From: Polyangiaceae bacterium
GTDB taxonomy: Bacteria > Myxococcota_A > Polyangia > Polyangiales > Polyangiaceae
Assembly (NCBI GenBank): GCA_013214025.1
Contig: JABSRN010000164.1
Span: forward strand, 1 to 64,000
Direction of reading: 5' to 3'
Length of the DNA: 64,000 bases
The position numbers and the translations under genes were made by a program. Positions 1 through 64,000 of this stretch are shown here, one piece after another (positions within the stretch are counted from its first letter, which is position 1; each line of letters starts with the position of its first letter). The notes beneath the pieces are model-generated. The model did not search any database. It was not told the origin of the DNA and saw only the letters and a list, made by a program, of their open reading frames with translations.

Positions 1-137
1 CCGAGGGCGCCGCGAACCGTCTGCGAATCCATGCTCCACCTTCAATGATCTCCCGATCCTAGGCGACGGGAGAGGCGCCAGAGTACGCCGCAGACTAGGT
101 CGTTACAACCCCACTAAGCTGCTGATTCTTCAGGCTG

Positions 138-1076
138 TTATCGAGCTTCGGACGGACCACTTATTGGCGGCTTCGGATCGCCAGAAAGGGGCGAAGTCGA
201 ATCGAGTTCACGCCTGCTGCTTGCTGGCCCGCCGGCCCTCTTCGCTCGGACGAGTTGACGACGTTGAGCGCGCACCTTGGCCGGATCTGCGCCACGCGCT
301 TGCCCTTCCAGCAGCGACTGCTCGGCGGCGTCGTATCGCCCCAACTGAAGCTGCGCCCAAGAGCGCCCCAAGTATGCCGCCGCATAGTCCGGTCGCGCTT
401 CAAGAATTGTATCGTACTGGGAGGCCGCTTGCTCGAAGTCTCCGCTGCGCAATCCCAACGTCGCCAGACCCAGACGGTTTTGCAAGGATTTCGGATCAGA
501 ACGCAGACCCGACATGTAGGCAACTCTCGCCCCCCTCTGATCACCGAGCTGGGAACGAACGAGTCCCAACGCGTGCCACGTATCAGGATCCGTTGGTTCC
601 CGTTTCACAGCTTCCGAAAGCCGAGGCTCGGCCCAATGGAGTTCGCCCCACCGCGCTGCCCGCATGCCCCCCACCTTCGGCCCTTCGGGCGACATCGGCG
701 CAGCAATGGCGGCCTGATCGTACATCTCAAGCGCCTCGTCGTAGCGGTGAACCAACTCCAAGGCGTGGCCAAATTCGATCCACGGTGCCGAGCTCTTGTC
801 GCCAAGCTGTCTGGCCAGCGCCGCAACGTGATGCTCCGCCCGATCCATGCGACCGACCGCCGCCGAAAGCCGAACCGCGAGCCGTCTGGCTTCGACGGAC
901 TCGGGAACCTCAACGAGGTGACTTTCCATGAGAACGAGCGCTTCTTCTGCCTGTCCGTTCGCCGCTAGGATCGTGGCGCGCTGGGCAGCAGGCACCTCCA
1001 GGCGGCAGCCCGACGGCCCAAAAGCGAATATGACACCCGCCATCGCCCCCAAATATCGCCGGGCTCGAATCCTCAT
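138..1076 (-). CDS. TPR-repeat lipoprotein
   Basis: This is a secreted, lipid-anchored tetratricopeptide-repeat protein of about 312 residues. I start it at the ATG whose first residues form a signal peptide ending in a lipobox-like FGPSGC; the open frame extends 28 codons further upstream, but that stretch looks non-coding. The mature part is a run of helical TPR units with typical spacing of Trp, Ala, Gly and Pro (for example DPDTWHALGLVRSQLGDQRG and PDYAAAYLGRSWAQLQLGRY), ending in a Pro/Ser-rich tail. TPRs usually serve as protein-protein scaffolds; no partner can be read from the sequence. It diverges from the enoyl-CoA hydratase gene at 1189, so the 110 bases between them probably hold both promoters. 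Function beyond a periplasmic or outer-membrane scaffold is unknown. Confidence 0.8.
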   Translation of the reverse strand: MRIRARRYLGAMAGVIFAFGPSGCRLEVPAAQRATILAANGQAEEALVLMESHLVEVPESVEARRLAVRLSAAVGRMDRAEHHVAALARQLGDKSSAPWIEFGHALELVHRYDEALEMYDQAAIAAPMSPEGPKVGGMRAARWGELHWAEPRLSEAVKREPTDPDTWHALGLVRSQLGDQRGARVAYMSGLRSDPKSLQNRLGLATLGLRSGDFEQAASQYDTILEARPDYAAAYLGRSWAQLQLGRYDAAEQSLLEGQARGADPAKVRAQRRQLVRAKRAGGPASSRRELDSTSPLSGDPKPPISGPSEAR

Positions 1077-1188
1077 TTGGCTCAAGGTTAGGCCACACGC
1101 CGAGATTCCGCCAGGCTTCGACAGAGGCCCGGTCCGGGTGCCAGGGAAGAGGCTGGACAAACGGAGCGTTCACAGCCAGAAGTCCCCC

Positions 1189-1977
1189 ATGTCCAGCTTC
1201 GAAACCTTGCTCGTCGACCAGGCCGACGGCGTCGTCACCATCACCATCAACCGTCCCGCCAAGCTGAACGCGCTCAATGCCCAGGTACTCACCGAGCTGA
1301 CCGCTGTACTCACCGCGCTGGCTCAAGACCCTGGCGACGCGCGGGTCGGCATTCTGACCGGAGCCGGTGGCAAGGCCTTCGTGGCCGGCGCCGACATTGC
1401 GGAAATGCAAAAAATGACGGCTAGCGAGGCCAAGCGCTTCAGCGAGTTGGGACAGGGCGTGACCGCCCTGCTCGAGGCTTTGCCCTTCCCCATCATCGCG
1501 AAGGTCAGTGGCTTCGCACTCGGAGGTGGCTGTGAACTCGCTCTAGCTTGCGACTTTATTTACGCCTCTTCCAAGTCCAAATTCGGCCAGCCCGAGGTTA
1601 ACTTAGGTCTCATCCCAGGGTTCGGCGGGACGGCACGTCTGGCTCGCCGAATCGGCCTCGGCCACGCCCGCGAGCTCATCTACACCGGTGACATCATCCG
1701 CGCCGACCGCGCTCAGGCCATCGGCTTGGTCAATCAGATTCTTGAGCCGGAAGAGCTCGATGACGCCGTTCAGAAACTCGCGGTCACCATCGCCAGTCGA
1801 GGTCCCCGAGCGGTTCGCGAGTGCAAACGGGTCATGCTTCGAGGAACCGACGCCGATCTAGGGGTCGCCTGCGAGCTAGAGGCTCAAGCTTTCTCCGCGC
1901 TGTTTGCATGCCCAGACCAACAAGAAGGCGCTTCGGCGTTCCTCGAAAAGCGCGCGGCAGTGTTCAAAGGCGAGTGA
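1189..1977 (+). CDS. Enoyl-CoA hydratase/isomerase (crotonase family)
   Basis: This cytoplasmic enzyme probably hydrates trans-2-enoyl-CoA in fatty-acid or related acyl-CoA breakdown. At 262 residues it has the normal length for the family. The crotonase signatures are visible: AFVAGADI (about 63-70) forms part of the CoA/oxyanion pocket, LGGGCELALACD (111-122) is the second oxyanion stretch, and QPEVNLGLIPG (134-144) carries the second active-site Glu. Glu115 and Glu136 sit where hydratases keep both catalytic glutamates, so a true hydratase is favoured over an isomerase-only paralogue. I chose the ATG at 1189 because the homologous N-terminus begins there; the frame runs upstream without sense. 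The stop abuts the GTG start of the next gene, so the two are probably cotranscribed. Substrate chain length cannot be told. Confidence 0.93.
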   Translation: MSSFETLLVDQADGVVTITINRPAKLNALNAQVLTELTAVLTALAQDPGDARVGILTGAGGKAFVAGADIAEMQKMTASEAKRFSELGQGVTALLEALPFPIIAKVSGFALGGGCELALACDFIYASSKSKFGQPEVNLGLIPGFGGTARLARRIGLGHARELIYTGDIIRADRAQAIGLVNQILEPEELDDAVQKLAVTIASRGPRAVRECKRVMLRGTDADLGVACELEAQAFSALFACPDQQEGASAFLEKRAAVFKGE

Positions 1978-3759
1978 GTGAGGGCCCGTGTAATCGCCCT
2001 CGGGCTCGGCCTGCTCGGTGTGGCCTGTCATGACGATGAACGCCGTCCCTACACGCCGTTTACAATGTCCAGCGGTGCTGGCAACCCGTCCTCCATCGCT
2101 TCGAGCCAGACCCCGCCGACCCAGAAAGCGCCGTTCAAGCGCCGGGACGCCACCATCGCGAAACAACCGAAACGAAAATGGATCCTGGATGGCTTCGAGA
2201 TCGTCGCGCCCGACGGTTCATTGCTGGAAAGCGCCATCGTCGCCGACTTCAACAACGACGGGTCCCTCGAAGCCATCGCCTGGATAATCGCGGAAGCAGA
2301 ACCAACTCGCACGGCCAACATGCGCCCCCAGCCCGCCACCCTCTGGCTGTTCGAGAAAGGCGCGTCCAAACGGAAGGTTGCTGGCGAACCCGGATTCGTC
2401 CCAACAGGACCCAGCTGCAAGACAACCCGCACGCTAACTCAAACCGGTCGACAAACCGTCAGCCTGAGCGTATCCGCAAGCTGCCAGGGCAATCTGATTC
2501 CGCGGGCGCCCACTCGGGGCATGCTGGTGATTCGGCCCCTCAACCGCCAGCCGGTCGTGTTCGGATTGAGAATCGCCGACGCCGCCAAGGGTGAAACGCT
2601 CAGCTTGAGTTTTGACACCCAGGACATCGACGGTGACGGCCGCGACGACGTGAAACTCACCGCTGGGCTCAGCACCGATGACGCCCCACCAGTGGAAGTC
2701 GAGCTACGCTGGCTGGATCGCACAACCGGCCTGGCTCGAGATCCGGCACAACCCGCCACGGCATTCCAAGACATGGCTTCGGTTGAGCTGGTTCGTTCTG
2801 ACGGCGTCAACACGAGCCGCGCGGTGATTCCCCGGGTCGAAAAAGGCCGACGGCTACACGCCAGTCTGTGCGATGGCAGCGGTGTCACACGAGTTCACAC
2901 GCTAAACGGAACCGGCTTGCCCTGCGTCGGCCTGGAACAAGCCTTCGACTGGTTCGCCGAAGCCGAGACCCAATCACGCATCACCCAGGGCAATATTCGC
3001 GATGCCTTCGGCGTCCTGGAGCGCGCCGATTGGTTTCATCCGAGCTTGTCTAAGCGCGGGCGAAAAGCTATCGAGAAACGACTGCTCAAGACCGTCGACG
3101 CAGTGAAAGCAAAGCTCCGGGCCGTCGATGTCAAAGTCCGGGGCCCGGACAACACGCCACGCTACAGCCCGCTGCGATTCGAGGATGACGGCAGCCTACT
3201 CGTTCTAGGCCCGTCCGGTGTGCAACGTATTGGGCGCGACGATTCCGTTGAGTACATCGAGGACGAGGTCGATCCCTGGCCGATGACAGTGATTGGACCT
3301 TCGAAAGACCGTTTCCTCGGCGTCGCGTATCCCTGCGAAAGCGCTACGGTGATGCTGTTACGCAGTGGTTCGACCGGCATGGTCAAGCCTCCGATCCTGA
3401 CCGACTTGCTCGCGCCACGCCCGGGTGCCTGCGGCGGGCGCCCTCCCGATAGCCGCCGTCCCAGTGTGCTGGGCTGGGGTGACGACGGTCCCATCGCGAT
3501 CGTGCACGGCCATAGCATCGGCAAGTTACCCACTAGGGGCGCACCGGGAGCAGCCGTCTCGACTGACGGACGCTTTGTGGTGGCTCCGACGGCGTTAGGC
3601 GTGTTGATAACGGGTCCAGGACAAAAAAAACCAAGCCTCTGGAGTGCCGACGAGTTACCACTTCCGCTCAAGCTACAGGACTGCGTAATTCATACGGACG
3701 GAAAACACACAGCCTGCATTCGCAACGGCGCGGTCGTTCAGCTGAGCGCGGCTGACTGA
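1978..3759 (+). CDS. FG-GAP/VCBS-type lipoprotein
   Basis: A 593-residue exported lipoprotein starting at a GTG directly after the hydratase stop. The signal peptide is short (about 17 residues, ending LLGVAC), so Cys17 should be lipidated. Two acidic calcium-loop motifs typical of FG-GAP/VCBS beta-propeller blades are seen, VADFNNDGSLEAIAW (about 83-97) and DIDGDGRDDVKL (about 213-224). The C-terminal third has short repeated statements of the type expected for a beta-propeller. The mixture of an intracellular enzyme and a lipoprotein in one transcript does not suggest a shared pathway. The gene converges on efp and the shared interval has a terminator. Binding partner unknown. Confidence 0.8.
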   Translation: MRARVIALGLGLLGVACHDDERRPYTPFTMSSGAGNPSSIASSQTPPTQKAPFKRRDATIAKQPKRKWILDGFEIVAPDGSLLESAIVADFNNDGSLEAIAWIIAEAEPTRTANMRPQPATLWLFEKGASKRKVAGEPGFVPTGPSCKTTRTLTQTGRQTVSLSVSASCQGNLIPRAPTRGMLVIRPLNRQPVVFGLRIADAAKGETLSLSFDTQDIDGDGRDDVKLTAGLSTDDAPPVEVELRWLDRTTGLARDPAQPATAFQDMASVELVRSDGVNTSRAVIPRVEKGRRLHASLCDGSGVTRVHTLNGTGLPCVGLEQAFDWFAEAETQSRITQGNIRDAFGVLERADWFHPSLSKRGRKAIEKRLLKTVDAVKAKLRAVDVKVRGPDNTPRYSPLRFEDDGSLLVLGPSGVQRIGRDDSVEYIEDEVDPWPMTVIGPSKDRFLGVAYPCESATVMLLRSGSTGMVKPPILTDLLAPRPGACGGRPPDSRRPSVLGWGDDGPIAIVHGHSIGKLPTRGAPGAAVSTDGRFVVAPTALGVLITGPGQKKPSLWSADELPLPLKLQDCVIHTDGKHTACIRNGAVVQLSAAD

Positions 3760-3787
3760 GCATCGACCCACCTAGGCTAGCTGGCCG

Positions 3788-3827
3788 TGGACAAAACAAA
3801 GAAGCCCCGCCGTAGTATCGACGGGGC
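3788..3827 (-). terminator. Rho-independent terminator of efp
   Basis: On the minus strand a nine-pair stem with one mismatch (3819-3827 with 3804-3812, loop ATACTA) is followed by a T-rich run (TTCTTTGTTTTGT, 3790-3802). It lies about 50 bases after the efp stop codon. On the plus strand the same hairpin sits after the FG-GAP lipoprotein gene but lacks a clear T-run, so it may only partly serve that side. Confidence 0.75.
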
Positions 3828-3878
3828 CCTGCGAGCCACTGGCGAAAGTGCTTCGCTAATGCCGAATGAGGAGGCCCC

Positions 3879-4445
3879 TTATTGCGGCTTCTTGGAGCGC
3901 TCCAGGTAGCCACGCGTTCGAGTGTCGACCTTGATCCACTCGCCCTCACAAATGAACAATGGGACCTGAATGGTCGCGCCACTCGAAATGGTAGCGGGTT
4001 TGGTCACGTTGCTGGCCGTATCCCCCTTTACCCCCGGTTCCGTCTCAGTAACCTCAACGATAATGTGAGGCGGGAGGCTGAGAGCGACCGGGTTGCCCTT
4101 GTAAATGGTGATCGTGCAGTCGTTGCCATCAATCATTAAATCAGCCGCATCCCCAACCACGTCTTTGTGCACGGTGACCTGCTCACCCGTGTGGTTGTTC
4201 ATGAAGACATACTGTTCGCCGTCCAGATAGATGAACTGAAGGGTTCGCTCTTCGGCGTCCGCGAACTCAAGCTTCTCGCCAGAACGGATGTTCTTCTCCA
4301 GGACAGCGCCGGTGAGCAATTGCCGCATCTTGGTGCGGGTGAACGCCTGGCCCTTGCCCGGCTTGACGAACTGAAAATCCACTACGACGTACGGATTCCC
4401 GTCGTACATGAACTTGACGCCCTTTTTGATATCACTGGTATCCAT
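3879..4445 (-). CDS. efp: Translation elongation factor P
   Basis: EF-P binds between the P and E sites of the ribosome and relieves stalling at polyproline stretches. The 188-residue protein has the family length and all three beta-barrel domains. Domain I (about 1-62) carries the loop FVKPGKGQAF; Lys31 matches the lysine that is beta-lysylated in E. coli (Lys34). Domains II and III follow, with the signature EPGVKGDTASNVTKPA near 145-160 and a VPLFI...IKVDTRT strand pair near the end. I start at the ATG 4443-4445; a long upstream open stretch in frame is not homologous. The modification enzymes EpmA/EpmB are not in the window. It is a single-gene unit, divergent from the membrane TPR gene at 4647. 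Confidence 0.97.
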   Translation of the reverse strand: MDTSDIKKGVKFMYDGNPYVVVDFQFVKPGKGQAFTRTKMRQLLTGAVLEKNIRSGEKLEFADAEERTLQFIYLDGEQYVFMNNHTGEQVTVHKDVVGDAADLMIDGNDCTITIYKGNPVALSLPPHIIVEVTETEPGVKGDTASNVTKPATISSGATIQVPLFICEGEWIKVDTRTRGYLERSKKPQ

Positions 4446-4646
4446 GCTTACTCCTGGAGACTGAGCTCCGGCTCGGGAGAAGCGCGAAACTAGCGGGCTT
4501 GAGCCAAAATGCAAGGACTGCGGGCAGAGCCGGCTCCTACCGGCCCTCCCCCCAGTTACCTGTAGGCTGCGAGAGCCGTCCAACCTCAGCCGATTCCCCC
4601 CTGCCCCTTGCCCCAAAGCAGAAAAACGCGTTAGCCCATTGGCCAT

Positions 4647-5507
4647 ATGGACGATTTTGGAACCGAGATTGAGGAGGTGAAGCGCGAGATCGTGGAAAGC
4701 CGCTCCCTCACGATCAAGACCAATAATTTGGTGAATGCGCTCTCGGCTGACGTCAACAGTATCTCCAAACGCCAACAGGCCAACGACCGCAAAATGGTGC
4801 TCAACAGTGCCGTCGCCTACGTAGCGGCCGTCGTGATCATGATGGTCGGGGCCAAGGTGCTGGTCGACGCCCGCGTCGAAGCGGAACACTTGAGAACCAA
4901 AGACCGCCGCGACAAGCTCGAAGACATCCAAAAAGAATTGGATTCAATCGCCGCGCGCGAAGAAGCCCATGCCCGCTCCGAGCGAAAAGCCGAAGCCTAC
5001 TTCAAGCTGATCGTTCAGAAGAAACGCCGCGACGTGATCGAGCAATACGAGGCCATCAGCAAGCTCGACCTTCGCAAAACCGAACGATTGGTGTTCCAGC
5101 GCGCATACGAGCAGGCCCGAAATGACCTCTCGCTGATGTCGTACCACGCCGGGCTCGACCATATTCGAACCGGACGCTGGCACGAAGCCGAGGAATCCCT
5201 CGCCGATTCGCTCAAGATGAAAAGCGACGCGTCCCACGGTCCCGAAGCCCGATATCAACGCTCTCGGGCGCTGCAGAAGCTGGGTCGCCAGCGAGAAGCC
5301 ATCGAAATCCTTGTGCGCCTCACCGAAGCCTCCGCCGACAAGGAGGTGATGGACGACGCCACGCTGTTGCTGGCGAACGCCCAGATCGATATCAAGGCGT
5401 GGAACGACGCGAAGGGCACGCTTCGCTCCTTCATTCGCCGGTTCCCCAAGAGCACGTCGATTCTGGAGGCCCGGTCTAAACTGGGCGAGCTCCAACTCTA
5501 TCACTGA
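4647..5507 (+). CDS. Membrane-anchored coiled-coil/TPR protein
   Basis: A 286-residue inner-membrane protein with one transmembrane helix near residues 52-71 (SAVAYVAAVVIMMVGAKVLV), a short N-terminal cytoplasmic coiled coil, and a long charged coiled coil after the helix (about 80-125, rich in Glu, Arg and Lys). The C-terminal half has TPR-like helices (GRWHEAEESLADSLKMK, KLGRQREAIEILVRL, KAWNDAKGTLRSFIRRFP). This order resembles CpoB/YbgF- or YfgM-like envelope scaffold proteins, but I cannot assign it to one. It starts at an ATG with no overlapping neighbour; the next gene begins 26 bases later, so an operon with the MmcQ-like gene is possible. Confidence 0.8.
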   Translation: MDDFGTEIEEVKREIVESRSLTIKTNNLVNALSADVNSISKRQQANDRKMVLNSAVAYVAAVVIMMVGAKVLVDARVEAEHLRTKDRRDKLEDIQKELDSIAAREEAHARSERKAEAYFKLIVQKKRRDVIEQYEAISKLDLRKTERLVFQRAYEQARNDLSLMSYHAGLDHIRTGRWHEAEESLADSLKMKSDASHGPEARYQRSRALQKLGRQREAIEILVRLTEASADKEVMDDATLLLANAQIDIKAWNDAKGTLRSFIRRFPKSTSILEARSKLGELQLYH

Positions 5508-5533
5508 GGTCTGGCGTAAAACGCAGCGCGCTG

Positions 5534-5884
5534 ATGACGCACATCAACAGGTTCCCCGGCGCCGAAGAGGAATTCCCCTTTGGCCCGCAGAACGCCGTGT
5601 TCAAAATCCACGGAAAGATGTTCGCAGCGGTCGGGGAAACTCAAGACGGCAAGGTCCGTCTGAATCTAACGTGCGAACCCGAATTGGCCAAGACACTCCG
5701 GGCTTCTTACGAAGGGGTGGTGCCAGGCTATCACATGGACAAGCGCCACTGGGACAGCGTCATCTTCGACGGCAGCGTGCCCCCGGGTGCGCTCAAACAA
5801 AGGGTCGAACACTCCCACCAGAAAGGGATGTCCTGCCTGCCAAAAAAGTTCAGGCAGAAATGGCAACCTATCCCCGCATGCTAA
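5534..5884 (+). CDS. MmcQ/YjbR family protein
   Basis: A 116-residue cytoplasmic protein of the MmcQ/YjbR family (double-wing fold, sometimes called DNA-binding-like). Family marks are the N-terminal FPGAEEEFPFGPQNAVFKI, where other members have a similar Pro-Gly/Phe-Gly pattern, KMFAAVG at about 29-35, and the loop PGYHMDKRHWDSVIFDG (about 64-80), whose HMxKRHW pattern is the most recognisable part. No biochemical role is established for the family. It lies between the membrane TPR gene and the DUF2185 gene with short gaps on both sides (26 and 9 bases), so all three may be one transcript. Confidence 0.87.
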   Translation: MTHINRFPGAEEEFPFGPQNAVFKIHGKMFAAVGETQDGKVRLNLTCEPELAKTLRASYEGVVPGYHMDKRHWDSVIFDGSVPPGALKQRVEHSHQKGMSCLPKKFRQKWQPIPAC

Positions 5885-5893
5885 AGTGAGGAC

Positions 5894-6667
5894 ATGGCAC
5901 CGCCTTCCAAAATCCACAAGCTCGGACCGGCAGACATCTCGCGAGTCGTTCCCGATCTCGGAGCCTGTTTCGCAACGGATCGCATCACGGTAGACGGCGC
6001 TCCCGTCGGCCATATGTACCGAGAGAAATCAACGGACGAAGTCGACAGCGGATGGCGGTTTTTCTCCGGCGACGAGAGTGACGAGTACATGGCGTGCCCG
6101 GAGAACACTAACGCCTACGATTTGAACACCATCGCCAACTACGACCGCGACATCATTCCGTGGCTGACCTACCCGCCGGGCACTCGGATTGAGCGAGCCA
6201 AAAGTGGATTCCAGCTGACCAGCGATCCCGGCGCGCCACCGTCCGTGAGCTTCTTGCCCCCGGTGGGACCGGGCAACTTCCGCCTCTCGGACAACTTTGA
6301 GTTGGCGTCACCGGTGCATTTGCTGTGTCGCTTCGAAACCGGCCGTTTCATCCTCTGGCGAGCCGGTATCACCATCACCTACGACGTCGTCGATCACGAA
6401 AGTGCTGACGTCGATGCGGCGGTTGACCAGCTAACGGCCGAGGCTCCTCCCGAAAGAACCGAGGAGCTGCGCGAACAGGTCGGTGAGATGAAAAAGCTGA
6501 GCTACCGCACTCAGGGGGACGGTTCTGAGGGGCCCCACACCTGCTGGTCCTGCTTCAGCGTATTTGCCAAAGAGCGTCTAGAACTGACGCTTCGGTTCAG
6601 CGACACCGCGGGAGAAGACATCGGCCAAGCCGTTTGGGAAAGTGTTCGCATAATCGCCACCGCATAG
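5894..6667 (+). CDS. DUF2185 (Imm33-like) protein
   Basis: A 257-residue protein. Residues of roughly 20-110 match the DUF2185/Imm33-like pattern: CFATDRITVDGAPVGHMYRE, SGWRFFSGDESDEYM and YDLNTIANYDRDIIPWL are its hallmarks. Some members of that family are predicted immunity proteins in polymorphic-toxin loci, but no toxin gene is visible here, so a protective role is not supported. The second half (about 115-257) has a beta-rich pattern and a Cys pair (CWSC) near residue 218 that I do not recognise. No signal peptide. The gene starts at the ATG nine bases after the YjbR-like stop. Confidence 0.75.
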   Translation: MAPPSKIHKLGPADISRVVPDLGACFATDRITVDGAPVGHMYREKSTDEVDSGWRFFSGDESDEYMACPENTNAYDLNTIANYDRDIIPWLTYPPGTRIERAKSGFQLTSDPGAPPSVSFLPPVGPGNFRLSDNFELASPVHLLCRFETGRFILWRAGITITYDVVDHESADVDAAVDQLTAEAPPERTEELREQVGEMKKLSYRTQGDGSEGPHTCWSCFSVFAKERLELTLRFSDTAGEDIGQAVWESVRIIATA

Positions 6668-6712
6668 CGGACAGCGCCCTTATCGGGACAGCGAGGTTAG
6701 CGAGCTGGGCCG

Positions 6713-6844
6713 TTAGCTGACAGAGTGCAGCCCTGATTGGGTTCCGCGTTTGGCGCTCCCCGGATCGGCGAGGGCGGCAGTGCCCGTCAGCAGAGCTGCG
6801 CCCAACAAGAGGGTTCGAAAGATATTTCGGTTGAGTACGGACAT
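6713..6844 (-). CDS. 43-codon signal-peptide ORF coupled to the upstream gene
   Basis: A short ORF whose ATG overlaps the stop of the 263-codon gene in the form TGATG (bases 6846-6842), the arrangement expected for translational coupling. The product begins with a good Sec signal peptide: MSVLNRNIFRTLLLGAALL, then a cleavage site after TAALA. Only about 17 residues remain after cleavage before TAA. Two readings are possible: a genuine small secreted peptide, or the 5-prime end of a longer secreted protein whose remainder was lost when the sequence now carrying the DUF2185 gene came to lie next to it. I see no continuation in another frame before 6667. Confidence 0.5.
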   Translation of the reverse strand: MSVLNRNIFRTLLLGAALLTGTAALADPGSAKRGTQSGLHSVS

Positions 6845-7635
6845 CAGGCTCGACTTTCTTCAGGTGCGGGCGAACGGCCCTCGTTACGGCACGGCTGGCT
6901 TTGCAAGGCGCTGGTCACTCGCACCAATCGCCCCGTGTCGCCAGTCGGGCGAGCATTTTCCAGCTCAGACATCGCCTCCCGAAGTTTTCTTAAGACGATC
7001 TCGTTTACCATTCGGGGATCCATCGCGCTCGGCGCGTGAAACTCAGTCCGCACGAGGCGAGCATTGGGTGGGGTGCCCTCAGCGCCCTCGCTGAGTTGCG
7101 CGACGGCAGCCGAGACGAAACACCGCAGAGACTCACGAATCTCTACCCGTTGTTCCCGCTCGGTCTTCGGAACGAAGCGCGCGTTTGGCACTGCCTCAAA
7201 CTGGTCGGGCAACGCTCCGCGGGAAATACGGCGCAGAAAGCCTCTTTGCACAGCGGTCTCCACCAACTCGTAGGCCCCGAGACGGCGCAGTTGAGGCAGC
7301 TGGTCTCTCACCTCGGACAGGGTGGCCGGCTGAGCGAGGTCCGAGAAGACGCGGTGAACGATAGTGAGAAAATCCAAGCCGCCCGTGTCCCGGCCGTAGC
7401 GTGAAGCGTAGGACTTGCTGAGAGACAGAGCCCCCAGGCTCTCTTTGAGCAGCTTACCGTTGACCGCCGCATCGTATCTCGCCGCGAACACCAGGGCTGA
7501 CTTGGCCGCCCTGGTGAACGACGCCTCCGTCGAAACCACCGGAAGCAACGCGCTCGCGATGGGCTCTAACAAGTCCTCCAGGCACTCGGACGACGCAGTA
7601 TGAGGGGCGTCCGGAGATGAGGCGGCTAACGACAT
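6844..7635 (-). CDS. Conserved-looking protein of unknown function
   Basis: A 263-residue soluble, helix-rich protein that I do not recognise with certainty. It has no signal peptide or membrane segment. The middle (VHRVFSDLAQPATLSEVRDQ and ELVETAVQRGFLRRI) resembles a winged-helix or DUF6502-like layout, with a C-terminal helix pair (RMVNEIVLRKLREAMSELE). In DUF6502-like loci a small exported protein often follows directly, and here a signal-peptide ORF overlaps the stop by one base, which would fit, but this is inference. The ATG at 7633-7635 is used; the 185 bases upstream face the gene at 7820 and should contain both promoters. Confidence 0.65.
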   Translation of the reverse strand: MSLAASSPDAPHTASSECLEDLLEPIASALLPVVSTEASFTRAAKSALVFAARYDAAVNGKLLKESLGALSLSKSYASRYGRDTGGLDFLTIVHRVFSDLAQPATLSEVRDQLPQLRRLGAYELVETAVQRGFLRRISRGALPDQFEAVPNARFVPKTEREQRVEIRESLRCFVSAAVAQLSEGAEGTPPNARLVRTEFHAPSAMDPRMVNEIVLRKLREAMSELENARPTGDTGRLVRVTSALQSQPCRNEGRSPAPEESRA

Positions 7636-7819
7636 AGTCTGATCCTGGCGGGCGCTGAGTTGGAGTCCATGGAGGTTGCGGAATTGAAACCCTAAATAGG
7701 AAGGTGTCAGTAATACGCCGCTTCGAGGCCGAAGCTCCCCTCCCGGGCACCCCCCATTTATCGGGCGTCAGACCGGGCATTCCGGGGGGCTGTGCCGGGG
7801 GCAGCGGGTAGTTCCAGTC

Positions 7820-9271
7820 ATGACTACTCCAAAATATGCCCGATACGTTTTGATGCTCAGCTGCGTGCTGGGCTCCGATTTTCACAGTTCCGAGGCAGAA
7901 GCCCGCACGAAGTCCGCCACCCAGCAGCCCGCAAAGGTCGCGCACAAAACCGCCGGTCCGGACCCTACAGGGGCCCGGGGGCCGCGCCACCGAGGGGCTC
8001 TACAGGAACGAGTCGGTTTCAAGGCTCGCGAAACCCGAAAGCCTCGCCAGGCAAGTCCCCCCGTCAGCCACAAACAGTCCCTCAAGGCAAAAGACAAACA
8101 TCGTTCCAAGAGCGCAACTCCGAACAAGGCAGCCAAACGGCGGCCCCCGCACACCTCCAAACGACGCCGGCGACACGAGACGAAACAGAAAGCCCAGAAC
8201 ACTCGCGCTCAGCACGCCCGCAAAGATAACGCCCGCAGCAAACGCCACCGAAGGAACACCGAGATGCCGAAATACCGCTCAAAGCCGCGCTCAGCTAAAA
8301 ACAGCGCACTCAGAAAACACGGTCGTCTCGCGAAACTGCCCGCAGTGACTACGGTGACAACCGAGCAGCCACGGCGTGCGCAACCGCAAGCCCAGGGGAG
8401 CCACCGTCAACCCGGTGCCTCACGCGCCCTCCGGAGGCGCGGGCGCGTCGCCCTTCTGGCGCCGACTCTACCGCTCTCGCGCCCCGTGCCCGTGCCGCGC
8501 GGTCGACAAATCACCCACAACGGGCAGCTCCGAAACACTGTGCACACATCGCGGCTCGATGCTGGGCGCGCGGAGGTGATGCACCGGCACAGGGCTATCG
8601 CTTCGCCGGTTCCCAAGCACGAGATCGTGAACGAGAGGCGGTCTCGCGAAACTTTCTACCGTGCCGCCCGCCCCTCACGGGATGCGATCCGCCAAAATTC
8701 AGCTGTCCCCAGTCCAGCATCGCCAGACCGCGGGGCGGTTGGGCCCGATTGCACAACCGAGTACCCGATGCGCGCGGTACGCCCGTGCACCCAAGCGCAA
8801 GATCGTTGGACACTGGAGTTGGGCGCCGGGGTGGGGCAGCGAAGACAACAACATTTCGGCTTGGGCACACTCCGCCTGATGACTCCGAGCCGCTGGGAGC
8901 TCGAATTATCCGGAGAGAGCGAAGCCTCACCGACGAGCTCGGGATCTGGGCGGGCGGGACTGGCCTTCCGTCTGTTTGAAACCGGTTCACTGCTAACCAG
9001 GGTTTCGATTGGCGCTCAGGGCTTCGCCGATAGCCCGGCGCCTCAGCTCGGCTGGTACTCAGCTGCCGGGCTGAGCTGGAATCCTGCCGGACCGATACTC
9101 GTCAGAGTACACGGCAGCGCTGGCGCCGGGGGTGGAGAGACGACCCGTGGGCTGAGCGCCGATCTGGGACTGGTGTCTGGCCCCCTTGCGATTCACGCCG
9201 GCTACGGATACGACGAGCGAGGCGCCGCCGGCGCCGGGGGTGTGCGGGCCGCTGTCAGTGTTTGGTTCTGA
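7820..9271 (+). CDS. Exported Arg/Lys-rich protein with barrel-like C-terminus
   Basis: A 483-residue protein with three parts. Residues 1-28 look like a signal peptide ending near the Ala-rich SEAEARTKS. Residues about 30-300 are extremely basic and low in hydrophobics (runs such as KRRPPHTSKRRRRHETKQK), with no predicted fold. From about residue 325 the protein alternates polar and hydrophobic residues in short strands with Gly/Tyr/Trp turns (WTLELGAGVGQRR, LLTRVSIGAQGFA, LAIHAGYGYDERG) and ends in VSVWF, a terminal Phe typical of outer-membrane barrels recognised by BamA. So it may be a small barrel carrying a polybasic periplasmic or surface arm. The basic segment could bind nucleic acid, LPS or peptidoglycan; none is shown. 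It converges with the Hsp70-like gene, eight bases apart. Confidence 0.7.
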   Translation: MTTPKYARYVLMLSCVLGSDFHSSEAEARTKSATQQPAKVAHKTAGPDPTGARGPRHRGALQERVGFKARETRKPRQASPPVSHKQSLKAKDKHRSKSATPNKAAKRRPPHTSKRRRRHETKQKAQNTRAQHARKDNARSKRHRRNTEMPKYRSKPRSAKNSALRKHGRLAKLPAVTTVTTEQPRRAQPQAQGSHRQPGASRALRRRGRVALLAPTLPLSRPVPVPRGRQITHNGQLRNTVHTSRLDAGRAEVMHRHRAIASPVPKHEIVNERRSRETFYRAARPSRDAIRQNSAVPSPASPDRGAVGPDCTTEYPMRAVRPCTQAQDRWTLELGAGVGQRRQQHFGLGTLRLMTPSRWELELSGESEASPTSSGSGRAGLAFRLFETGSLLTRVSIGAQGFADSPAPQLGWYSAAGLSWNPAGPILVRVHGSAGAGGGETTRGLSADLGLVSGPLAIHAGYGYDERGAAGAGGVRAAVSVWF

Positions 9272-9279
9272 TTGGCGAT

Positions 9280-11745
9280 CTACGCCTTAGAGCCGATGCT
9301 GCACTTGACGCGACCGGAGATCTCGCCGCGTAACGCTCGAGTGTCGGTCAGCTCTTTCTGCGACACTTCGTCCTTGCGCATGCTCAGCGCCCTCGCTCGT
9401 TGGTCGAGCAGCTCGTCCATCGCGGCAAAATCTTTCTTGGGGAAGGCTCGACGACGGTAGCTCGCTCTCTGGCGGGGATCCTGCAACACTGAATAGGCGT
9501 CCCGTAGAGCCGTTTCCAGCTTCGCCGCGATCTGGGGCGAGACCGCGCGGCTCGTACTCACTCGGGCCATCGATCGATCAAAAGCAGCTTGGATAGCATC
9601 TCCCTGAGCGCTCCAATGCAGCCCCAACACATCAAAATAGTTGGCGTGCTCGACCCTATTCATCCAAGTCGCCAGCTCCGCTTCTGGGTCGGCGATTTGC
9701 CTGCCGACAGCGGACCACTCCAGCATGCCAAAAAGTTCGAGCAACAACACGACGTGAAGCACCGCTCGGCCTCCGGAACCAGATATCAACGCTCGCAGCG
9801 CCAGGGTGCCGTCCATCGAAAACTTCAACACGCGTTTTTCTCGATCGGACAAATGCAGGTTGCGCACGCGGTTTCGCATTTTTGGCACCAGGGTCGGTGA
9901 CAGAGCGAGCTTATCGCCGAAAGCCTCGACCACAGCGCTCGAGTCGAGAAGCGCCGTCCAGCTCTTGATAAGGTCGCCGGCGAGGTGCAGTAGCGGAATA
10001 CGTTCACGGGCGGTGTTGTCCTCGCACTCTGGGACGAACTGGAAATGTGCGTCGTTCCAATCGTACGCCGATTGCAGGGTCAGTCTTTCACGCGACGAGA
10101 GGTAGCCACGCCCCTCCTGGACCCAAAGAGTGGCTGTTGCACCCGGGCGACGAATCGTGAGCGTGCCGGTGATGTGGGCGTAGGGCAGCACACGGGCTAG
10201 CAGAAGCGGAAGAGGTATGGAGTCGCCGCTAAATCTAGCGGGACCGACCAAGCGTAGGTCGAGCATTTCGGCGGCAGATGCGGGCGAGCTGAGTCCCCCT
10301 TGGAAAGCCGAGTTTCCCGATAGTGGGGCTCTGGATGCCCGCGCGGAACTCGGCGGTAGGGAGTCGCCGGACGCCGAAATGCTACTGCGACGGGTGCCGG
10401 ACTCGGCTGGAGCGATGGTATCGGGCGGATCGTCGATTTCCATTTTCGGCACCCGAGCCTGCTTGGGTATCGAAGGAGTGCGCACCGAGATATCCGACCG
10501 CGCTGCCAGCCTGGACGACGGGGGCCGCGTGGAAACATCGGAAGGTGTCACGGAATATGTCCGACTTCCCGGTTCGGAGCGTAGGCCTGCCCGCGGCGGA
10601 AGGGTGGAGCCGCCGGCGACCGCTCCGCGTGCGCTCAGCGAAAGCCTGGCGTCGTGACAGCCTTCGAATACTTCGATGGCATTCACCTGCCCCAGACGAC
10701 TCGCTGCCAACAGCGCCGCTCCTCGGGCCACGGCGGAATCCACCGCGAGCTCTTCGCTCGCGGGCTGAGCAAATTGACGGTCAACCTGGGTACGAACAGC
10801 CACGCTCCGAGACATCCCTCCGCGCAAACAAACAACGCCGACCTCCTCCACGCGAATCCCCGCTCGGGAGAGCGCTCGACGGGAACATGCCTCGACACTG
10901 CCGATGAGCCCGCCGAGGGCCTCAGCCAATTGGTCGCGCGACAGATAAATACGCGGTGACGCTGCCTCAGGTCCAGGATTCGAATCCCGCAAACAGATCT
11001 CCGTGCGTTCGTGATGGCTCAGATCCATTTTGGCGAGCTCGCAAGCGTGCCGTAACGCTGGGTAGGTGGAGGGCTGTGTCCAGTCCACACCCTCGTTCAG
11101 TTGCTCTCTCGCGATCGCGACGAGCCGCTCATCGACGTCCATGCCCCCGATGGTCGCATCACTACCGTTGCCTAAAAGTTCTACCCGCCCGGGTCCGATG
11201 GTGAGCAAACTCACGTCCACTCCCCCGGCGCCCACATCAACAATCGCGACTACGCGAAACTGCTCCGTCGTGTTGGCAATTGTCGCCGCCTGGGCCGTTG
11301 ATTCCAATACGGTGCTGACGACGTCCAGACCCAGAATGGCGCTCGCTCGCTCCAAGGTCTGACGCTGTTGCAAACTGAACCAAGACGGCACACTCAAGCC
11401 GACATGACGCGGGCGCGCTCCGAACTGCGCTGTTGCCGATTCGACGACGCTGTTGAGCAGCGAACAGGCGATCTGTTCCGAGTCCCAGCTAGGTTCACCA
11501 TATCGGCGCGTTGCGTCGCCCAAGGGTCGTTTGATTCCCCATACACTTTGACCGGGGTCTGTCCTCGCGCGCACCGCTGCGTCCTCGCCCACCAGCACGC
11601 GTTTTCCGTCGAAGGCCACCGCCGCAGCGGTGCGCTCGGCACCCGAGCAACGAATGGTCTGCACTTCACCGCCATAGCAGACCGCCCCCCGCAACCACGT
11701 GGTCCCAAAGTCGAATCCTATGATTGGCGCGACGCTGTCTGACAT
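9280..11745 (-). CDS. Hsp70-type ATPase fused to a DUF4388-like and a J-like domain
   Basis: An 821-residue cytoplasmic protein. The N-terminal 370 residues are a DnaK-type ATPase: phosphate-1 GFDFGTTWLRGAV near residue 10, phosphate-2 VDVGAGGVDVSL near 190, and the adenosine motif CLRGGMSRSVAVR near 320, then AVARGAAL. No Hsp70 substrate-binding domain follows; instead there is a disordered Ser/Pro/Arg linker (about 385-505), a DUF4388-like module (LPLLLARVLPYAHITGTLTI onward, about 520-690), and a C-terminal J-like helix bundle (YFDVLGLHWSAQGDAIQAAF, 703-770). The J-like part lacks the HPD tripeptide needed to stimulate an Hsp70. I chose ATG 11743-11745, preceded by a G-run plus AG, over a GTG nine codons upstream. 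A regulatory role is likely but unproven. Confidence 0.85.
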   Translation of the reverse strand: MSDSVAPIIGFDFGTTWLRGAVCYGGEVQTIRCSGAERTAAAVAFDGKRVLVGEDAAVRARTDPGQSVWGIKRPLGDATRRYGEPSWDSEQIACSLLNSVVESATAQFGARPRHVGLSVPSWFSLQQRQTLERASAILGLDVVSTVLESTAQAATIANTTEQFRVVAIVDVGAGGVDVSLLTIGPGRVELLGNGSDATIGGMDVDERLVAIAREQLNEGVDWTQPSTYPALRHACELAKMDLSHHERTEICLRDSNPGPEAASPRIYLSRDQLAEALGGLIGSVEACSRRALSRAGIRVEEVGVVCLRGGMSRSVAVRTQVDRQFAQPASEELAVDSAVARGAALLAASRLGQVNAIEVFEGCHDARLSLSARGAVAGGSTLPPRAGLRSEPGSRTYSVTPSDVSTRPPSSRLAARSDISVRTPSIPKQARVPKMEIDDPPDTIAPAESGTRRSSISASGDSLPPSSARASRAPLSGNSAFQGGLSSPASAAEMLDLRLVGPARFSGDSIPLPLLLARVLPYAHITGTLTIRRPGATATLWVQEGRGYLSSRERLTLQSAYDWNDAHFQFVPECEDNTARERIPLLHLAGDLIKSWTALLDSSAVVEAFGDKLALSPTLVPKMRNRVRNLHLSDREKRVLKFSMDGTLALRALISGSGGRAVLHVVLLLELFGMLEWSAVGRQIADPEAELATWMNRVEHANYFDVLGLHWSAQGDAIQAAFDRSMARVSTSRAVSPQIAAKLETALRDAYSVLQDPRQRASYRRRAFPKKDFAAMDELLDQRARALSMRKDEVSQKELTDTRALRGEISGRVKCSIGSKA

Positions 11746-12439
11746 CGAACTCCCCCCCGCTTGAATTCCCACGATATCAGGAATTGCCTAGCTGCCACAC
11801 GCTTCTCGTTGGCGGGGGTATCACCAACCTGTGGCTAGGGAAGAACGATCCAATCCTAGTACATAAGCGCAGCACCCCACGCGGCCCATGAAGGCGCCAG
11901 CCGACAGCCCGCATTGGCTAAGCTGGCCTGGCGCTAAGTCGGTGAGATGGTTGGGCTAGTTCCCAAGCTAGGCTGGCCCTAAGCCGCGGATGTACCTGCT
12001 CACGCTTGGACACTGCTTGAGTACTCCGCTGATCGTGCATCCCGTCAGACCGGTGGCTGACAATTTTCCCAGCGCGCCCCGTCAGTTCCACACTTCATGA
12101 AATCGTTGTCCGGGCAACTACCTACAAGAGGGACTGTTCATCCCCGCGCCGACTCTCCCGGATGTCACTGATTCACCACCGACGTGGCGCGATCGAGCAC
12201 GCCCGGATCCGCCGAAACACACCCCGTCCGTTGCTTGCCCAGCACCCCGGAGAAGTCACCTCCACGCCCCCGTTCGTTGACGCGCCCTCACCCAATTTTA
12301 CCAGCTCAGGTCCGACAGCCCCGCTCGCGTCGCAACAGGAGCGCGGAACCACCGATTTTTTCCGCAATTCCCCAAATAGGGCAGGGCACATCGCCACGTC
12401 GCAGTTGTTTGCATCGCCGTCTCGTCATACGCTCGTCGC
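11746..12439. other. Non-coding 694-bp interval
   Basis: No convincing gene is found on either strand; the few short open frames lack RBS and sensible composition. A loose direct repeat is visible (GCTAAGCTGGCCTGGCGCTAAG near 11917-11938 and GCTAGGCTGGCCCTAAG near 11967-11983), and a 7-bp inverted pair (GCGCCAG/CTGGCGC) around 11894-11933. The right-hand 100 bases should hold the promoter of the TerB-like gene, the left-hand 100 that of the Hsp70-like gene. Confidence 0.4.
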
Positions 12440-12886
12440 ATGACCAGCCCTGAGTCCGTAGCCGACTTTTCCCAAGTACAGCTTACCGCCCTGGTGGAGT
12501 TGATGTTGATGGCAGCTTCTGCCGACGGTGTCGTCAGCGACATCGAAAATCGGCGAATCGCCCGGAACGTAGAGAAATCGACAAACGGCGCTGTTGGTGC
12601 CGAGACATTACAAAACATGATGACCACCGCGATCAACCGAATCGATTCAGGAGATCGCGATAGCCGATTGGCATCTATCAAAAAACGGCTCCGGGCGGCC
12701 GCCGCCGTCGAAGGCGCTCTGCGAATGGCGATTCAAGTCGCCTTTGTGGACGGAAAAATTGGTGCCAGAGAAACCCAGTTCCTGACCCACGCAGCGGCGG
12801 AATTCGGCCTGAGCTCGGAGGTCGCTCTCCAGTTGTTAGCTGAGGGGCGAACCATCAGCCTCGCGCCAACTCCCCCAGTCGCCTAG
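12440..12886 (+). CDS. TerB-like (tellurite-resistance-type) protein
   Basis: A 148-residue soluble, all-helical protein of the TerB/DUF533-like kind. The two diagnostic acidic turns are present: AASADGVVSDIENRRI (about 26-41) and AFVDGKIGARETQFL (about 102-116), each with the (A/V)DGxxxxxE pattern whose acidic residues bind a metal ion in TerB. In other bacteria such domains occur in tellurite/stress loci, but many are stand-alone and of unknown role; no other ter genes lie nearby. No signal peptide. It is a single gene, with a strong hairpin 15 bases after the stop. Confidence 0.8.
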   Translation: MTSPESVADFSQVQLTALVELMLMAASADGVVSDIENRRIARNVEKSTNGAVGAETLQNMMTTAINRIDSGDRDSRLASIKKRLRAAAAVEGALRMAIQVAFVDGKIGARETQFLTHAAAEFGLSSEVALQLLAEGRTISLAPTPPVA

Positions 12887-12900
12887 CCGTAGGAAGCGAG

Positions 12901-12926
12901 CGATGGCGCACGACTGCGCGCCATCG
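12901..12926 (+). terminator. Hairpin after the TerB-like gene
   Basis: A perfect nine-pair stem (12901-12909 with 12918-12926) closing an eight-base loop, 15 bases after the stop at 12886. There is no T-run behind it, so it may act only as a 3-prime stabiliser or a weak terminator. Confidence 0.45.
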
Positions 12927-13150
12927 GCCAAGAATCCGCCCACTCGGCGCAATTTTCCGGCGAGCTGTCCGTTGAGCGCCATAGAACGGCTCCTTACGGC
13001 CAGAGAACAGACATCATGACAAATGGGTAGGCGAACTTCGACTGCAAGCGCGGGCTGGCTCATGGTGCTCAAGGTTTCGCTCCTGGCGTGTGACCAGTTA
13101 GACCCGATAGCTGCATCCAAGTGCAGCAAGATCCTGCACCGCTAAAAAAT

Positions 13151-13264
13151 GCGGCTCGGCAAGCTGGCAGAATCGACGAGCCGCGCGATGACAACTTGCC
13201 AGGAAGCCAGTGACGAACGGCGCGGCTGTGCGATAGCAGCGAGCCGCGCCGCAGATCTGCGGCG
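13151..13264. repeat. Cluster of GC-rich inverted repeats
   Basis: The non-coding interval 12887-13306 contains three inverted repeats in 115 bases: GCGGCTCG 13151-13158 with 13177-13184, GCGCGGCT 13220-13227 with 13242-13249, and a perfect 18-bp palindrome at 13247-13264 (CGCCGCAG followed by its complement). The second right arm overlaps the palindrome, so alternative pairings are possible. The cluster lies 40-150 bases beyond the methyltransferase stop on its 3-prime side. No gene is seen in the interval. It could be a terminator region, a protein-binding site or a small structured RNA. Confidence 0.4.
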
Positions 13265-13306
13265 TTGTTCTAAATAGAGGCGCAGAAAATCGCTCAGTCG
13301 GAGGGC

Positions 13307-14077
13307 TTAGGTGACACCCAGCTCCCGACGAATCTGCATGTACTCGTCGCTGTTCGAGCCGTCCGCCTCCCGAACGCAACACACCACTCGATGGGGTTCC
13401 GCCACGGGCCGCTGAACGAACTCAAAGACGGACAAGAACGGGAGCGCGCGGTCCCGGCGCATCAGGAAGTCCGCCTGGCCGCCCAGATGCAGTGCGTGGG
13501 CGGAGGCGGCCGCCACGACCCGGTCGAGTCCCTTGGTTTGAAACACTAAATAGAAGCGCGCGCCATCACGCATCGCCGCCGTCGCTGCCGCAAAATAAGC
13601 TTCCACACCGCCGCGGGCTTCGAAGCGGCAAGCCCGGCGCTGCTCGTCGTTGGGCAACACGCCGGTGTCGAGAGGGAAATAGGGAGGAGAGCCCGTGACC
13701 AGGTCGAAACCTGGGTGCGCCGACCAATCGAAGTGCCGAAAGTCTGACTGGTGAAGTTGAATTTTACTCGAATGGGCCGGCAGTTCTTCAACCGCCCTCC
13801 GCGCCATCAGCACTGATTGCGGCTGCGCTTCCACGCCAACGGCTTCTGCCGGGCGCAGTTTGTGGCTCACCATGAGCAGCACGGACCCGATGCCACAACC
13901 GAGATCCAAATACCGCGTTAGCGTTTGTGGACGGCGATGCACCGCGTACCAGGCCGTTATCAAATCGTCAGTGCTCGTCCGATGTCCTCCTCGGCGTTGG
14001 TAGATGTGCCAGTCGCCGATCATGCGGTCTCGCACAGCGTCGGTGGGCCAATCCGCGGACTGCGTAGACGTTATCAC
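13307..14077 (-). CDS. TrmN6-like SAM-dependent methyltransferase
   Basis: A 256-residue class I methyltransferase related to tRNA1(Val) adenine-N6 methyltransferase (TrmN6/YfiC) and other MTS-domain enzymes. The SAM-binding motif I is LDLGCGIGSVLLMVS (about 58-72), an acidic motif II VGVEAQPQS follows, and motif IV is TGSPPYFPLD (about 128-137), corresponding to the N-P-P-Y of N6-adenine enzymes with Ser replacing Asn. That substitution weakens a firm adenine-N6 assignment. The N-terminal YQRRGGHRTSTDDLITAW is typical of the MTS family (the substrate-binding RxGxRxxxD pattern). Start is a GTG at 14075-14077; the ATG at residue 20 is the alternative. Confidence 0.82.
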   Translation of the reverse strand: MITSTQSADWPTDAVRDRMIGDWHIYQRRGGHRTSTDDLITAWYAVHRRPQTLTRYLDLGCGIGSVLLMVSHKLRPAEAVGVEAQPQSVLMARRAVEELPAHSSKIQLHQSDFRHFDWSAHPGFDLVTGSPPYFPLDTGVLPNDEQRRACRFEARGGVEAYFAAATAAMRDGARFYLVFQTKGLDRVVAAASAHALHLGGQADFLMRRDRALPFLSVFEFVQRPVAEPHRVVCCVREADGSNSDEYMQIRRELGVT

Positions 14078-14262
14078 CGTAAATTTACCCTTGTACCGTT
14101 TGTGTCTGCCGTCCGTAGCTCGCTCAAGCGCTCAGTCGCGCCGGGGCCATAGCTGTCGGATGGGCTCATGCCCCGCTCTCTAGCACCGCGCGGGCCCTTC
14201 CGGAAACAGCCCGCGCCGGAAGCTTGAATTCCGAGAGAATCGCCGTGTAACCTCGCCCCAAG

Positions 14263-15804
14263 ATGAGACAATTCCTGAGTCCGACGCTGACCCTTGTACT
14301 ATTCGCCTCAACGACCATCGCCCGGGCGGATCTGGCGCCGGGATCGCCTTCTGAGAACTTCGAAGAAACGGAGTTAGCCAGCGGACTCCCCTCCCCGACC
14401 TCTGTGACTTTCTTGCCAGACGGCACGATGCTCGCGACAGGCAAGGGGGGACAGCTGTGGTTGCAAGCCCCCGACGACACGCTCACTACCGCCGGCTCAT
14501 TCAACGTGGATACGGAGAGCGAAAAAGGTTTGCTCAATGTGCTTGTGCATCCAGAATTCGACACGAATCGTTTGCTTATTGTCTACTATTCCGCGGCCGA
14601 CTCAGCAGACGTGGACGACAACAACCGTCATCGAGTCACCACCATCGCCCTGAGGAGCGATGGGCAACTCGATATGGCGAGCGAGACGATCTTGCTGGAC
14701 GGACTGCGGGGCCCCGCCAATCACGACGGCGGAGCGCTCGCCATCGGGCCTGATGGCTTTCTGTACGTCGGCGCTGGTGACACCGGCGCGAACAACCGTT
14801 CTCGCCCGGAAGACGAAAATCCTCCAACGAACTATTTCCCGACTTGTCTCACCAACGGCAACGGCAAGATCCTGCGCATTGCTTTGGATGGCTCTATTCC
14901 GGATAACAATCCGCTTGTTGGCGAGACAGTCACCGCTTGCGGCAATAGCGCGGGGGAGCAGCCCTCCACCACCGCGATGGCCCGCGAGGATATCTTCGCG
15001 TGGGGTTTCCGAAATCCTTGGCGACTGTGGGTCGACCCTCTCACCGGCAATGTGTGGGTGGGTGATGTTGGCAATATCGCCTACGAGGAAATCAACGTCA
15101 TTACCCCGGAGCTCGTTGGCAGTAACTTCGGCTGGCCGTGGCGCGAAGGCATGTTCGGGCACGCCCCCACTCAGTGCGAGCTCGCGACATCCCACGGTGG
15201 CGACTGCGTCGATCCCGTGTATCAGTGTGCGCGCAGCGAAAACGAAATCGGCATCGACGGCGGGTGTCAGTCGATCATTGGTGGCCTGGTCATCGATTCC
15301 TGCGAATGGCCCGAGGAGTTTCGCCACCGTTACTATCTGGGCGATAACCGCCTAGGTGAAATCGGATATCTCGAACTAAACGCAGATCGGAGTCGCGTGG
15401 TGGGTCGACGCCAACCATTCATCGTCAACGCGGGTCCCGTACACATCACCCAGGGTCCTGACAAGGCGCTGTACTATGTAAATTATGGTCGCGGCGCCAT
15501 CTACCGCGTCGCGCCGAGCTCGCCCCCACCCAGCTGTACAGAACCCGGGACCGGCGGCACGGGGGCAGGTGGCACCGGCACAGCATCTGGCGGAACCACC
15601 GGAACGAACAACACCGGCGGCACAGCATCCGGCGGCACAGCATCCGGCGGCATTAGTGGTAGCGATGCCGGAGGCGGCAGCACCGGAGACGGTGCCTCTT
15701 GCGCCTGCGAGTTGCCGGGTCGCAAAAGCGACGGACAGCCGCTCTTGACACTTGTCGCGCTGATGTCCGTCTCGATGCGACGGTTCCGCCGACGTAATCG
15801 ATGA
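14263..15804 (+). CDS. PQQ-type sugar dehydrogenase with MYXO-CTERM tail
   Basis: A 513-residue exported quinoprotein of the soluble glucose/sorbosone dehydrogenase (YliI-like) family, which oxidises aldose sugars with PQQ. The signal peptide ends near TTIARADLAPG. The six-bladed propeller shows ANHDGGALAIGPDGFLYVGA (catalytic His region, about 150-169), FAWGFRNPWRLWVDP and VGDVGNIAYEEINVI. A Gly/Thr/Ser-rich linker (about 425-475) leads to a C-terminal sorting signal: Cys480 and Cys482, a hydrophobic stretch, and an Arg-rich end (MRRFRRRNR), the MYXO-CTERM pattern processed by myxosortases. The product should therefore be moved to the cell surface. Its stop overlaps the start of the selenoprotein gene (ATGA), so the two are translationally coupled. 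Confidence 0.87.
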   Translation: MRQFLSPTLTLVLFASTTIARADLAPGSPSENFEETELASGLPSPTSVTFLPDGTMLATGKGGQLWLQAPDDTLTTAGSFNVDTESEKGLLNVLVHPEFDTNRLLIVYYSAADSADVDDNNRHRVTTIALRSDGQLDMASETILLDGLRGPANHDGGALAIGPDGFLYVGAGDTGANNRSRPEDENPPTNYFPTCLTNGNGKILRIALDGSIPDNNPLVGETVTACGNSAGEQPSTTAMAREDIFAWGFRNPWRLWVDPLTGNVWVGDVGNIAYEEINVITPELVGSNFGWPWREGMFGHAPTQCELATSHGGDCVDPVYQCARSENEIGIDGGCQSIIGGLVIDSCEWPEEFRHRYYLGDNRLGEIGYLELNADRSRVVGRRQPFIVNAGPVHITQGPDKALYYVNYGRGAIYRVAPSSPPPSCTEPGTGGTGAGGTGTASGGTTGTNNTGGTASGGTASGGISGSDAGGGSTGDGASCACELPGRKSDGQPLLTLVALMSVSMRRFRRRNR

Positions 15805-16469
15805 ACGGCTCGGCGGAACCCCAAGGGCACGAGGGCCCGCACCGCCGCCGCCGTTACACAAAGCGCCGACGCCGGGGTGTTTCCCGAACACTCGTCGACG
15901 TTGTCATAGCGATTGGGCTCATGGTCGCCCTTGGCGCTTGTCGCGTCATCCTCCCGATATTCGGCTATCCCCCGGCTGCTCAGCGCAGCACGCCCCCACC
16001 GGAGATTGAGCACCAACTACTGGCCGCTGGGCGGCCGGCGCCTGCCATCAACCTGCCCACGACCCAAGCTTCCTGGACCCTCGCCCCCGAGACTCGACAC
16101 CTACTGGTATTTTACCGGGGGGCTTGGTGACCCGATTGTCGTAAACAGCTCGGGCAGCTGCAAGACCACTACCAAGAGTTCCAGCGGCGAGGCGTTCGGC
16201 TCGTCGGAATCAGCACGGACGAACCCCAGGCAGGACAGGGCCTCGTGGAACGACTGGGGTTGGAATTCCCGCTAGCGTCGGATCGCGATGGAGTGCTGGT
16301 CCGACGCTACGGCACGTTCGACGCCGAGAACGAAATTGCCTGGCCATCGGTGTTTGTCATCGATCGGCACGGGAAGATCGCTTGGCGATCGCCGGCTCAG
16401 TCGAAACAGATACGCCCCACGGTTCGAGAAATTCTCGTTCAGTTCGACCGACTGACCGCAGCGGACTAG
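15801..16469 (+). CDS. Peroxiredoxin-like selenoprotein (in-frame UGA = Sec)
   Basis: A 222-residue AhpC/TSA-type thioredoxin-fold protein if the TGA at 16128-16130 (codon 110) is read as selenocysteine. The frame stays open for 112 more codons and encodes a normal redoxin: LLVFYRGAW-U-PDCRKQLGQL, VRLVGISTDEPQAGQ, LGLEFPLASDRDG, AWPSVFVIDRHGKIAWR. Homologues have Cys where UGA stands, giving a UxxC redox motif with Cys113. The N-terminus has an Arg-rich head and one transmembrane helix (about 30-48), so the domain faces the periplasm. A hairpin with a G-containing loop lies 15-30 bases after UGA. The ATG overlaps the dehydrogenase stop. The alternative is a nonsense mutation of a Cys codon; UGA landing exactly on the active-site Cys makes that less likely. 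Confidence 0.8.
16128..16163 (+). promoter_or_regulatory. UGA codon plus bacterial SECIS-like hairpin
   Basis: After the TGA, fifteen bases lead to a five-pair stem (CAGCT 16146-16150 with AGCTG 16156-16160) closing the loop CGGGC (16151-16155); a lower TTG/CAA pairing (16136-16138 with 16161-16163) could extend it across a bulge. The loop begins 21 bases after UGA and has G near its start, like the E. coli fdhF element bound by SelB. A weaker competing stem CCCGA/TCGGG (16131-16135 with 16150-16154) also exists. Only a fold calculation can rank them. Confidence 0.6.
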
Positions 16470-16476
16470 CCTCCAG

Positions 16477-16905
16477 CTATCGCTTCGGGTGGCAGTGCAC
16501 TTGCATCGCCTCGAAATACTCTTGGCACTTTTTCGGCTCAATCACGACCGCTTTGCAGCGCTTCACACGCCACGTAACTGTGTCAAAGCCCCCGGGACGC
16601 GGCACCCCGTCGCAAAATTCCGGCGACGACTTGGCCGTGCTGAGACAGCCACGCAGAAATATTGTCGCCTTAACCCGGCATACCCTAGTGTCACAGGATC
16701 GCAATCGGACGATGCCCGCAGACAAACAGGTATTGGAGTCGTTGCCTGCACCGTGGGCGGCGCCTTCCGCCTCCACCCGCTCAGCCTCCGCGGTGAGTTC
16801 GGCGCTGTGTGCGGAGACCCACCACGCAAATCCACCGCCCCCGAGAGCGATAAATACGGCCAGCCCACCCACCGTTAGCATGATCCCTTTGAGACCTTTG
16901 GACAT
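16477..16905 (-). CDS. Single-span membrane protein with Cys-rich exterior
   Basis: A 142-residue protein beginning MSKGLKGIM with one transmembrane helix at about 9-32 (MLTVGGLAVFIALGGGGFAW). The external part has about seven cysteines in a spaced pattern (SNTCLSAG, RSCDTRVCRV, LRGCLST, EFCDG, KRCKA, KKCQEYF), so disulfides are likely. I do not recognise a family. I start at ATG 16903-16905, where the signal-anchor begins, rather than 22 codons upstream. It converges on the selenoprotein gene with seven bases between the stops, and both products would be periplasmic thiol-bearing proteins, but no functional link is shown. Confidence 0.65.
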   Translation of the reverse strand: MSKGLKGIMLTVGGLAVFIALGGGGFAWWVSAHSAELTAEAERVEAEGAAHGAGNDSNTCLSAGIVRLRSCDTRVCRVKATIFLRGCLSTAKSSPEFCDGVPRPGGFDTVTWRVKRCKAVVIEPKKCQEYFEAMQVHCHPKR

Positions 16906-17007
16906 CGACGGGACGCTATCACCTTTGTAGGCGCTGCGGTCACCTCGGCTCGCCGACCGCAGCCACAACAAACGACGAACGGCGCGACTTGCATCGCGCC
17001 GAATCGC

Positions 17008-17516
17008 TCAAATACCCTGAATCGAGAGCTGATAAGTGCGCTCGCAACCGTTGGCCCCCGCGACCATCTCCGCGAAGGAGTAGGGGGCGCCGCCCAAACT
17101 TGCCAGCGTCGCCTCAGAAAATCGGTCACTAGCGGTATCGATATCAACGACCCCATCTCATTCCGAAGCGGCCGAAACCATCACCAAGAGGTGAGCGCCT
17201 CGCTGCAGGCTGATAGAGATGGCTGAGCCTTGTTCGCCTGATAACGCCTCAGCTCCACAGAAGTGGCCCGCCTCCGCCTCCGTCGCTTCACAACGCAGGA
17301 TGTGTCCTGGGAGAAGATCGTCTCCGGGGCTTGGGGTGCAGAACAGGCCGCACTGTCGACTACTGACACCAAGGACAATTCGATCTGCAAGCTGTCCCCG
17401 TCGACACTCGTAACGTCTCCGGCCACCGCGGTCGCACTCAGCGTCGCAACGGCGCCAACCGTGGCGACGGCGAAACGGGTACGGGCGATGAGAGAGGAGA
17501 AAATCGAGTGGGCCAT
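17008..17516 (-). pseudogene. Frameshifted secreted protein behind a sigma-54-type promoter
   Basis: The reading starts at ATG 17514-17516 with a clear signal peptide (MAHSIFSSLIARTRFAVATV, cleavage near TAVAG). It continues sensibly to about QAPETIFSQDTSC, after which this frame turns into Arg-rich nonsense. The next frame picks up with CEATEAEAGHFCGAEALSG and LQRGAHLLVMVSAASE, then meets a TGA, and then reads on as DGVVDIDTASDRFSEATLAS up to a final TGA at 17008-17010. One frameshift and one nonsense codon therefore separate three pieces of one protein. The family is not recognised. The TGA is not in a Cys-like redox context, so selenocysteine is not favoured. Confidence 0.55.
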
Positions 17517-17551
17517 ATGAGAATCCTTGGTTGATGTTGCTCCTAAGCGCC

Positions 17552-17566
17552 GCACGCCGCGTGCCA
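17552..17566 (-). promoter_or_regulatory. Sigma-54 (-24/-12) promoter candidate
   Basis: Read on the minus strand the site is TGGCACGCGGCGTGC, against the consensus TGGCACG-N4-TTGC: the -24 element is perfect, the spacing is exact and the -12 element differs at one base. Transcription would start near 17540, about 25 bases before the ATG of the broken secreted-protein gene. The pseudogene of a sigma-54 activator lies just upstream in the same direction. Confidence 0.55.
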
Positions 17567-17600
17567 ATCAAAAGCCCGCGGAATTGGCACCACTTTCAGC

Positions 17601-17622
17601 GGTGTGCAGCACGCGGCACACC
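17601..17622. promoter_or_regulatory. Inverted repeat upstream of the sigma-54 promoter
   Basis: Seven-base arms GGTGTGC and GCACACC flank an eight-base spacer, about 35-70 bases upstream of the -24 element on the minus strand. This is where an enhancer-binding activator could dock. The rest of 17517-17848 shows no gene. Confidence 0.35.
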
Positions 17623-17848
17623 TCGCGTGTTCACAGTTCTTCGTGGGGTGCCGCATTCTGCACACTCCGATCAGAGCATCAGCCGGTTGCCTAGGGGCGT
17701 GACAAATCCCGGCAAAAGCTGATTCTTATCTCAGTATCGAGGGGCCTTTCCGCTGACAGCGGTTCACTCAGAAGAGCGCATCCGCGCCGAATGGTTCATG
17801 GGGAACCCTGACAGCAATGCCCCACCCAAAGAGACGAGCGGCCTCGGC

Positions 17849-18490
17849 TTAAGTCAATCCGTGTTCGGCAAGCTTGTTGTAGAGAGTCCACCGGCTCACG
17901 CCCAGAATGCGCGCCGCGACTGTCTTGATCCCATTCGCGCGCTGGAGCGCCTTGCTCAGCGCGCGCTTTTCGGCCCGGTCGACCACTTCTCCCAACTCCA
18001 CAATGGTGGAGTTGGGAGAAGTGGTCGCCCTGTGGAGTCACCGCGCTATCCCCGTCCACGGCTGAAGAATACGCAGCAACTTCACCTGGGTCGACGCGGA
18101 GACATCGCCAATCTCATCTAAGAATAGCGTTCCGCCCTCCGCCAATTCCATCCGCCCAGCCTTTCGCCGGGCGGCCCCGGTGAAAGTCCCTTTATCGTAT
18201 CCGAACAATTCACTTTCCAACAGTGGCTCAGGCAATCCCGCGCAGCGAACTTTCACGAAGGGGCCGGATGCCCGAGCGCTCTTTTGGTGCATTCTCTCCG
18301 CAATCTGTTCCTTACCCGTCCCGCTCCTCCACGGATAATTGCAGTGGAGTCGCTGCGAGCCGCGCGCTGCACTAAGTCGAGTACAGCCACCACAACGGAC
18401 GACCGCCCAACGATCGCCTCCGTCGGCGCCGAGGAATGTACTCGCGAAACCGGTGGCTGCTCCTCCGCTCACTCCAGCCGTCTCAGGCGG
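17849..18490 (-). pseudogene. Remnant of a sigma-54-dependent activator (AAA+ and Fis-type HTH)
   Basis: Pieces of one enhancer-binding protein lie in order on the minus strand. The AAA+ start [20 protein letters not shown] and TAIIRGGAG is in one frame (about 18420-18320); the rest, [29 protein letters not shown] (the GAFTGA sigma-54 contact loop, with Thr for Ala) and [13 protein letters not shown], is in another. After LLRILQ the remainder of the ATPase, including the arginine-finger region, is deleted. The C-terminal Fis-like HTH resumes as ELGEVVDRAEKRALSKAL and ARILGVSRWTLYNKLAEHG, ending at TAA 17849-17851. A perfect inverted duplication sits at the deletion junction. The N-terminal sensory domain is missing. 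It cannot make a working regulator. Confidence 0.85.
17980..18027. repeat. Perfect 21-bp inverted repeat, 6-base loop
   Basis: Arms 17980-18000 and 18007-18027 are exact reverse complements around CAATGG. One arm codes for the ELGEVV stretch just before the Fis-like HTH of the broken activator; the other is an inverted copy placed at the point where the ATPase domain is interrupted. It looks like the product of template switching or fold-back repair during the deletion, not a terminator, since no T-run follows. Confidence 0.8.
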
Positions 18491-18565
18491 CAACGCTATC
18501 GCTTCGCTGATGGCACGTCCAGAGCGACACGAAATGCCCCCCTAAGAATCTGTTACTCTGCAGCC

Positions 18566-18931
18566 ATGACAGCGAGCCGACCCTCTCCCCCCGGACCTCA
18601 TCATTGGTTGCCCGCCCAGCTGTCCTTGACGGTGCTTTGCCTAGCCGCTCTGTTGACCGCTGGCTGCATCGCGACCAAACACAAATCGGTGAAGACCCCC
18701 AAAGGCACTCCGGGTTATCTCATCAGTTGCCGAGGTCTAGAGTCCCGATGTACTGAGCGAGCGGATGAGCTCTGCCCGGAGGGTTACGACGTGTTCACTA
18801 CAGAGGAAACTGCCCAAGACATCGGGAACGGGCCGAACGACGGGCCAGGGCAAGGCTGGGACGACGGGCTGGATGCCACGCCCTACAAAACCGCGAGAAC
18901 CCAATTGTTGATTGAGTGCCTCAAGAACTGA
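18566..18931 (+). CDS. Small lipoprotein
   Basis: A 121-residue exported lipoprotein starting at ATG 18566. The signal peptide runs to about residue 34 and ends in a lipobox (LLTAGC). The short mature part has paired cysteines (LISCRGLESRCTERADELCP), a tyrosine-containing turn (GYDVFTTEET) and a Gly/Asp-rich loop (GNGPNDGPGQGWDDG), ending ECLKN. The spacing of Cys around LISCxG...CxxxAxxLCPxGY is seen in small myxobacterial and gammaproteobacterial lipoproteins of unknown role. It stands alone between two degraded loci. Confidence 0.75.
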   Translation: MTASRPSPPGPHHWLPAQLSLTVLCLAALLTAGCIATKHKSVKTPKGTPGYLISCRGLESRCTERADELCPEGYDVFTTEETAQDIGNGPNDGPGQGWDDGLDATPYKTARTQLLIECLKN

Positions 18932-18970
18932 TCGGGCGACAGCGACAAGCCGCGGCGCGCGATCGCGTGA

Positions 18971-19260
18971 CTAACTATCCTTGGCGGGCGAATCTAATCC
19001 TGCGAGTGCCGCGCTCAAGCCGTCAATCGGCGCATCAAAACTAATCGCCAATTGGAAGGGTCATAGTCCCCCTGGGTCATCAGCGTTCTCGGAACATCGC
19101 ACGACCGTCGCGGAGGAGGAGTAGCGCACACCGGTCTCCGGAGGCACTCGAAAGCTCACGGACACCCGAGTCGCTGGCTCCAGCTGTTCTTGCGCTAGCA
19201 GCAGAAGCCCCGTATCGCTCGCATCATGGCTGACGGCCATGCCGCTGCTCAAAGCGTCGA
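18971..19260 (-). pseudogene. PilZ-domain protein remnant with an in-frame TGA
   Basis: The minus-strand reading EIDALSSGMAVSHDASDTGLL, VSVSFRVPPETGVRYS, TVVRCSENADDPGGL is a PilZ-type beta-barrel (c-di-GMP receptor-like fold). A TGA (near 19063) then interrupts, after which the same frame continues PFQLAISFDAPIDGLSAALA to TAG at 18971-18973. PilZ proteins usually have Trp or Tyr at that point, so TGG-to-TGA is the simplest explanation. The N-terminus, including the RxxxR c-di-GMP motif, is missing and is replaced by a kinase fragment. Confidence 0.65.
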
Positions 19261-19360
19261 TCTCAACGGGGAGTCCTCAGCGAGATGCACAATACCCATG
19301 CTGCCGCGGCCCAGAACGCTCCGAACCCGGTAGCGGGCATCGATCCCGGGTCAAGGGCGT
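19253..19360 (-). pseudogene. Ser/Thr kinase N-terminal fragment
   Basis: About 33 codons encode the glycine-rich loop of a Hanks-type kinase: IDARYRVRSVLGRGSMGIVH followed by LAED. The reading then ends in SPLRSTL and a stop, and the rest of the kinase is absent. It directly abuts the PilZ remnant, as if a kinase gene and a PilZ gene had been fused by deletion. Interval 19361-19445 shows nothing else. Confidence 0.6.
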
Positions 19361-19445
19361 GACGCGCCGCCGCGCCGCAGTGTAGGCGCCCCCTACTGAC
19401 CGAACAAGGCTGTTGGCGCACAGCCCTGGGGCAGCAGCAGCTAGC

Positions 19446-21047
19446 TCAACTATCCGCCCAGGCTCCTGGCTCAGTCGCGGATTTATCGGGAATGAAGCTC
19501 ATCGCACGTTCGGCTAAGGCCGTGATGGTGAGCGATGGGTTGACGCCCACGTTCGCCGAAATCGTCGAACCGTCGACGGTGTAGAGCCCGTCATATCCGA
19601 AAACCCGGTGACGGTTGTCGATCACTCCGGTGTCCTTCGTTTCGCCCATACAGCAGCCCCCTAGCAAGTGGGCCGTGACGGGTACGTTGAGAAGACTTTC
19701 TGCGACTCCCGCCATCACCGTGCCCCCCGTCTTGGCAGCCATATCCTCCGCCAGAGACGTCGCCTCGGCGATTCGCGCGCGCGGCGCCTCGCCCATGTGA
19801 AGTTCTGATTTCAAGCCGAAGCGACCCCGGGTCAACTTGATAGTCCCCTCAATCGTTCGCATGTACAGCAGGATGAGCGTTTGCCGCGCCCAGTCCGCCA
19901 CAAACAACGCTCGTATGACCCGAAGCGGATGGCGCAAGAACTGGAGTGCAATCAGCATCGCGTGCAGCCCCGCAGGCGAACTTCCGCCCAGATGAGGAAC
20001 GGACATCGTGCGGAAGAAGCCTGACCCAGCACCATAGCGCACCACCTCAAGATGGGAGTCTTCGTCCGTTTTCAGGATCGAGTCGATCGCCACGCCGGTC
20101 GAATAGTTTTCGTCCGTGCCGGGAATGGTGACGAACAACAAAGATTCGGAATTTGTCCGGACTCGATGACCGACTTGCGCTGACAATTCAGGCAGCCCGG
20201 TCGGATCCGCGCGCAGCTTCAACAGCAGCTTATTCGTCCCAAGTGCGCCCGCCGAAAACACCACGTTCTTCGCCGTAACCGTCCATCGATCGCGGCCAAA
20301 GTAGCGGGCTCCCATCAGACAATCCGCCCGGAACCCACCCTCTGTCAGGGGCGATACCTTGACGACCTCCGCATCCGCCCGGAGCTCCAGTCCCCGTTTT
20401 CTGGCCAGATACAGGTAGTTCTTATCGAGAGAATTCTTGCCGTCATATCGACACCCCGTCATGCACCCGCCACAGCGATGACAGCCGATTCTGTCAGGCC
20501 CTTCCCCGTTGAAGTAGGGATCCGGAACACGCTTTTCTGCCTCACCCATGTAGACCGCCAAATGCGGTTTCTCGAACGCCTCCGGGATCCCTCGATCCTC
20601 GGCGAGGCCCTTCAGCAACAGCGACGAGGGTGTGGTGACTTCACTCTTTGCTGCACCGAGCATGCGTCGTGCTGTTTGGTAGTGCTCCCTCAAGTCGTCT
20701 TCCCAATTGGTGTCTGCCAAAGACGCCCAGGTATCGCTCTGGAAGAAACGTTCGGTGGGGATGGGTAGAGTATTCGCGTACACCAGCGAGCCGCCTCCCA
20801 CGCCGTTTCCCGCGACCACCCACAAGTGGCGAAAGGGCCGAATTTGGAACAAGCCTCGCGCACCAAACAGGGGCGCCCATAGCCACCGCTTCAGATCCCA
20901 GTTGCTCTCCGGAAAGTCCGCGGCCTTGAGCTCGCTCCCTTTCTCGAGCATGAGCACGCTGTAGCCCTTCTCGACAAGTCGGAGCGCAGCCACGCTCCCA
21001 CCAAAGCCGGAACCGACAATCAGATAGTCGTAGTCGAATTCAGTCAT
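19446..21047 (-). CDS. GMC-family oxidoreductase (cholesterol-oxidase-like)
   Basis: A 533-residue FAD enzyme of the GMC family. The ADP-binding motif YLIVGSGFGGSVAALRL begins at residue 8, followed by MLEKGSE for the ribose-binding acidic residue. NGVGGGSLVYANTLP (about 88-102) is the GMC signature, and the C-terminal DGSTISANVGVNPSLTITAL is the second flavin motif with the active-site Asn. A Cys/His cluster (CHRCGGCMTGC, about 196-206) marks the long cholesterol-oxidase-like branch that may hold a metal. Substrate is probably a sterol or other hydrophobic alcohol, not proven. I start at ATG 21045-21047; an ATG six codons upstream (21065) has a slightly better RBS. No signal peptide. Confidence 0.85.
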   Translation of the reverse strand: MTEFDYDYLIVGSGFGGSVAALRLVEKGYSVLMLEKGSELKAADFPESNWDLKRWLWAPLFGARGLFQIRPFRHLWVVAGNGVGGGSLVYANTLPIPTERFFQSDTWASLADTNWEDDLREHYQTARRMLGAAKSEVTTPSSLLLKGLAEDRGIPEAFEKPHLAVYMGEAEKRVPDPYFNGEGPDRIGCHRCGGCMTGCRYDGKNSLDKNYLYLARKRGLELRADAEVVKVSPLTEGGFRADCLMGARYFGRDRWTVTAKNVVFSAGALGTNKLLLKLRADPTGLPELSAQVGHRVRTNSESLLFVTIPGTDENYSTGVAIDSILKTDEDSHLEVVRYGAGSGFFRTMSVPHLGGSSPAGLHAMLIALQFLRHPLRVIRALFVADWARQTLILLYMRTIEGTIKLTRGRFGLKSELHMGEAPRARIAEATSLAEDMAAKTGGTVMAGVAESLLNVPVTAHLLGGCCMGETKDTGVIDNRHRVFGYDGLYTVDGSTISANVGVNPSLTITALAERAMSFIPDKSATEPGAWADS

Positions 21048-21131
21048 GAGCGCCGCCTTCAGCATCGCGTTTCCGCCCACAACGCGGAACCCCACCGCCC
21101 GAATAGCATCGATTCGTGTTATTTGCCCGGA

Positions 21132-21551
21132 ATGCAGATCACAACCTTTGACGATCTTATAGCGGCCGGCCACGATCAGGCTGCGCCTCAACGGTTTTTG
21201 TTTGTGTTTTTAAAAACGGTACTGGCAAAAGACCACAGCTCCAGTGAGGCCCGAGACTTTGAAGCGGGCTCCGGTGGGAGCCTCTCCGCCATCATGAGTT
21301 TGGACCGGCGTCTGGACGAACTGAGCGACTTTAGCTCGATTAAAACGGAGGCGGACGGACTCTCCCAAGACTGGGACAAGATGCTGGTCGCCTGCATGTC
21401 CGGAGATAACGGGCGTATGCCGACAGCAGAGCAGGCGGAGGAGCCACTCAAGCGAATGATCGCCGAGGTGGAGACCGGCGGAGATCTGTCCCGCTACATC
21501 TGCTTCGATCGTCAGGGAGTGCCGCTACAGTTCGAGTCCCGTGCCAACTGA
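21132..21551 (+). CDS. Conserved hypothetical protein
   Basis: A 139-residue soluble protein. Its pattern MQITTFDDLIAAG, QRFLFVFLKTVL, GSLSAIMSLDRRLDELSDF, MLVACMSGDNGR, AEEPLKRMIAEVETGG and YICFDRQGVPLQF is that of a widespread small family sometimes labelled ribonucleotide reductase subunit alpha in databases. That label is not supported by anything in the sequence: it is far too short and has no catalytic Cys/Tyr set. Function unknown. It diverges from the GMC gene; the two starts are 85 bases apart. Confidence 0.72.
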   Translation: MQITTFDDLIAAGHDQAAPQRFLFVFLKTVLAKDHSSSEARDFEAGSGGSLSAIMSLDRRLDELSDFSSIKTEADGLSQDWDKMLVACMSGDNGRMPTAEQAEEPLKRMIAEVETGGDLSRYICFDRQGVPLQFESRAN

Positions 21552-21579
21552 GCGGCGGCGAAAATATTCGCTGACGGAA

Positions 21580-23274
21580 TTACTCTCGGAGCTGCGGGAT
21601 CTGTGACTCGCGTTCGATAAGTCCAGCAGGGCGAACCAGTTCCATTCGTTCCGCCTGCGCCTCCGCCCAGTCCCCTGCCGCTTTGGCGTCTCCGAATACG
21701 ACAATTTCGGTCGGAGGTTTCACCATCCAGAATATCGCCTTGATTGCGCCACGCATCGCGGCGCCGTCTACGAGTAAGCCAGCGGCCTTCACGCCGCTGA
21801 ACAGTTTCGATGCCTCCATGAAACTGACGGCTCGACGCCGCGCGGCGGCCGTCGGCCTGCGCGCCTGCCGTAGATCAAGAAGTAACACCACTCGCTGGCT
21901 CGACGTCATCATGTCGTCGATGCCGCTTAGGAAAGTATCGACATCGAACTCATTGCCCGGAAAGCGGATCACCACAATCGGCCGCCCAGTAGTATCAATC
22001 TTTACGTCTTTTCCGAAGTAGTGCTGGCGCAATGCGACCAACGCCCGATTGAGCTCGGGCGTTGCTGAAACGCGCGGCGGCGTTCGATCACTCAGTCGCA
22101 TGCCGGCACGGAGACTACCGGGCGGTGAATCGCCAATCGCACCCCCTCCCCGCCGATGAGATTCCGAGATCCGAATGGGGGGGGCGCGACCCGCGTCCGG
22201 GTCCCGCGACTTCGGTCGGCGCGTGGGCATTTCGCGTCCCGCGTCGGGCTTTGCTGCGGCCGCCTCCGCGCCAATTTCGGTCACGCCGCTCGCTGCCATC
22301 CAGTTGCGTACAGCCTTGTCACGCTCAAGTATCTGCGTCGCCAACTGAGCGCTGACGTAATCACCGACAGCCTGAGCGTCAGTTTCGAGTTCCGAAACGC
22401 GTTGAGCCTGGCTCAGAGCTTTCCAAAACGCTTGGCAGGTCTGGAAGCGTGCTCCGGGCTGGCGAGCCAGCGCCTTCATGCACACCTCAGAGAGCGCAGC
22501 CGGGATTTCCGGGTTCACCGAATTGACGTCCGGGACCTCATAAGAGAGAACCTGGGCCAACGTCGCCGCGTCGTGCTCCCCCTTAAACAATCGTTGGCGG
22601 GTGAGCCCCTCCCAAAGAACGATGCCCGCGGAAAACACGTCCGCGCGGCGATCCACGTTCTGGGCGAGAGCCTGCTCAGGCGACATATAAGCGATCTTGC
22701 CTTTCAGCTGACCCACCGCGGTCTCGGTCAAGCGTTTGGAGGCACGGGCGACACCGAAGTCGGCGATTCGACTGATGCCGTCAAGACCCACCAATACGTT
22801 TTGGGGAGAGACATCGCGGTGGACCAAGCCCAACACCAAGCCACCCTCCGTACGAGCTTCATGAGCGCCGTGCAGGCCATTCAATGCGTCGAGCATGATG
22901 TGGATCAATACCGCCGGAGTGATCTCCGGGCCATCCTCGGACATCAACTGAGCGAGCGTCCCCCCCTTGATGTAGTCCATCACGAGATAGTAACCCGAAT
23001 CGCCCATGCCAATTTCTTCGATGCTCACCACATTCGGGTGGTGGATATTGGCGGCGAGACGCGCTTCGTCCAAAAACATGTCAACGAAGGACTGCTGTTT
23101 GGCGAGGTGAGGATGCAGCGTCTTCAGCGCCACCAGCCGCTGAAAGCCTCCGACGCCAACACGGCGCGCCAGATACACCGTCGCCATGCCACCACAGGCT
23201 ATTTCCGCAACCAAATCATAGCCGTCGATGCTGCGCGCCCCGGCGAAAAGATTGACTGAGTCAGGGTTGGACAT
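21580..23274 (-). CDS. Ser/Thr protein kinase with C-terminal STAS-like domain
   Basis: A 564-residue Hanks-type kinase. It has ACGGMATVYLA (27-37, first loop Gly replaced by Ala), the ATP-binding lysine VALK51, the catalytic loop HRDVSPQN (152-159), DFG at 172-174 and an APE-equivalent SPEQAL. The HRDVSPQN form is frequent in myxobacteria. A low-complexity linker (about 335-430) leads to a C-terminal alpha/beta module (IVVIRFPGNEFDVDTFLSGI, VVLLLDLRQARR, GVKAAGLLVDGAAMRGAIKA, TEIVVFGDAKAAGDWAEA) of SpoIIAA/STAS-like type. No transmembrane helix, so it is cytoplasmic. I start at ATG 23272-23274. Target proteins unknown. Confidence 0.9.
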   Translation of the reverse strand: MSNPDSVNLFAGARSIDGYDLVAEIACGGMATVYLARRVGVGGFQRLVALKTLHPHLAKQQSFVDMFLDEARLAANIHHPNVVSIEEIGMGDSGYYLVMDYIKGGTLAQLMSEDGPEITPAVLIHIMLDALNGLHGAHEARTEGGLVLGLVHRDVSPQNVLVGLDGISRIADFGVARASKRLTETAVGQLKGKIAYMSPEQALAQNVDRRADVFSAGIVLWEGLTRQRLFKGEHDAATLAQVLSYEVPDVNSVNPEIPAALSEVCMKALARQPGARFQTCQAFWKALSQAQRVSELETDAQAVGDYVSAQLATQILERDKAVRNWMAASGVTEIGAEAAAAKPDAGREMPTRRPKSRDPDAGRAPPIRISESHRRGGGAIGDSPPGSLRAGMRLSDRTPPRVSATPELNRALVALRQHYFGKDVKIDTTGRPIVVIRFPGNEFDVDTFLSGIDDMMTSSQRVVLLLDLRQARRPTAAARRRAVSFMEASKLFSGVKAAGLLVDGAAMRGAIKAIFWMVKPPTEIVVFGDAKAAGDWAEAQAERMELVRPAGLIERESQIPQLRE

Positions 23275-24013
23275 GAGAGGGGCGAGTACGATCTTGGCTG
23301 AGATAACGGGGGCGGTGTGACCGACGAACGGCAGACAGATGACAGAGAGCCACACAGCTCACCCGCCACTCCGCCCAAGTCTTATCACTCTACCAGAGCC
23401 GCTACCTCCGCGCCGGAGTATCGGCAGGGCACCTATGTCGTACATTGTCGCCGCTTTGATGAGGAGCGGATTCGCTCATTGCATTCGTGGTGGGTTCGGG
23501 CCGCATCCATCCGATGACTGCCTGCCTCGACACCGATCGGAACAACCCCGCAAGTGAGTCCCTCGGGCTGCGCGTGGCATGCGCTCGAGCCCCTCGGAAC
23601 CGAGGGTGCCCGCGTCGCCGCGCTATCATTCCACCGGGGGGCGTGGAGTCGCCTTCAACTTCTCGTAATCACCCTATATCCTGGACGCCTGAAGCCCTCT
23701 GTTCACCCCCGGCCGCGGCCAGCCCAAGCCTCGGCTCTGGGGCAATGCGGCGCGTCAGCCGCCATCCGCTTATCCCTACGGCTGCCTACGTCGATGTAAG
23801 CCCCCCGCGCTCCGATGCCCAGCCACCTCTGGGCAGCCGCCCACATCAGAATATTTAACCCGGGGACGACCAGGAAGCGGCCCCTCGTACATACGCCGGC
23901 CGAAGATCGGGCAGCGCACGTACGAGGGCGGCTCAACACACGCCCGAGACGGGCGCGGGCAATGTGTGAGGCCGCGCCCGTTTCAAGGACTGCACCGCTG
24001 CTGCACCGCGCTT
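23275..24013. other. Non-coding 739-bp interval with two hairpins
   Basis: No gene is convincing. The 24014 gene's 3-prime side has two inverted repeats: CCCTCGTAC 23882-23890 with GTACGAGGG 23920-23928, and a perfect ten-pair stem ACGGGCGCGG 23949-23958 with 23972-23981, loop 13 bases. The second is followed by TTTC on the plus strand and lies 33 bases past the lipoprotein stop on the minus strand, so it may end that transcript, though without a T-run. Confidence 0.4.
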
Positions 24014-24412
24014 CTATTGTTCCGGGCACGCAGATTGCGCAACAACGCTCAGCTGTACCGCAGCCTCGTCATCTTCGCTCACTTCCGCGACCGCCTCGAC
24101 CCAAGGCTCCCCATCGGTGCATGCCTCGTCGTCGTCCCGGTCAATGATGGCAACAATACGGACCTCGTCGCCATCGAGATCTATCATCTCTGAGAACTCG
24201 CCCAGAGCATCCAGTTCAACGCTGTGAACGAGCTCGCCTTCGCCCTCCCCCGCTTCAGTATCGTAAAATTCAAGTCGAAGCGTCGAGCTGCCCAGGGCTT
24301 CGCTCGACGCTACTTCACCGCTGACCTCGACCTCGCGCGAACCGCAAGCGGTGGCGGACAGAGCGAGAAGAATGGCGAAACCGGTACGACTAAGATAATT
24401 TTGTGTCTTCAT
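24014..24412 (-). CDS. Small acidic lipoprotein
   Basis: A 132-residue lipoprotein. The signal peptide MKTQNYLSRTGFAILLAL ends in a lipobox (SATACG), and the mature part is acidic and beta-rich: EVEVSGEVASSEALGSSTLR, EFYDTEAGEGEGELVHSV, VRIVAIIDRDDDEACTDG, WVEAVAEVSEDD. The Asp run IDRDDDEAC could bind a divalent cation. A single conserved pair of cysteines (EACTDG, SACPEQ) may form a disulfide. Family not recognised. RBS GGAG sits just before the ATG (AAGGAGAAAA on the minus strand). Confidence 0.8.
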   Translation of the reverse strand: MKTQNYLSRTGFAILLALSATACGSREVEVSGEVASSEALGSSTLRLEFYDTEAGEGEGELVHSVELDALGEFSEMIDLDGDEVRIVAIIDRDDDEACTDGEPWVEAVAEVSEDDEAAVQLSVVAQSACPEQ

Positions 24413-24708
24413 GATTTTTCTCCTTAAACACGCGACTGTCGCGCAAACACAACAAGAGCAACAGCCATGCCACTTCGACGCTGGCCCTCGGCTTCAACCA
24501 ACTCCCACAACAATTCCGCGAATCCGCGGTCAACCGTGAGCGACTCCTGTGCGAAGCACCGACCGAATCCACCCATTCACGGAAACATCTGAGGCACGGT
24601 CTCCACAGAGTGTGAACAATGGAGTGCGCAAAAACAACGGGAACTTTTCTTACTCGGCATCAGCGATTCTCTTAACTTTCAACAGGATCGCTCCTAGGTT
24701 GTGGAGCC

Positions 24709-25857
24709 ATGAGGACGACTCGCGACGCTCCGTCGGCATCCCCCGCCTATCAACTTGTGGGTCTCGCAGCGCTCGCATTTTCTCTATGCGGCTGCGGAAC
24801 CATCTCCTACGTCGCTCAAGCTGCCAGAGGGCAATACGAGCTGTACCGTCGAGCGCGCCCCCTCGACGAGGTCCGCAACAATCCCTGTACCCCATCGGAC
24901 AGGAAAAAGCTGCTCGACGAGATCCCCCACATCCGAGAATTCGCGCAGACCCAAGGGCTGAATGTGCGAAACAACTACCGGCAATTCGTCCAACTCGATC
25001 GAGATCACGTCGTGTGGTTCGTCAACGCCAGCGCGCCCCTCGCATTTGAACCGAAAACCTTCTGGTTCCCCATCATCGGAAGTTTTCCCGGCTTGGGCTG
25101 GTTCGACGAAAACGACGCGAAGGGATTTGCGGAAACGCTTCGATCGGACGGCTGGGATGTCTCCCTACGCGGAGTATCCGCGTTCTCCACCGGCGGGTGG
25201 TTCGAAGACCCCCTGGTATCCAGCATGCTGCAGGGCGGCGATTCCGCGCTGGGGAGACTCGTCAACGTGATTCTTCACGAATCCGTGCACGCCACGGTGC
25301 TGCTCAAGAATCAGCAGTACTTCAACGAAAGTCTCGCGAGTTTCGTTGCCGACACGATGACCCCACAATACCTAGGCGCACGATACGGCAAGCACTCGGT
25401 GGAGTACGTCGCCTACGAGGACAATTACATTCAGCGACAACGTTACGGGAAACAATTCATCGACACCTACGATCAACTGAACGAACTGTACCGAAGCCGA
25501 CACTCGGCCAAAGTCAAACTCGAGCGTAAGTCCCAGCTCCTCTGGGAACTCAGCCGAGAGCTCGATCTCGAACACCCCGCCAACAACGCCACGTTGATCG
25601 GCGCGCGGCTTTACGGAATCGGAACCGCCGAGTTCGGAACCCTGCTGGACCGCTGTGCCGGCAACTGGCGAAGGTTTCTCCCCACCAGCGCCAGCCTAGG
25701 GGCGGAGGGGTTCAGGACCGACCAACAAGAAAACTTCGGTAGCATCGTGACCCGGCTCGCGGACAAAGAATGTCTTCCAGAGCCCTCACCAGAAGTGGCT
25801 GTACCCTCTGAAAAGCCCTCGCGGAGACCCGGATTCGTGAGGCGTCGTAAACGCTAG
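24709..25857 (+). CDS. Putative aminopeptidase-type lipoprotein (HExxH)
   Basis: A 382-residue exported lipoprotein (lipobox FSLCGCG, Cys at about 27-29) of the putative-aminopeptidase family (Aminopep, PF10023-like). It has the zinc-protease motif LVNVILHESVHATVLL with HESVH at about residues 189-193, then NESLASFVADTM about 17 residues on, whose Glu is the likely third metal ligand. The C-terminus is basic (RRPGFVRRRKR). It would sit on the periplasmic side of a membrane. The family name comes from sequence only and the substrate has not been shown. Interval 24413-24708 is non-coding and should hold the promoters of this and the preceding gene. Confidence 0.85.
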   Translation: MRTTRDAPSASPAYQLVGLAALAFSLCGCGTISYVAQAARGQYELYRRARPLDEVRNNPCTPSDRKKLLDEIPHIREFAQTQGLNVRNNYRQFVQLDRDHVVWFVNASAPLAFEPKTFWFPIIGSFPGLGWFDENDAKGFAETLRSDGWDVSLRGVSAFSTGGWFEDPLVSSMLQGGDSALGRLVNVILHESVHATVLLKNQQYFNESLASFVADTMTPQYLGARYGKHSVEYVAYEDNYIQRQRYGKQFIDTYDQLNELYRSRHSAKVKLERKSQLLWELSRELDLEHPANNATLIGARLYGIGTAEFGTLLDRCAGNWRRFLPTSASLGAEGFRTDQQENFGSIVTRLADKECLPEPSPEVAVPSEKPSRRPGFVRRRKR

Positions 25858-25998
25858 ATCTCAGCGCCCCCCCCAGGTCGCACGGAGCTTCCATCGCGGT
25901 ATCGATTCAATACTAGGATCGCCCGGTGCCCCCCCCCGTTTCGAAACACGCCGCTTGTCCGACTTCCGGCAGCCATGAGCTAGCAAGCAGGAGACCGA

Positions 25999-26529
25999 GT
26001 GTCTCTTGAGGGCGAGCGATATCGAATCCGCTCATTGACCGCCCTCGATGTCGATGAGAAATATTTAAGCTGGTTTCAGAATCCGGAAGTCATGCGCTTC
26101 GTCGCGCCCTGGATGCGCTACAGCCCCCAGCAACACGCAGCGGTTATCAAAGGCGCTGACAACGAAACCAAGTTCATGCTCGGGATCTTCCGGCGCGACA
26201 GCGATCGATTCATCGGCTGGCTACGAGCCCAAGTCTACCCGATTCACGAACGTGCATATTCTACCTTGGTCATCGGCTACGAAGACGAGTGGGGCCAGGG
26301 TGCGATGTTGGATGTGCACCGCTGCTGGCGCCTCTTCGCCTTCGATAATCTAGCGATTAGTAAGGTGACGTTTTCAGTTTATGGCCAGCATGAAGCCATG
26401 CTAAAGAAACTTCCTCAGATACCCGGAGTGGTCAGCGAGGGCGTGTCCCGACGCCATGAAAAACTACCGGGCGTCGGCTTCCAGGACGTGCATCGTTTCG
26501 CCATTTTCCGGAATCCGCCGGGAGCTTAG
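25999..26529 (+). CDS. GNAT-family acetyltransferase-like protein
   Basis: A 176-residue protein with the layout of an N-acetyltransferase of the RimJ/RimL kind: RYRIRSLTALDVDEKYLSWF and NPEVMRFVAPW at the N-terminus, RFIGWLRAQVYP in the beta-4 position and ATLVIG-like STLVIGYEDEWGQGAM, followed by a helix rich in Ala and Leu. The acetyl-CoA motif A (QxxGxG/A) is weak here, as GYEDEWGQGA lacks the usual Arg-x-x-Gly, so activity is uncertain. Start is a GTG at 25999, with the RBS GGAG 10 bases before. It converges with the zinc-ribbon gene, one base between stop codons. Confidence 0.65.
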   Translation: MSLEGERYRIRSLTALDVDEKYLSWFQNPEVMRFVAPWMRYSPQQHAAVIKGADNETKFMLGIFRRDSDRFIGWLRAQVYPIHERAYSTLVIGYEDEWGQGAMLDVHRCWRLFAFDNLAISKVTFSVYGQHEAMLKKLPQIPGVVSEGVSRRHEKLPGVGFQDVHRFAIFRNPPGA

Positions 26530-26530
26530 C

Positions 26531-28072
26531 CTAGGGAACCACGCCTTCGTCACGGGCTGGCAACACTCGCAGCTCCACTCGCAGCCCCAATGCGGGGTCC
26601 GAGACCACCACGCTGCCACCGCCCAGATCCATCTCTAGCCGGGGATCGCCGTCGTCAGATAATGAGCCGGTATCGTCGGCCGCCCATGCTGAACCGGCAG
26701 TTCGGCGACACCGATTGTAGCCCTGCGAATACCCACCGTAGAGCGTTGTGCTGCCGCAGTTGATTCGCACGCGACAGGGCCCGGCCTTTTCAGATTCGCT
26801 CAACAGCGCCAGATCGCAGAGTTCATCCACTCGTGCCGGCGAACCAGCAGAGACCGTAACAACTAGCTCCGATGTCGACAGGTACTGAAACTGCGATTTG
26901 TTGCCAAATAGCCGAGCTCCCTCCCGTAAGGCGCTATTCGGGTCCACCTCAAATTTCACGCGCCAGCTGGAGGAGGACACCCATGCTTCCCCCAACCCCG
27001 TATCGATTTGGAGGCGCGATGTTCCGGCGTCAACAGCTGCACCGCATATCGTCCCGTACTCATAGACAGCGAGGCCGTGTTGTTGCTCGGAAATGCGGCA
27101 CGAGAACGATACCGATGACTGGCGAGACTTCTTGTACAAGTTCTCTTTGCCGCAGTGGACGCTCGCGTCGATTAGGCGAAATTCAGATCCGCGCACTCGA
27201 ATGTCTAGTTGAAAGGAGCACGCATCGCCCTGGGCCACGCCGGGATGACTGCTCTCCGCCACGGTCCCGCCCCACTGCAAACTCGCGGTCCGCACGACCG
27301 TTACGACTCGCCGGGGTCCCGACGAAATCACAGCGCGGGCGTAGCGGCTCTGGACACGGCGGTCCCGAAACGCCTCCAGCTGCGGCTGAAACAACTTGAA
27401 TACCAAGAACCCAAGGCCGGTCAACACGAGGGTCATCAAGCTAAACATCAGAAGCCTGCGGCTGCGCCACTCGGTCTGACTCTTGTGTCCGCATGCCCGG
27501 CATCGAATGCTGTCGAAGTCAGGCGCCTGGCAAATCGGGCACAGGCCCGAGCGACGGATCTTGCTTCGAGCACGCGATTCTTCCTCACGCGCGAGCTGCG
27601 CGGCGGTTTTCCCCTCGAGACGCAGGAAGCACTCCACCGCACCGCGCTCCAAATAGTGCACGTCACGCGCGTTCGTCAAAATCTCGGCGACGAGTCCTCC
27701 CACGTCAGCAACCGAATGTTTAGCGCCGCAGGACGAGCACGAATAGCCCAGCAGCGCCTCGCCGGAGCCTCCTGAGAGCTTCAGCGCCGGATGCTGTAGG
27801 GGCTTGCCGCAGTCACCGCACGGCATTGGCTTGGGTCCGTACAGATAGGTGATCGGGTACACATCAGAATCCAGAGTGCCTCTGTGCCCCCAATGGGTAT
27901 CGAGCCCAGGAAGGTCCCGCTCGATCTGCTCAAAAAGTCTCCGCCAGTGGGCCTCGGGGATGCCCACCGCATTGCCGCAGTATGCGCACGAGACATCCCG
28001 AATCGGAATGAGCAACGGGACGCCGGCCGAACAAGCGCTGCAAATAGTCGATAGGCTCAGTTTCAGGAACAA
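26531..28072 (-). CDS. Zinc-ribbon membrane protein
   Basis: A 513-residue protein with three Cys-pair modules: CSACSAG/CAYCGNA (about 12-33), CGDCGKP/CSSCGAK (about 86-118) and CPICQAP/CRACGHK (about 178-198), each a zinc-ribbon-like pair of knuckles in the cytoplasm. One transmembrane helix follows (RLLMFSLMTLVLTGLGFLVF, about 206-225). The remaining 285 residues are predicted to lie in the periplasm, with several cysteines (GDACSFQL, VHCGKEN, ICGAAVD, CRVRINCG) and a Ser-rich beta pattern. I do not recognise a family. It may sense or display something on the outside and signal with the ribbon domains, but that is speculation. Confidence 0.75.
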   Translation of the reverse strand: MFLKLSLSTICSACSAGVPLLIPIRDVSCAYCGNAVGIPEAHWRRLFEQIERDLPGLDTHWGHRGTLDSDVYPITYLYGPKPMPCGDCGKPLQHPALKLSGGSGEALLGYSCSSCGAKHSVADVGGLVAEILTNARDVHYLERGAVECFLRLEGKTAAQLAREEESRARSKIRRSGLCPICQAPDFDSIRCRACGHKSQTEWRSRRLLMFSLMTLVLTGLGFLVFKLFQPQLEAFRDRRVQSRYARAVISSGPRRVVTVVRTASLQWGGTVAESSHPGVAQGDACSFQLDIRVRGSEFRLIDASVHCGKENLYKKSRQSSVSFSCRISEQQHGLAVYEYGTICGAAVDAGTSRLQIDTGLGEAWVSSSSWRVKFEVDPNSALREGARLFGNKSQFQYLSTSELVVTVSAGSPARVDELCDLALLSESEKAGPCRVRINCGSTTLYGGYSQGYNRCRRTAGSAWAADDTGSLSDDGDPRLEMDLGGGSVVVSDPALGLRVELRVLPARDEGVVP

Positions 28073-28301
28073 GCTTAACCCGTGGAGTCACACGCCGGAA
28101 GCTTGTGCCCCTGACGAATCTTGGACGGTACCAGATCGGCGGATTCCGTGCCCACGAGCCAACGGCAGAAAATCGGCTAATGACACACCCGTGGCGGTCG
28201 TCTTAGTCGGAGATGTTCGTCCGGAAATCCTACCTGCGCAGAGATGGGGCCCCCCAGGCCAGCGAGTCTGCGGTGAGTGATTCCGACCACGGAAAGCATC
28301 T

Positions 28302-28748
28302 GTGGGTGCCGGAGCAGAGCCTCCGTCGCCGGCTATTCTGAAGCCAGACGCCGCCACACCCGGTGATGAAGCTCGATATCGAGCGCTGCTTGTCGAAGAT
28401 AACGACGTCAACCGGCGCGTCGGAAAGAAGATCTTTGAGAAGCTGGGCTGCGACGTCACCTTCGCCGAAAATGGTGCGCTGGCGGTGGACCTCGCGGCTT
28501 CGGATGAATTCGATCCCATCTTCATAGGCTGCCCAATGCCCGTGATGGATGGCTATCAAACAACCACAAAAACTCGCGCGCTTTCCAAAGGGGCGGATAC
28601 TCCCCTCATCGCGATGACCGCCAATGCCATCGAAACGGATTGGAAGCGCTGTCTGGACACCGGGATGGACGATTATCTGTCCAAACCCGTGCACCTCGAA
28701 ACCGCTCGACGCATGATGAACCGCTGGAAAGCGCGAAGCGCAGCCTAG
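28302..28748 (+). CDS. Receiver domain lacking the phosphoacceptor Asp (kinase remnant?)
   Basis: A 148-residue CheY-type receiver domain of the kind found at the C-terminus of hybrid kinases: LLVEDNDVNRRVGKKIFEKL, CDVTFAENG, PMPVMDGYQTT, PLIAMTANAIETDW and DYLSKPVHLE. The acidic pair, Thr and Lys are kept, but the Asp that should be phosphorylated is Gly (FIGCPMP in place of the usual MDCQMP), a one-base change. The start is a GTG at 28302, preceded in frame by a TGA at 28278; upstream in the same frame, AVVLVGDVRPEILPAQ (about 28190-28237) resembles the start of another receiver. So this may be the tail of a decayed hybrid kinase rather than a working protein. Confidence 0.55.
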   Translation: MGAGAEPPSPAILKPDAATPGDEARYRALLVEDNDVNRRVGKKIFEKLGCDVTFAENGALAVDLAASDEFDPIFIGCPMPVMDGYQTTTKTRALSKGADTPLIAMTANAIETDWKRCLDTGMDDYLSKPVHLETARRMMNRWKARSAA

Positions 28749-28800
28749 CTCGGCACACCCGAGAGAGCAGCCCAGTCGAGAGAGCAGCTCAACACAGCGC

Positions 28801-29169
28801 TCAACTCAGTACAAGCCGAATGCCGCGTAGCAGCAGCTCGGGGTTGAGCGGCTTGACGACCCACGCGGTCACTCGCACCAGCCCAGCGCGCGCCTTCGTC
28901 TCGGAATCCCGGGCCTGGGTGGTCAGCACAAACGCAGGCGTGTCCCGATTAATAACCTTACGGCGAATGCGGGTGAGCATCTCCAGCCCGTCCATGCCGG
29001 GCATATTAAGATCGGTGATCAATAAGTCGAATTTCTCGACCTCCGCGATCTGCGCGCCCTCTTCCCCGCTCTCCCCTTGGGTAACGTGATACCCGGCGGT
29101 CTCCAGCGTCGTCTTGAGATGCTGTCGGACTGTGGGGGAATCGTCTACGGTTAGGATGCGTTTCGTTAA
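28801..29169 (-). CDS. CheY-like response regulator without a standard start codon
   Basis: A single receiver domain: KRILTVDDSPTVRQHL, YHVTQGESGEEG, KFDLLITDLNMPGMDGLEML, PAFVLTTQA, VVKPLNPELLLRGI. Asp pair, phosphoacceptor Asp (ITDLNMP), Thr and Lys are all present, so the domain should be able to accept phosphate. The N-terminus is odd: the family begins M-K-R-I-L, but here the codons are TAG GGG TTA ACG AAA CGC ATC, with no ATG, GTG or TTG before the domain. Translation might use a rare start (ACG or ATC) behind AGGGG, or the gene has lost its start. A TTG inside the domain would give only a truncated 73-residue product. Confidence 0.65.
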   Translation of the reverse strand, partial: LTKRILTVDDSPTVRQHLKTTLETAGYHVTQGESGEEGAQIAEVEKFDLLITDLNMPGMDGLEMLTRIRRKVINRDTPAFVLTTQARDSETKARAGLVRVTAWVVKPLNPELLLRGIRLVLS

Positions 29170-29324
29170 CCCCTAAGTCATAGCCACTGAGGGCCTGGGA
29201 GTCTAACTTTCGTCTCAGCACACCACCGGAATGGAACAACAGGCCCGGCTGGAGGCCCACAATGCACCGGCCGTCGCTCGATGTGCGCGGCGAATTCGTC
29301 GTTATGTAGCGCAGGAGCGAGCCA

Positions 29325-30476
29325 TCACGGGGTGTATTCGCAAATGGCCCGGGCGTTGTCCCAGTCGCATGGGAACTCCGTCCAATTCGCGCCCGCCGGT
29401 GATTTTGCAAGCTCATCTAATAAGCCAGCGCACGCGTCGTCCCCGTCGGACAGCACCTCCGCAGCCCAAGAGCTCAAGGCACCGCCGTTCAGATCCTGCC
29501 AGACACCAGCAACGCGTCGATGCCCAATAGCCCACAATCCGTCGGGATCGATAATGCTGTCGAAGCCCGTTACATGTTGCGTCGCTAGGTAGTCGCTCTC
29601 GGCTTCCGTTTCAATAACCACCAGAGCCCAACCAGAGCCCAAATTGCTGCAGGCTGTCTTCGCGTTGTCCCAACTGTCGTAGTCGCCGGTGCTCGCCCAA
29701 TAGCAGTGCCCACCCCATAACACAGAGCCCGACTTTTCCGTCTCGCAGACGAGTTCGATGCAGGATCCCCCGCTCGACTCGCAGACCCAACCTTCGCCGC
29801 AGTTTTCGGTCATTTCGCAGCCCGAGGCAGTGCACGCGTCATCGGTGCAGCTCTCGCTGTCGTCACAGAGCAGGTCGTTCAGACTGCCGGCCGTGCATTG
29901 GCCGGCGCTACAACTATCGCCTTCGGTGCAGGCAACTTCGTCGTCGCAGGGCGCCGTATTGTCAGCATAGAAGCAAACCGAGTCCGTGCATGTATCGTCC
30001 GTGCACAGGTTGTTGTCGTTGCAGTCTGTATCACTCGTACAAGCCAGACAGCTCCCGGTTCCTAGATCGCAACTCTGCTCCCCTGGACACTGGTTTGTGC
30101 CCAGGCACTCCCCCCCCGTGCAGGTGTCGTCGATGGTGCATTCGGCGCCGTCGTCGCAGCTGCCGGAAACGGGTTGGTGGACACAAGTCTCAGCGGAATC
30201 GCAGCTGTCTTCTGTGCACGGATTGTCGTCGTTGCACTCGGACGAATCGGTACACGCGCTGACCAGGCTCCCGCCCGTGGCTTTCCCGCCGCTGTCACCG
30301 CTGCCAGAATCGACGGCCCCTGTGCCCCCGGAGCCGTTGTTGACTGAACCGTCGGGCGAGCCGTAGCCGGTCGTGCTCCCGGCCCAAACCGCATCCGTCG
30401 GAGCATCCCCGCCTTCCGTGCAGGCACCGATCAGGAGCACGGTGAGAGACGGGATCAGTAGGAAAGCTATGCGCAT
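29325..30476 (-). CDS. Cys-rich lipoprotein with C-type-lectin-like domain
   Basis: A 383-residue surface-type lipoprotein. Signal peptide with lipobox LLIGAC (Cys19), a Gly/Ser/Asp linker, then about six short Cys modules of the DxxxC type common in myxobacterial and planctomycete proteins (SECNDDNPCTEDSCDSAETC, DTDCNDNNLCTDDTCTDSVC, VACTEGDSCSAGQC). The last 135 residues form a C-type-lectin-like fold: GSVLWGGHCYWASTGDYDSW, DNAKTACSNLGSGWALVVIE, FDSIIDPDGLWAIGHRR and WTEFPCDWDNARAICEYTP, with paired cysteines. It probably binds carbohydrate or a surface partner. Monocistronic; the 285 bases upstream (30477-30761) are AT-rich relative to the surroundings. Confidence 0.85.
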   Translation of the reverse strand: MRIAFLLIPSLTVLLIGACTEGGDAPTDAVWAGSTTGYGSPDGSVNNGSGGTGAVDSGSGDSGGKATGGSLVSACTDSSECNDDNPCTEDSCDSAETCVHQPVSGSCDDGAECTIDDTCTGGECLGTNQCPGEQSCDLGTGSCLACTSDTDCNDNNLCTDDTCTDSVCFYADNTAPCDDEVACTEGDSCSAGQCTAGSLNDLLCDDSESCTDDACTASGCEMTENCGEGWVCESSGGSCIELVCETEKSGSVLWGGHCYWASTGDYDSWDNAKTACSNLGSGWALVVIETEAESDYLATQHVTGFDSIIDPDGLWAIGHRRVAGVWQDLNGGALSSWAAEVLSDGDDACAGLLDELAKSPAGANWTEFPCDWDNARAICEYTP

Positions 30477-30761
30477 CGTTTCATCTCCGAGGGGAAACAG
30501 CCCCGGTTCGAGGTAGACGTCCCGTTATTGTACCGTCGCCCAACATAATGACCTACGCGAAAATCATCTGCCGCCCCGGATGCCAGAAAAAATCGACAGG
30601 GTATTTGAACAATGATTACTAATTGTTAACCTACACATTAAATGTGGCGCCACAATCCGCACCGAGGCCGCAGCTCAGATAAACCCAACGATTACCCCTG
30701 CTTGCTACTCGGCCCTCACGTAAACTCAAGAGGGCCCGGCGTTGCCGGTCGCAGGCTAAGA

Positions 30762-33038
30762 TCAGCCGCCGATAATGTGGCGCAGGTAATACGTCGCCTT
30801 CAGCGTGACCTCGTGGAACGCCGGATCGGGGCCCTCCGAGAGATCGTGATCCGTCCGATACACGAGGTAGACATCACTGCCGGGGAAGTAGCGCCAGCGC
30901 AGCCGACTTTGGATCCCGAGGGATTCGGACTCGGGCTGCATGGTGAACCGCGTCACCGTGTCCCAGACAACGAAGCGATTGAATGCCAGCTCCACCGTGT
31001 TGTTCATGAACCCGAAATTGAAGTCTTCGCCCGCGTCGTCTAGGTGGCCGAAGAGCTGGGTGTAGCTTCCCTTCAGCGCGAAGTGCTTGAGGGGGCGGAA
31101 GGTCAAATCGAACTTCGCCGAATGGGTCCGGCCGCCAAACATCTCGTCGTTGCGGTACTCCCCGCCAACAATCACTGCCTGGCGCCGAGGACTCGAGAGC
31201 TTGAAGCGGTGACGGTGACCCACATAACGAGCCGCGCCGACCCCCATACCGAAGAGGGTAAAGTCCGACTGGACCCGGTCGAGTACCCGACGGTACTCAT
31301 ACTCGGCGATGGAGGTGTTTCGCCAGATGGCCGTGGTCTTCACTCCGGCTGACTGTGTAAGGATTTCCGTATGCGCAGAATTGCTGACCGTACTCAGCGA
31401 GGGACCGGTATCGATCTGACGGAGGCCCAGGAATTTCGGGCGCGGCATGGCGGTGACGGAGAGAGTGGTCTGCGCGGTACCGGGGCGCTTATAGAAACCG
31501 AGTCGCGGATCGAAATTTTCGTCCGAGTACAGCCACTGGATTCGTGGCTTCAGATACACCGTCTTGTGCTGAAGAGAGAGGTAGCCGGTGTTGCCCCGGG
31601 TCGAACTCGGCGCGATTGCCGGCTCGCTGATCTCTCCTGTCGCCGCTTCGATTTCGGCGGCCTCAGCGGGAGACTCTGAATAGGTGGTGCCCGCAAAGCC
31701 GTAAGCGACTAGCCGCCCGCGGTCATGGCGCGACTCCGCATCCAAACCCAGGGCCCAGTTTTCGTGATCGGATTCGCCCAAACGATGTTTGGCAACTGCC
31801 AGGGCGCCGATCCAACTGTCGTCGGTCAAACCGTATCGCAGCCGACCAATGGAAAAGTTCTCGGCTCCCAAGGCCTCGCTGTCGTCGGTGGCGGGTCGAT
31901 TCAAGGTCTGCACGTTCAGGGCCGCGTACCGCAAGTCACCCGTCTGTCCATAGGCCTTCACGCCTGCCACCAGAGGAACGGGGGAGCCATCCTCCAAACC
32001 GATTCTCCGCGAGTTGAACAATTGCGCCGAACCCGAGACGCCAAAGTTCAATATCCCCAACCCGTTGATGAAGAAGGGACGCTGCTCCGGAAAAAATAGT
32101 GGAAAGCGATCGCGCGCCACCTGGGCCGCATCCATTTGGACTTGAGCAAAGTCCGTCAACACCGTTCCTTCGACGTAGGAGGCCGGCGCTGTCTGCATTC
32201 GAAAATCACCGCCCACGGCGAGCGTCGGCGATTCTCGCGGATCTAGTACGAACTCACTTTGAAAGCGCGTGCGAGCCAGGACGTAAGGTGTCAACTCGAC
32301 GGCGAGACCAGGATCCAGATCCCGAAAGCCCTCCAACACCGCAAAGCTGGACGCGGCATTGTATCGCTCCGGCGGGTTCGAGAGCCGCAGATCGTACTTG
32401 GCCAGGGGGTGAACCAAGAAACGCGACACGTTGAAGCCCATCGTGAGTTCACTGGCCTTCGCCAATCCCAGCACGGAGAACGGAATGCGAAACTCAACGG
32501 TGAAGCCGCTGTCGCTACGGCTGACTTCCGATTGCCAAACCGCGTCCCATTGCTGAAGAAAGACACGTCCGTCCTCCAGGGTCAGTGCGTCGACTTGGGC
32601 GCCGTCGGTGTTGACCCCAAAATTCATCGATGTGCGTCGGCTGTGAGAAGGATCGATCTTGAGCAAGACCATGTCGTCCTCGTAAATCCCAAAGGAGTCC
32701 CGACGAAGAGTTCGAACCGTGATGCCTTTTGAATTTGTCAGGCACGTCACCAACACGAAAAGAGCTTGCTCATCGTAGGCGAACTGAACCGCGGTCCGCA
32801 GTGCCGGCTCTGCCCGAAAACTCGGCTCGCGCTCCCCGAAGCGGTCGTAGACGGTGGCCGAGCGCCACACAGCATCGTTGCCCAAGCCGTCCAGCACGAT
32901 GGGCTCGGAGATCCGGACGGCTTTCATGCGACTCGTGCCCTCCGTCGCTGACGCCGCTCCAACCAAACATAGCGAGGCGAGGCTCAGCGCCTGCCCTAGC
33001 CGATGGACGTGCGATGAGGTAAAATGGGGGCTTCGCAT
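30762..33038 (-). CDS. DUF5916 outer-membrane protein with CBM9-like N-domain
   Basis: A 758-residue outer-membrane protein. The N-terminal signal peptide (SLCLVGAASATEG) is followed by a carbohydrate-binding-like module of the CBM9/DOMON kind: ISEPIVLDGLGNDAVWRSAT, FAYDEQALFVLVTCL, GFTVEFRIPFSVLGL (about 40-200). The rest is a DUF5916-type region with the diagnostic DRFPLFFPEQRPFFINGLGI near 315-335 and many amphipathic strands with Tyr/Phe/Arg turns (YLSLQHKTVYLKPRIQWLYS, FKLSSPRRQAVIVGGEYRN) forming a barrel. DUF5916 proteins are often linked to sugar-rich habitats, but their function is not settled. Promoter lies in the gap with the gene at 33240. Confidence 0.85.
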   Translation of the reverse strand: MRSPHFTSSHVHRLGQALSLASLCLVGAASATEGTSRMKAVRISEPIVLDGLGNDAVWRSATVYDRFGEREPSFRAEPALRTAVQFAYDEQALFVLVTCLTNSKGITVRTLRRDSFGIYEDDMVLLKIDPSHSRRTSMNFGVNTDGAQVDALTLEDGRVFLQQWDAVWQSEVSRSDSGFTVEFRIPFSVLGLAKASELTMGFNVSRFLVHPLAKYDLRLSNPPERYNAASSFAVLEGFRDLDPGLAVELTPYVLARTRFQSEFVLDPRESPTLAVGGDFRMQTAPASYVEGTVLTDFAQVQMDAAQVARDRFPLFFPEQRPFFINGLGILNFGVSGSAQLFNSRRIGLEDGSPVPLVAGVKAYGQTGDLRYAALNVQTLNRPATDDSEALGAENFSIGRLRYGLTDDSWIGALAVAKHRLGESDHENWALGLDAESRHDRGRLVAYGFAGTTYSESPAEAAEIEAATGEISEPAIAPSSTRGNTGYLSLQHKTVYLKPRIQWLYSDENFDPRLGFYKRPGTAQTTLSVTAMPRPKFLGLRQIDTGPSLSTVSNSAHTEILTQSAGVKTTAIWRNTSIAEYEYRRVLDRVQSDFTLFGMGVGAARYVGHRHRFKLSSPRRQAVIVGGEYRNDEMFGGRTHSAKFDLTFRPLKHFALKGSYTQLFGHLDDAGEDFNFGFMNNTVELAFNRFVVWDTVTRFTMQPESESLGIQSRLRWRYFPGSDVYLVYRTDHDLSEGPDPAFHEVTLKATYYLRHIIGG

Positions 33039-33239
33039 CTATGCCAGGAGCGGTGGTTATCATGGCCCGTCCGCCTAGGCTCGGGAAATCCCGAGCCGGG
33101 GACGCCCGGCCTCCGCCATTTTCCGCTGTCGCGTTCGCCCGCTGCCCGACGCTCCTGCCCCGCGGCACTAGCCCCTGTGGCCGCTCTCGCCTTGTCTCTG
33201 CGGCTTGACCCGGACATCCCCGCTCGCCTATCAATAGCT

Positions 33240-33950
33240 ATGGCGAATTTCCCCAAAGCACTGGCCCACGGCTCCATCATCCCCATCACAGACGGCGTGC
33301 ACTGCGTGCGCGGCTCCTTCAACATGGGCCCGGCTGTCACCATTGGACGCACCATGACGGTGGTCGATGGCGGCGACGGTTTGGTCGTGTTCAACGCGGT
33401 CCGATTGAGCGAAGAGGGCGAAGCCGAACTCGAAAAACTCGGCACGGTGAAACACCTCGTCAAGCTCAGCGATTCCCACTGCGTTGACGAGCCCTACTAC
33501 GCGGACCGCTACCAACCCACCGTGTGGTCCATGCCGACCGCAAAGATGGGCGACTTGAGCGTAGGCAACCCCATCGGCGCCGAGGGTCCCATCCAAGGCG
33601 CCAAGGTCATTGGCTTTGGCGACCTCAAGGGTTGGGCGGAGTCGGCATACTGGTTGCCCGTTGGCGGCGGCACGCTAATCACCTGCGATGTCGTGCAAAA
33701 CTGCACCGACCAAGAGCGCTTCAGTTTCATCGGGCGAATCATGTGCAACATGATGGGATTCAAAGGTGGCGTCGTGACCCCGCCCATGTGGCGCAAGGTC
33801 CAAAAACTGAAGGGCGCCGAGCTGGGCGACAGCCTCTCCACGCTCGCTGAGCTCAAGTTTGAAAACTTCGTCTCGGGACACGGCGGACCTGTGATCGGTG
33901 GCGCCGACAAGATCGTCAAAGGCGCTATCGCCTCAGCCGTCGCCGCTTGA
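33240..33950 (+). CDS. MBL-fold-like protein, metal site not conserved
   Basis: A 236-residue protein resembling a branch of metallo-beta-lactamase-fold proteins: GVHCVRGSFNMGPAVTIGR, VVDGGDGLVVFNAVRLSEEG, KHLVKLSDSHCVDEPYYADR, GGGTLITCDVVQNCTDQERF, FVSGHGGPVIGGADKIVKG. The order of strands and the final SGHGGP are those of MBL hydrolases, but the HxHxDH metal motif is replaced by SDSHCVDEPYY, so this branch probably does not bind two zincs in the usual way. No signal peptide. The ATG at 33240 is the start; upstream in-frame codons are non-coding. It converges on the LysR pseudogene. Confidence 0.75.
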   Translation: MANFPKALAHGSIIPITDGVHCVRGSFNMGPAVTIGRTMTVVDGGDGLVVFNAVRLSEEGEAELEKLGTVKHLVKLSDSHCVDEPYYADRYQPTVWSMPTAKMGDLSVGNPIGAEGPIQGAKVIGFGDLKGWAESAYWLPVGGGTLITCDVVQNCTDQERFSFIGRIMCNMMGFKGGVVTPPMWRKVQKLKGAELGDSLSTLAELKFENFVSGHGGPVIGGADKIVKGAIASAVAA

Positions 33951-33963
33951 TAGGGCAAAGCCA

Positions 33964-34883
33964 TTAGGGCACGGAGGTCGGCGCCCCCATGTCCGTCAGA
34001 ATGTTGAGCAAGGATCGTATGGGCGCGGCCAGAGCGGAGTCCCTCGCGTAAACACCGACCCATTTGCGCTCGACACCGGACTTGCCGATGGGCACGGTCA
34101 CCAGGTCGCCGCGCTCCACTTAGGGGGTTACCGACCAATTGGCGAGAATGCTCACCCCCATCCCGGCTTTGACCATTTCGAGAATCGCCTCGGTCAGCGG
34201 AACTCGCGTAATCGGTCGAAAGCCTCCGCCTTGAGGAAAGAGCAATTTTCTGACGGCTTCGCGATCGGCGGCGGACACATCATAGAGAATGGCATGCTCA
34301 CCACTCAGCTGCTCGCCACCAACGAAGCGCGCACACGCCAGCGGGTGGTCAGGAGCTACCACCAGCACCATCTCGTCCGTAAAGAGGCGCCGCTGGCAAT
34401 AGGTCCGGTCGCGCGGCTGTGCCCGGTGCAAAGCGCCAGATCCAGCTTTCCGTCCGCCAGCGCGGTACGAGGGTCCCGAGTCACTTCAGGAACGATGTCG
34501 ATACGTACGTGGGCGTGCTGATGGGACAGCTCCGTCATCGCCTGGAGCAACCAGTGGTAGGCGGTGTAACACTGAGTGGCGAGCCGCAACTTTTCCGTCG
34601 GACAGGCGCTATCCCGCTGCAATTCCATTCCGAGATCGACTACGGCTTCCAGCACTTCGTGGGACAAGCTCAACAGACGCTCCCCCACCCGGGTGATGCG
34701 CAGCCCGCGACCCTCTCGCTCGAACACCTCCCGACCAAGCCGTTCTTCCAAACTGCGAAGCTGATGACTCACCGCAGACTGACTCAGGCCCAGCAGTTTG
34801 GAGGCCGCTGTGGCACTGCCGGCCTGGAAAATCGCACGCACCAATCGGAAGTCTCTGAGCTCGATACTGGGGTCCGGGATCAT
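33964..34883 (-). pseudogene. LysR-family regulator, frameshift plus nonsense
   Basis: The N-terminal helix-turn-helix is intact: LRDFRLVRAIFQAGSATAAS, KLLGLSQSAVSHQLRSLEER, VFEREGRGLRITRVGERLL. The effector domain starts well (WLLQAMTELSHQHAHVRIDI, KLDLALCTGHSRA) and then shifts frame near 34390-34425, continuing as CQRRLFTDEMVLVVAPDHPL and LTEAILEMVKAGMGVSILAN. A TAA at 34120-34122 (after NWSVTP) interrupts, and the same frame goes on VERGDLVTVPIGKSGVERKW and NILTDMGAPTSVP to the original stop at 33964-33966. The start taken is ATG 34881-34883. It is divergent from the glutathione S-transferase gene, which it may once have controlled. Confidence 0.85.
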
Positions 34884-35003
34884 ATTATGAATTGTCCTCA
34901 CGTTACCGACGAAATCAATTCGTTTTTCTCATGTGATCCATAGCGCTAGAGCTAATTCATCGCCAAACGGGCAGCGCATCCCACTCAATCTGGAGAAAAC
35001 ATC

Positions 35004-35672
35004 ATGCTAGAGCTCTACTATTCCCCCGGTGCTTGTTCCCTCGCGGCCCACATCGCCCTGGAAGAAGCGCAATTGACCTACCGCCTTCATCGAGTCGAAA
35101 CGTCGAAAGGCCAACAGCTGAGCGAAGACTACCGAAAGATCAATCCCATGGCGCAGGTGCCGGCGTTGCGACTGGATTGCGGCGCTGTACTCACTCAAAT
35201 CCCCGCGCTCCTGAACTACATCGCTCGGCTCCGACCGGACGCCACCTTGCTGCCGACCTCGCCCGTGAAACAGGCGCGCGCTGACGAATGGGCGAGTTTA
35301 TTGACATCCGCATTGCACCCGGCCTTCGTCGTTCACTTTCGCCCCCAACGCTACAGCCAGGACGAATCACTGCTGCCCGGCATGCGTCGCGAAGGCAAAG
35401 CTCACGATTGGAAAATGCTACAGCACGTGGAGGCACGCTTGCCTGGGGGCACCTCCGTGCTTCCCGGCGAGTGGTCGTTGCTAGACGGTTACGCCCTGGT
35501 ATTTTATCTTTGGGGACTCCGCGTCGATCTTCCCGTAACTGATCTCCCCAAATATCATCAGCTAGCCCGCGCAACAGCTCAGCGCCCGGCAGTGGCACGA
35601 GTACTAAAAACCGAAGGCCTGCAGTTCGCCACCGACGCTCTCGTAACGCCCGAAGAAAAACGGGCTAGTTAA
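35004..35672 (+). CDS. Glutathione S-transferase (beta-class-like)
   Basis: A 222-residue cytosolic GST. The N-terminal thioredoxin-like domain begins LELYYSPGACSLAAHIALEE, close to E. coli GstA, with Cys11 at the beta-class catalytic cysteine, followed by INPMAQVPALRLDCGAVLT and IPALLNYIARL for the glutathione site. The C-terminal helical domain includes SLLDGYALVFYLW, whose Asp is the conserved N-capping residue. RBS GGAG lies 10 bases before ATG 35004. Intact, in contrast to the LysR gene it faces across 120 bases; the region between them should hold both promoters. Confidence 0.93.
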   Translation: MLELYYSPGACSLAAHIALEEAQLTYRLHRVETSKGQQLSEDYRKINPMAQVPALRLDCGAVLTQIPALLNYIARLRPDATLLPTSPVKQARADEWASLLTSALHPAFVVHFRPQRYSQDESLLPGMRREGKAHDWKMLQHVEARLPGGTSVLPGEWSLLDGYALVFYLWGLRVDLPVTDLPKYHQLARATAQRPAVARVLKTEGLQFATDALVTPEEKRAS

Positions 35673-35694
35673 TCCGTTCTCGATCGGTCCGTCA

Positions 35695-36654
35695 TCAGAA
35701 CGAAAATGCCGCCCCACTGGGTGTAAGCGTTGAACTTCCCAGACTCTTGAGTAAACCCATCAGAACGTGGGGATCCGCTGCGGGCCGGGCCGGCTGGCCA
35801 TTGAGCCCTGCCTGCAGCGGAAGCACCTCCGCCCCAATTCTCAGCGTACCTGCCGTTTTGGTGACGGACAAAAGCAAAAGCAAAGCATCTTGTTCGCGAG
35901 TGCAATCACAGCTGAATACCAGGTTCCCCAGACCCCACACGATGAGCGCGTCCGCTCGACGCTCGACTTTCGCCACGGCATGACTGCCATGAACCACGAC
36001 GATGTCGCCCCCGGCAGAGACGACCGAATCCACGACGGCCACTAGTGGCTCTGACGGTAGATACGACGGCGGGCCGGTGACATGCATAGACACGATAACG
36101 ACATCAGACGAATTGACCACCACCCTCACGGATTCCGCAATCTTTCGATCCGAAGTATTGCCGAGCTCTCGGGCGACTAAGGCTAGTTTCCAGGAAGCGT
36201 GTTCGATGATGCGCGTGCTTCCACCGACAGGTGAGATTCCGGCAGACTGCAAAGCACGCCGGGTCGACTCCAGTCCCGCGATGCCATCGTCAAGCCGATG
36301 GTTATTCGCCAAGCCCACGACGCCCACGCCGGCCGCGCGCAGAATGCCTGGCGTCCCCACGGCGTTGCGCAATCGGACCCCAGCGCTGTTGATCTCCGCT
36401 GACAGACCTGGCGCGATCGGACCTTCCAGGTTTACGATGCCCATCGCCCCCTCAAGCGCCACGCCTTCGGTCAAACGTGTCAGTTCCGTCCCGATATGAA
36501 CATCGCCTCCCAACCAAAGCTTGAGCGGCGCCCGCTTGGGCGCAGTCTGCTTAGGAGCGGGCGGCTCGGGCGCAGGTTCTCGGTAGCCGCGGGAGCACGA
36601 CGAACAAGTGACGCTCAGCCACACAGCCATGAACAAGTAGGACACTCGGAGCAT
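35695..36654 (-). CDS. CapA/PGA_cap-type metallophosphatase-like lipoprotein
   Basis: A 319-residue lipoprotein (lipobox VTCSSC) of the PGA_cap family, related to CapA/PgsA of polyglutamate capsule synthesis and sharing the calcineurin-like phosphoesterase fold. Family marks are LKLWLGGDVHIG (metal-binding Gly-Gly-Asp-Val), IVNLEGPIAP (Asn-Leu-Glu), VGLANNHRLDDGIAGLEST (the A-N-N-H motif), VIVSMHVTG (usual partner is H-W-G) and DIVVVHGSHAVAKVE (GxHxH-like). No other capsule genes are nearby. I start at ATG 36652-36654 where the signal peptide begins. Converges with the GST. Confidence 0.8.
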   Translation of the reverse strand: MLRVSYLFMAVWLSVTCSSCSRGYREPAPEPPAPKQTAPKRAPLKLWLGGDVHIGTELTRLTEGVALEGAMGIVNLEGPIAPGLSAEINSAGVRLRNAVGTPGILRAAGVGVVGLANNHRLDDGIAGLESTRRALQSAGISPVGGSTRIIEHASWKLALVARELGNTSDRKIAESVRVVVNSSDVVIVSMHVTGPPSYLPSEPLVAVVDSVVSAGGDIVVVHGSHAVAKVERRADALIVWGLGNLVFSCDCTREQDALLLLLSVTKTAGTLRIGAEVLPLQAGLNGQPARPAADPHVLMGLLKSLGSSTLTPSGAAFSF

Positions 36655-36706
36655 AGCCAGGATGCGGCGGATCCGCGATGCAAAGCCTATCAGATCCTCT
36701 GCGCAG

Positions 36707-37572
36707 CGGTGATCGGCAACGGGAACGCTTGCACACCCCAAAGCTCAACATCGCCTCCCGCAGCCGAGCAATCAACGCTAGCCGCTCCGGCAGGTCACTC
36801 TGCCTCTGCGAAACCCGCGCACCCGGGCGTGTCTGCTCCCGCTGTTCCGAGCAAGCCCTGGCAAATCACTTGTCTCGAGAAACACTACTCGGACGTGACC
36901 GGCTCCAGGCGAAATGGCGCTTGGGGGTCGACATCGCCGGTGTACGCGTTCTATTTGACGACTGACTGGACAAGGTGGGTAGTGCCCAGATCGATGCCCC
37001 CGACGTGCTCGATCTATTCGCTTCACCCTATCGGCCTGGAGCCATCGCTCCGGTCAAGGATCCGAATGAAGATCCCGGGCGCGGTCGGCTTAGCACACTA
37101 TTGGCTAGTACATACGGCACCACCGAACGCGAAGTGGCCGGACGCCTCCGACACGTCACGTTGATGGGCAGCGGGGTATCCGTCCACCGAAAGATTGCGG
37201 GCGCCTTGGGGCGAGTGGCAACGACATTGGAGCGACTCTCGCTCAGAGAGCCTGAGCTCACGCAGTACTTCAAAAAGCTCGGCGGCGGTTTCGCTTGGCG
37301 AAAAATCGCCGGCACGGGCCGCTTGAGTGCCCACTCTTACGGAATCGCCATCTACATCGACACGAGCTATTCGGACTACTGGCGTTGGCAAGGCGACAGC
37401 CCGGTTTGGCGCAACCGCGTCCCGCGCGCGATTGTGAATGCCTTCGAGCAACACGGCTTCATTTGGGGGGGACGCTGGTATCATTTCGACACCATGCACT
37501 TCGAGTACCGTCCGGAGCTGTTAGACGAACATTGCCAGAGTCGAAACCCTAGGGTCCGAAAAACTAGCGGCC
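36707..37572 (+). pseudogene. M15 D-alanyl-D-alanine carboxypeptidase-like, decayed
   Basis: A peptidoglycan peptidase of the M15 (PF13539-like) family with three lesions. The N-terminal part (SKPWQITCLEKHYSDVTG) changes frame near 36905 and resumes as QAKWRLGVDIAGVRVLFDD. A TGA at 36963-36965 follows where relatives have Gly, and the frame then runs well: QIDAPDVLDLFASPYRPGAI, YFKKLGGGFAWRKIAGTGR, RLSAHSYGIAIYID, EQHGFIWGGRWYHFDTMHFE. The zinc ligand Asp in the SxHxxGxAxD motif is Tyr (AIYID). Two of the changes are single G-to-T. No start codon with a good RBS is certain; 36707 (GTG) is a guess. It could not work as written. Confidence 0.8.
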
Positions 37573-37579
37573 GTCAGTG

Positions 37580-38014
37580 TCAGCCCGAGTCAGCGCTGGC
37601 GTCACCGGCATCGTCGACACCCGCTTCCGCATCACTCGAGTCGCCGCGGTCAGTAGCCGCGTCCGGGTTCGACGCGTCCGGAACCGCCGCGTCCGACGCA
37701 TCCGACGCATCCGGCTCCGACGTTCCATCGGGAGAACTGTCCATAGCGCCGGCGTCAGCCCACGGGACACCGCCACCCGAACCGCCCGTGCTGGAGCTCG
37801 TGCCGCCAGCACTGCTCTCGTGGGCCCCTCCCGCAGCCGTTGGGTTCTCGTAAGCGCCGCCAGTACCGCCAGTGCTGCTGCCGCCGCCATTTGCGGTGGA
37901 CGTTACGATCGGACCATCGTCAGCGCTCGGATCCTCGGAACGCGGATTCAATCCGCACGCCGTCGCCGTAGCGCAGACCAAGAAGACCGCCAGATTCCGA
38001 TAGTTCAACATCAC
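37580..38014 (-). CDS. Lipoprotein with C-G-L-N-P-R-S-E-D-P-S-A signature, copy 2
   Basis: A 144-residue lipoprotein: signal peptide MMLNYRNLAVFLVCATATAC, then CGLNPRSEDPSA directly at the lipidated Cys, then a fully disordered Gly/Ser/Asp/Ala chain (for example DASDASDAAVPDASNPDA). It is a tandem paralogue of the gene at 38036, which has the same 12-residue signature. The 21-base gap suggests one transcript, copy 1 first. The acidic, unfolded tail could act as a surface spacer or bind cations. Similar leaders (CGLNPQPLPP-like) occur in many myxobacterial lipoproteins; role unknown. Confidence 0.8.
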   Translation of the reverse strand: MMLNYRNLAVFLVCATATACGLNPRSEDPSADDGPIVTSTANGGGSSTGGTGGAYENPTAAGGAHESSAGGTSSSTGGSGGGVPWADAGAMDSSPDGTSEPDASDASDAAVPDASNPDAATDRGDSSDAEAGVDDAGDASADSG

Positions 38015-38035
38015 GGGTGTCTCGCAGATCGACGC

Positions 38036-38410
38036 TCAGCCGGCGTCGCCACTTTCAGCCGCATCGCTGGCGTCAAGAGAGCTCCCGTCGGGAGGGCCGG
38101 AGTCAGCACTAACCCCGCTGTCGCCACCATCCACGGTCACGCCGCCGTCCGCGCCCCCGTCGGCCGATTCGCCACCTGTGGAGCCAGAATCGCCACCAAA
38201 TATCGGTCCACCGCCACTGCCGCCGGTCGACGAGGTTCCGCCAGCACCCATGCCGGTACCCATGCCGCCAAATCCGCCAGCATCTGCGCTGGTAATCGCG
38301 TTCGCACTCGGATCTTCCGAACGTGGATTGAGACCGCAGCCCACTGCCATGCCGGCAGCGAGCAGCAACACCCACCGTGTACTAGCGGGAAGAGTTGGGG
38401 TGGATTGCAT
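38036..38410 (-). CDS. Lipoprotein with C-G-L-N-P-R-S-E-D-P-S-A signature, copy 1
   Basis: A 124-residue lipoprotein: MQSTPTLPASTRWVLLLAAG, lipobox AVGC, then GLNPRSEDPSANAITSADAG and a Gly/Ser/Asp/Thr disordered chain. The first 12 mature residues are identical to those of its neighbour at 37580, while the signal peptides and the tails differ in sequence but share composition. This suggests a duplication in which only the Cys-proximal motif is under selection. Upstream (38411-38554) there is no gene. Confidence 0.8.
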   Translation of the reverse strand: MQSTPTLPASTRWVLLLAAGMAVGCGLNPRSEDPSANAITSADAGGFGGMGTGMGAGGTSSTGGSGGGPIFGGDSGSTGGESADGGADGGVTVDGGDSGVSADSGPPDGSSLDASDAAESGDAG

Positions 38411-38554
38411 GATCTGTCCGGAGCCAAACGCTACGCCGTCAATGAGTTAGGCATGATCGGCCTCCGAAACCAAGAGAACCACTCCCTCGTCGGTCATCCA
38501 GCAGGGAATTTCCGCGCTTCCAGCGATGATATCGCGTTGCGATCCGGGAGAACC

Positions 38555-39277
38555 CTACTTTTTTCCCTTGGACACAGCTGCCTTGGCCACAGGACTGGCG
38601 TTGGCATTCGGAGCGTGACCCTTGGACTTGCCGTGGGCTTTTCCCTTGCCCTCAGCCTTCTTCGCTTGGGCGTCACCCTTCTTATCGGCGACGTCGCCCT
38701 TCTTATCGGGGCTCCCGTCCGCGGCCTTTTCCTCGGGCTCTGGCTCGTCGGGCTTCTCGGACCAGTCGGTCTCGTCGACTGAGTCACCGATCTTGGCGGC
38801 GCGCTTTAAGATCTTGTCGCGAAGCGTCGTTTGCTCCAGACCGATGCGACCCGGGCGGTCGGCGCCACAGTCCGTGAATTCCGTAGGCTCCATAGTGGAG
38901 TTCTGCGTGCAAGTCGTGTCGATGGTGAGCACGCCGCCCTGGGTGCCAAGCTTGTACGAGTAACGGTAGGACAGCCGCGGCACACTGGACGTGGCGATTT
39001 CCTTCAGCCTCGTCGTGATGGTGCCGCTGCCGGGATCGTTGAGCACGATCGGGTGCTCCGACATCTCGAAAGTCTTGCGAGTCGCAAGATGCAATGCCTC
39101 ACCGGAGAACTTCGTCTTTTCTTCTACCGGTGTGTAGGCGCGCATGCCCGACGGGCTGCACGCCACTGAGCTAAGCGCGGATGCCGCAAGGAGAGCTGTG
39201 CCGAGAGTGACCGACGATACGCTCCGCCAAAAAGTGCGAATGGTTCTGCCGGATGCTGAGTTCGTTGTGCTGCCCAT
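38555..39277 (-). CDS. Lipoprotein with Lys-rich tail
   Basis: A 240-residue lipoprotein with a long N-region; the lipobox is ALSSVAC (Cys at 40). The central part (about 55-165) is beta-rich with conserved-looking motifs (VLNDPGSGTITTRLKEIAT, PRLSYRYSYKLGTQGG, IDTTCTQNSTMEPTEFTDC), containing a probable disulfide. The last 75 residues are charged and low in complexity, first Glu/Pro/Asp then Lys/Gly/Ala (KKAEGKGKAHGKSKGHAPN), predicted unstructured. I do not recognise the family. Downstream is the beta-solenoid lipoprotein gene in the opposite transcriptional order on the same strand. Confidence 0.75.
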   Translation of the reverse strand: MGSTTNSASGRTIRTFWRSVSSVTLGTALLAASALSSVACSPSGMRAYTPVEEKTKFSGEALHLATRKTFEMSEHPIVLNDPGSGTITTRLKEIATSSVPRLSYRYSYKLGTQGGVLTIDTTCTQNSTMEPTEFTDCGADRPGRIGLEQTTLRDKILKRAAKIGDSVDETDWSEKPDEPEPEEKAADGSPDKKGDVADKKGDAQAKKAEGKGKAHGKSKGHAPNANASPVAKAAVSKGKK

Positions 39278-39446
39278 GACTGTACCTCTTTGGTGATCTA
39301 CGATCTGTTATGCCCGCCCGTAGCAGCGCCGCAAACCACGAATAAATCTGCAGTGCTACGGAAACTGGACAGCAGTTCCCGCGGGGGTCCGTGAAAATCT
39401 GGCAGTCCGAGACGCCAATTGCCCCAGCGACTTGTGCCGCCGACCG

Positions 39447-40241
39447 CTACTGAACGCAGTTTATTTCGGCGCCGGCCTCGCCGGACTCTGGATTCATCCA
39501 GACGTTGTCGTGGCATTCGAGATTCTGTGCGCCAGCCAACGTGGCGACGCTCACGTCGGTCTCGGCGAAGGTGTTCGATACCAGAACCACGTTGTTCTGG
39601 TTGATAATGATATCCCCATGCACTTCGCAGGCAGCGATGGTCGCGTCGTTTTGATGAATGATGAGATCTCCCTCAATCACGCAGTAGAGAAGCGACGCGT
39701 TGTTGAGGGCGATGGTAACGTTACCCTTAATCGTCACTCCACGAACGGCTACGTTGTTCTTGTCGATGATCAAGTCCCCGTCGATGATCGACACATCCGG
39801 GCCGTCGCCGTAGACGACAACGTTGTTGCCCTCTAGTTCGAGATTTCCGGCGATGTCCACGCCGTCGTCAGCGCCATCGATGACCACGACCGTGTTGTTG
39901 CTAGCGACGAAGTTTTGGGTCTGAGCCTCCCCCACCACCGCAATATCGGCATTGCTGGTGGGGTAACAAATGACACTCCGGATAGTGCCATCGCCATCCA
40001 CAACTACGTCAGCCGCCGCATTGTTTCCACACTCGCGGTCCAGGTCGATGCAATCCCCTGCGGTGGTCATCACGCAACCATCAGCCCCGGCATTGATCGT
40101 CTGCCCCTCGAGGCCCTGGTCACCGATCACGGTGGCAGTGTTTTCCTCGTAGGGGTAGGCGCTGCTGGTTGGCGGACCTTGGTCATCCCCGCAAGCAAGG
40201 AGACCGAAGGCAAGGGCAATGCTGACGTAGCTACGAATCAC
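39447..40241 (-). CDS. Beta-solenoid lipoprotein with 18-residue repeats
   Basis: A 264-residue lipoprotein (lipobox GLLACG). After a Cys-containing domain (about 40-125, MTTAGDCIDLDRECGNNAA), about five successive rungs follow: GNLELEGNNVVVYGDG, then GDLIIDKNNVAVRGVTIK, GNVTIALNNASLLYCVIE, GDLIIHQNDATIAACEVH and GDIIINQNNVVLVSNTF. Three of these units are exactly 18 residues long, each with a G-(D/N) start and an N-N or N-D at positions 8-9, so a stack of Asn residues would form a ladder inside a left- or right-handed beta-helix. Such folds are found in pectate-lyase-like and bactofilin-like proteins. Likely a short surface or periplasmic rod; ligand unknown. The last Cys pair may lock the cap. 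Confidence 0.8.
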   Translation of the reverse strand: MIRSYVSIALAFGLLACGDDQGPPTSSAYPYEENTATVIGDQGLEGQTINAGADGCVMTTAGDCIDLDRECGNNAAADVVVDGDGTIRSVICYPTSNADIAVVGEAQTQNFVASNNTVVVIDGADDGVDIAGNLELEGNNVVVYGDGPDVSIIDGDLIIDKNNVAVRGVTIKGNVTIALNNASLLYCVIEGDLIIHQNDATIAACEVHGDIIINQNNVVLVSNTFAETDVSVATLAGAQNLECHDNVWMNPESGEAGAEINCVQ

Positions 40242-40252
40242 GATGTCTCCGC

Positions 40253-41683
40253 TCAGTTAACGTCGGGGAACCGGCAGAGCCCGTTGCTACACGGAATCTC
40301 GTTGCAGCAGTCCGAATCGAGTTCACAGATTTGCCCGAACTCAGCGCAAACCACAGGGGGCTCGTAGGCGTCGTAGGGCGGCGGCTCCAGCACACCGCAG
40401 GTGCCGTCCGAAGAGCCTGTGGCCCGAATACAAGTAGTACCGGGGCAACAGTCACCGTTGATGGTACAGGAGCCACCGGACTCCACACAGGCGTAGCCGC
40501 CGTCAGGAATTTCCATGCATACGAGGGCGCCCTCCTCATTGCGAATACAGGGCACGTCGTTGCAGCAGTCCGTGGCCGAAGCGCAGGTCTCGCCGGCTTC
40601 GCGGCAGACATCGCCGAGACCATTGCAGCGGGGCACGCCGAGGGTGTCTAGCTCGCAGGCTTTGAAGCTACCGTCGCCGGCGCAGCAGTTATTCTGAGAC
40701 GATGAGTTGTCGCAGGTGTAGTCGTCTTCCGTGTAGTGACAGACGTTGCCCTGGGGGTTACAGGCGGGGCCGTTGCCGCCCGTCGGACTGCGGCAGATGC
40801 CGATGACCGCGCCGTCGTCTTTCTGACAAGTCACGCGACCTTCGCCCGGCAGGCCCGTATCCGGTCCGCCACAGCAGTCCGTGTCCTCGCGACACAGTTC
40901 GCCTTCGACGTGGCAGCCGCTGGCGGGCTGACAGATATCGCGACCAGTCTTGCCGTAGGGAGCGCAGAGCCGGCTGCAGCAATCACCGCAATCACCGCAA
41001 ACGGTGCCTTCGACGCCGTCGGCGCAGTTGGTCGCGCCCGAGGGCGGCATGTCACAGGTACCGGCGTTGGCGCCGTCGCCAATCACGCAAGTGCCGGAAC
41101 AGCAATCGGCGCCGCGGCCGCAGATATCGCCGGTCTGGATGCAGAAGGACGGAGCGAGTTCGCAGCGCCCGCCGTCGCAGAAACCGGAGCAGCACTCGCT
41201 GTCGCCACCGCACTCGTTGCCGGCGGTGGAGCAGCTGTCATTCAGAGCTTGGCAGCTACCGCCGACACAGCTCGCTCCACAACAGTCGGAGTCCGCGGCA
41301 CAAGAATCGCCGTCACTGGTACATGTGTCGCCGTCGGCGCAAACGCCATCCGCGGTACATCGCATGTTGGCGCAATCGGTCGCTGCCGCGCAGCTCGAGC
41401 CCGATGCGCCGGGAGCGTCGAGGCTGGAGGCACAAGTGCTCGAATCAAGATCACAAACCTGAGAGCAGCACTGGCCGTTGCTACTGCAGAGATTGCCGAA
41501 GACAACGCAGGTCAAGGGGTCGGAGGTCGCGCCGTCTCGCCCCGTCGTGCTCCCGTCGCTGGTCGCCGATGCGTCTGTATCGCCGCCTCCGCCGCCGCTT
41601 CCGGTCGACGTCTCAGACGAACAACCTGCAGCGATTGCCGCACCCAATGCCAATAAACCCAGGATCTGCTTGAAATTGCGCAA
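40253..41683 (-). CDS. Long Cys-rich (knottin-like repeat) lipoprotein
   Basis: A 476-residue lipoprotein (lipobox IAAGC). The mature chain after a Gly/Asp/Ser linker contains about ten repeats of a Cys unit with the pattern C-x6-C-x4-C-C-x3-C (GNLCSSNGQCCSQVCDLDSS, DSCAADSDCCGASC, ECGGDSECCSGFC, ICGRGADCCSGTC, LCREDTDCCGG, TCASATDCCNDVPC, ICELDSDCCNEIPC). Each unit resembles a small inhibitor-knot or conotoxin-like module rich in disulfides and Asp. No enzyme motif is seen. It probably forms a stiff, protease-resistant stalk on the cell surface. The gene for the beta-solenoid lipoprotein follows 11 bases downstream, so the two are likely cotranscribed. Confidence 0.85.
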   Translation of the reverse strand: MRNFKQILGLLALGAAIAAGCSSETSTGSGGGGGDTDASATSDGSTTGRDGATSDPLTCVVFGNLCSSNGQCCSQVCDLDSSTCASSLDAPGASGSSCAAATDCANMRCTADGVCADGDTCTSDGDSCAADSDCCGASCVGGSCQALNDSCSTAGNECGGDSECCSGFCDGGRCELAPSFCIQTGDICGRGADCCSGTCVIGDGANAGTCDMPPSGATNCADGVEGTVCGDCGDCCSRLCAPYGKTGRDICQPASGCHVEGELCREDTDCCGGPDTGLPGEGRVTCQKDDGAVIGICRSPTGGNGPACNPQGNVCHYTEDDYTCDNSSSQNNCCAGDGSFKACELDTLGVPRCNGLGDVCREAGETCASATDCCNDVPCIRNEEGALVCMEIPDGGYACVESGGSCTINGDCCPGTTCIRATGSSDGTCGVLEPPPYDAYEPPVVCAEFGQICELDSDCCNEIPCSNGLCRFPDVN

Positions 41684-41757
41684 TTTAATAGCTCCTACAG
41701 CAATATGAGTGGTGCCAACGGCGTCAGATTATTATCGGACGTAGTATTTTCCCGGCA

Positions 41758-42570
41758 ATGCCAGTGTTCTTACCCCTCCTTCGCGAATTTCGTCAGTTAC
41801 CGACGTTGATCCTCATTCTGGCCGGGACGATCGCGGGCTGCGGCGAAACCGTGGTGCTCGGATATACAAACGGGGACTTCTTCGAGTGCGTGCCCGTCCC
41901 GTGTCAGGGCGCGGGGACCAAGGCCTGCGGGGATTGCGTAGACAACGACGGGGACGGGCACCCCGATGCAGCGGACGAGCATTGTCTGAGCGCCTGCGAC
42001 GACGATGAATCCGGCTTCTACGACGCCCAGTCCGGGAACAACCAGGCGTCCTGCAACCAGGATTGCTTTTTCGACTCCAACAGCGGCGCGGGCAATGACG
42101 GTTGCCAGTGGGACCACCAATGTGATCCCCTGTCTCCCGCCGGCGACTCCTGCCCCTACGACGACGGGCGATTCGCAGCGACCTGCGAATCCTGGGGAAC
42201 TGCGCAGAGTGACTATTGCGTCAGTACCTGCCTGAGCAAAACGCCCAATGGTTGCGATTGTTTTGGCTGCTGCGAACTCCCGGCTCGAAGCGGAAACTTC
42301 GTGTGGCTGGGCAAACAACAACAAAATCAGGCGACCTGCAATGAAGACAGCTTTTCCGATCCCGAGAGTTGTCCGCCGTGTACTCCCGTCCCGTCCTGCC
42401 AAAACACCTGCGACAGCTGCGAAGTGTGCGTAGGAGGGTCCGGACTGCCCCCGGGATGCCAGGCAAACGACGCCTGTCCTGACGGCGCCCTCAGCTGCGC
42501 TACCGCCCCCTTTGCCTGCACCGACGGCACGTATTGCGTTACGGGTTGCTGCCGCGAGGTCGCTCCATGA
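41758..42570 (+). CDS. Cys-rich lipoprotein
   Basis: A 270-residue lipoprotein (lipobox TIAGC) with about 24 cysteines. It has a calcium-loop-like stretch near residue 62 (DNDGDGHPDAADEHC) and several Cys clusters: CQGAGTKACGDCVDN, CNQDCFFDSNSG, CDCFGCCELPARSG, SCQNTCDSCEVCVGGSG, CTDGTYCVTGCCRE. It is divergent from the knottin-like lipoprotein across 74 bases that contain both promoters. Its stop overlaps the next start as ATGA (42567-42570), so the two products are coupled: a lipoprotein and an exported or outer-membrane partner, translated together. Confidence 0.8.
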   Translation: MPVFLPLLREFRQLPTLILILAGTIAGCGETVVLGYTNGDFFECVPVPCQGAGTKACGDCVDNDGDGHPDAADEHCLSACDDDESGFYDAQSGNNQASCNQDCFFDSNSGAGNDGCQWDHQCDPLSPAGDSCPYDDGRFAATCESWGTAQSDYCVSTCLSKTPNGCDCFGCCELPARSGNFVWLGKQQQNQATCNEDSFSDPESCPPCTPVPSCQNTCDSCEVCVGGSGLPPGCQANDACPDGALSCATAPFACTDGTYCVTGCCREVAP

Positions 42571-43526
42571 CGGGCCGAGGGCTGACTCTGTGCCTCCGTT
42601 TGGGGGCCGCTATCAGCTTCCTTTCTGGGGTTGTGCAAGCGGCTGAGACAACTCCCTACCGAACTCAACTGGAGATGAATCGCGGACCCGGCACGGAAGG
42701 TTGCGCGAGCCAGTCCAGCCTCAAGCGAGATATTGAAGCCCGTCTAGGACGCAAGAGCTTCGCTGAACGCGGCGCTGAGCTGAAGCTCCGAGTCGATCTC
42801 AGCCACTCCGAGGAACACGGATATGAAGCCGAGTTGGTGCTGCGGGATGCCACGGGCAATGAGCTAGGGCGCCGACGGCTACGCAATCAAGACGAAAACT
42901 GTGACGAGCTCTCGCGCGCGCTCGGACTAGTCATGGAGCTGAGTATTAACCGGCTTCGCGATGCCCACGTGCAAGCCGAAGAGGAACGCGCGCGGGACAG
43001 GGAAGCCCAGCAGCTACGCTTCGATGGACTCGTCACAGCGGCTATAGAGGGCGGCGTCTTGCCAGGCATAGCAGTGCTTCCCCGCGTAGAGTTTGGCGTT
43101 ATCTGGCCTACTGGGTGGCGAGTCGCGGCGCGGCTATCCACATCGCTGAACGCCGTAGAATCAGATTCAGATTTCGCTCGTCACGACGCGGCGGTGTTGC
43201 TCTGTACTCCTGACGCGCTCACAGGTCGGACCGCGCTGTTCATCTGCGGTGGCGTCATGGGCGGAATCAGCCAAGCCGAAGGTCGTGGCTGGGACCCCAA
43301 TGCCAGTGCGCGGCGACCGGCCCTCGGCGCAGTCGTTTCCGGCCGCTTGCGCTATCCATCCGAGGGGAAGATTTTCGGCCAATTCGGCCTTGAGTTAGAG
43401 CTTCCGGTGATCCGAGATGACTTCGTGGCTCTCGCCGGCACCGACGTAAATGGGCGAGAAATAAGCGTATTCCGAGCGTCTGTCGTGGGTGCTCTAGGTG
43501 GCATCGGTGTAGGTATCCGTTTTTAG
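42567..43526 (+). CDS. Exported protein with barrel-like C-terminus
   Basis: A 319-residue protein with a signal peptide (LGAAISFLSGVVQAAETT). The N-terminal half has a repeated Arg/Glu pattern and an ECDEL-like cysteine pair (GCASQSSL, ENCDELSRAL), plus a coiled-coil-like stretch (RDAHVQAEEERARDREAQQ, about 125-145). The C-terminal half shows alternating strands (VLPRVEFGVIWPTGWRVAA, YPSEGKIFGQFGLELELPV) and ends ...VGIRF with terminal Phe, suggesting an outer-membrane barrel of eight or so strands. Start is the ATG overlapping the previous stop. This layout, a regulatory-looking N-domain before a small barrel, is common in Polyangiales. Followed closely by the sigma factor operon, which may be part of the same transcript. 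Confidence 0.75.
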   Translation: MTGRGLTLCLRLGAAISFLSGVVQAAETTPYRTQLEMNRGPGTEGCASQSSLKRDIEARLGRKSFAERGAELKLRVDLSHSEEHGYEAELVLRDATGNELGRRRLRNQDENCDELSRALGLVMELSINRLRDAHVQAEEERARDREAQQLRFDGLVTAAIEGGVLPGIAVLPRVEFGVIWPTGWRVAARLSTSLNAVESDSDFARHDAAVLLCTPDALTGRTALFICGGVMGGISQAEGRGWDPNASARRPALGAVVSGRLRYPSEGKIFGQFGLELELPVIRDDFVALAGTDVNGREISVFRASVVGALGGIGVGIRF

Positions 43527-43611
43527 TGGCATTCCTCCTGATAAAACTGAGCCGCCATCACCACCTACTGACAAATGGGTAACGCTCGCTCTAAGCTGTT
43601 GTTTGCAGCAA

Positions 43612-44130
43612 ATGGCCGAACACAACCCGCAAGAGTTTCGGAAGTTATTTGATGAGCACGCAGCGTACATATGGCGAAGTCTTCGCTACCTCGGGGTCCC
43701 CGACTCGGATCTCCCGGACCAGTGCCAAGAGGTGCTTCTGGTCGTGCACCGAAAGGTCGCTGACTTCGACGGTCGCTCCACTCTCCGGACTTGGATTTAT
43801 GGCATCTGCGTACGGGTCGCCTCCGGCTTTCGTCGTAAGGCTCACGTTCGACGAGAGATCGTCTACGAGGAGCCGCCCCAGGGCAGCTACGAGCCGGGCC
43901 AAGAAGCGCACCTCTCTGCCAAACAAGCAAAACAACGCCTTCATGCTGCTCTCGACCAACTGGACGAGCAAAAGCGGGCCATCTTCGTCCTCTACGAAAT
44001 CGAGGGGCTTTCCATGAACGAGGTAGTGCAAGCCACCGGCTGTCCCTTGCAGACCGGCTATTCCCGACTCCGGGCGGCACGAGCGGAACTCAAGGTTGTG
44101 CTCAAAGCAACCGAGGAAAAAACACCATGA
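43612..44130 (+). CDS. ECF RNA polymerase sigma factor
   Basis: A 172-residue sigma-70 family member with region 2 (FRKLFDEHAAYIWRSLRYLG, DLPDQCQEVLLVVHRKVADF, STLRTWIYGICVRVASGFRR, about 10-80) and region 4 (LDQLDEQKRAIFVLYEIEGL, SMNEVVQATGCPLQTGYSRL, about 115-160). No region 1 or 3, hence ECF. I use the ATG at 43612 with the AGC-rich but weak RBS; a TTG three codons upstream is possible. It overlaps the next gene by ATGA, the usual arrangement with an anti-sigma factor. Controlled promoters are unknown, but it directly follows the barrel-type envelope gene, so envelope stress is a reasonable guess. Confidence 0.93.
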   Translation: MAEHNPQEFRKLFDEHAAYIWRSLRYLGVPDSDLPDQCQEVLLVVHRKVADFDGRSTLRTWIYGICVRVASGFRRKAHVRREIVYEEPPQGSYEPGQEAHLSAKQAKQRLHAALDQLDEQKRAIFVLYEIEGLSMNEVVQATGCPLQTGYSRLRAARAELKVVLKATEEKTP

Positions 44131-44846
44131 CTGATCCAATTCGCTGGCGAGACGATCCGAACGCCCCCGACGGCCTACAATCGCTGATGCAAGCGGCAGA
44201 AGCCGACGGCCCGAGTACGGCGGAGCTCGAAGCACTCTGGAGCGGACTCCCGTTGAGCGGTGGACCTGTTCCGGTCGATCTTGCGAACGCAGGAGCGGCC
44301 TCTGCGGGTGCCACCGTGGCCGCCAAGTGGGTGGTTGGCGGGACCGTTGCCGCCATCGCGCTCTCCGGTGCGCTTTGGCTAAACCAACCAGGGCTGAACC
44401 AACAAACTCCCGACGTGAACAGCTCCCCCGGTGCTCCGCCGACGGCGCCAGTCGTGGCTGATCCAGCGACAGCAGAGCCGACGCCATCCATCGCCGATGA
44501 AGCTAACAGCGCCGGCACGACTGACGAGGGAGCTAAGTCAAAGGCGCCCGCACTCCAGCAGCGCAGCGCGGCTAAGAAGAGCGCCACGGACACGCCCTCA
44601 GATGCGCCCAAGAAGAGCGAAGCCGATCTACTCAGCCAAGCCCAGCGCGCTCTGGACAAGGATCCGAAGAAAGCCCTGCGCCTAGCGCGCCAGCACGCTT
44701 CTCAGTTCCCCTCGGGCGCCCTCGCCCAGGAACGTGAAGTGATCATCATCGGTTCTCTCCGGCGCCTCCAGCGAAGCCAGCAGGCACAAGAGCGCTCTAC
44801 CGAATTCGCCGACAAGTACAAGAACTCCATTCACGCGCCGAAATAG
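44127..44846 (+). CDS. Putative anti-sigma factor or envelope regulator
   Basis: A 239-residue single-span protein coupled to the sigma gene (ATGA). The N-terminal 65 residues are cytoplasmic and contain no clear zinc-binding anti-sigma domain, which makes the role less certain. The transmembrane helix is at about 66-86 (WVVGGTVAAIALSGALW). The exterior starts Pro/Ala/Thr-rich (about 87-160) and ends with a helical segment (LSQAQRALDKDPKKALRLAR, EVIIIGSLRRLQRSQQAQER) resembling a TPR-like pair. Context is the main reason to suggest regulation of the ECF factor. Confidence 0.65.
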   Translation: MTDPIRWRDDPNAPDGLQSLMQAAEADGPSTAELEALWSGLPLSGGPVPVDLANAGAASAGATVAAKWVVGGTVAAIALSGALWLNQPGLNQQTPDVNSSPGAPPTAPVVADPATAEPTPSIADEANSAGTTDEGAKSKAPALQQRSAAKKSATDTPSDAPKKSEADLLSQAQRALDKDPKKALRLARQHASQFPSGALAQEREVIIIGSLRRLQRSQQAQERSTEFADKYKNSIHAPK

Positions 44847-44910
44847 CGCAGGCGGTCGCCGAATTGGCACCGCTACTCAGTTATGCCTAGCCCAGGCAGA
44901 GCTGCCAGCT

Positions 44911-46239
44911 CTAGAGCGCTCGCAGCAGACGCACGGCCGACCCGTTCCACCACCGCTCAGCGCTGAATCCCGGTCGGGGTCCCATCAGCACCAACACATA
45001 GTTCTCGCCGTCCTCGATAGCGCCTAGCCCAGCCTGGCTCAGCGCCACCGACCAAGCGACGGACAGAGAGTTCGCACCCGAGCTGCCCAACATGACCTCC
45101 AAACTGGAGGCCGGCTCGTCCGCGAAATAACCGGAGGCCGATACAATAGGCAAATCGCTTAACGGAGCTATCGCGCCGGGCACCACGTTGCGAGCGATCT
45201 CCTTGTCGATCACCGCCGACTCGGTAATGCGTCGGGAAACGATGCCGCCTTGGCTCGTCGCCACCGATGCGTTGAACAACTGCAAGCCAACTTTTGATTC
45301 CGAGCGCGGCCGCGACAGGGAGACCACCATCAATCGCAAATTCGAGTACGGCACCGCGTAGTCGCTTCCGCAGATGTAGCTGTTCGAGGACGACACGTAA
45401 TTGACCCCACCGAAACAGCCTCCCACCACCCAAAGCGTACTGCTGTTGTTGGAGATACTGCCCGCGGGGATTTGAGCAATCTGTTGAGAGCGCCACAGTT
45501 GGCGATCCGGCTCGGGGAGCGGAGGCTCCACCGGCGGTTCCACGGACGCCCCCGTCCCAGCGTCGGAGCTCGCGCCGTCGGCGGCATCCGAGCCCCCGCT
45601 ATCGGTCAGCGCTGCGTCCGGGTCACTGGCATCCAAGCTAGAGTCCGGCACTGCGCCGTCCGGCACTGCGCCGTCCGACACTGAGCTGTCCCCCTCGTCC
45701 GCGGCCCCGTCAGGTAGCATCGTGCTGCCGTCGGGCAAGTCGCAGGCGTCTGAATCCGAGGCGGCCGAGCCGGTCACCAGACGAATTGTGAGGTCATCGA
45801 GATCGAGATCAAGATTGGGAAACGCTCGGAGGGAGACACTCTCGCCGTACTGGAGCCCCCCTTGCGGGATAGGGCCGCTGCGAGCTCCGCTACCCGAAGA
45901 AACGCAGAACACGATTCTGTCGGCGTCTACCACTCCGTGCATCAGTTGGATCCCAGGCTCGCCGGTCCAGCTCGGAGTGGTAGACGAATCCGGATCTGCA
46001 TCCGGGGGCCCGGAGTCGCGCCGAGCCACCGCACTGGTTCCTCCCGTGACTCCGCCCTCCGCGGTAGCTGCACTGCCTCCCGTTCCGTTTGCGCCTCCAG
46101 CTGCGGGGGCTCGGCGCGCGAGTGCGTCGTGCTGAGTCTCGCAGGATGCCGCTAAGCTGCCCAAGACCACGGCGAGACACGGCCAAAGCACCGAGGAGCC
46201 GCGCTGGCCCTCCTGCTGGGATTCGCGATACCGCCTCAC
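44911..46239 (-). CDS. DUF4397-like lipoprotein
   Basis: A 442-residue lipoprotein starting with GTG at 46239; the lipobox is SLAASC (Cys at about 32). The beta-rich core has DUF4397-like starts (GIQLMHGVVDADRIVFCV, FPNLDLDLDDLTIRLVTG), interrupted by long Asp/Ser/Gly/Ala linkers (about 45-95 and 170-245). The C-terminal 150 residues continue in short strands (SNLRLMVVSLSRPRSE, SVAWSVALSQAGLGAIEDGE, YVLVLMGPRPG). Cys pairs near GCFGG and YICGSD may be bonded. It starts one base after the thiD stop, so cotranscription with thiD and the MATE exporter is likely, though the functions differ. Confidence 0.75.
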   Translation of the reverse strand: MRRYRESQQEGQRGSSVLWPCLAVVLGSLAASCETQHDALARRAPAAGGANGTGGSAATAEGGVTGGTSAVARRDSGPPDADPDSSTTPSWTGEPGIQLMHGVVDADRIVFCVSSGSGARSGPIPQGGLQYGESVSLRAFPNLDLDLDDLTIRLVTGSAASDSDACDLPDGSTMLPDGAADEGDSSVSDGAVPDGAVPDSSLDASDPDAALTDSGGSDAADGASSDAGTGASVEPPVEPPLPEPDRQLWRSQQIAQIPAGSISNNSSTLWVVGGCFGGVNYVSSSNSYICGSDYAVPYSNLRLMVVSLSRPRSESKVGLQLFNASVATSQGGIVSRRITESAVIDKEIARNVVPGAIAPLSDLPIVSASGYFADEPASSLEVMLGSSGANSLSVAWSVALSQAGLGAIEDGENYVLVLMGPRPGFSAERWWNGSAVRLLRAL

Positions 46240-46240
46240 T

Positions 46241-47050
46241 CTATGCTTCCGCCTCAGTGATGAACGGATGGGCGTGATTGAGCGGCCCCCTGCCTTTGCC
46301 GTAGCCCGGCGCTAGCCGTAGCGCTCGTTGCACGTATTCGTGAGCAATTGTGACCGCAGAGCTGAGAGTCAGCCCCCGCGCAATGCCGGCCGCTACTGCC
46401 GACGAGAGGGTACAGCCGGTGCCGTGAGTCGAGCGGGTGTGGACCCGCGGAGACTCGATGAGCAGCTGTTCACCGTCAGCCGTTCGCAGTAAATCGGTCA
46501 CCTCGTCCCCCTCCAAGTGACCACCAGTGATCAACACCGCCGCCGCGCCCTGAAGCAGAAGCAAATCCGCGGCGCGCTGCATGGAATCCACCGAGTCCAC
46601 CTCCCCCCCCACCAAACGCGCGGCTTCGTCGAGATTGGGTGTGATGAGCGCGCACTGAGGGAGCAGACGCTCTCGCAACGCGTCGATACCGCGATCGTTG
46701 AGCAAGGGGCTGCCGTCGCTCGCTAGGATGACGGGATCGAGCACAATGGGAATGCTCTGGGCTTTGGTCTCGAGCCGCCGAGCGACCAGTTCGACCGTGG
46801 TGTGAGAGGCGAGCATTCCGAGCTTGATAGCGTCCGCACCGATGTCGTCGAGCACGGAGTCGATCTGTTTCTCGACAAACAGCGGCTCGACCGGCTCGAC
46901 CGCCTGGATACCGAGAGTATTCTGCGCAGTGAGCGCCGTGATCGCTGTGGCAGCGAAACTACCCAGGGCCGTGATGGTTTTGATGTCCGCTTGGATCCCC
47001 GCCCCGCCGCCGGAGTCAGAACCCGCAATGACCAGTACTCGACCTTCCAT
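46241..47050 (-). CDS. thiD: Hydroxymethylpyrimidine/phosphomethylpyrimidine kinase
   Basis: A 269-residue ribokinase-fold enzyme that phosphorylates HMP and HMP-P in thiamine synthesis. Motifs are [20 protein letters not shown] (substrate-binding loop, about 5-24), [41 protein letters not shown] and the anion-hole/catalytic [19 protein letters not shown] (about 218-236). GTGC contains the activating Gly-Thr-Gly-Cys of this branch. The start is ATG 47048-47050 with RBS GGAAG. No other thi genes or TPP riboswitch are visible; the gene is 50 bases downstream of the MATE exporter on the same strand and just ahead of a lipoprotein gene, so it is probably in a mixed operon. Confidence 0.95.
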
Positions 47051-47100
47051 AACTTCCGCATAGATCCGGACGCCCAGGGCGGCAACGGCGATGTCGGCGT

Positions 47101-48495
47101 TCAGGCCGGGACGACGCGCAATCGCCGGCTTCTGGTGAAGGCCAGTACGTTCCAGACGGCTCGCATGGTGTGGTCCAATACGATGGCGACCCACATCCAG
47201 TAAAGCGGCAGCTCCCAGACGTAGACCACGCTCAAAGCGAAGGGCACCCGGCACAGCCAGCTGCTCACCAGCGAAGATATCATCGGAGATACCGTGTCGC
47301 CTGCACCGCGCAGGGCGCCGCTGAGCGGAAAATGCAGCGCCATCATCGGCTGAACGAAACCCAGGGTGAATATGAAGGGCAATAGCTCGGCGATGATTTC
47401 CGGATCGTCCGTAAAGGCAGTCGCTAGAGCATTGTGAAATACGATGCAGGACACACCGAGGGTCGTCATCAATACAAACGCGATGCGCACGGACTGCCAC
47501 GCCGCCCGACGCGCCAACTGCGGATCCCCACGACCGATTGCGTGGCCCACGTAGGCTGTCGACGCCAGGGCGATGCCCACCCCCGGCAACCAGGAATATC
47601 CCAACAAACGAGTACCCAGCGTATAGGCCGCGATGGCGCTCGAGCCGAAGCCCGACAACATGGAGAAATAAATCAGCAGCGCGCCGCTCATGCACAAGCG
47701 CTCCACCACCGCGGGGGCGCAAACCGAGAGCACCTCGCGAAACACCGTGGGAGCCCGGCGCAAATTTGAAAGCGAGAAACCCAGGGCGTTGTCCGACCGC
47801 GCCCGTCCCCGAAGCAAATACAAATACGCCAGCACCGCGGAGGCCCGCGCGCACAGACTCGCGATGCCCGCGCCCACAAGACCCAACGCTTCGTTGCCGA
47901 GCACACCGAAAATCAAGATGGGGTTCAACACCAGTTTGACGACGATCATGACACCGGCGACCTTGAGTGGTGTGCGCGTATCTTGATGGGATCGAAACGC
48001 CGCCTCGAACACACTAGCGATGCCGATGAACACACTAGCGCTGAGCAGCAGACGAAAAAACGGAACGCAACGGTCGGCAATCTCGTCCGGCGCATTGAGC
48101 CACCCCAAGAGTACCCGCGGCCAAATCATGACCACCACGGCCGCTAGGAGCGCAAAACATTCCACGAAAATCATGGCCGCCGCCAACACCACGCGGGCGT
48201 CTCGCTCTTGCCCCGCCCCGAGGCGACGAGACATGACGGACACCACCCCCGAGCCCAGAGCCATGACCACACTCAGAAACAAAGTCTGAAATTGGGCGGC
48301 GTAACCGAAGGCGGCCACCGAATCTCGGCCCAAACGCCCGACAAAGGCGATGTCCAACACATCGACGAACTGACTGAGCAACAGCATCAGCGTCGCAGGC
48401 CACGCCAGCCGCCACACGTCCGCCCGCAGCTCCCGATTGCTCATCGGAATAGCCTCCAGGTCACCCTCGACGGATAGGAGCGCGCTCGCCGACAT
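47101..48495 (-). CDS. MATE-family efflux transporter
   Basis: A 464-residue inner-membrane protein with about 12 helices of the MATE (multidrug and toxin extrusion) family, expected to export cationic drugs or metabolites using Na+ or H+. Family features are VWRLAWPATLMLLLSQF, VDVLDIAFVGRLGRDSVAAF, ALGSGVVSVMSRRLGAGQER in the first half and ALASTAYVGHAIGRGDPQLA plus FPLSGALRGAGDT in the second half, which repeats the fold. ATG 48493-48495 is used; a second ATG 17 codons on (MSNRELRAD) is equally possible. It heads the thiD operon. Substrate cannot be predicted. Confidence 0.92.
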   Translation of the reverse strand: MSASALLSVEGDLEAIPMSNRELRADVWRLAWPATLMLLLSQFVDVLDIAFVGRLGRDSVAAFGYAAQFQTLFLSVVMALGSGVVSVMSRRLGAGQERDARVVLAAAMIFVECFALLAAVVVMIWPRVLLGWLNAPDEIADRCVPFFRLLLSASVFIGIASVFEAAFRSHQDTRTPLKVAGVMIVVKLVLNPILIFGVLGNEALGLVGAGIASLCARASAVLAYLYLLRGRARSDNALGFSLSNLRRAPTVFREVLSVCAPAVVERLCMSGALLIYFSMLSGFGSSAIAAYTLGTRLLGYSWLPGVGIALASTAYVGHAIGRGDPQLARRAAWQSVRIAFVLMTTLGVSCIVFHNALATAFTDDPEIIAELLPFIFTLGFVQPMMALHFPLSGALRGAGDTVSPMISSLVSSWLCRVPFALSVVYVWELPLYWMWVAIVLDHTMRAVWNVLAFTRSRRLRVVPA

Positions 48496-48648
48496 CGAGC
48501 GATGTTGGTTTTATTCCGTGAAGAGCGCCAGACAAATCCAGCGAAAAAACCAAGCGAAGCAGCCGCTCGGGTACGATCTTGGGCTCGGCCCGGCGTCCAC
48601 ACGACGCTGACGCCCCCATTGTGGCGAAGCTATGCCACCCTACGCTCC

Positions 48649-49293
48649 GTGACCGAAATCCTGCTTTGGGACAACGACGGTGTCCTCGTCGAAACGGAGC
48701 CGCTATTTTTCCAAGCCAACGCCGAGGTCTTGGCTGACTTGGGCATCGAATATTCTCTCAGTCAGTTTCGAAACATCAGCCTGCTCCAGGGAAAGAGCGC
48801 TTTGAACCTGGCAAAAGCCCGAGGTTTGAGCGACAGCGATATTTTGGCGCTCCGGGAAACAAGAGACGCCCGGTACGCCGAGCTCTTGCGAGGAAAGGAT
48901 CTCGCGCTTCCTGGGGTCCGGGACGTATTGCACGAACTGTCGAATCAATATCGCATGGCCGTGGTGACCAGCTCGAGGGCGACACACTTCGAAATCATTC
49001 ACGAGCACAGCAAACTGCTGCCGTATTTTGAGTTCGTGCTGACTGTAGACAACGTGACCCAAACAAAACCTCACCCAGAACCGTATCTCTGCGCGCTCGA
49101 CAAGGCACAGCTGTCGGCCTCCGCAGGCATCGCCATCGAAGATTCCCCCCGGGGAGTCACCTCCGCCAAGGCCGCTGGTCTGCGCTGTGTAGCCGTGCAC
49201 TCCGAACTGACGGCTGCCTCCAGCCTCGCTCACGCTGACGTGGTCATCAACAGGATCATGGATCTGCCCGTAGCTATTGTCGGCATCGACTAG
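48649..49293 (+). CDS. HAD-superfamily phosphatase (beta-phosphoglucomutase-like)
   Basis: A 214-residue enzyme starting at a GTG. It shows the HAD motifs: LLWDNDGVLVETEP (motif I; the nucleophile Asp is first in DNDGVL), VVTSSR (motif II Ser), and KPHPEPYLCAL with Lys and VAIEDSPRGVTSAKAAGL (motif IV/III). The cap is helical with LLRGKDLALPGVRDVLHELS. The order fits subclass IA with a phosphoglycolate phosphatase or beta-phosphoglucomutase type cap. Actual substrate unknown. It is divergent from the MATE gene and converges with a short gene at 49337; a small hairpin (CCGAG/CTCGG at 49318-49333) lies between the stops. Confidence 0.88.
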   Translation: MTEILLWDNDGVLVETEPLFFQANAEVLADLGIEYSLSQFRNISLLQGKSALNLAKARGLSDSDILALRETRDARYAELLRGKDLALPGVRDVLHELSNQYRMAVVTSSRATHFEIIHEHSKLLPYFEFVLTVDNVTQTKPHPEPYLCALDKAQLSASAGIAIEDSPRGVTSAKAAGLRCVAVHSELTAASSLAHADVVINRIMDLPVAIVGID

Positions 49294-49336
49294 CTGACAC
49301 CACTCCGCCCCAGCTGACCGAGCGCTGACTCGGCGC

Positions 49337-49591
49337 TTACTTGGGGCGGCGTTGGGCTGCTGCCGTGCGCTTCAGATACATTTCACGTTCGGCGATGACC
49401 GCCACGATGACACGCTTGGCCGGCTCTTTATCCAAAGCTATGACGATATCGAGGTGCTCCTCAAAGTCGCCGAACGCGGTGGCGATCAAGTTCGACCGGG
49501 AGATCGGAAAGGTAACGACGTCCCGATGAATCGCCTTCAGCAGACGCTTGAGCTGTTCGGTGGGACATCCCGTGAGGGCGGCGCGAATCAT
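49337..49591 (-). CDS. Small conserved-looking protein
   Basis: An 84-residue basic protein starting at ATG 49589-49591. Readable motifs are CPTEQLKRLLKAIHRDVVTF, SNLIATAFGDFEEHLDIVIA and KRVIVAVIAEREMYLKRTAA, which suggest two helices around a short strand. A longer upstream open frame exists but does not look coding. Composition and codon use are like those of the neighbours. Function unknown. It converges on the HAD gene, with a hairpin in the gap. Confidence 0.6.
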   Translation of the reverse strand: MIRAALTGCPTEQLKRLLKAIHRDVVTFPISRSNLIATAFGDFEEHLDIVIALDKEPAKRVIVAVIAEREMYLKRTAAAQRRPK

Positions 49592-49773
49592 GGGGCTGAG
49601 TATTAGCCCGACCCGCAGAGTAGCCGCAAGCCCCGTTCCCAAGCACAGGGCACGATTCCGGTGCTTTTGCCTCGCTTTTGCCCCTTCCCATTCTTGCTCG
49701 GTCCGGGCACCATCCGCGCCCGTCCCGATGGGACAAAAACCGTGCATTTTCGCGCGCCCGACCCCCCACACAC

Positions 49774-51822
49774 ATGCCCATGACTTCCCGCCGACTACTC
49801 GTCACCAGTGCCCTCCCCTACGCTAATGGTCCGATCCACCTCGGGCACATGGTGGAGTACCTCCAGACCGACATCTGGGTCCGCTTCCAAAAACTGCGCG
49901 GGCACCGGGCGCTCTACATTTGCGCCGACGACACCCACGGCACCGCGATCATGATGCGCGCCCGGCAAGAAGTCCGCAGTGAAGAGGAACTGATCGCCGA
50001 CGTCAGCCTTTCCCATCAAGCGGACTTCGCTGCCTTCGGCGTCGAGTTCGACCACTTCGGCAGCACCAACTCTGCCGCCAACAAGAAGTACTGCGACGAG
50101 ATTTGGGGTGCCTTACGCGCCAAGCAGTTGATTGAAGAAAAGGAAGTGAGCCAGCTCTTCGATCCCAAGGAAGGCGTCTTCCTCGCCGACCGATTTGTTA
50201 AAGGCACCTGCCCGAAGTGCAACACGAATGATCAGTTGGGAGACAACTGTGAAAACTGTGGAGAAACCTACGACGCGGCAGATCTCAAGAACCCCGTGAG
50301 CACCTTGAGTGGCGCGGTTCCCGAGGTACGCTCTGCCAAACATCAGTTCGTCAAGATAGAGAGCAGCCATCATTTCCTAAACAGCTGGACCCAAGACGGC
50401 AACCGACTACAGCCCGGGATCGCCAACCACCTCAAGGGACATTTTCTGGCGGAGCCGCTTCGAGACTGGGATGTATCCCGGCCCGCTCCTTACTTCGGGT
50501 TCGAGATCCCGGATGCCCCCGGCAACTACTGGTACGTCTGGTTTGACGCGCCCATCGGCTACATCGCGTCGACATCGGAGTGGTGCGAGAAGAACAACGA
50601 AAAGCTCGACGATTGGTGGCGCTCCGACGACACGGAGATCATCCACTTCATCGGCAAGGACATCACGTACTTTCACACGCTGTTCTGGCCCACCATGTTG
50701 CGGGCCGCCGAGTTCTCGTTACCCAATCGCGTGCACGTACACGGTTTCTTGACCGTCAACGGCGAAAAAATGTCCAAACGACGCGGCACCTTTGTGATGG
50801 CCCGTACCTATCTCGACTTTTTGGATCCCGCCTACCTCCGCTACTACTACGCGGCGAAACTGAACCACAAAGTCGACGACATCGATCTCGATATCGAGGA
50901 CTTTGTTCAGAAGGTGAACTCCGATCTAGTGGGCAAGGTGGTTAACCTCGCGAGTCGCAGCGCTCGATTCATCAAGGATGTAGGTCTCGCAGATGCCTAT
51001 CCGGAAGACGGCGGGCTCTTTAAGACCGCCGCCGATGCGGGCACGGAAATCGCCGAAGCTTACGAGGCGGCGGACACCGCTCGCGCGATGCGCCTCATCA
51101 TGGCGTGTGCAGATCGCGCCAACGAGTATGTGGATCAAAAAGAGCCGTGGGCGCTCAAGAAGGCCGGCGACAAGATGGCGGAAGTACGCGACGTCTGCTC
51201 GGTGGCGCTCAACCTCTACCGACAGCTCGTGATCTACCTGACGCCGGTCCTGCCCCAACTCGCTGAACAGAGCGCTGAACTACTCGGATCGCCGATCACC
51301 CATTGGGGCGATGCGCAGAGCCCGCTCTGCGGTAACCCCGTGGCGAAGTTCAAACACCTGATGCAACGGGTAGATATGGCCAAGTGCGAAGCGATGCTCC
51401 AAGCGGGTGCGGAAGCTGCCGCCGCCGACATCGGAGGCGCCCCTTCGCAGTCCGATGACGACGGGCAAGCGCTGGTGGACGAGCCTCTCGAGGACGAGTG
51501 CACCATTGAGCAATTTACAGCCATCGATCTACGGGTCGCCCGCATTGTAGAAGCGGAAGCCGTCCCCAAAGCCAACAAGCTGCTGAAGCTCACCCTGAGC
51601 TTGGGCGGCGATGAGCGTAAAACGGTGTTTGCGGGCATCAAGGGCGCCTACGAGCCCGAAGCTCTCGTCGACCGCTTGGTCATTGCCGTTTGTAATCTCA
51701 AGCCCCGACAGATGAAGTTCGGCCTGAGCGAGGGCATGGTGCTCGCAGCCGGCCCAGGTAAAAAGGACGTTTATCTACTGAGCCCCGACAGCGGCGCGAA
51801 ACCCGGACAGCGAATTCACTAA
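49774..51822 (+). CDS. metG: Methionyl-tRNA synthetase with C-terminal tRNA-binding domain
   Basis: A 682-residue class I synthetase that charges initiator and elongator tRNA-Met. [20 protein letters not shown] carries the HIGH box (HLGH), ADDTHGTAI follows, and KMSKRRG (332-338) is the KMSKS loop. The connective domain has a four-Cys zinc knuckle, Cys146, Cys149, Cys159 and Cys162. The anticodon-binding helices end near 545, and after a linker a C-terminal EMAP/Arc1p-like domain appears ([40 protein letters not shown]), which raises tRNA affinity and dimerises the protein. Two ATG candidates exist at 49774 and 49780; neither has a strong RBS. Confidence 0.97.
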
Positions 51823-51860
51823 CCGGGAAACGCGGCGCCGGGATGCGCTACGCTTAGGTG

Positions 51861-52676
51861 ATGTCCGACCGGCCCCGCGTTGTTGTGTCCTATACCCAGG
51901 CGAGCGAGTTCGCGAAGGATCTTGATAAGAACCTCCTCAAAGGTCGCGCCTTCGCCATCGGAGCCAGCGGAGTGGCGCAACGTGATGCCTGCGAAGTTGT
52001 CCTGCGTGCACCGGACGGTAGCGAACTGAGTCTGCTCGCGGAGGCCGTGTGGATCCAAGAGGAGGATCCCGGCGCAGGTGTCGGCGTTCAGTTTCAGCCC
52101 TTCGGTGATACTGAAAAATCACGCCTGGAAGAGTTCGCCCAACAACTGAAGAACTCCGGAGCCCCCTCGCCAGCTCCCACAGACCAGGCGGGGCGAAGTT
52201 CCGCGCCACCGGCAGAAGGCAGCCAGCGACCCAGCCGCCGACCCACCGGACGCCCCTCATCCCTGCCTCCAGCACCCCGTAACATCCACGAAAAGGTACG
52301 CGGTCTGAGCATCCGCGACCGACAGCGAATGGCGCGCGATGGGAATCTCACTGAACGAGTGGCGCTGGAGCGCTGCTATAGCAGCTCGGTCTGGGAGTAC
52401 CTGCTTCAGAACCAGTCTTTGAGCGCCAGCGAGGCCGCGCGTATCGCAAAGAAGGGCAACTTGCCTCATCCCTTGATGAAAATCATCTTGAGCAATGCTG
52501 GGTGGCTAAAGGCTGGCGAGGTTCAACGCGCCCTGCTCGCTAACCCTCGCCTCAATGGACCCGACATCGAACGAGTGTTGCGGAATCTGAGCCGAGCCGA
52601 CTTAAATCGGCTGCCGCAGCAGTCCGGCTACCGTCCGGGGGTTCGCCAAGCGGCGAAACGACTGCTGGGAAAGTAA
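51861..52676 (+). CDS. PilZ-domain protein
   Basis: A 271-residue cytoplasmic protein. The N-terminal 90 residues form a PilZ-type barrel of the kind abundant in myxobacteria (LKGRAFAIGASGVAQRDACE, LSLLAEAVWIQEEDPGAGVG, QFQPFGDTEKSRLEEF). The RxxxR/DxSxxG c-di-GMP residues are not obvious, so binding is uncertain. After a Pro/Ser/Arg linker (about 95-150) comes a helical region (NIHEKVRGLSIRDRQRMARD, ERCYSSSVWEYLLQNQSLSA, NLPHPLMKIILSNAGWLKAG) with repeated short helices. A GTG one codon before the ATG is an alternative start. It follows metG after 38 bases, probably from the same transcript. Confidence 0.8.
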   Translation: MSDRPRVVVSYTQASEFAKDLDKNLLKGRAFAIGASGVAQRDACEVVLRAPDGSELSLLAEAVWIQEEDPGAGVGVQFQPFGDTEKSRLEEFAQQLKNSGAPSPAPTDQAGRSSAPPAEGSQRPSRRPTGRPSSLPPAPRNIHEKVRGLSIRDRQRMARDGNLTERVALERCYSSSVWEYLLQNQSLSASEAARIAKKGNLPHPLMKIILSNAGWLKAGEVQRALLANPRLNGPDIERVLRNLSRADLNRLPQQSGYRPGVRQAAKRLLGK

Positions 52677-52678
52677 GG

Positions 52679-53044
52679 CTAGGGTTTCGGCGAGAGGCCG
52701 CTCTCGGATAGCTGAAAATCCCGCAGGGTACGCCGGCTGAGACGCTCCAACGTTTCAAAGGTCGTGCGGACGACACGCTCAGGGAGTGTCGCGCCGCGAT
52801 CCAACATCTCCGCCAAGTCGCGGAAGCGGCTGGCTTCGATGTCTTTTGGAGCTAGCTCCCACTCATCCACGCTCACAGCGATTTCGAGGGACAGCTGCTG
52901 GGCTCGCTTGATGTGGACCTCATCGATGCGCGGAGACCGCACTGCCGTCGAAATCACGTCACAAATCTGAGCGCACTGGGCGAGCAACAATGGAAGCGGT
53001 GCCTCAGCATCCGCGCCTACAACGGCTGAGTAGGGCTCCGACAC
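52679..53044 (-). CDS. Unknown helical protein
   Basis: A 121-residue soluble protein starting at GTG 53042-53044, with a mostly helical pattern (AEAPLPLLLAQCAQICDVIS, IKRAQQLSLEIAVSVDEWEL, RVVRTTFETLERLSRRTLRD). No Cys cluster, signal peptide or known domain is seen. It converges on the PilZ gene with two bases between stop codons. It could be a helical adaptor, but no function can be proposed. Confidence 0.6.
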   Translation of the reverse strand: MSEPYSAVVGADAEAPLPLLLAQCAQICDVISTAVRSPRIDEVHIKRAQQLSLEIAVSVDEWELAPKDIEASRFRDLAEMLDRGATLPERVVRTTFETLERLSRRTLRDFQLSESGLSPKP

Positions 53045-53167
53045 AGAGCGATTGGAATGCGAGAACCATACCGCCTAAGCCAACCCAGTAATTCCCAGTA
53101 CTTTGGGGAGTCCGGTGGTAGGTAGTTTCACCACTGCAGCGTCGCAATCCTACAATCGAAAGACCCC

Positions 53168-54274
53168 ATGAGCACCGAACCCCTGAATCGGCTGAACTTG
53201 CACCCCACCGGGGACGCCGGGCTGTGTACTGTATCGGCTCGTTGCGGAGGTTGTCCGCTGATTGACGACGACCCGACTGAGCAGCGACGCCGCAAGCTCG
53301 CAGAGGTCGCCTCCGCCTTCGGTGAAGTGGGGGTGCGATTGCCCGCCGAGCCCAAGTGGGTCTCTAGCCCCCAGTCCATCGGATACCGAAACCGCGTTCG
53401 CCTGCGAATCCAACCGACAGGTACTGTTGCGTTTTTCAACGAAGTCAAAAGCGGAGGCTGCGCCGTACTGGAGACAGCGCTGGCTGAACTGGTGCACGAA
53501 ACTATCTACCTGAGCGAGTCAGAGCCTGAGCACTTCCGCCCCTACCAGCATCTCGAAGCACGAGGTTGCGACGCTGACGGTCGAGCCAGCCTCTACTTGA
53601 CCCTACGGGAAGGGAGCCAGAGCAACCTGGTCGCAATCCGCCGCCGACTCCCCGACGTCATCGTGGCAGACAGCAACTGCTCGCCGCGTCCCGTCCAGCG
53701 ATACGAAACCACTCCGGGCGTACACATGTCCGTTCCTCTCGATTGTTTCCTCCAAATCAACCAAGCCGTGAACCGCACGTTGGTGGAGCAAGTAGTAGGC
53801 AAAGCGCTGGAGCTGGGCGCGAATAGCTTTGCCGACATTTATTGCGGTTCCGGCAACCTCGCACTCCCGCTGATGGCGGCAGGCCTGACGGGCGTAGGGG
53901 TCGACCACGAGGGACCGGCCATACAAAGCTTGGCGAGCGCCTTCGGCCCCCACGGCTCTCGAGCTATCGCCGGCGATGCCGTCACAGTAAGCCAGCAGCT
54001 GGTGAAGGAGGGACAGCTCTACGACCTGGTGCTGCTGGATCCGCCGAGAGCCGGCGTTCCGCACGGGCTACGGGAAATGGCCCAACTGAGTCGGCAGGCG
54101 ATGGCGATGTGTTCTTGCAATCCGAAGACCCTCGCCCGCGATCTGCGGCAATTGAGTGGTGAATTCCAGCTTGAGTCCCTCACGGTTTTCGATATGTTTC
54201 CTCATACCCGGCACGTGGAAGTCATGGCTTGGCTGCGACGAAAACCGCAGGGCACAACTGCCGCCCAGAGCTGA
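53168..54274 (+). CDS. TrmA/RumA-like RNA (uracil-5-)-methyltransferase
   Basis: A 368-residue class I RNA methyltransferase of the TrmA/RumA family that methylates U in rRNA or tRNA. The N-terminal Cys cluster (CTVSARCGGCPLI, about 20-32) with a later Cys resembles the Fe-S binding part. The catalytic part has FADIYCGSGNLALPLMAAGL (SAM motif), LVLLDPPRAGVPHGLREM, MCSCNPKTLARDLRQL (the catalytic Cys in the SCNP motif) and FDMFPHTRHVEVMAWLRR at the end. QINQAVNRTLVEQVVG is the FxQxN-type motif. The TRAM domain found in RlmD is missing, so the closest functional relative is unclear. Confidence 0.9.
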   Translation: MSTEPLNRLNLHPTGDAGLCTVSARCGGCPLIDDDPTEQRRRKLAEVASAFGEVGVRLPAEPKWVSSPQSIGYRNRVRLRIQPTGTVAFFNEVKSGGCAVLETALAELVHETIYLSESEPEHFRPYQHLEARGCDADGRASLYLTLREGSQSNLVAIRRRLPDVIVADSNCSPRPVQRYETTPGVHMSVPLDCFLQINQAVNRTLVEQVVGKALELGANSFADIYCGSGNLALPLMAAGLTGVGVDHEGPAIQSLASAFGPHGSRAIAGDAVTVSQQLVKEGQLYDLVLLDPPRAGVPHGLREMAQLSRQAMAMCSCNPKTLARDLRQLSGEFQLESLTVFDMFPHTRHVEVMAWLRRKPQGTTAAQS

Positions 54275-54342
54275 GGCCCGACAATTCTCTCGGTGCGATG
54301 CTCGAGGTGTCCGCACACTTCGATTGCGACTAGCCTAGGGGC

Positions 54343-55303
54343 ATGAAACGTTCTGTTCTTGTTCTTGGACTGCTGATCGCCGCCTGTGACTCCACCGCAT
54401 CAAGAACGACGGGCTCCGGCGCGCCTGATGCGGTCGCCTACTACGCCACCGATCGCAACCCCGACACCGCACCGAACGTGTTGATTGACCGCTTCGCCGG
54501 CCCTTCCGCCACGATGTTCGTCCGCAACGATAGCAACGGACTTCCCCTCCCCGGCGCGCCCATTGATTTTGACCAAGCTCCGTTCCTGGCTCAAGGGTTG
54601 GGACCTCAGGGGGAAATTATTCGCTATTACAACTTCGATGCCCGCTCCACCGTGCCGGCTGTCCGCTACGACCTGGTGACTCCCGCCGGCAGTCCCGTCA
54701 GCGGGCAGTTACCGATTGTCGAAACCATCCCCGGCGACGACGGCTACAACGACTTCGTTAGCCTATTCGCTGTATCCGTCCCTAACGACTACATCCCGAA
54801 CACGCTGATATCAGCCGAAGACGTGGGCAACAGCGGATTCGACGTCAGAGACGTCGGACTGATGCTCAACGCGCCCATCGCCCCCATGGGTTCGACCGCT
54901 ACCCTTCGAGTGGGCGATGCTGCCACCATCCCCCAACGCGTCTGGTATCAGGGACAAATCGCTCACTACTTAAGCTTCGAAAGCAATATGCTTCCCGACG
55001 AGTGCGGCGGCGTCCCTGCCATCTACATCTACGTCACTTTCAATATCGATCCCGGTGAAGACGGTGGAGGGCCGCCTTCGGGTTTCATGACGGAGACAGG
55101 CGGCACTCAAACGCATAACGTGGTTCACGTTCCTGTCGGGCGACGCGGAGCACTCGCAACTGTGGGCAGTCATGATCTATCAAAATGCGAGCTTCGACTT
55201 GGTGACCAACTGGCCCAACGCCCTCGGCGCCCCGCTCGTGCAAGGGGCGCCGAGGGCGCTCGTCAATTGCCCTCTGGTGGCCGAAGCAGCCGTCACCCAG
55301 TAA
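54343..55303 (+). pseudogene. Lipoprotein with a frameshift near its C-terminus
   Basis: The signal peptide MKRSVLVLGLLIAACDS gives a lipoprotein with Cys15. The frame reads as a beta-rich secreted protein through IPNTLISAEDVGNSGFDVRD, YYNFDARSTVPAVRYDLVTP and YIYVTFNIDPGEDGGGPPSG to about VVHVPVG (55140). After that, the frame turns into RRGALATVGSHDLSKCELRL, but the neighbouring frame offers a sensible C-terminus, DAEHSQLWAVMIYQNASFDL, TNWPNALGAPLVQGAPRALV, ending AAVTQ and TAA at 55301-55303. A one-base indel around 55136-55145 separates the two. Only the last 15% would be affected, so a truncated product may still be made. The Cys just before the end may pair with an earlier Cys. Confidence 0.65.
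55219..55258. repeat. Perfect 15-bp GC-rich inverted repeat in coding sequence
   Basis: Arms 55219-55233 and 55244-55258 are exact complements around a ten-base loop. The repeat is inside the C-terminal coding part of the frameshifted lipoprotein (LGAPLVQGAPRA). A hairpin this strong would be hard to sequence and could cause the indel that shifts the frame, which lies about 80 bases upstream. Confidence 0.75.
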
Positions 55304-55664
55304 CCAAAGTCCTTGATCTGACTTTTTACGGACTCCTCAGGATGGCCCACAAAGGGACACCGCTGCCTGGCTCACGACAACGGCTGACTCTCAGCTAGTC
55401 TCAAATTGAAACGTCGATTCGATACGGGACAAAAACCGCAGGATTCAACTAAGCTGAAAGCGCCATGCATTTCGATTGTGAAATGTCCCGGTGCAAGCTG
55501 CCGAAGTCGACAAACATCGCCTATTCACAAAGTGCTTGCTGTGCCTTAGGTTTAAGTCGCCTACTGCTACGGCCCCATCGACGTTCTGCGTTGGGACCCC
55601 GGCACTAGCAACGGATGGCACCCAAGGGGTGCGTCAGCCGTAACTCTAACGCAAGGATAGAGCG
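55304..55664. other. Non-coding 361-bp interval
   Basis: No gene is seen. It should contain the promoter of the gene at 55665, which has an RBS-like AAGGA (55652-55656). The interval is slightly more A/T-rich than its surroundings, and no clear repeat was found. Confidence 0.4.
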
Positions 55665-56222
55665 ATGTTAGACCTAGCCAGTTTCATTGAGACCTACGCC
55701 GTGGATTCTCAAATCTACGTAGTACTCCGTGGTGTGAACCCCGAGCATAGTTTCGAACTGTGGTGGCGCCAGTCCGGTGGCTCAATGCCCTGGCAACTGC
55801 GACGCCGCGGGCACACAGCTTGGACCCTCGCGAACAAGAAGACTCTACTCAGCTCGCTACTACAGCAGGGCGTGGATATGGATCTCGCCACCACGGAACT
55901 GACGCGTATCGCGCTGAATCAGGTTGTTTTCGCGGCCACCGTCATGCGGGAAGCCGAAGACCTGTTCGGACGAACCGCTGTGACACAGGCCGTTGACGAG
56001 CACAAAGCCTTCTTGGAGCGCTTGATTCAGAGCACGAGGAATCTCATCGAAGAGAAAAAGGGCAAGACCAGCCAACCCACCCCGATGGCCCATCTCGACC
56101 GCGCCAAGCCCTCCGCCCCCGGGCGACGTTCCGAAACGACCCCGGAACGACCTCGAAGTTCAAAGCCAGCGCGTCGCCGAACGCCAGGCGTGCGCGGCCA
56201 CTTGCGCCTCGTCACCAACTAA
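55665..56222 (+). CDS. Protein of unknown function with basic tail
   Basis: A 185-residue soluble protein. The first 125 residues are well structured: FIETYAVDSQIYVVLRGVNP, SFELWWRQSGGSMPWQLRRR, LTRIALNQVVFAATVMREAE, VDEHKAFLERLIQSTRNLIE. The tail (about 130-185) is basic and unfolded (KKGKTSQPTPM, SSKPARRRTPGVRGHLRLV). No signal peptide or membrane segment, and no family that I can name. The gene has an AAGGA RBS and is followed by a 234-base gap before the histidine kinase. Confidence 0.65.
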   Translation: MLDLASFIETYAVDSQIYVVLRGVNPEHSFELWWRQSGGSMPWQLRRRGHTAWTLANKKTLLSSLLQQGVDMDLATTELTRIALNQVVFAATVMREAEDLFGRTAVTQAVDEHKAFLERLIQSTRNLIEEKKGKTSQPTPMAHLDRAKPSAPGRRSETTPERPRSSKPARRRTPGVRGHLRLVTN

Positions 56223-56456
56223 GCGGTTCAACGGCTACTCTTATCGCGTAAAACGGAGACTCAGCGCCGTCATCATTTTGACGGCCGAAGCCCCCCCCAG
56301 CGGGGGCCCTGTCCTCCGATATCCGGGCGGCCATCGCGGGCACCGGCTAGCACCGAGCCTAGGCGGCCCATCCGGGGGAAGCTCTACAAAGCTCCCCCAT
56401 AAGCGAGTACACTCCGCCCCGGATGCATACTGAGACACTGCATTCGGGGGGATCGT

Positions 56457-58439
56457 TTGGGACACATACTCATCGTTGATGACGACCCGGCGGTTTGTCG
56501 AGGACTACGCGCAACATTAGAGCGTGCGCAACACCAGGTGACAGTGGTGTCGACCGCGGCGGAGGCGCTCCTTCAGATGGAGACCGTTTCCAACGATGTC
56601 GTGCTCGCGAGCGCCCTCTTGCCCGCTGCCTCCCGCGGAGAGTTAACGTCTTTGGTGGGGCAGCAGCACCCCGATTGCAGTCTTTTGCTCATTGGCTCTG
56701 ACCCGGAACCAGATGCCAGCAGGGAGCCTACGAGCGCCCCGCCCTTCGAGAGACTGTCGACACCCGTCCGTAGCGACGAACTGTTGCGCTGCGTATCCGC
56801 CGCGCTCCGGATCGCCTATCTGGAAAGACAAGTACGAGACGTCAGGAGACAGAGCCGAGCGTTCCAGGGAGTACTCGACGAGATGCCACGGGAGCTCCGT
56901 CCCCCGCAGAACAATGCTCACCAGGCGCTAGAAGACGCTCCGGCGCACCTGACGAGCATTGCCACCAACATCCCTGGGGTGCTCTGCCAGCTGGCGCTAG
57001 GGCCAGCTTCCGACGTATTGGTTCCCTACCTCGGCGACAGCGCCCAACGCTTCCTCCAACTCGATCCTGAGCGCGTGATGCATCGGCCCAGTGAAATGTT
57101 GGACCGAATAGCCCCCAGCGACCGACAACGGTTGGCGGACGACTTGTTGCGCGCCATCGAAACCCAGCGCCCACTCAGCTGGGAGGGCCGGTACACGCCC
57201 CCCGCAGGCGAAGAACAGTGGCTCCAGTACACAGGACATCCCGGCAAGACGAACGGCCCCAACACGGCAGATGGCATATTCGTCAACATCACCGAGCGGA
57301 AACGACTGCAGGCGCGACTCATGAGAAGCGACCGCATGGCGACCATGGGCATGCTGGCAACTGGGCTGGGTCACGAGATCAACAACCCTCTGACCTCCGG
57401 GATCGCCAATCTCGAATTGTTAGGCGACGCACTCACCGCAGAAGGGCTGGCTCGTCGTCATCCGGAATTTGTTGAGTTGCTGAGCGAAGCGGCCGAAGGA
57501 GCCCTCCGGGTGAACGAGATCGCACAAGACCTAAAGGCATTTGGTGGACGGGGGGACGACGAGACCCAGCTCATCGACTTGCCGCGTGTCCTCGACTCGG
57601 CGGCGCGCATTGCGCAGAACGAGGTTCGTCACCGAGCAGTACTCACCAGAAGCTACGATGAAACCCCCAGAGTGCTGGGCAGCAGCCCTGCTCTAGGCCA
57701 AGTCTTTCTCAACCTGATCATGAACGCAGCCCAATCCTTTCCGGATGACCATGCGAGCGAGCACCGAATCGAAATATCCACCGGAACCCACCCGGACGGG
57801 CGTGCCCTCGTTGAAATCCGCGACACGGGTCGCGGTATCCCAGAGGAGCTACTGAGCGGCTTGTTCGATCCCTTCGTGAGCGGCCGGCACGATGGGCGCG
57901 GTACGGGCATTGGACTCTACATCTGTCGGGAAACCGTAACCGCCATGGGGGGCGTGCTGACCCTAGCCACCGGCGCCACGGGGACCACGTGTACGATCCT
58001 ACTCCCGGACGCCCCTCCGCAGTCCGACGTGCATCCCGCCCCGGTATCGGCTCGTCCCCCCAAAAGCAACACAGCTCGCGTACTGGTGATCGACGATGAA
58101 GCGCTTATCGGACGCATTATTCGCCGCGGCTTAGTCGAACACGCCGTTCGTGTTGAACTCAACACTCGCTCGGCTGAAGCGGCGTTGGCGGAAGAAAGCT
58201 TCGACGTCATCCTTTGTGACGTCATGATGCCAGACGGAAGCGGACCAGACCTTTACCAGCACATTGCCAGATTGCACCCCGGCGAAGAGAAAAAGCTCAT
58301 CTTCATGACGGGGGGAGCATTCACGTCTGAAGCTCGGTCGTTTTTGGCCGGGGTCAAAAATCCGATCCTAGAGAAACCGTTCACGCTGCCGGACGTGCGT
58401 GCCGCCGTATCGGACCTGGCCGCCCGCAGCGCCAGCTAG
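56457..58439 (+). CDS. Hybrid histidine kinase (REC-PAS-HisKA-HATPase-REC)
   Basis: A 660-residue soluble kinase that starts with a TTG (TTGGGACAC). The N-terminal receiver-like domain (HILIVDDDPAVCRGLRATLE) keeps the acidic pocket, but the phosphoacceptor position reads ASALLPAAS with no Asp, so it is probably a pseudo-receiver. A PAS-like part follows (LTSIATNIPGVLCQLALG to WLQYTGH, about 160-285), then HisKA with LGHEINNPLTSGIANLE (His306), the N box NLIMNAAQSFP, G1 DTGRGIPEELL and G2 GRGTGIGLYICRE, and a C-terminal receiver ARVLVIDDEALIGRIIRR with DVILCDVMMPDGSG (Asp588). This makes a relay to an external phosphotransfer protein likely. Single gene; stimulus unknown. Confidence 0.93.
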   Translation: MGHILIVDDDPAVCRGLRATLERAQHQVTVVSTAAEALLQMETVSNDVVLASALLPAASRGELTSLVGQQHPDCSLLLIGSDPEPDASREPTSAPPFERLSTPVRSDELLRCVSAALRIAYLERQVRDVRRQSRAFQGVLDEMPRELRPPQNNAHQALEDAPAHLTSIATNIPGVLCQLALGPASDVLVPYLGDSAQRFLQLDPERVMHRPSEMLDRIAPSDRQRLADDLLRAIETQRPLSWEGRYTPPAGEEQWLQYTGHPGKTNGPNTADGIFVNITERKRLQARLMRSDRMATMGMLATGLGHEINNPLTSGIANLELLGDALTAEGLARRHPEFVELLSEAAEGALRVNEIAQDLKAFGGRGDDETQLIDLPRVLDSAARIAQNEVRHRAVLTRSYDETPRVLGSSPALGQVFLNLIMNAAQSFPDDHASEHRIEISTGTHPDGRALVEIRDTGRGIPEELLSGLFDPFVSGRHDGRGTGIGLYICRETVTAMGGVLTLATGATGTTCTILLPDAPPQSDVHPAPVSARPPKSNTARVLVIDDEALIGRIIRRGLVEHAVRVELNTRSAEAALAEESFDVILCDVMMPDGSGPDLYQHIARLHPGEEKKLIFMTGGAFTSEARSFLAGVKNPILEKPFTLPDVRAAVSDLAARSAS

Positions 58440-58499
58440 TTCGCGCCCCGGCTGATCTCACGGGTGTTCACCCGACTCTAGGCTCTGCTGCGACTGCGC

Positions 58500-58864
58500 T
58501 CAGGGCTTCCTGATTTCGAGCGTGAAGAAACCGCCATTATTATACTGATCTCTATCGTGAAAGTTGACTCGAATGGGCTCGCCAAGTCCGACGAAGTCGA
58601 TCTCGTAGATATGACGGGGCTCGTACTCGCCCCAGTACGGCGTTCGCTGGGCGTTGACGTTGGTGTCATCAATAGCGACGCCCTTCGATGCCTGGCACGG
58701 ACAGGTCGGGAGGGCCGGTATTGAAGCTGTGACACGCGTGCCCTCGGGCTCCGTAATAGCGTGCCACTCACCTTAAGTCGGTACACCTCCCCCAATAACA
58801 ACGTGGCGACCGAGTATACGGCGCTGCGATCGGACGGCACGATGATCACCTCGATCGGGCTCAT
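58500..58864 (-). pseudogene. Small frameshifted protein, unrecognised
   Basis: From ATG 58862-58864 the frame reads MSPIEVIIVPSDRSAVYSVA and TLLLGEVYRLKVSGT (about 35 codons). Then a one-base shift is needed to reach the coherent continuation ITEPEGTRVTASIPALPTCP, CQASKGVAIDDTNVNAQRTP, YWGEYEPRHIYEIDFVGLGE and INNGG-like YNNGGFFTLEIRKP, ending at TGA 58500-58502. The total length of 365 bases is not a multiple of three, as expected for one indel. It looks like a small beta-sandwich (the DxD and EYEP-HxYEID pattern reminds me of lectin-like folds). Whether the break is real or a sequencing error is open. Confidence 0.5.
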
Positions 58865-59032
58865 GTCGCTTGGTAGTGGGTAAACTTTAGATAAGTGGGC
58901 CTCGTTCGGCCCTTCGGCGCAGAGGTTGGTTTGCCGACCACCCACCACCAAGTGAGAAGAGCCCCGAGCCCGCCTGCCCCCCCCCCCGGACCCGGTCCAT
59001 CCCCGAAGGGCACTGCCCGAACATTCTTGTAG

Positions 59033-59115
59033 TAGCCCCTCCCGGGCTCGAACCGGGACGCCCGTAAGGGCCGCGGATTTTAAATCCACTGCGTCTGCCA
59101 TTCCGCCAAGGGGCC
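59033..59115 (-). tRNA. tRNA-Leu (anticodon TAA)
   Basis: Read on the minus strand, the acceptor 5-prime GGCCCCT (59115-59109) pairs with AGGGGCT (59040-59034) plus discriminator A59033. The anticodon stem GTGGA/TCCGC closes the loop TTTAAAA with TAA at positions 34-36, a class II variable arm GGCCCTTACGGGC follows, and the T-arm is CCCGG-TTCGAGC-CCGGG. Size is 83 bases without an encoded CCA. UUA is a rare leucine codon in this GC-rich genome. Confidence 0.93.
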
Positions 59116-59212
59116 GTAAGGCCAGTCTTCTAGCAGATGCAGTGGGCCGCGGGTTCGCGTGTGCCGAATTTCCGGTGACCAGCGTGAGACGCAAGGTTAG
59201 GCTCGGCTGTCA

Positions 59213-59830
59213 ATGACTGCGCTCCACAGTGCCCTGTCCGTCCAGCTTGTTGCGGGCTTGCTGATGTTCGCACAGACCGGCTGCGCTGACGATACCGGTA
59301 ACACCACCGACAACGAGTCAACGACCCCGGGCCGCGTGCCGGGCAGTGAACAGGCCGAGTGCGCCCCGGACGATGTCTGTGATCCGGGGTTGGTTTGCGC
59401 CTCCGGGCTTTGCGTAACACTACCTGACGGGACCACGACCGCCGCTAGCTCCGAGCTTGTGTTCACGCTCAACTGGAGTGCGCCCGAAGATCTCGATTTG
59501 GTAGTCGAGCTGCCGAACGGAGAGCGAATCGACAGCGACAATCCGACCACCGAAAATGGCTGGCTGGTGAGGGACGAAATCAGAGGCGGAAGGGACGTTG
59601 AGGAACGCATCCGCATCGTCGCTCCCCAACAAGGCACCTACGTTTACTGGGCGGTGAATTTCGGTGGGGACCTGCCGATCAGCGCGACGCTGACAGGCAA
59701 CGCCACCGCAGATTCGCGCCACGAAGAGCAGATATCCCTACCGCCAGTGTCCGGTTCTGAGTCGGAACATTTCGTACTTATCGTCGAATACCCCCCCCGT
59801 CGTAGGACCTCGGACGATCCGGTCGAGTAA
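59213..59830 (+). CDS. DUF2135/YfaP-like lipoprotein
   Basis: A 205-residue lipoprotein with signal peptide VAGLLMFAQTGC (Cys24). A Cys-containing linker (CAPDDVCDPGLVCASGLC, about 49-66) resembles a short knottin unit. The C-terminal 120 residues are a beta-sandwich with the pattern ELVFTLNWSAPEDLDLVVEL, NGWLVRDEIRGGRDVEERIR, GTYVYWAVNFGGDLPISATL, as in DUF2135/YfaP-like proteins that carry a W-x-x-x-x-D-L-D-L strand. It probably sits in the outer envelope. It follows the tRNA on the opposite strand. Ligand unknown. Confidence 0.75.
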   Translation: MTALHSALSVQLVAGLLMFAQTGCADDTGNTTDNESTTPGRVPGSEQAECAPDDVCDPGLVCASGLCVTLPDGTTTAASSELVFTLNWSAPEDLDLVVELPNGERIDSDNPTTENGWLVRDEIRGGRDVEERIRIVAPQQGTYVYWAVNFGGDLPISATLTGNATADSRHEEQISLPPVSGSESEHFVLIVEYPPRRRTSDDPVE

Positions 59831-59999
59831 CGCCGATGGGTCGCCGAATGTGGGAACCTAGCACCGGTGTAGGTTAATCCCTCACACTTTATAGACTTAT
59901 TATATCAGCCAGTTACCCGATCAATGGGCGATCCTGATCAATATGCTCTTGGTCGATCTAAGAGGCCGTGATAGCGCATCGCTCAATTCGGGAGATCAT

Positions 60000-60470
60000 A
60001 TGAGCGGTGAACGGAAAAAACTCGGAGCCTACGCGCCCAGCGGAACGTATGCAGCTGTTTCGGGAAACGCGGTGGAACCGGTCGAAATCAGTCTGACCGG
60101 GGTGCTCACCCAAGCCAGCCTGCAAGGCGCCATCCAGCGTATCGACGAAGCAGTCAGCGCGTCAGGCCGAAGAGCCGCTCTCTTCGACTGCGCGGAGGTG
60201 ATGACCCACGACGGCTTGATCCGCGAGCGCCTGCTCAGCTGGATATTGAGCGCCAGCCAGGTCACCTGCGTCGCCATTATCACGAGTAATCCGCTACTCA
60301 GGGTCATGATCGGCTCGGTAGCCCTGGCATCTAACCGCGAGCTGCGTGCCTTCGACACACGAGCCAACGCCATCGAGTGGGCACGAGTCCGCCACCACCA
60401 GGCACTGCAGCGTACGTCGTCGCGGCCTCCCAGCCGGTATTCCTACCGCGGCAATCCCAAAACCGAGTAA
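60000..60470 (+). CDS. SpoIIAA/STAS-like protein
   Basis: A 156-residue cytoplasmic protein starting at ATG 60000 with a fine RBS (GGGAG, 6 bases before). An in-frame ATG 57 bases upstream exists, but the RBS favours the downstream one. The fold order is EPVEISLTGVLTQASLQGAI, RIDEAVSASGRRAALFDCAE, SASQVTCVAIITSNPLLRVM and LRAFDTRANAIEWARVRHH, matching the STAS-like C-terminal module of the kinase at 21580 in layout. It ends in a Ser/Arg-rich tail. STAS-like domains often regulate partners, but no partner is nearby. It is upstream of feoA with a 113-base gap. Confidence 0.65.
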   Translation: MSGERKKLGAYAPSGTYAAVSGNAVEPVEISLTGVLTQASLQGAIQRIDEAVSASGRRAALFDCAEVMTHDGLIRERLLSWILSASQVTCVAIITSNPLLRVMIGSVALASNRELRAFDTRANAIEWARVRHHQALQRTSSRPPSRYSYRGNPKTE

Positions 60471-60546
60471 CGGCCTCCGCGTCTGCCCCGGCAGGGCGCT
60501 GCAGCACCGATACGACGCGGCGTATCTTCAGCGGCTTGGCCCTTAT

Positions 60547-60561
60547 TGATAACGACTTTCA
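60547..60561 (+). promoter_or_regulatory. Fur-box candidate before feoA
   Basis: The 15 bases TGATAACGACTTTCA fit the 7-1-7 Fur consensus TGATAAT-N-ATTATCA at 11 of 14 positions and end 22 bases before the feoA ATG, a normal repressor position. It would make iron import iron-repressed. Confidence 0.5.
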
Positions 60562-60583
60562 ATTCATGTAGGACGGACGGCCA

Positions 60584-60832
60584 ATGATGACATTGAGTGC
60601 CGTAGCCGTCGGACAGTCCGTCGTCGTCCGGCGTGTCGGCGGCGAGCGCTCCTTTCGCCGACGCCTGATGGAGCTCGGAGTATTGCCCGGCACACAAATG
60701 CGTCTCATGCGAATCGCGCCCCTGGGCGATCCGATGGAACTACTTGTGCGCGGGTGCAGCATGTCAATTCGTCGATCCGAGGCGGACTCCATCGAGGTGC
60801 ACAGCATCGACACCAGTGCAGGCAGCCCATGA
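60584..60832 (+). CDS. feoA: FeoA, small protein of ferrous-iron uptake
   Basis: An 82-residue SH3-like protein that binds and modulates FeoB. MTLSAVAVGQSVVVRRVGGE, RSFRRRLMELGVLPGTQMRL and GDPMELLVRGCSMSIRRSEA are the FeoA layout, with the LGVLPG turn diagnostic. It overlaps feoB by ATGA (60829-60832). A Fur-like site precedes it, and two adjacent ATG codons (60584 and 60587) are possible starts. Confidence 0.92.
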   Translation: MMTLSAVAVGQSVVVRRVGGERSFRRRLMELGVLPGTQMRLMRIAPLGDPMELLVRGCSMSIRRSEADSIEVHSIDTSAGSP

Positions 60833-62976
60833 ACTCTGTTCAATCCACCGTCCCCGACAACAACGCTGAAGGCGCGACCCCACGGATCGCCATCATCGGG
60901 AATCCTAACGTAGGAAAATCGACGATCTTCAACCGTCTCACCGGAGCCAGCGTCAAGGTCGGGAATTATCCGGGTGTCACGGTAGAGCGCAGCGTCGGCC
61001 GGCTCGACATCGGCGGAACTGAAGCGCTGAGCCTCATTGACGTGCCCGGCACCTACTCTTTGAGTGCGCGCTCCGCGGAAGAACAAATCGCGATTCAGGA
61101 GGCTCTGGGTCTCGGCGACTTTCCGGCACCCGATCTCGTCTTGGTCGTTCTCGATGCCGGACAGTTGACGCGTAATCTGTACCTCGCCGTCCAGCTCGCC
61201 GAGCTACGTGCCCCAATGGTCGTCGCCCTGAATATGGTGGACGAGGCACTCGAGGCGCCTTCGCCGGAGGCGGTGAGCCAGCTACTCGGTGTGCCCTGTG
61301 TGGGTACCAACGCGCGATCCGGCAGCGGATTGGACGAACTGCGCGATGCGCTCCGAGCCGCCGTGGAACATCCTCCCCGCCCCACGACCGAGGTGCGCTA
61401 CCCAGCAAAGCTGATGGCGGTCATCGATCGATTGGTGGAAGCCTTGCCCGAAGCATGGCGCGGTTCTGTCGAACGGGACAGAGGACTAGCGCTCTGGACG
61501 CTATTGAGCGTGGATAAAAACGACGAGCTGGAGAACATCCCGAGCACGCTGCGCCGCGCCTCCCTCAACGCCTACACGGAACTCGAACCCGTGCTCGACG
61601 TGGACGAAGTCGTCATCGAAACTCGATACCGTTACATCGAAGAGCAGCTACTAGCCGGCCGCAGTAGTTCCAAAACGGAAATCAAGCGCCCCTTCAGTGA
61701 ACGTATCGACCGTATAGCGCTGCACCCGCTGTTCGGCTTCGCTCTGTTTGTAGCGGTGATGCTACTGCTCTTTCAGACGCTATTCGCTTGGTCCGATCCG
61801 CTGATCGGCGCCGTGGAAAATGGCATCGCTGCGCTCCAAGGACTGGCCAGTAGCACTCTCCCATCAGGAATATTCCGGGATCTCATCACCGAGGGAGTGA
61901 TTGGTGGTGTCGGCAACGTTGTCGTGTTCTTGCCCCAAATTGTGCTGCTGTTTTTCTTGCTCGGCCTCCTCGAGGACTGCGGCTACATGTCCCGCATCGC
62001 CTACCTTATGGATCGCATCATGCGAAGTTGCGGACTGCATGGTCGCGCCTTTGTTCCCATGTTCTCCGGCTTCGCGTGTGCCGTGCCGGCGATTTTGGCA
62101 ACCCGGACCATGGAACGTCAACGGGATCGACTGCTCACCATGATGGTCGTGCCCCTCATGAGTTGTTCGGCGCGACTCCCCGTTTACACACTGATAATCG
62201 CCGCTCTGTTCCCTCCCGCCAGCGTTTACGGCATCTCCATTCAGAGTTGGTTGATGGTGGGCATGTATCTATTTTCCACGGCAACAGCCCTGGTGGCTGC
62301 CGCCGTACTGGGGCGAACTGCCGTCAAAGGCCGCCATGTGCCCCTGCTCATGGAGCTGCCTCCTTACCGCACGCCGGATCTCTGGTCCACAGTGCACATG
62401 GTCTGGCAACGTTCCCGGAGCTTTCTGAAAGAAGCGGGCACTGTCATTCTCGCGTGCACCATCCTTCTCTGGGCTCTGTTGTCGTTTCCTAAGCCAGCGC
62501 CAATCGCGCTCGATGCCGCTTCAGCGAAATCCAATACCGAGATGTCCCAGCCCAGCGCGCTCGAACAAAGTTACGCCGGTCAGCTAGGGAAAACACTGGA
62601 GCCTGCGATCGAGCCGTTGGGATTCGATTGGAAAATCGGCGTGGGATTGATCGGTGCCTTTGCTGCCCGCGAGGTGTTCGTCTCCACCATGGGCCTGGTG
62701 TACGGCATCGGTGACGAGGACGTAGAGTCGCCACTCCGAGAACGCCTCCGGGCGGAATCCACAGCCGATGGCAAGCCCCGCTACACCCCGTTGGTGGGGC
62801 TCTCGCTGATGATCTTCTTTGCCCTGGCGTGCCAATGCATGAGCACCCTGGCCGTGGTCAAACGCGAGACACGTACTTGGCGCTGGCCGGCCTTCATGTT
62901 CGCCTACATGACGGCCCTAGCCTGGGTATGCAGCTTCGTCGTTTACCAGGGCGGAGTCTGGCTCGGTTACGGATAG
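60829..62976 (+). CDS. feoB: FeoB, ferrous-iron transporter GTPase
   Basis: A 715-residue inner-membrane protein for Fe2+ uptake. The N-terminal G domain has the P-loop GNPNVGKST (24-32), DVPG (71-74) and NMVD (135-138) motifs, then the helical GDI-like domain. The membrane part contains two Gate/core repeats with MLLLFQTLFAWSDPLIGAVE, LEDCGYMSRIAYLMDRIMRS (Cys region), GFACAVPAILATRTME and FLKEAGTVILACTILLWALL. The stretch GAFAAREVFVSTMGLVYG near residue 610 is also a core motif. No FeoC gene follows. Its start overlaps feoA, so translation is coupled. Confidence 0.95.
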   Translation: MNSVQSTVPDNNAEGATPRIAIIGNPNVGKSTIFNRLTGASVKVGNYPGVTVERSVGRLDIGGTEALSLIDVPGTYSLSARSAEEQIAIQEALGLGDFPAPDLVLVVLDAGQLTRNLYLAVQLAELRAPMVVALNMVDEALEAPSPEAVSQLLGVPCVGTNARSGSGLDELRDALRAAVEHPPRPTTEVRYPAKLMAVIDRLVEALPEAWRGSVERDRGLALWTLLSVDKNDELENIPSTLRRASLNAYTELEPVLDVDEVVIETRYRYIEEQLLAGRSSSKTEIKRPFSERIDRIALHPLFGFALFVAVMLLLFQTLFAWSDPLIGAVENGIAALQGLASSTLPSGIFRDLITEGVIGGVGNVVVFLPQIVLLFFLLGLLEDCGYMSRIAYLMDRIMRSCGLHGRAFVPMFSGFACAVPAILATRTMERQRDRLLTMMVVPLMSCSARLPVYTLIIAALFPPASVYGISIQSWLMVGMYLFSTATALVAAAVLGRTAVKGRHVPLLMELPPYRTPDLWSTVHMVWQRSRSFLKEAGTVILACTILLWALLSFPKPAPIALDAASAKSNTEMSQPSALEQSYAGQLGKTLEPAIEPLGFDWKIGVGLIGAFAAREVFVSTMGLVYGIGDEDVESPLRERLRAESTADGKPRYTPLVGLSLMIFFALACQCMSTLAVVKRETRTWRWPAFMFAYMTALAWVCSFVVYQGGVWLGYG

Positions 62977-63087
62977 TGCCGTCGCACTGCCGGTCGCCCC
63001 TTGACCTTCCCAGACGATGAACCGGTCCCAGTGGCTGCGGGAACGACCGCGCGTAAAGCACAAAGAACGGTTTCGAAAACTCTGCTC

Positions 63088-63999
63088 TTAGAAGGCTCCG
63101 CCGAACATGGCGAAGCCGCGGCTCTCGCCGAGGGCAACGTTGAAGCGCATGTTTTTCACCATCGCGTCGTCCGATGTCTCGTCGCCGTCATCGGAACCGC
63201 CGGTAAAAAATAGGTAGGCGCCGACCCCGATACCGACAACTCCGACACCCATGGTTATGTCCGCGATCAGTAGTTCTTGTGCCACGCCATCGACGGCGGA
63301 ATCGGAACAACCGGCTAAGGTCGCTCCACATGTGTCTTTTAGATCCGTCTTGTTGCCATTGGCACTGAAGCCCAAAAAGGCGCCGACTCCGAGGATCACG
63401 AGACCCGAGCTACCAACGATGTATGCCACGGTGTGGTCGGACCCAGCGTCGTCGTCCTCTGCCCCGGTCTCGCCTTTGTCTGATGCGGCATGCTTCGCAT
63501 CCTCTTCATCAGCACCGAACTTGACGGAGATGTCTCGGTTTTGCTTGCCCTGGCGGACCAGTAGCTGACGCTCAACGACTTCGCCGTTGTAGGTAAACTT
63601 GAACTTATGGCGACCCGGATCCACGTCGATAGGCTTGCCGTCGAGTTCCTCAGCGAGGACCTCACCGTCCATTTCGACTTTGACCTCGAACAGTTCTTCG
63701 GCACCTGAGGTCGCCGCGAACACCAAGGAAGGCATCTCCTCTTTCACTTCGTCCAACCAAGCGGCGCAGTCGGTCTGGATGAAACTCGGACAGAGGGAGC
63801 GAGCACAAACCAGCAGGTGCTCCCGAGCCTCACTCAAACGAGAGTCAGCTCGAGTCTCCTGAGCGCCCTCGTAGGCAATGGCACACTTGGCTTTTTCGCT
63901 CGGCGCGGCTCTCGCCGCAGTCGAAACGGAGAGAATGGGAGCGACGGCAAACACCGCCAACAGAGCTGCGCGACACGGTAAGCTTCGGAAAAGAAACAT
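63088..63999 (-). CDS. Secreted protein with PEGA-like and C-terminal membrane region
   Basis: A 303-residue protein that starts one base inside the window edge. Signal peptide MFLFRSLPCRAALLAVFAVA is followed by a Cys-containing helical part (AKCAIAYEGAQETRADSRLS, EHLLVCARSLCPSFIQTDCA), a PEGA-like beta module (FEVKVEMDGEVLAEELDGKP, VDPGRHKFKFTYNGEVVERQ) that may bind cell-envelope polymers, an acidic linker (GETGAEDDDAGSDHT) and two helices (AYIVGSSGLVILGVGAFLGF and ITMGVGVVGIGVGAYLFF). This order occurs repeatedly in myxobacterial genomes. It converges on feoB. The promoter lies outside the window. Confidence 0.8.
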   Translation of the reverse strand: MFLFRSLPCRAALLAVFAVAPILSVSTAARAAPSEKAKCAIAYEGAQETRADSRLSEAREHLLVCARSLCPSFIQTDCAAWLDEVKEEMPSLVFAATSGAEELFEVKVEMDGEVLAEELDGKPIDVDPGRHKFKFTYNGEVVERQLLVRQGKQNRDISVKFGADEEDAKHAASDKGETGAEDDDAGSDHTVAYIVGSSGLVILGVGAFLGFSANGNKTDLKDTCGATLAGCSDSAVDGVAQELLIADITMGVGVVGIGVGAYLFFTGGSDDGDETSDDAMVKNMRFNVALGESRGFAMFGGAF

Positions 64000-64000
64000 C

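Follow-up and report, generated by a model that had tools for sequence, protein, structure and literature searches.

In this study, a redoxin gene of the UxxC type was analysed in a window of 64,000 nucleotides (the whole stretch of DNA examined, from a member of the Polyangiaceae), and the single in-frame UGA of this gene is, by comparison with its homologues, very probably decoded as selenocysteine. Its product convincingly adds a member to an established kind of selenoprotein, the UxxC "Prx-like" proteins described since 2005, and does not represent a new mechanism. The frame (15801-16469, forward strand) runs from ATG to TAG, and its lone internal stop is the TGA at codon 110 (16128-16130), with the surrounding residues VFYRGAW-U-PDCRKQLGQL. 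The features of the gene are as follows.

15801..16469, forward strand: predicted UxxC redoxin selenoprotein gene, 222 residues, TAG stop included; single in-frame TGA, Pfam AhpC-TSA, TGA homologues
15885..15950, forward strand: hydrophobic helix near the N-terminus (residues 29-50), a putative membrane anchor or lipoprotein signal; pattern, hydropathy and structure model
16029..16385, forward strand: AhpC/TSA (peroxiredoxin-fold) domain, residues 77-195; Pfam and structure match to AhpE
16128..16130, forward strand: UGA codon 110, predicted selenocysteine, the U of UxxC
16137..16139, forward strand: Cys113 codon, supplying the C of UxxC, in the peroxidatic-Cys column; alignments with AhpE and with TxxC peroxiredoxins
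16146..16160, forward strand: SECIS-type hairpin, stem CAGCT/AGCTG, loop CGGGC, the loop beginning 20 nt past the UGA; shuffles, covariation and local fold

With the TGA read as a residue, the window protein matched Pfam AhpC-TSA at 2.8e-28 (98.8 bits, cut-off 26), and the coherence of the frame beyond the TGA that the first-pass annotation had described is real, because this match spans residues 77-195 and thus covers both flanks of codon 110. Among the 18 AhpC/TSA matches in the genome, only that of the window gene contained a stop. Standard annotation cuts the gene short inside the active site, so that the window protein and its many relatives are likely to go unnoticed. The frame, the homology, the conserved UGA, the conserved hairpin, the Sec gene set and the predicted fold are results of the analysis, and the actual insertion of Sec, together with the export, the chemistry and the substrate of the protein, is inferred.

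The first-pass annotation had placed the UGA at the peroxidatic cysteine of the redoxin fold. Alignments with M. tuberculosis AhpE and with TxxC peroxiredoxins contradicted this placement: it was Cys113 that matched the peroxidatic Cys, and residue 110 matched the Thr three positions earlier; against the true peroxiredoxins of the phylum (TPGC/TxxC), U110 likewise lay in the Thr column. The position carrying Sec is now read differently, and the proposed UxxC redox motif itself, formed by U110 and Cys113, was retained. In the alignments, the predicted Sec occupies the Thr of TxxC, which is the thioredoxin-type nucleophile position of CxxC, and Cys113 occupies the peroxidatic position. The same distinction between UxxC in the Prx-like family and TxxU in the Sec peroxiredoxin was drawn previously (PMC1088965). 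The AhpC/TSA domain (PF00578) and a UxxC in place of the Prx TxxC or TxxU, which characterize the Prx-like UxxC proteins, were both found in the window protein. It is not a typical peroxiredoxin (AhpC, PrxU or PrxQ), as it has U at the Thr column and scored far below the cut-offs of the corresponding models.

In the mechanism that we propose, SelB, held by the hairpin directly downstream, would bring Sec-tRNA to UGA110, and the product would be a Prx-like thiol:disulfide oxidoreductase that is exported and held by a membrane or lipid anchor. Sec110, as the first residue of the thioredoxin-type UxxC, would make the nucleophilic attack, Cys113 would resolve it via a selenenylsulfide, and disulfides or peroxides would be reduced at the outer face of the inner membrane. 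Comparison strongly supports the predicted decoding step, and the motif suggests the chemistry and the substrate. A role mainly as a peroxidase, in which Sec110 or Cys113 reduces hydroperoxides at a peroxiredoxin active site and the partner residue resolves, is conceivable but somewhat doubtful. The fold is nearest to those of AhpE, AhpC and similar peroxiredoxins, and in the structure comparison the redoxin domain of the model matched AhpE with a Z score of 24.1 and an rmsd of 1.2 over 147 residues; the best single-sequence PDB match, however, was ResA, and the top-scoring NCBIfam model was PRK03147 ResA. Similarly, the alignment of Cys113 with the peroxidatic Cys and the invariance of Arg205, near the C-terminus, in the first seven members fit a peroxidase, whereas the U in place of the Thr of the Prx TxxC yields a UxxC, a motif of the thioredoxin type.

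Of the seven places that lay nearest to the window gene in a search of 59 relatives (E values of 1e-40 to 5e-18), all but one, a Cys form, contained exactly one TGA, as did the best homologues from the same taxonomic family. A profile built from seven UGA-type proteins was run against 379 genomes from the phylum and retrieved many more one-TGA loci, with TGA in nearly all of the best matches. In the aligned loci, column 110 was TGA in 28 distinct loci, namely the window and 27 others of the same phylum (the 30 TGA rows of the alignment count in three duplicates and leave out the window). The other loci had TGC or TGT in Cys homologues and ACG or ACC (Thr) in true peroxiredoxins, and neither TAA nor TAG was found at this column among the homologues examined. 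The closest TGA loci were 35-46% identical to the window protein. At 20 further places, mostly distant, the column held TGA, Cys, Thr or Ser, with TGA in 14 (one place, L199, is the same as L167). Thus, the homologue alignment that the first-pass annotation had proposed shows Sec and Cys homologues running through codon 110 and the TGA in independent assemblies, and an in-frame UGA, continued coding and Sec or Cys homologues at the site, as in bacterial selenoproteins, were all found.

A nonsense mutation or a decaying pseudogene, which would fit a frame broken by TGA when the Cys codons TGC and TGT are one base off, is very improbable, since 27 other distinct loci stop at the same column, always with TGA, the downstream frame is intact and the hairpin is conserved at synonymous sites. 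An assembly or sequencing error at 16130 is even less credible: the source assembly is a draft (5.77 Mb in 184 contigs, 97% complete), but the same codon occurs in independent assemblies. For practical purposes, the recurrence of TGA at column 110 across homologues excludes decay, error and chance. In the tree of Sec and Cys forms, about 5 changes were needed, and the Sec form may nevertheless have a single origin. The Cys forms L153, L161, L157 and L164 were nested among or near UGA forms on this tree, and the genome of L153 has a tRNA-Sec, which would allow a possible exchange of Sec and Cys. In addition, a distant second group of UGA redoxins was observed in the phylum (L183, L184, L185, L189, L190 and L191), with the motif F[YF]RSA[VI]WUPPC[WL]TQL[GV]ELRD (for example, FYRSAVWUPPCWTQLGELRD), the same UGA column, a near-identical hairpin and longer open frames of about 410-520 residues. 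In phages, only weak partial matches were found, in 3 unannotated records.

The first-pass annotation had also proposed a search of the same genome for selA, selB, selC and selD, and all four are present, as in other bacteria that make selenoproteins. The tRNA-Sec scored 67 bits, with the anticodon TCA assigned by ARAGORN; selB (311 bits) lies beside it and selA (428 bits) is adjacent, so that the three stand side by side on one contig. SelD scored 253 bits against a cut-off of 125 and is fused behind an oxidoreductase domain. This fusion protein (L022, 247-2553) has 768 aa, and the domain ahead of SelD is a pyridine nucleotide-disulfide oxidoreductase domain. As a further Sec user of the genome, formate dehydrogenase alpha gave no match above the cut-off. 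Across the phylum, a strong selB match was present in 22 of the 25 genomes with a close UGA homologue and in 189 of the 354 others (Fisher p 0.0006, a guide only, as the genomes are not independent); one of the three exceptions (G030) has a tRNA-Sec, and the remaining two are incomplete assemblies. Reassignment of UGA to another amino acid, or its broad read-through in this organism, could likewise explain one sense-like UGA in the window and is extremely improbable, given that the upstream gene and several homologous genes end in TGA, that the Sec machinery is complete and that the 17 other AhpC/TSA matches of the genome have no stop. The claim of a selenoprotein was thus upheld by the homologous TGA loci, the conserved hairpin and the Sec gene set.

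The hairpin CAGCTCGGGCAGCTG (16146-16160) follows soon after the UGA. Bacterial SECIS elements have been described as having a loop of 3-9 nt, a stem of 4-16 bp, a G in the first two loop positions and a distance of 16-37 nt from the UGA (PMC13188914), and the window hairpin agrees with this geometry, with the 5-nt loop CGGGC, a 5-bp stem and a spacing of 20 nt. Fold energy alone was rejected as a measure of the element: relative to synonymous shuffles, the window had a z of 0.13 and the UGA group averaged only -0.9. The test was therefore based on position-specific pairing. At least 5 of the 6 inner pairs were kept in 26 of the 28 UGA genes, where 12 were expected from synonymous shuffles, and the observed pairing was reached by none of 2000 shuffles (z 7.1), with the codon usage of the window applied to all genomes, shared ancestry uncorrected and the Cys homologues as the control. 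No excess of pairing was found in the Cys homologues, neither in the 8 with the same QLxxL-type peptide nor in all 94. As the pairing test was devised after the hairpin was seen, these homologues and slid structures were taken as controls. In the seven-pair helix, 92.9% of cells were paired, compared with 15-52% once it was slid by 1-3 columns. Furthermore, the outer pair occurred as GC, CG, UA and AU, compensatory changes at this pair were present in 14 of the 28 sequences, and CAA...TTG replaced CAG...CTG in two genes.

The SECIS-like hairpin invoked by the first-pass annotation therefore exists and is conserved beyond chance, but its own fold as a free strand is less favourable. The window hairpin is among the weaker copies, with 5 bp and -5.2 kcal/mol alone or -7.0 kcal/mol with flanks, and scored alone it would miss the bSECIS energy threshold of -7.5 kcal/mol or lower (PMC13188914); longer segments fold lower, in another pairing. 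In the free strand, the hairpin loses to an alternative pairing that involves the bases adjoining the UGA, and the hairpin became dominant (pair probabilities of 0.83-0.91) only when the first 12 nt, comprising the UGA and nine bases, were held unpaired, as they are under the ribosome. An Rfam scan of the window returned tRNA only. The strong conservation of the hairpin makes it useful for finding further members.

Prx-like thiol:disulfide oxidoreductases of PF00578, also named "Prx-like 1", have been documented as UxxC selenoproteins (PMC1088965, PMC1794560, PMC2398784, PMC13188914), including in deltaproteobacteria such as Geobacter (PMC1794560), and PF00578 UxxC/UxxU counts among the high-confidence predicted families in a 2026 review (PMC13188914). 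The window protein shares with them PF00578, a UxxC in place of TxxU, a bacterial SECIS immediately behind the UGA, numerous Cys homologues and a Sec-decoding host. It differs in that its group is lipoprotein-like or membrane-anchored, is widespread in one phylum and carries FYRGxWUxxCRxQLGEL. In the defining features examined, it fits the Prx-like UxxC group, of which Geobacter WP_010940744.1 is a published member.

In NCBIfam, the window protein was below the cut-off of every model that it matched. For the members scored, one of the nearest redox families with a name is the SelL-related redox protein model (NF040769), with a match that covers the active-site half, but its cut-off of 120 bits was reached by none of them (42.5 bits for the window protein and 46-69 bits for relatives). 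SelL is known for a UxxU motif, in contrast to the UxxC of the window protein. The TxxU Sec peroxiredoxin (PrxU, NF040737) shares the peroxiredoxin fold and a Sec in the active-site loop, whereas the predicted Sec of the window protein lies three residues earlier, at the Thr, with a Cys at the peroxidatic place, and the score was 27.5 bits against a cut-off of 270. Oxidoreductases of the ResA/TlpA/DsbE type, which share an N-terminal anchor and a CxxC-type motif in a thioredoxin fold, gave the best NCBIfam E-value (3.6e-14), but with 53 bits against a cut-off of 170, and the structure comparison put peroxiredoxins on top.

In a word search of the literature consulted, no paper tying Myxococcota to the Prx-like UxxC family was found; Anaeromyxobacter is listed with other selenoproteins. 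The present results describe numerous UxxC redoxins, encoded with UGA and in most cases carrying a lipobox, that form a large group within one phylum. A broader view, that these form a phylum-wide, mostly lipid-anchored Myxococcota selenoprotein family outside the current NCBIfam models, combining a Sec at the thioredoxin nucleophile with a Cys at the peroxidatic position of one peroxiredoxin-fold site, acting as a mixed peroxidase and disulfide reductase on the cell envelope and constituting a main purpose of Sec decoding there, is speculative and unlikely to hold as a whole.

The structure model (mean pLDDT 83.6) consists of a helix at residues 29-50 and the redoxin domain. The membrane anchoring proposed in the first-pass annotation was supported by this helix, which includes the lipobox-like AIGLMVALGAC with Cys47 (codon 15939-15941). 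In most UGA homologues, the corresponding position likewise shows a lipobox or a hydrophobic helix. The window protein is thus probably an exported lipoprotein. The start codon is not certain, because a basic stretch of 28 residues comes before the hydrophobic helix, and an internal start is possible, as the distance between the ATG and the lipobox Cys is unusually long. Anchor and domain are joined by a conserved linker, roughly [FY]PPxARRxxPPxGI (residues 54-70 of the window protein), in one subgroup that includes the window protein and was seen in L103, L133, L144, L146, L147, L148 and L149.

One gene lies immediately upstream of the redoxin gene.

14263..15804, forward strand: gene of the glucose/sorbosone dehydrogenase (GSDH) family; Pfam GSDH 1.1e-37

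This gene overlaps the start codon of the redoxin gene by ATGA (15801-15804), and translational coupling of the two genes is therefore suggested. As a conserved operon context, the GSDH gene was rejected, since none was found beside the homologues within flanks of mostly about 1.5 kb. Elsewhere in the window, another in-frame TGA (28278, forward strand), with 143 open codons before it, 155 after it and a CxxU pattern, looks like a chance occurrence in GC-rich DNA. The GSDH-family protein itself contains a Gly/Thr-rich low-complexity stretch and has a hydrophobic, Arg-rich C-terminus that resembles a surface-sorting tail.
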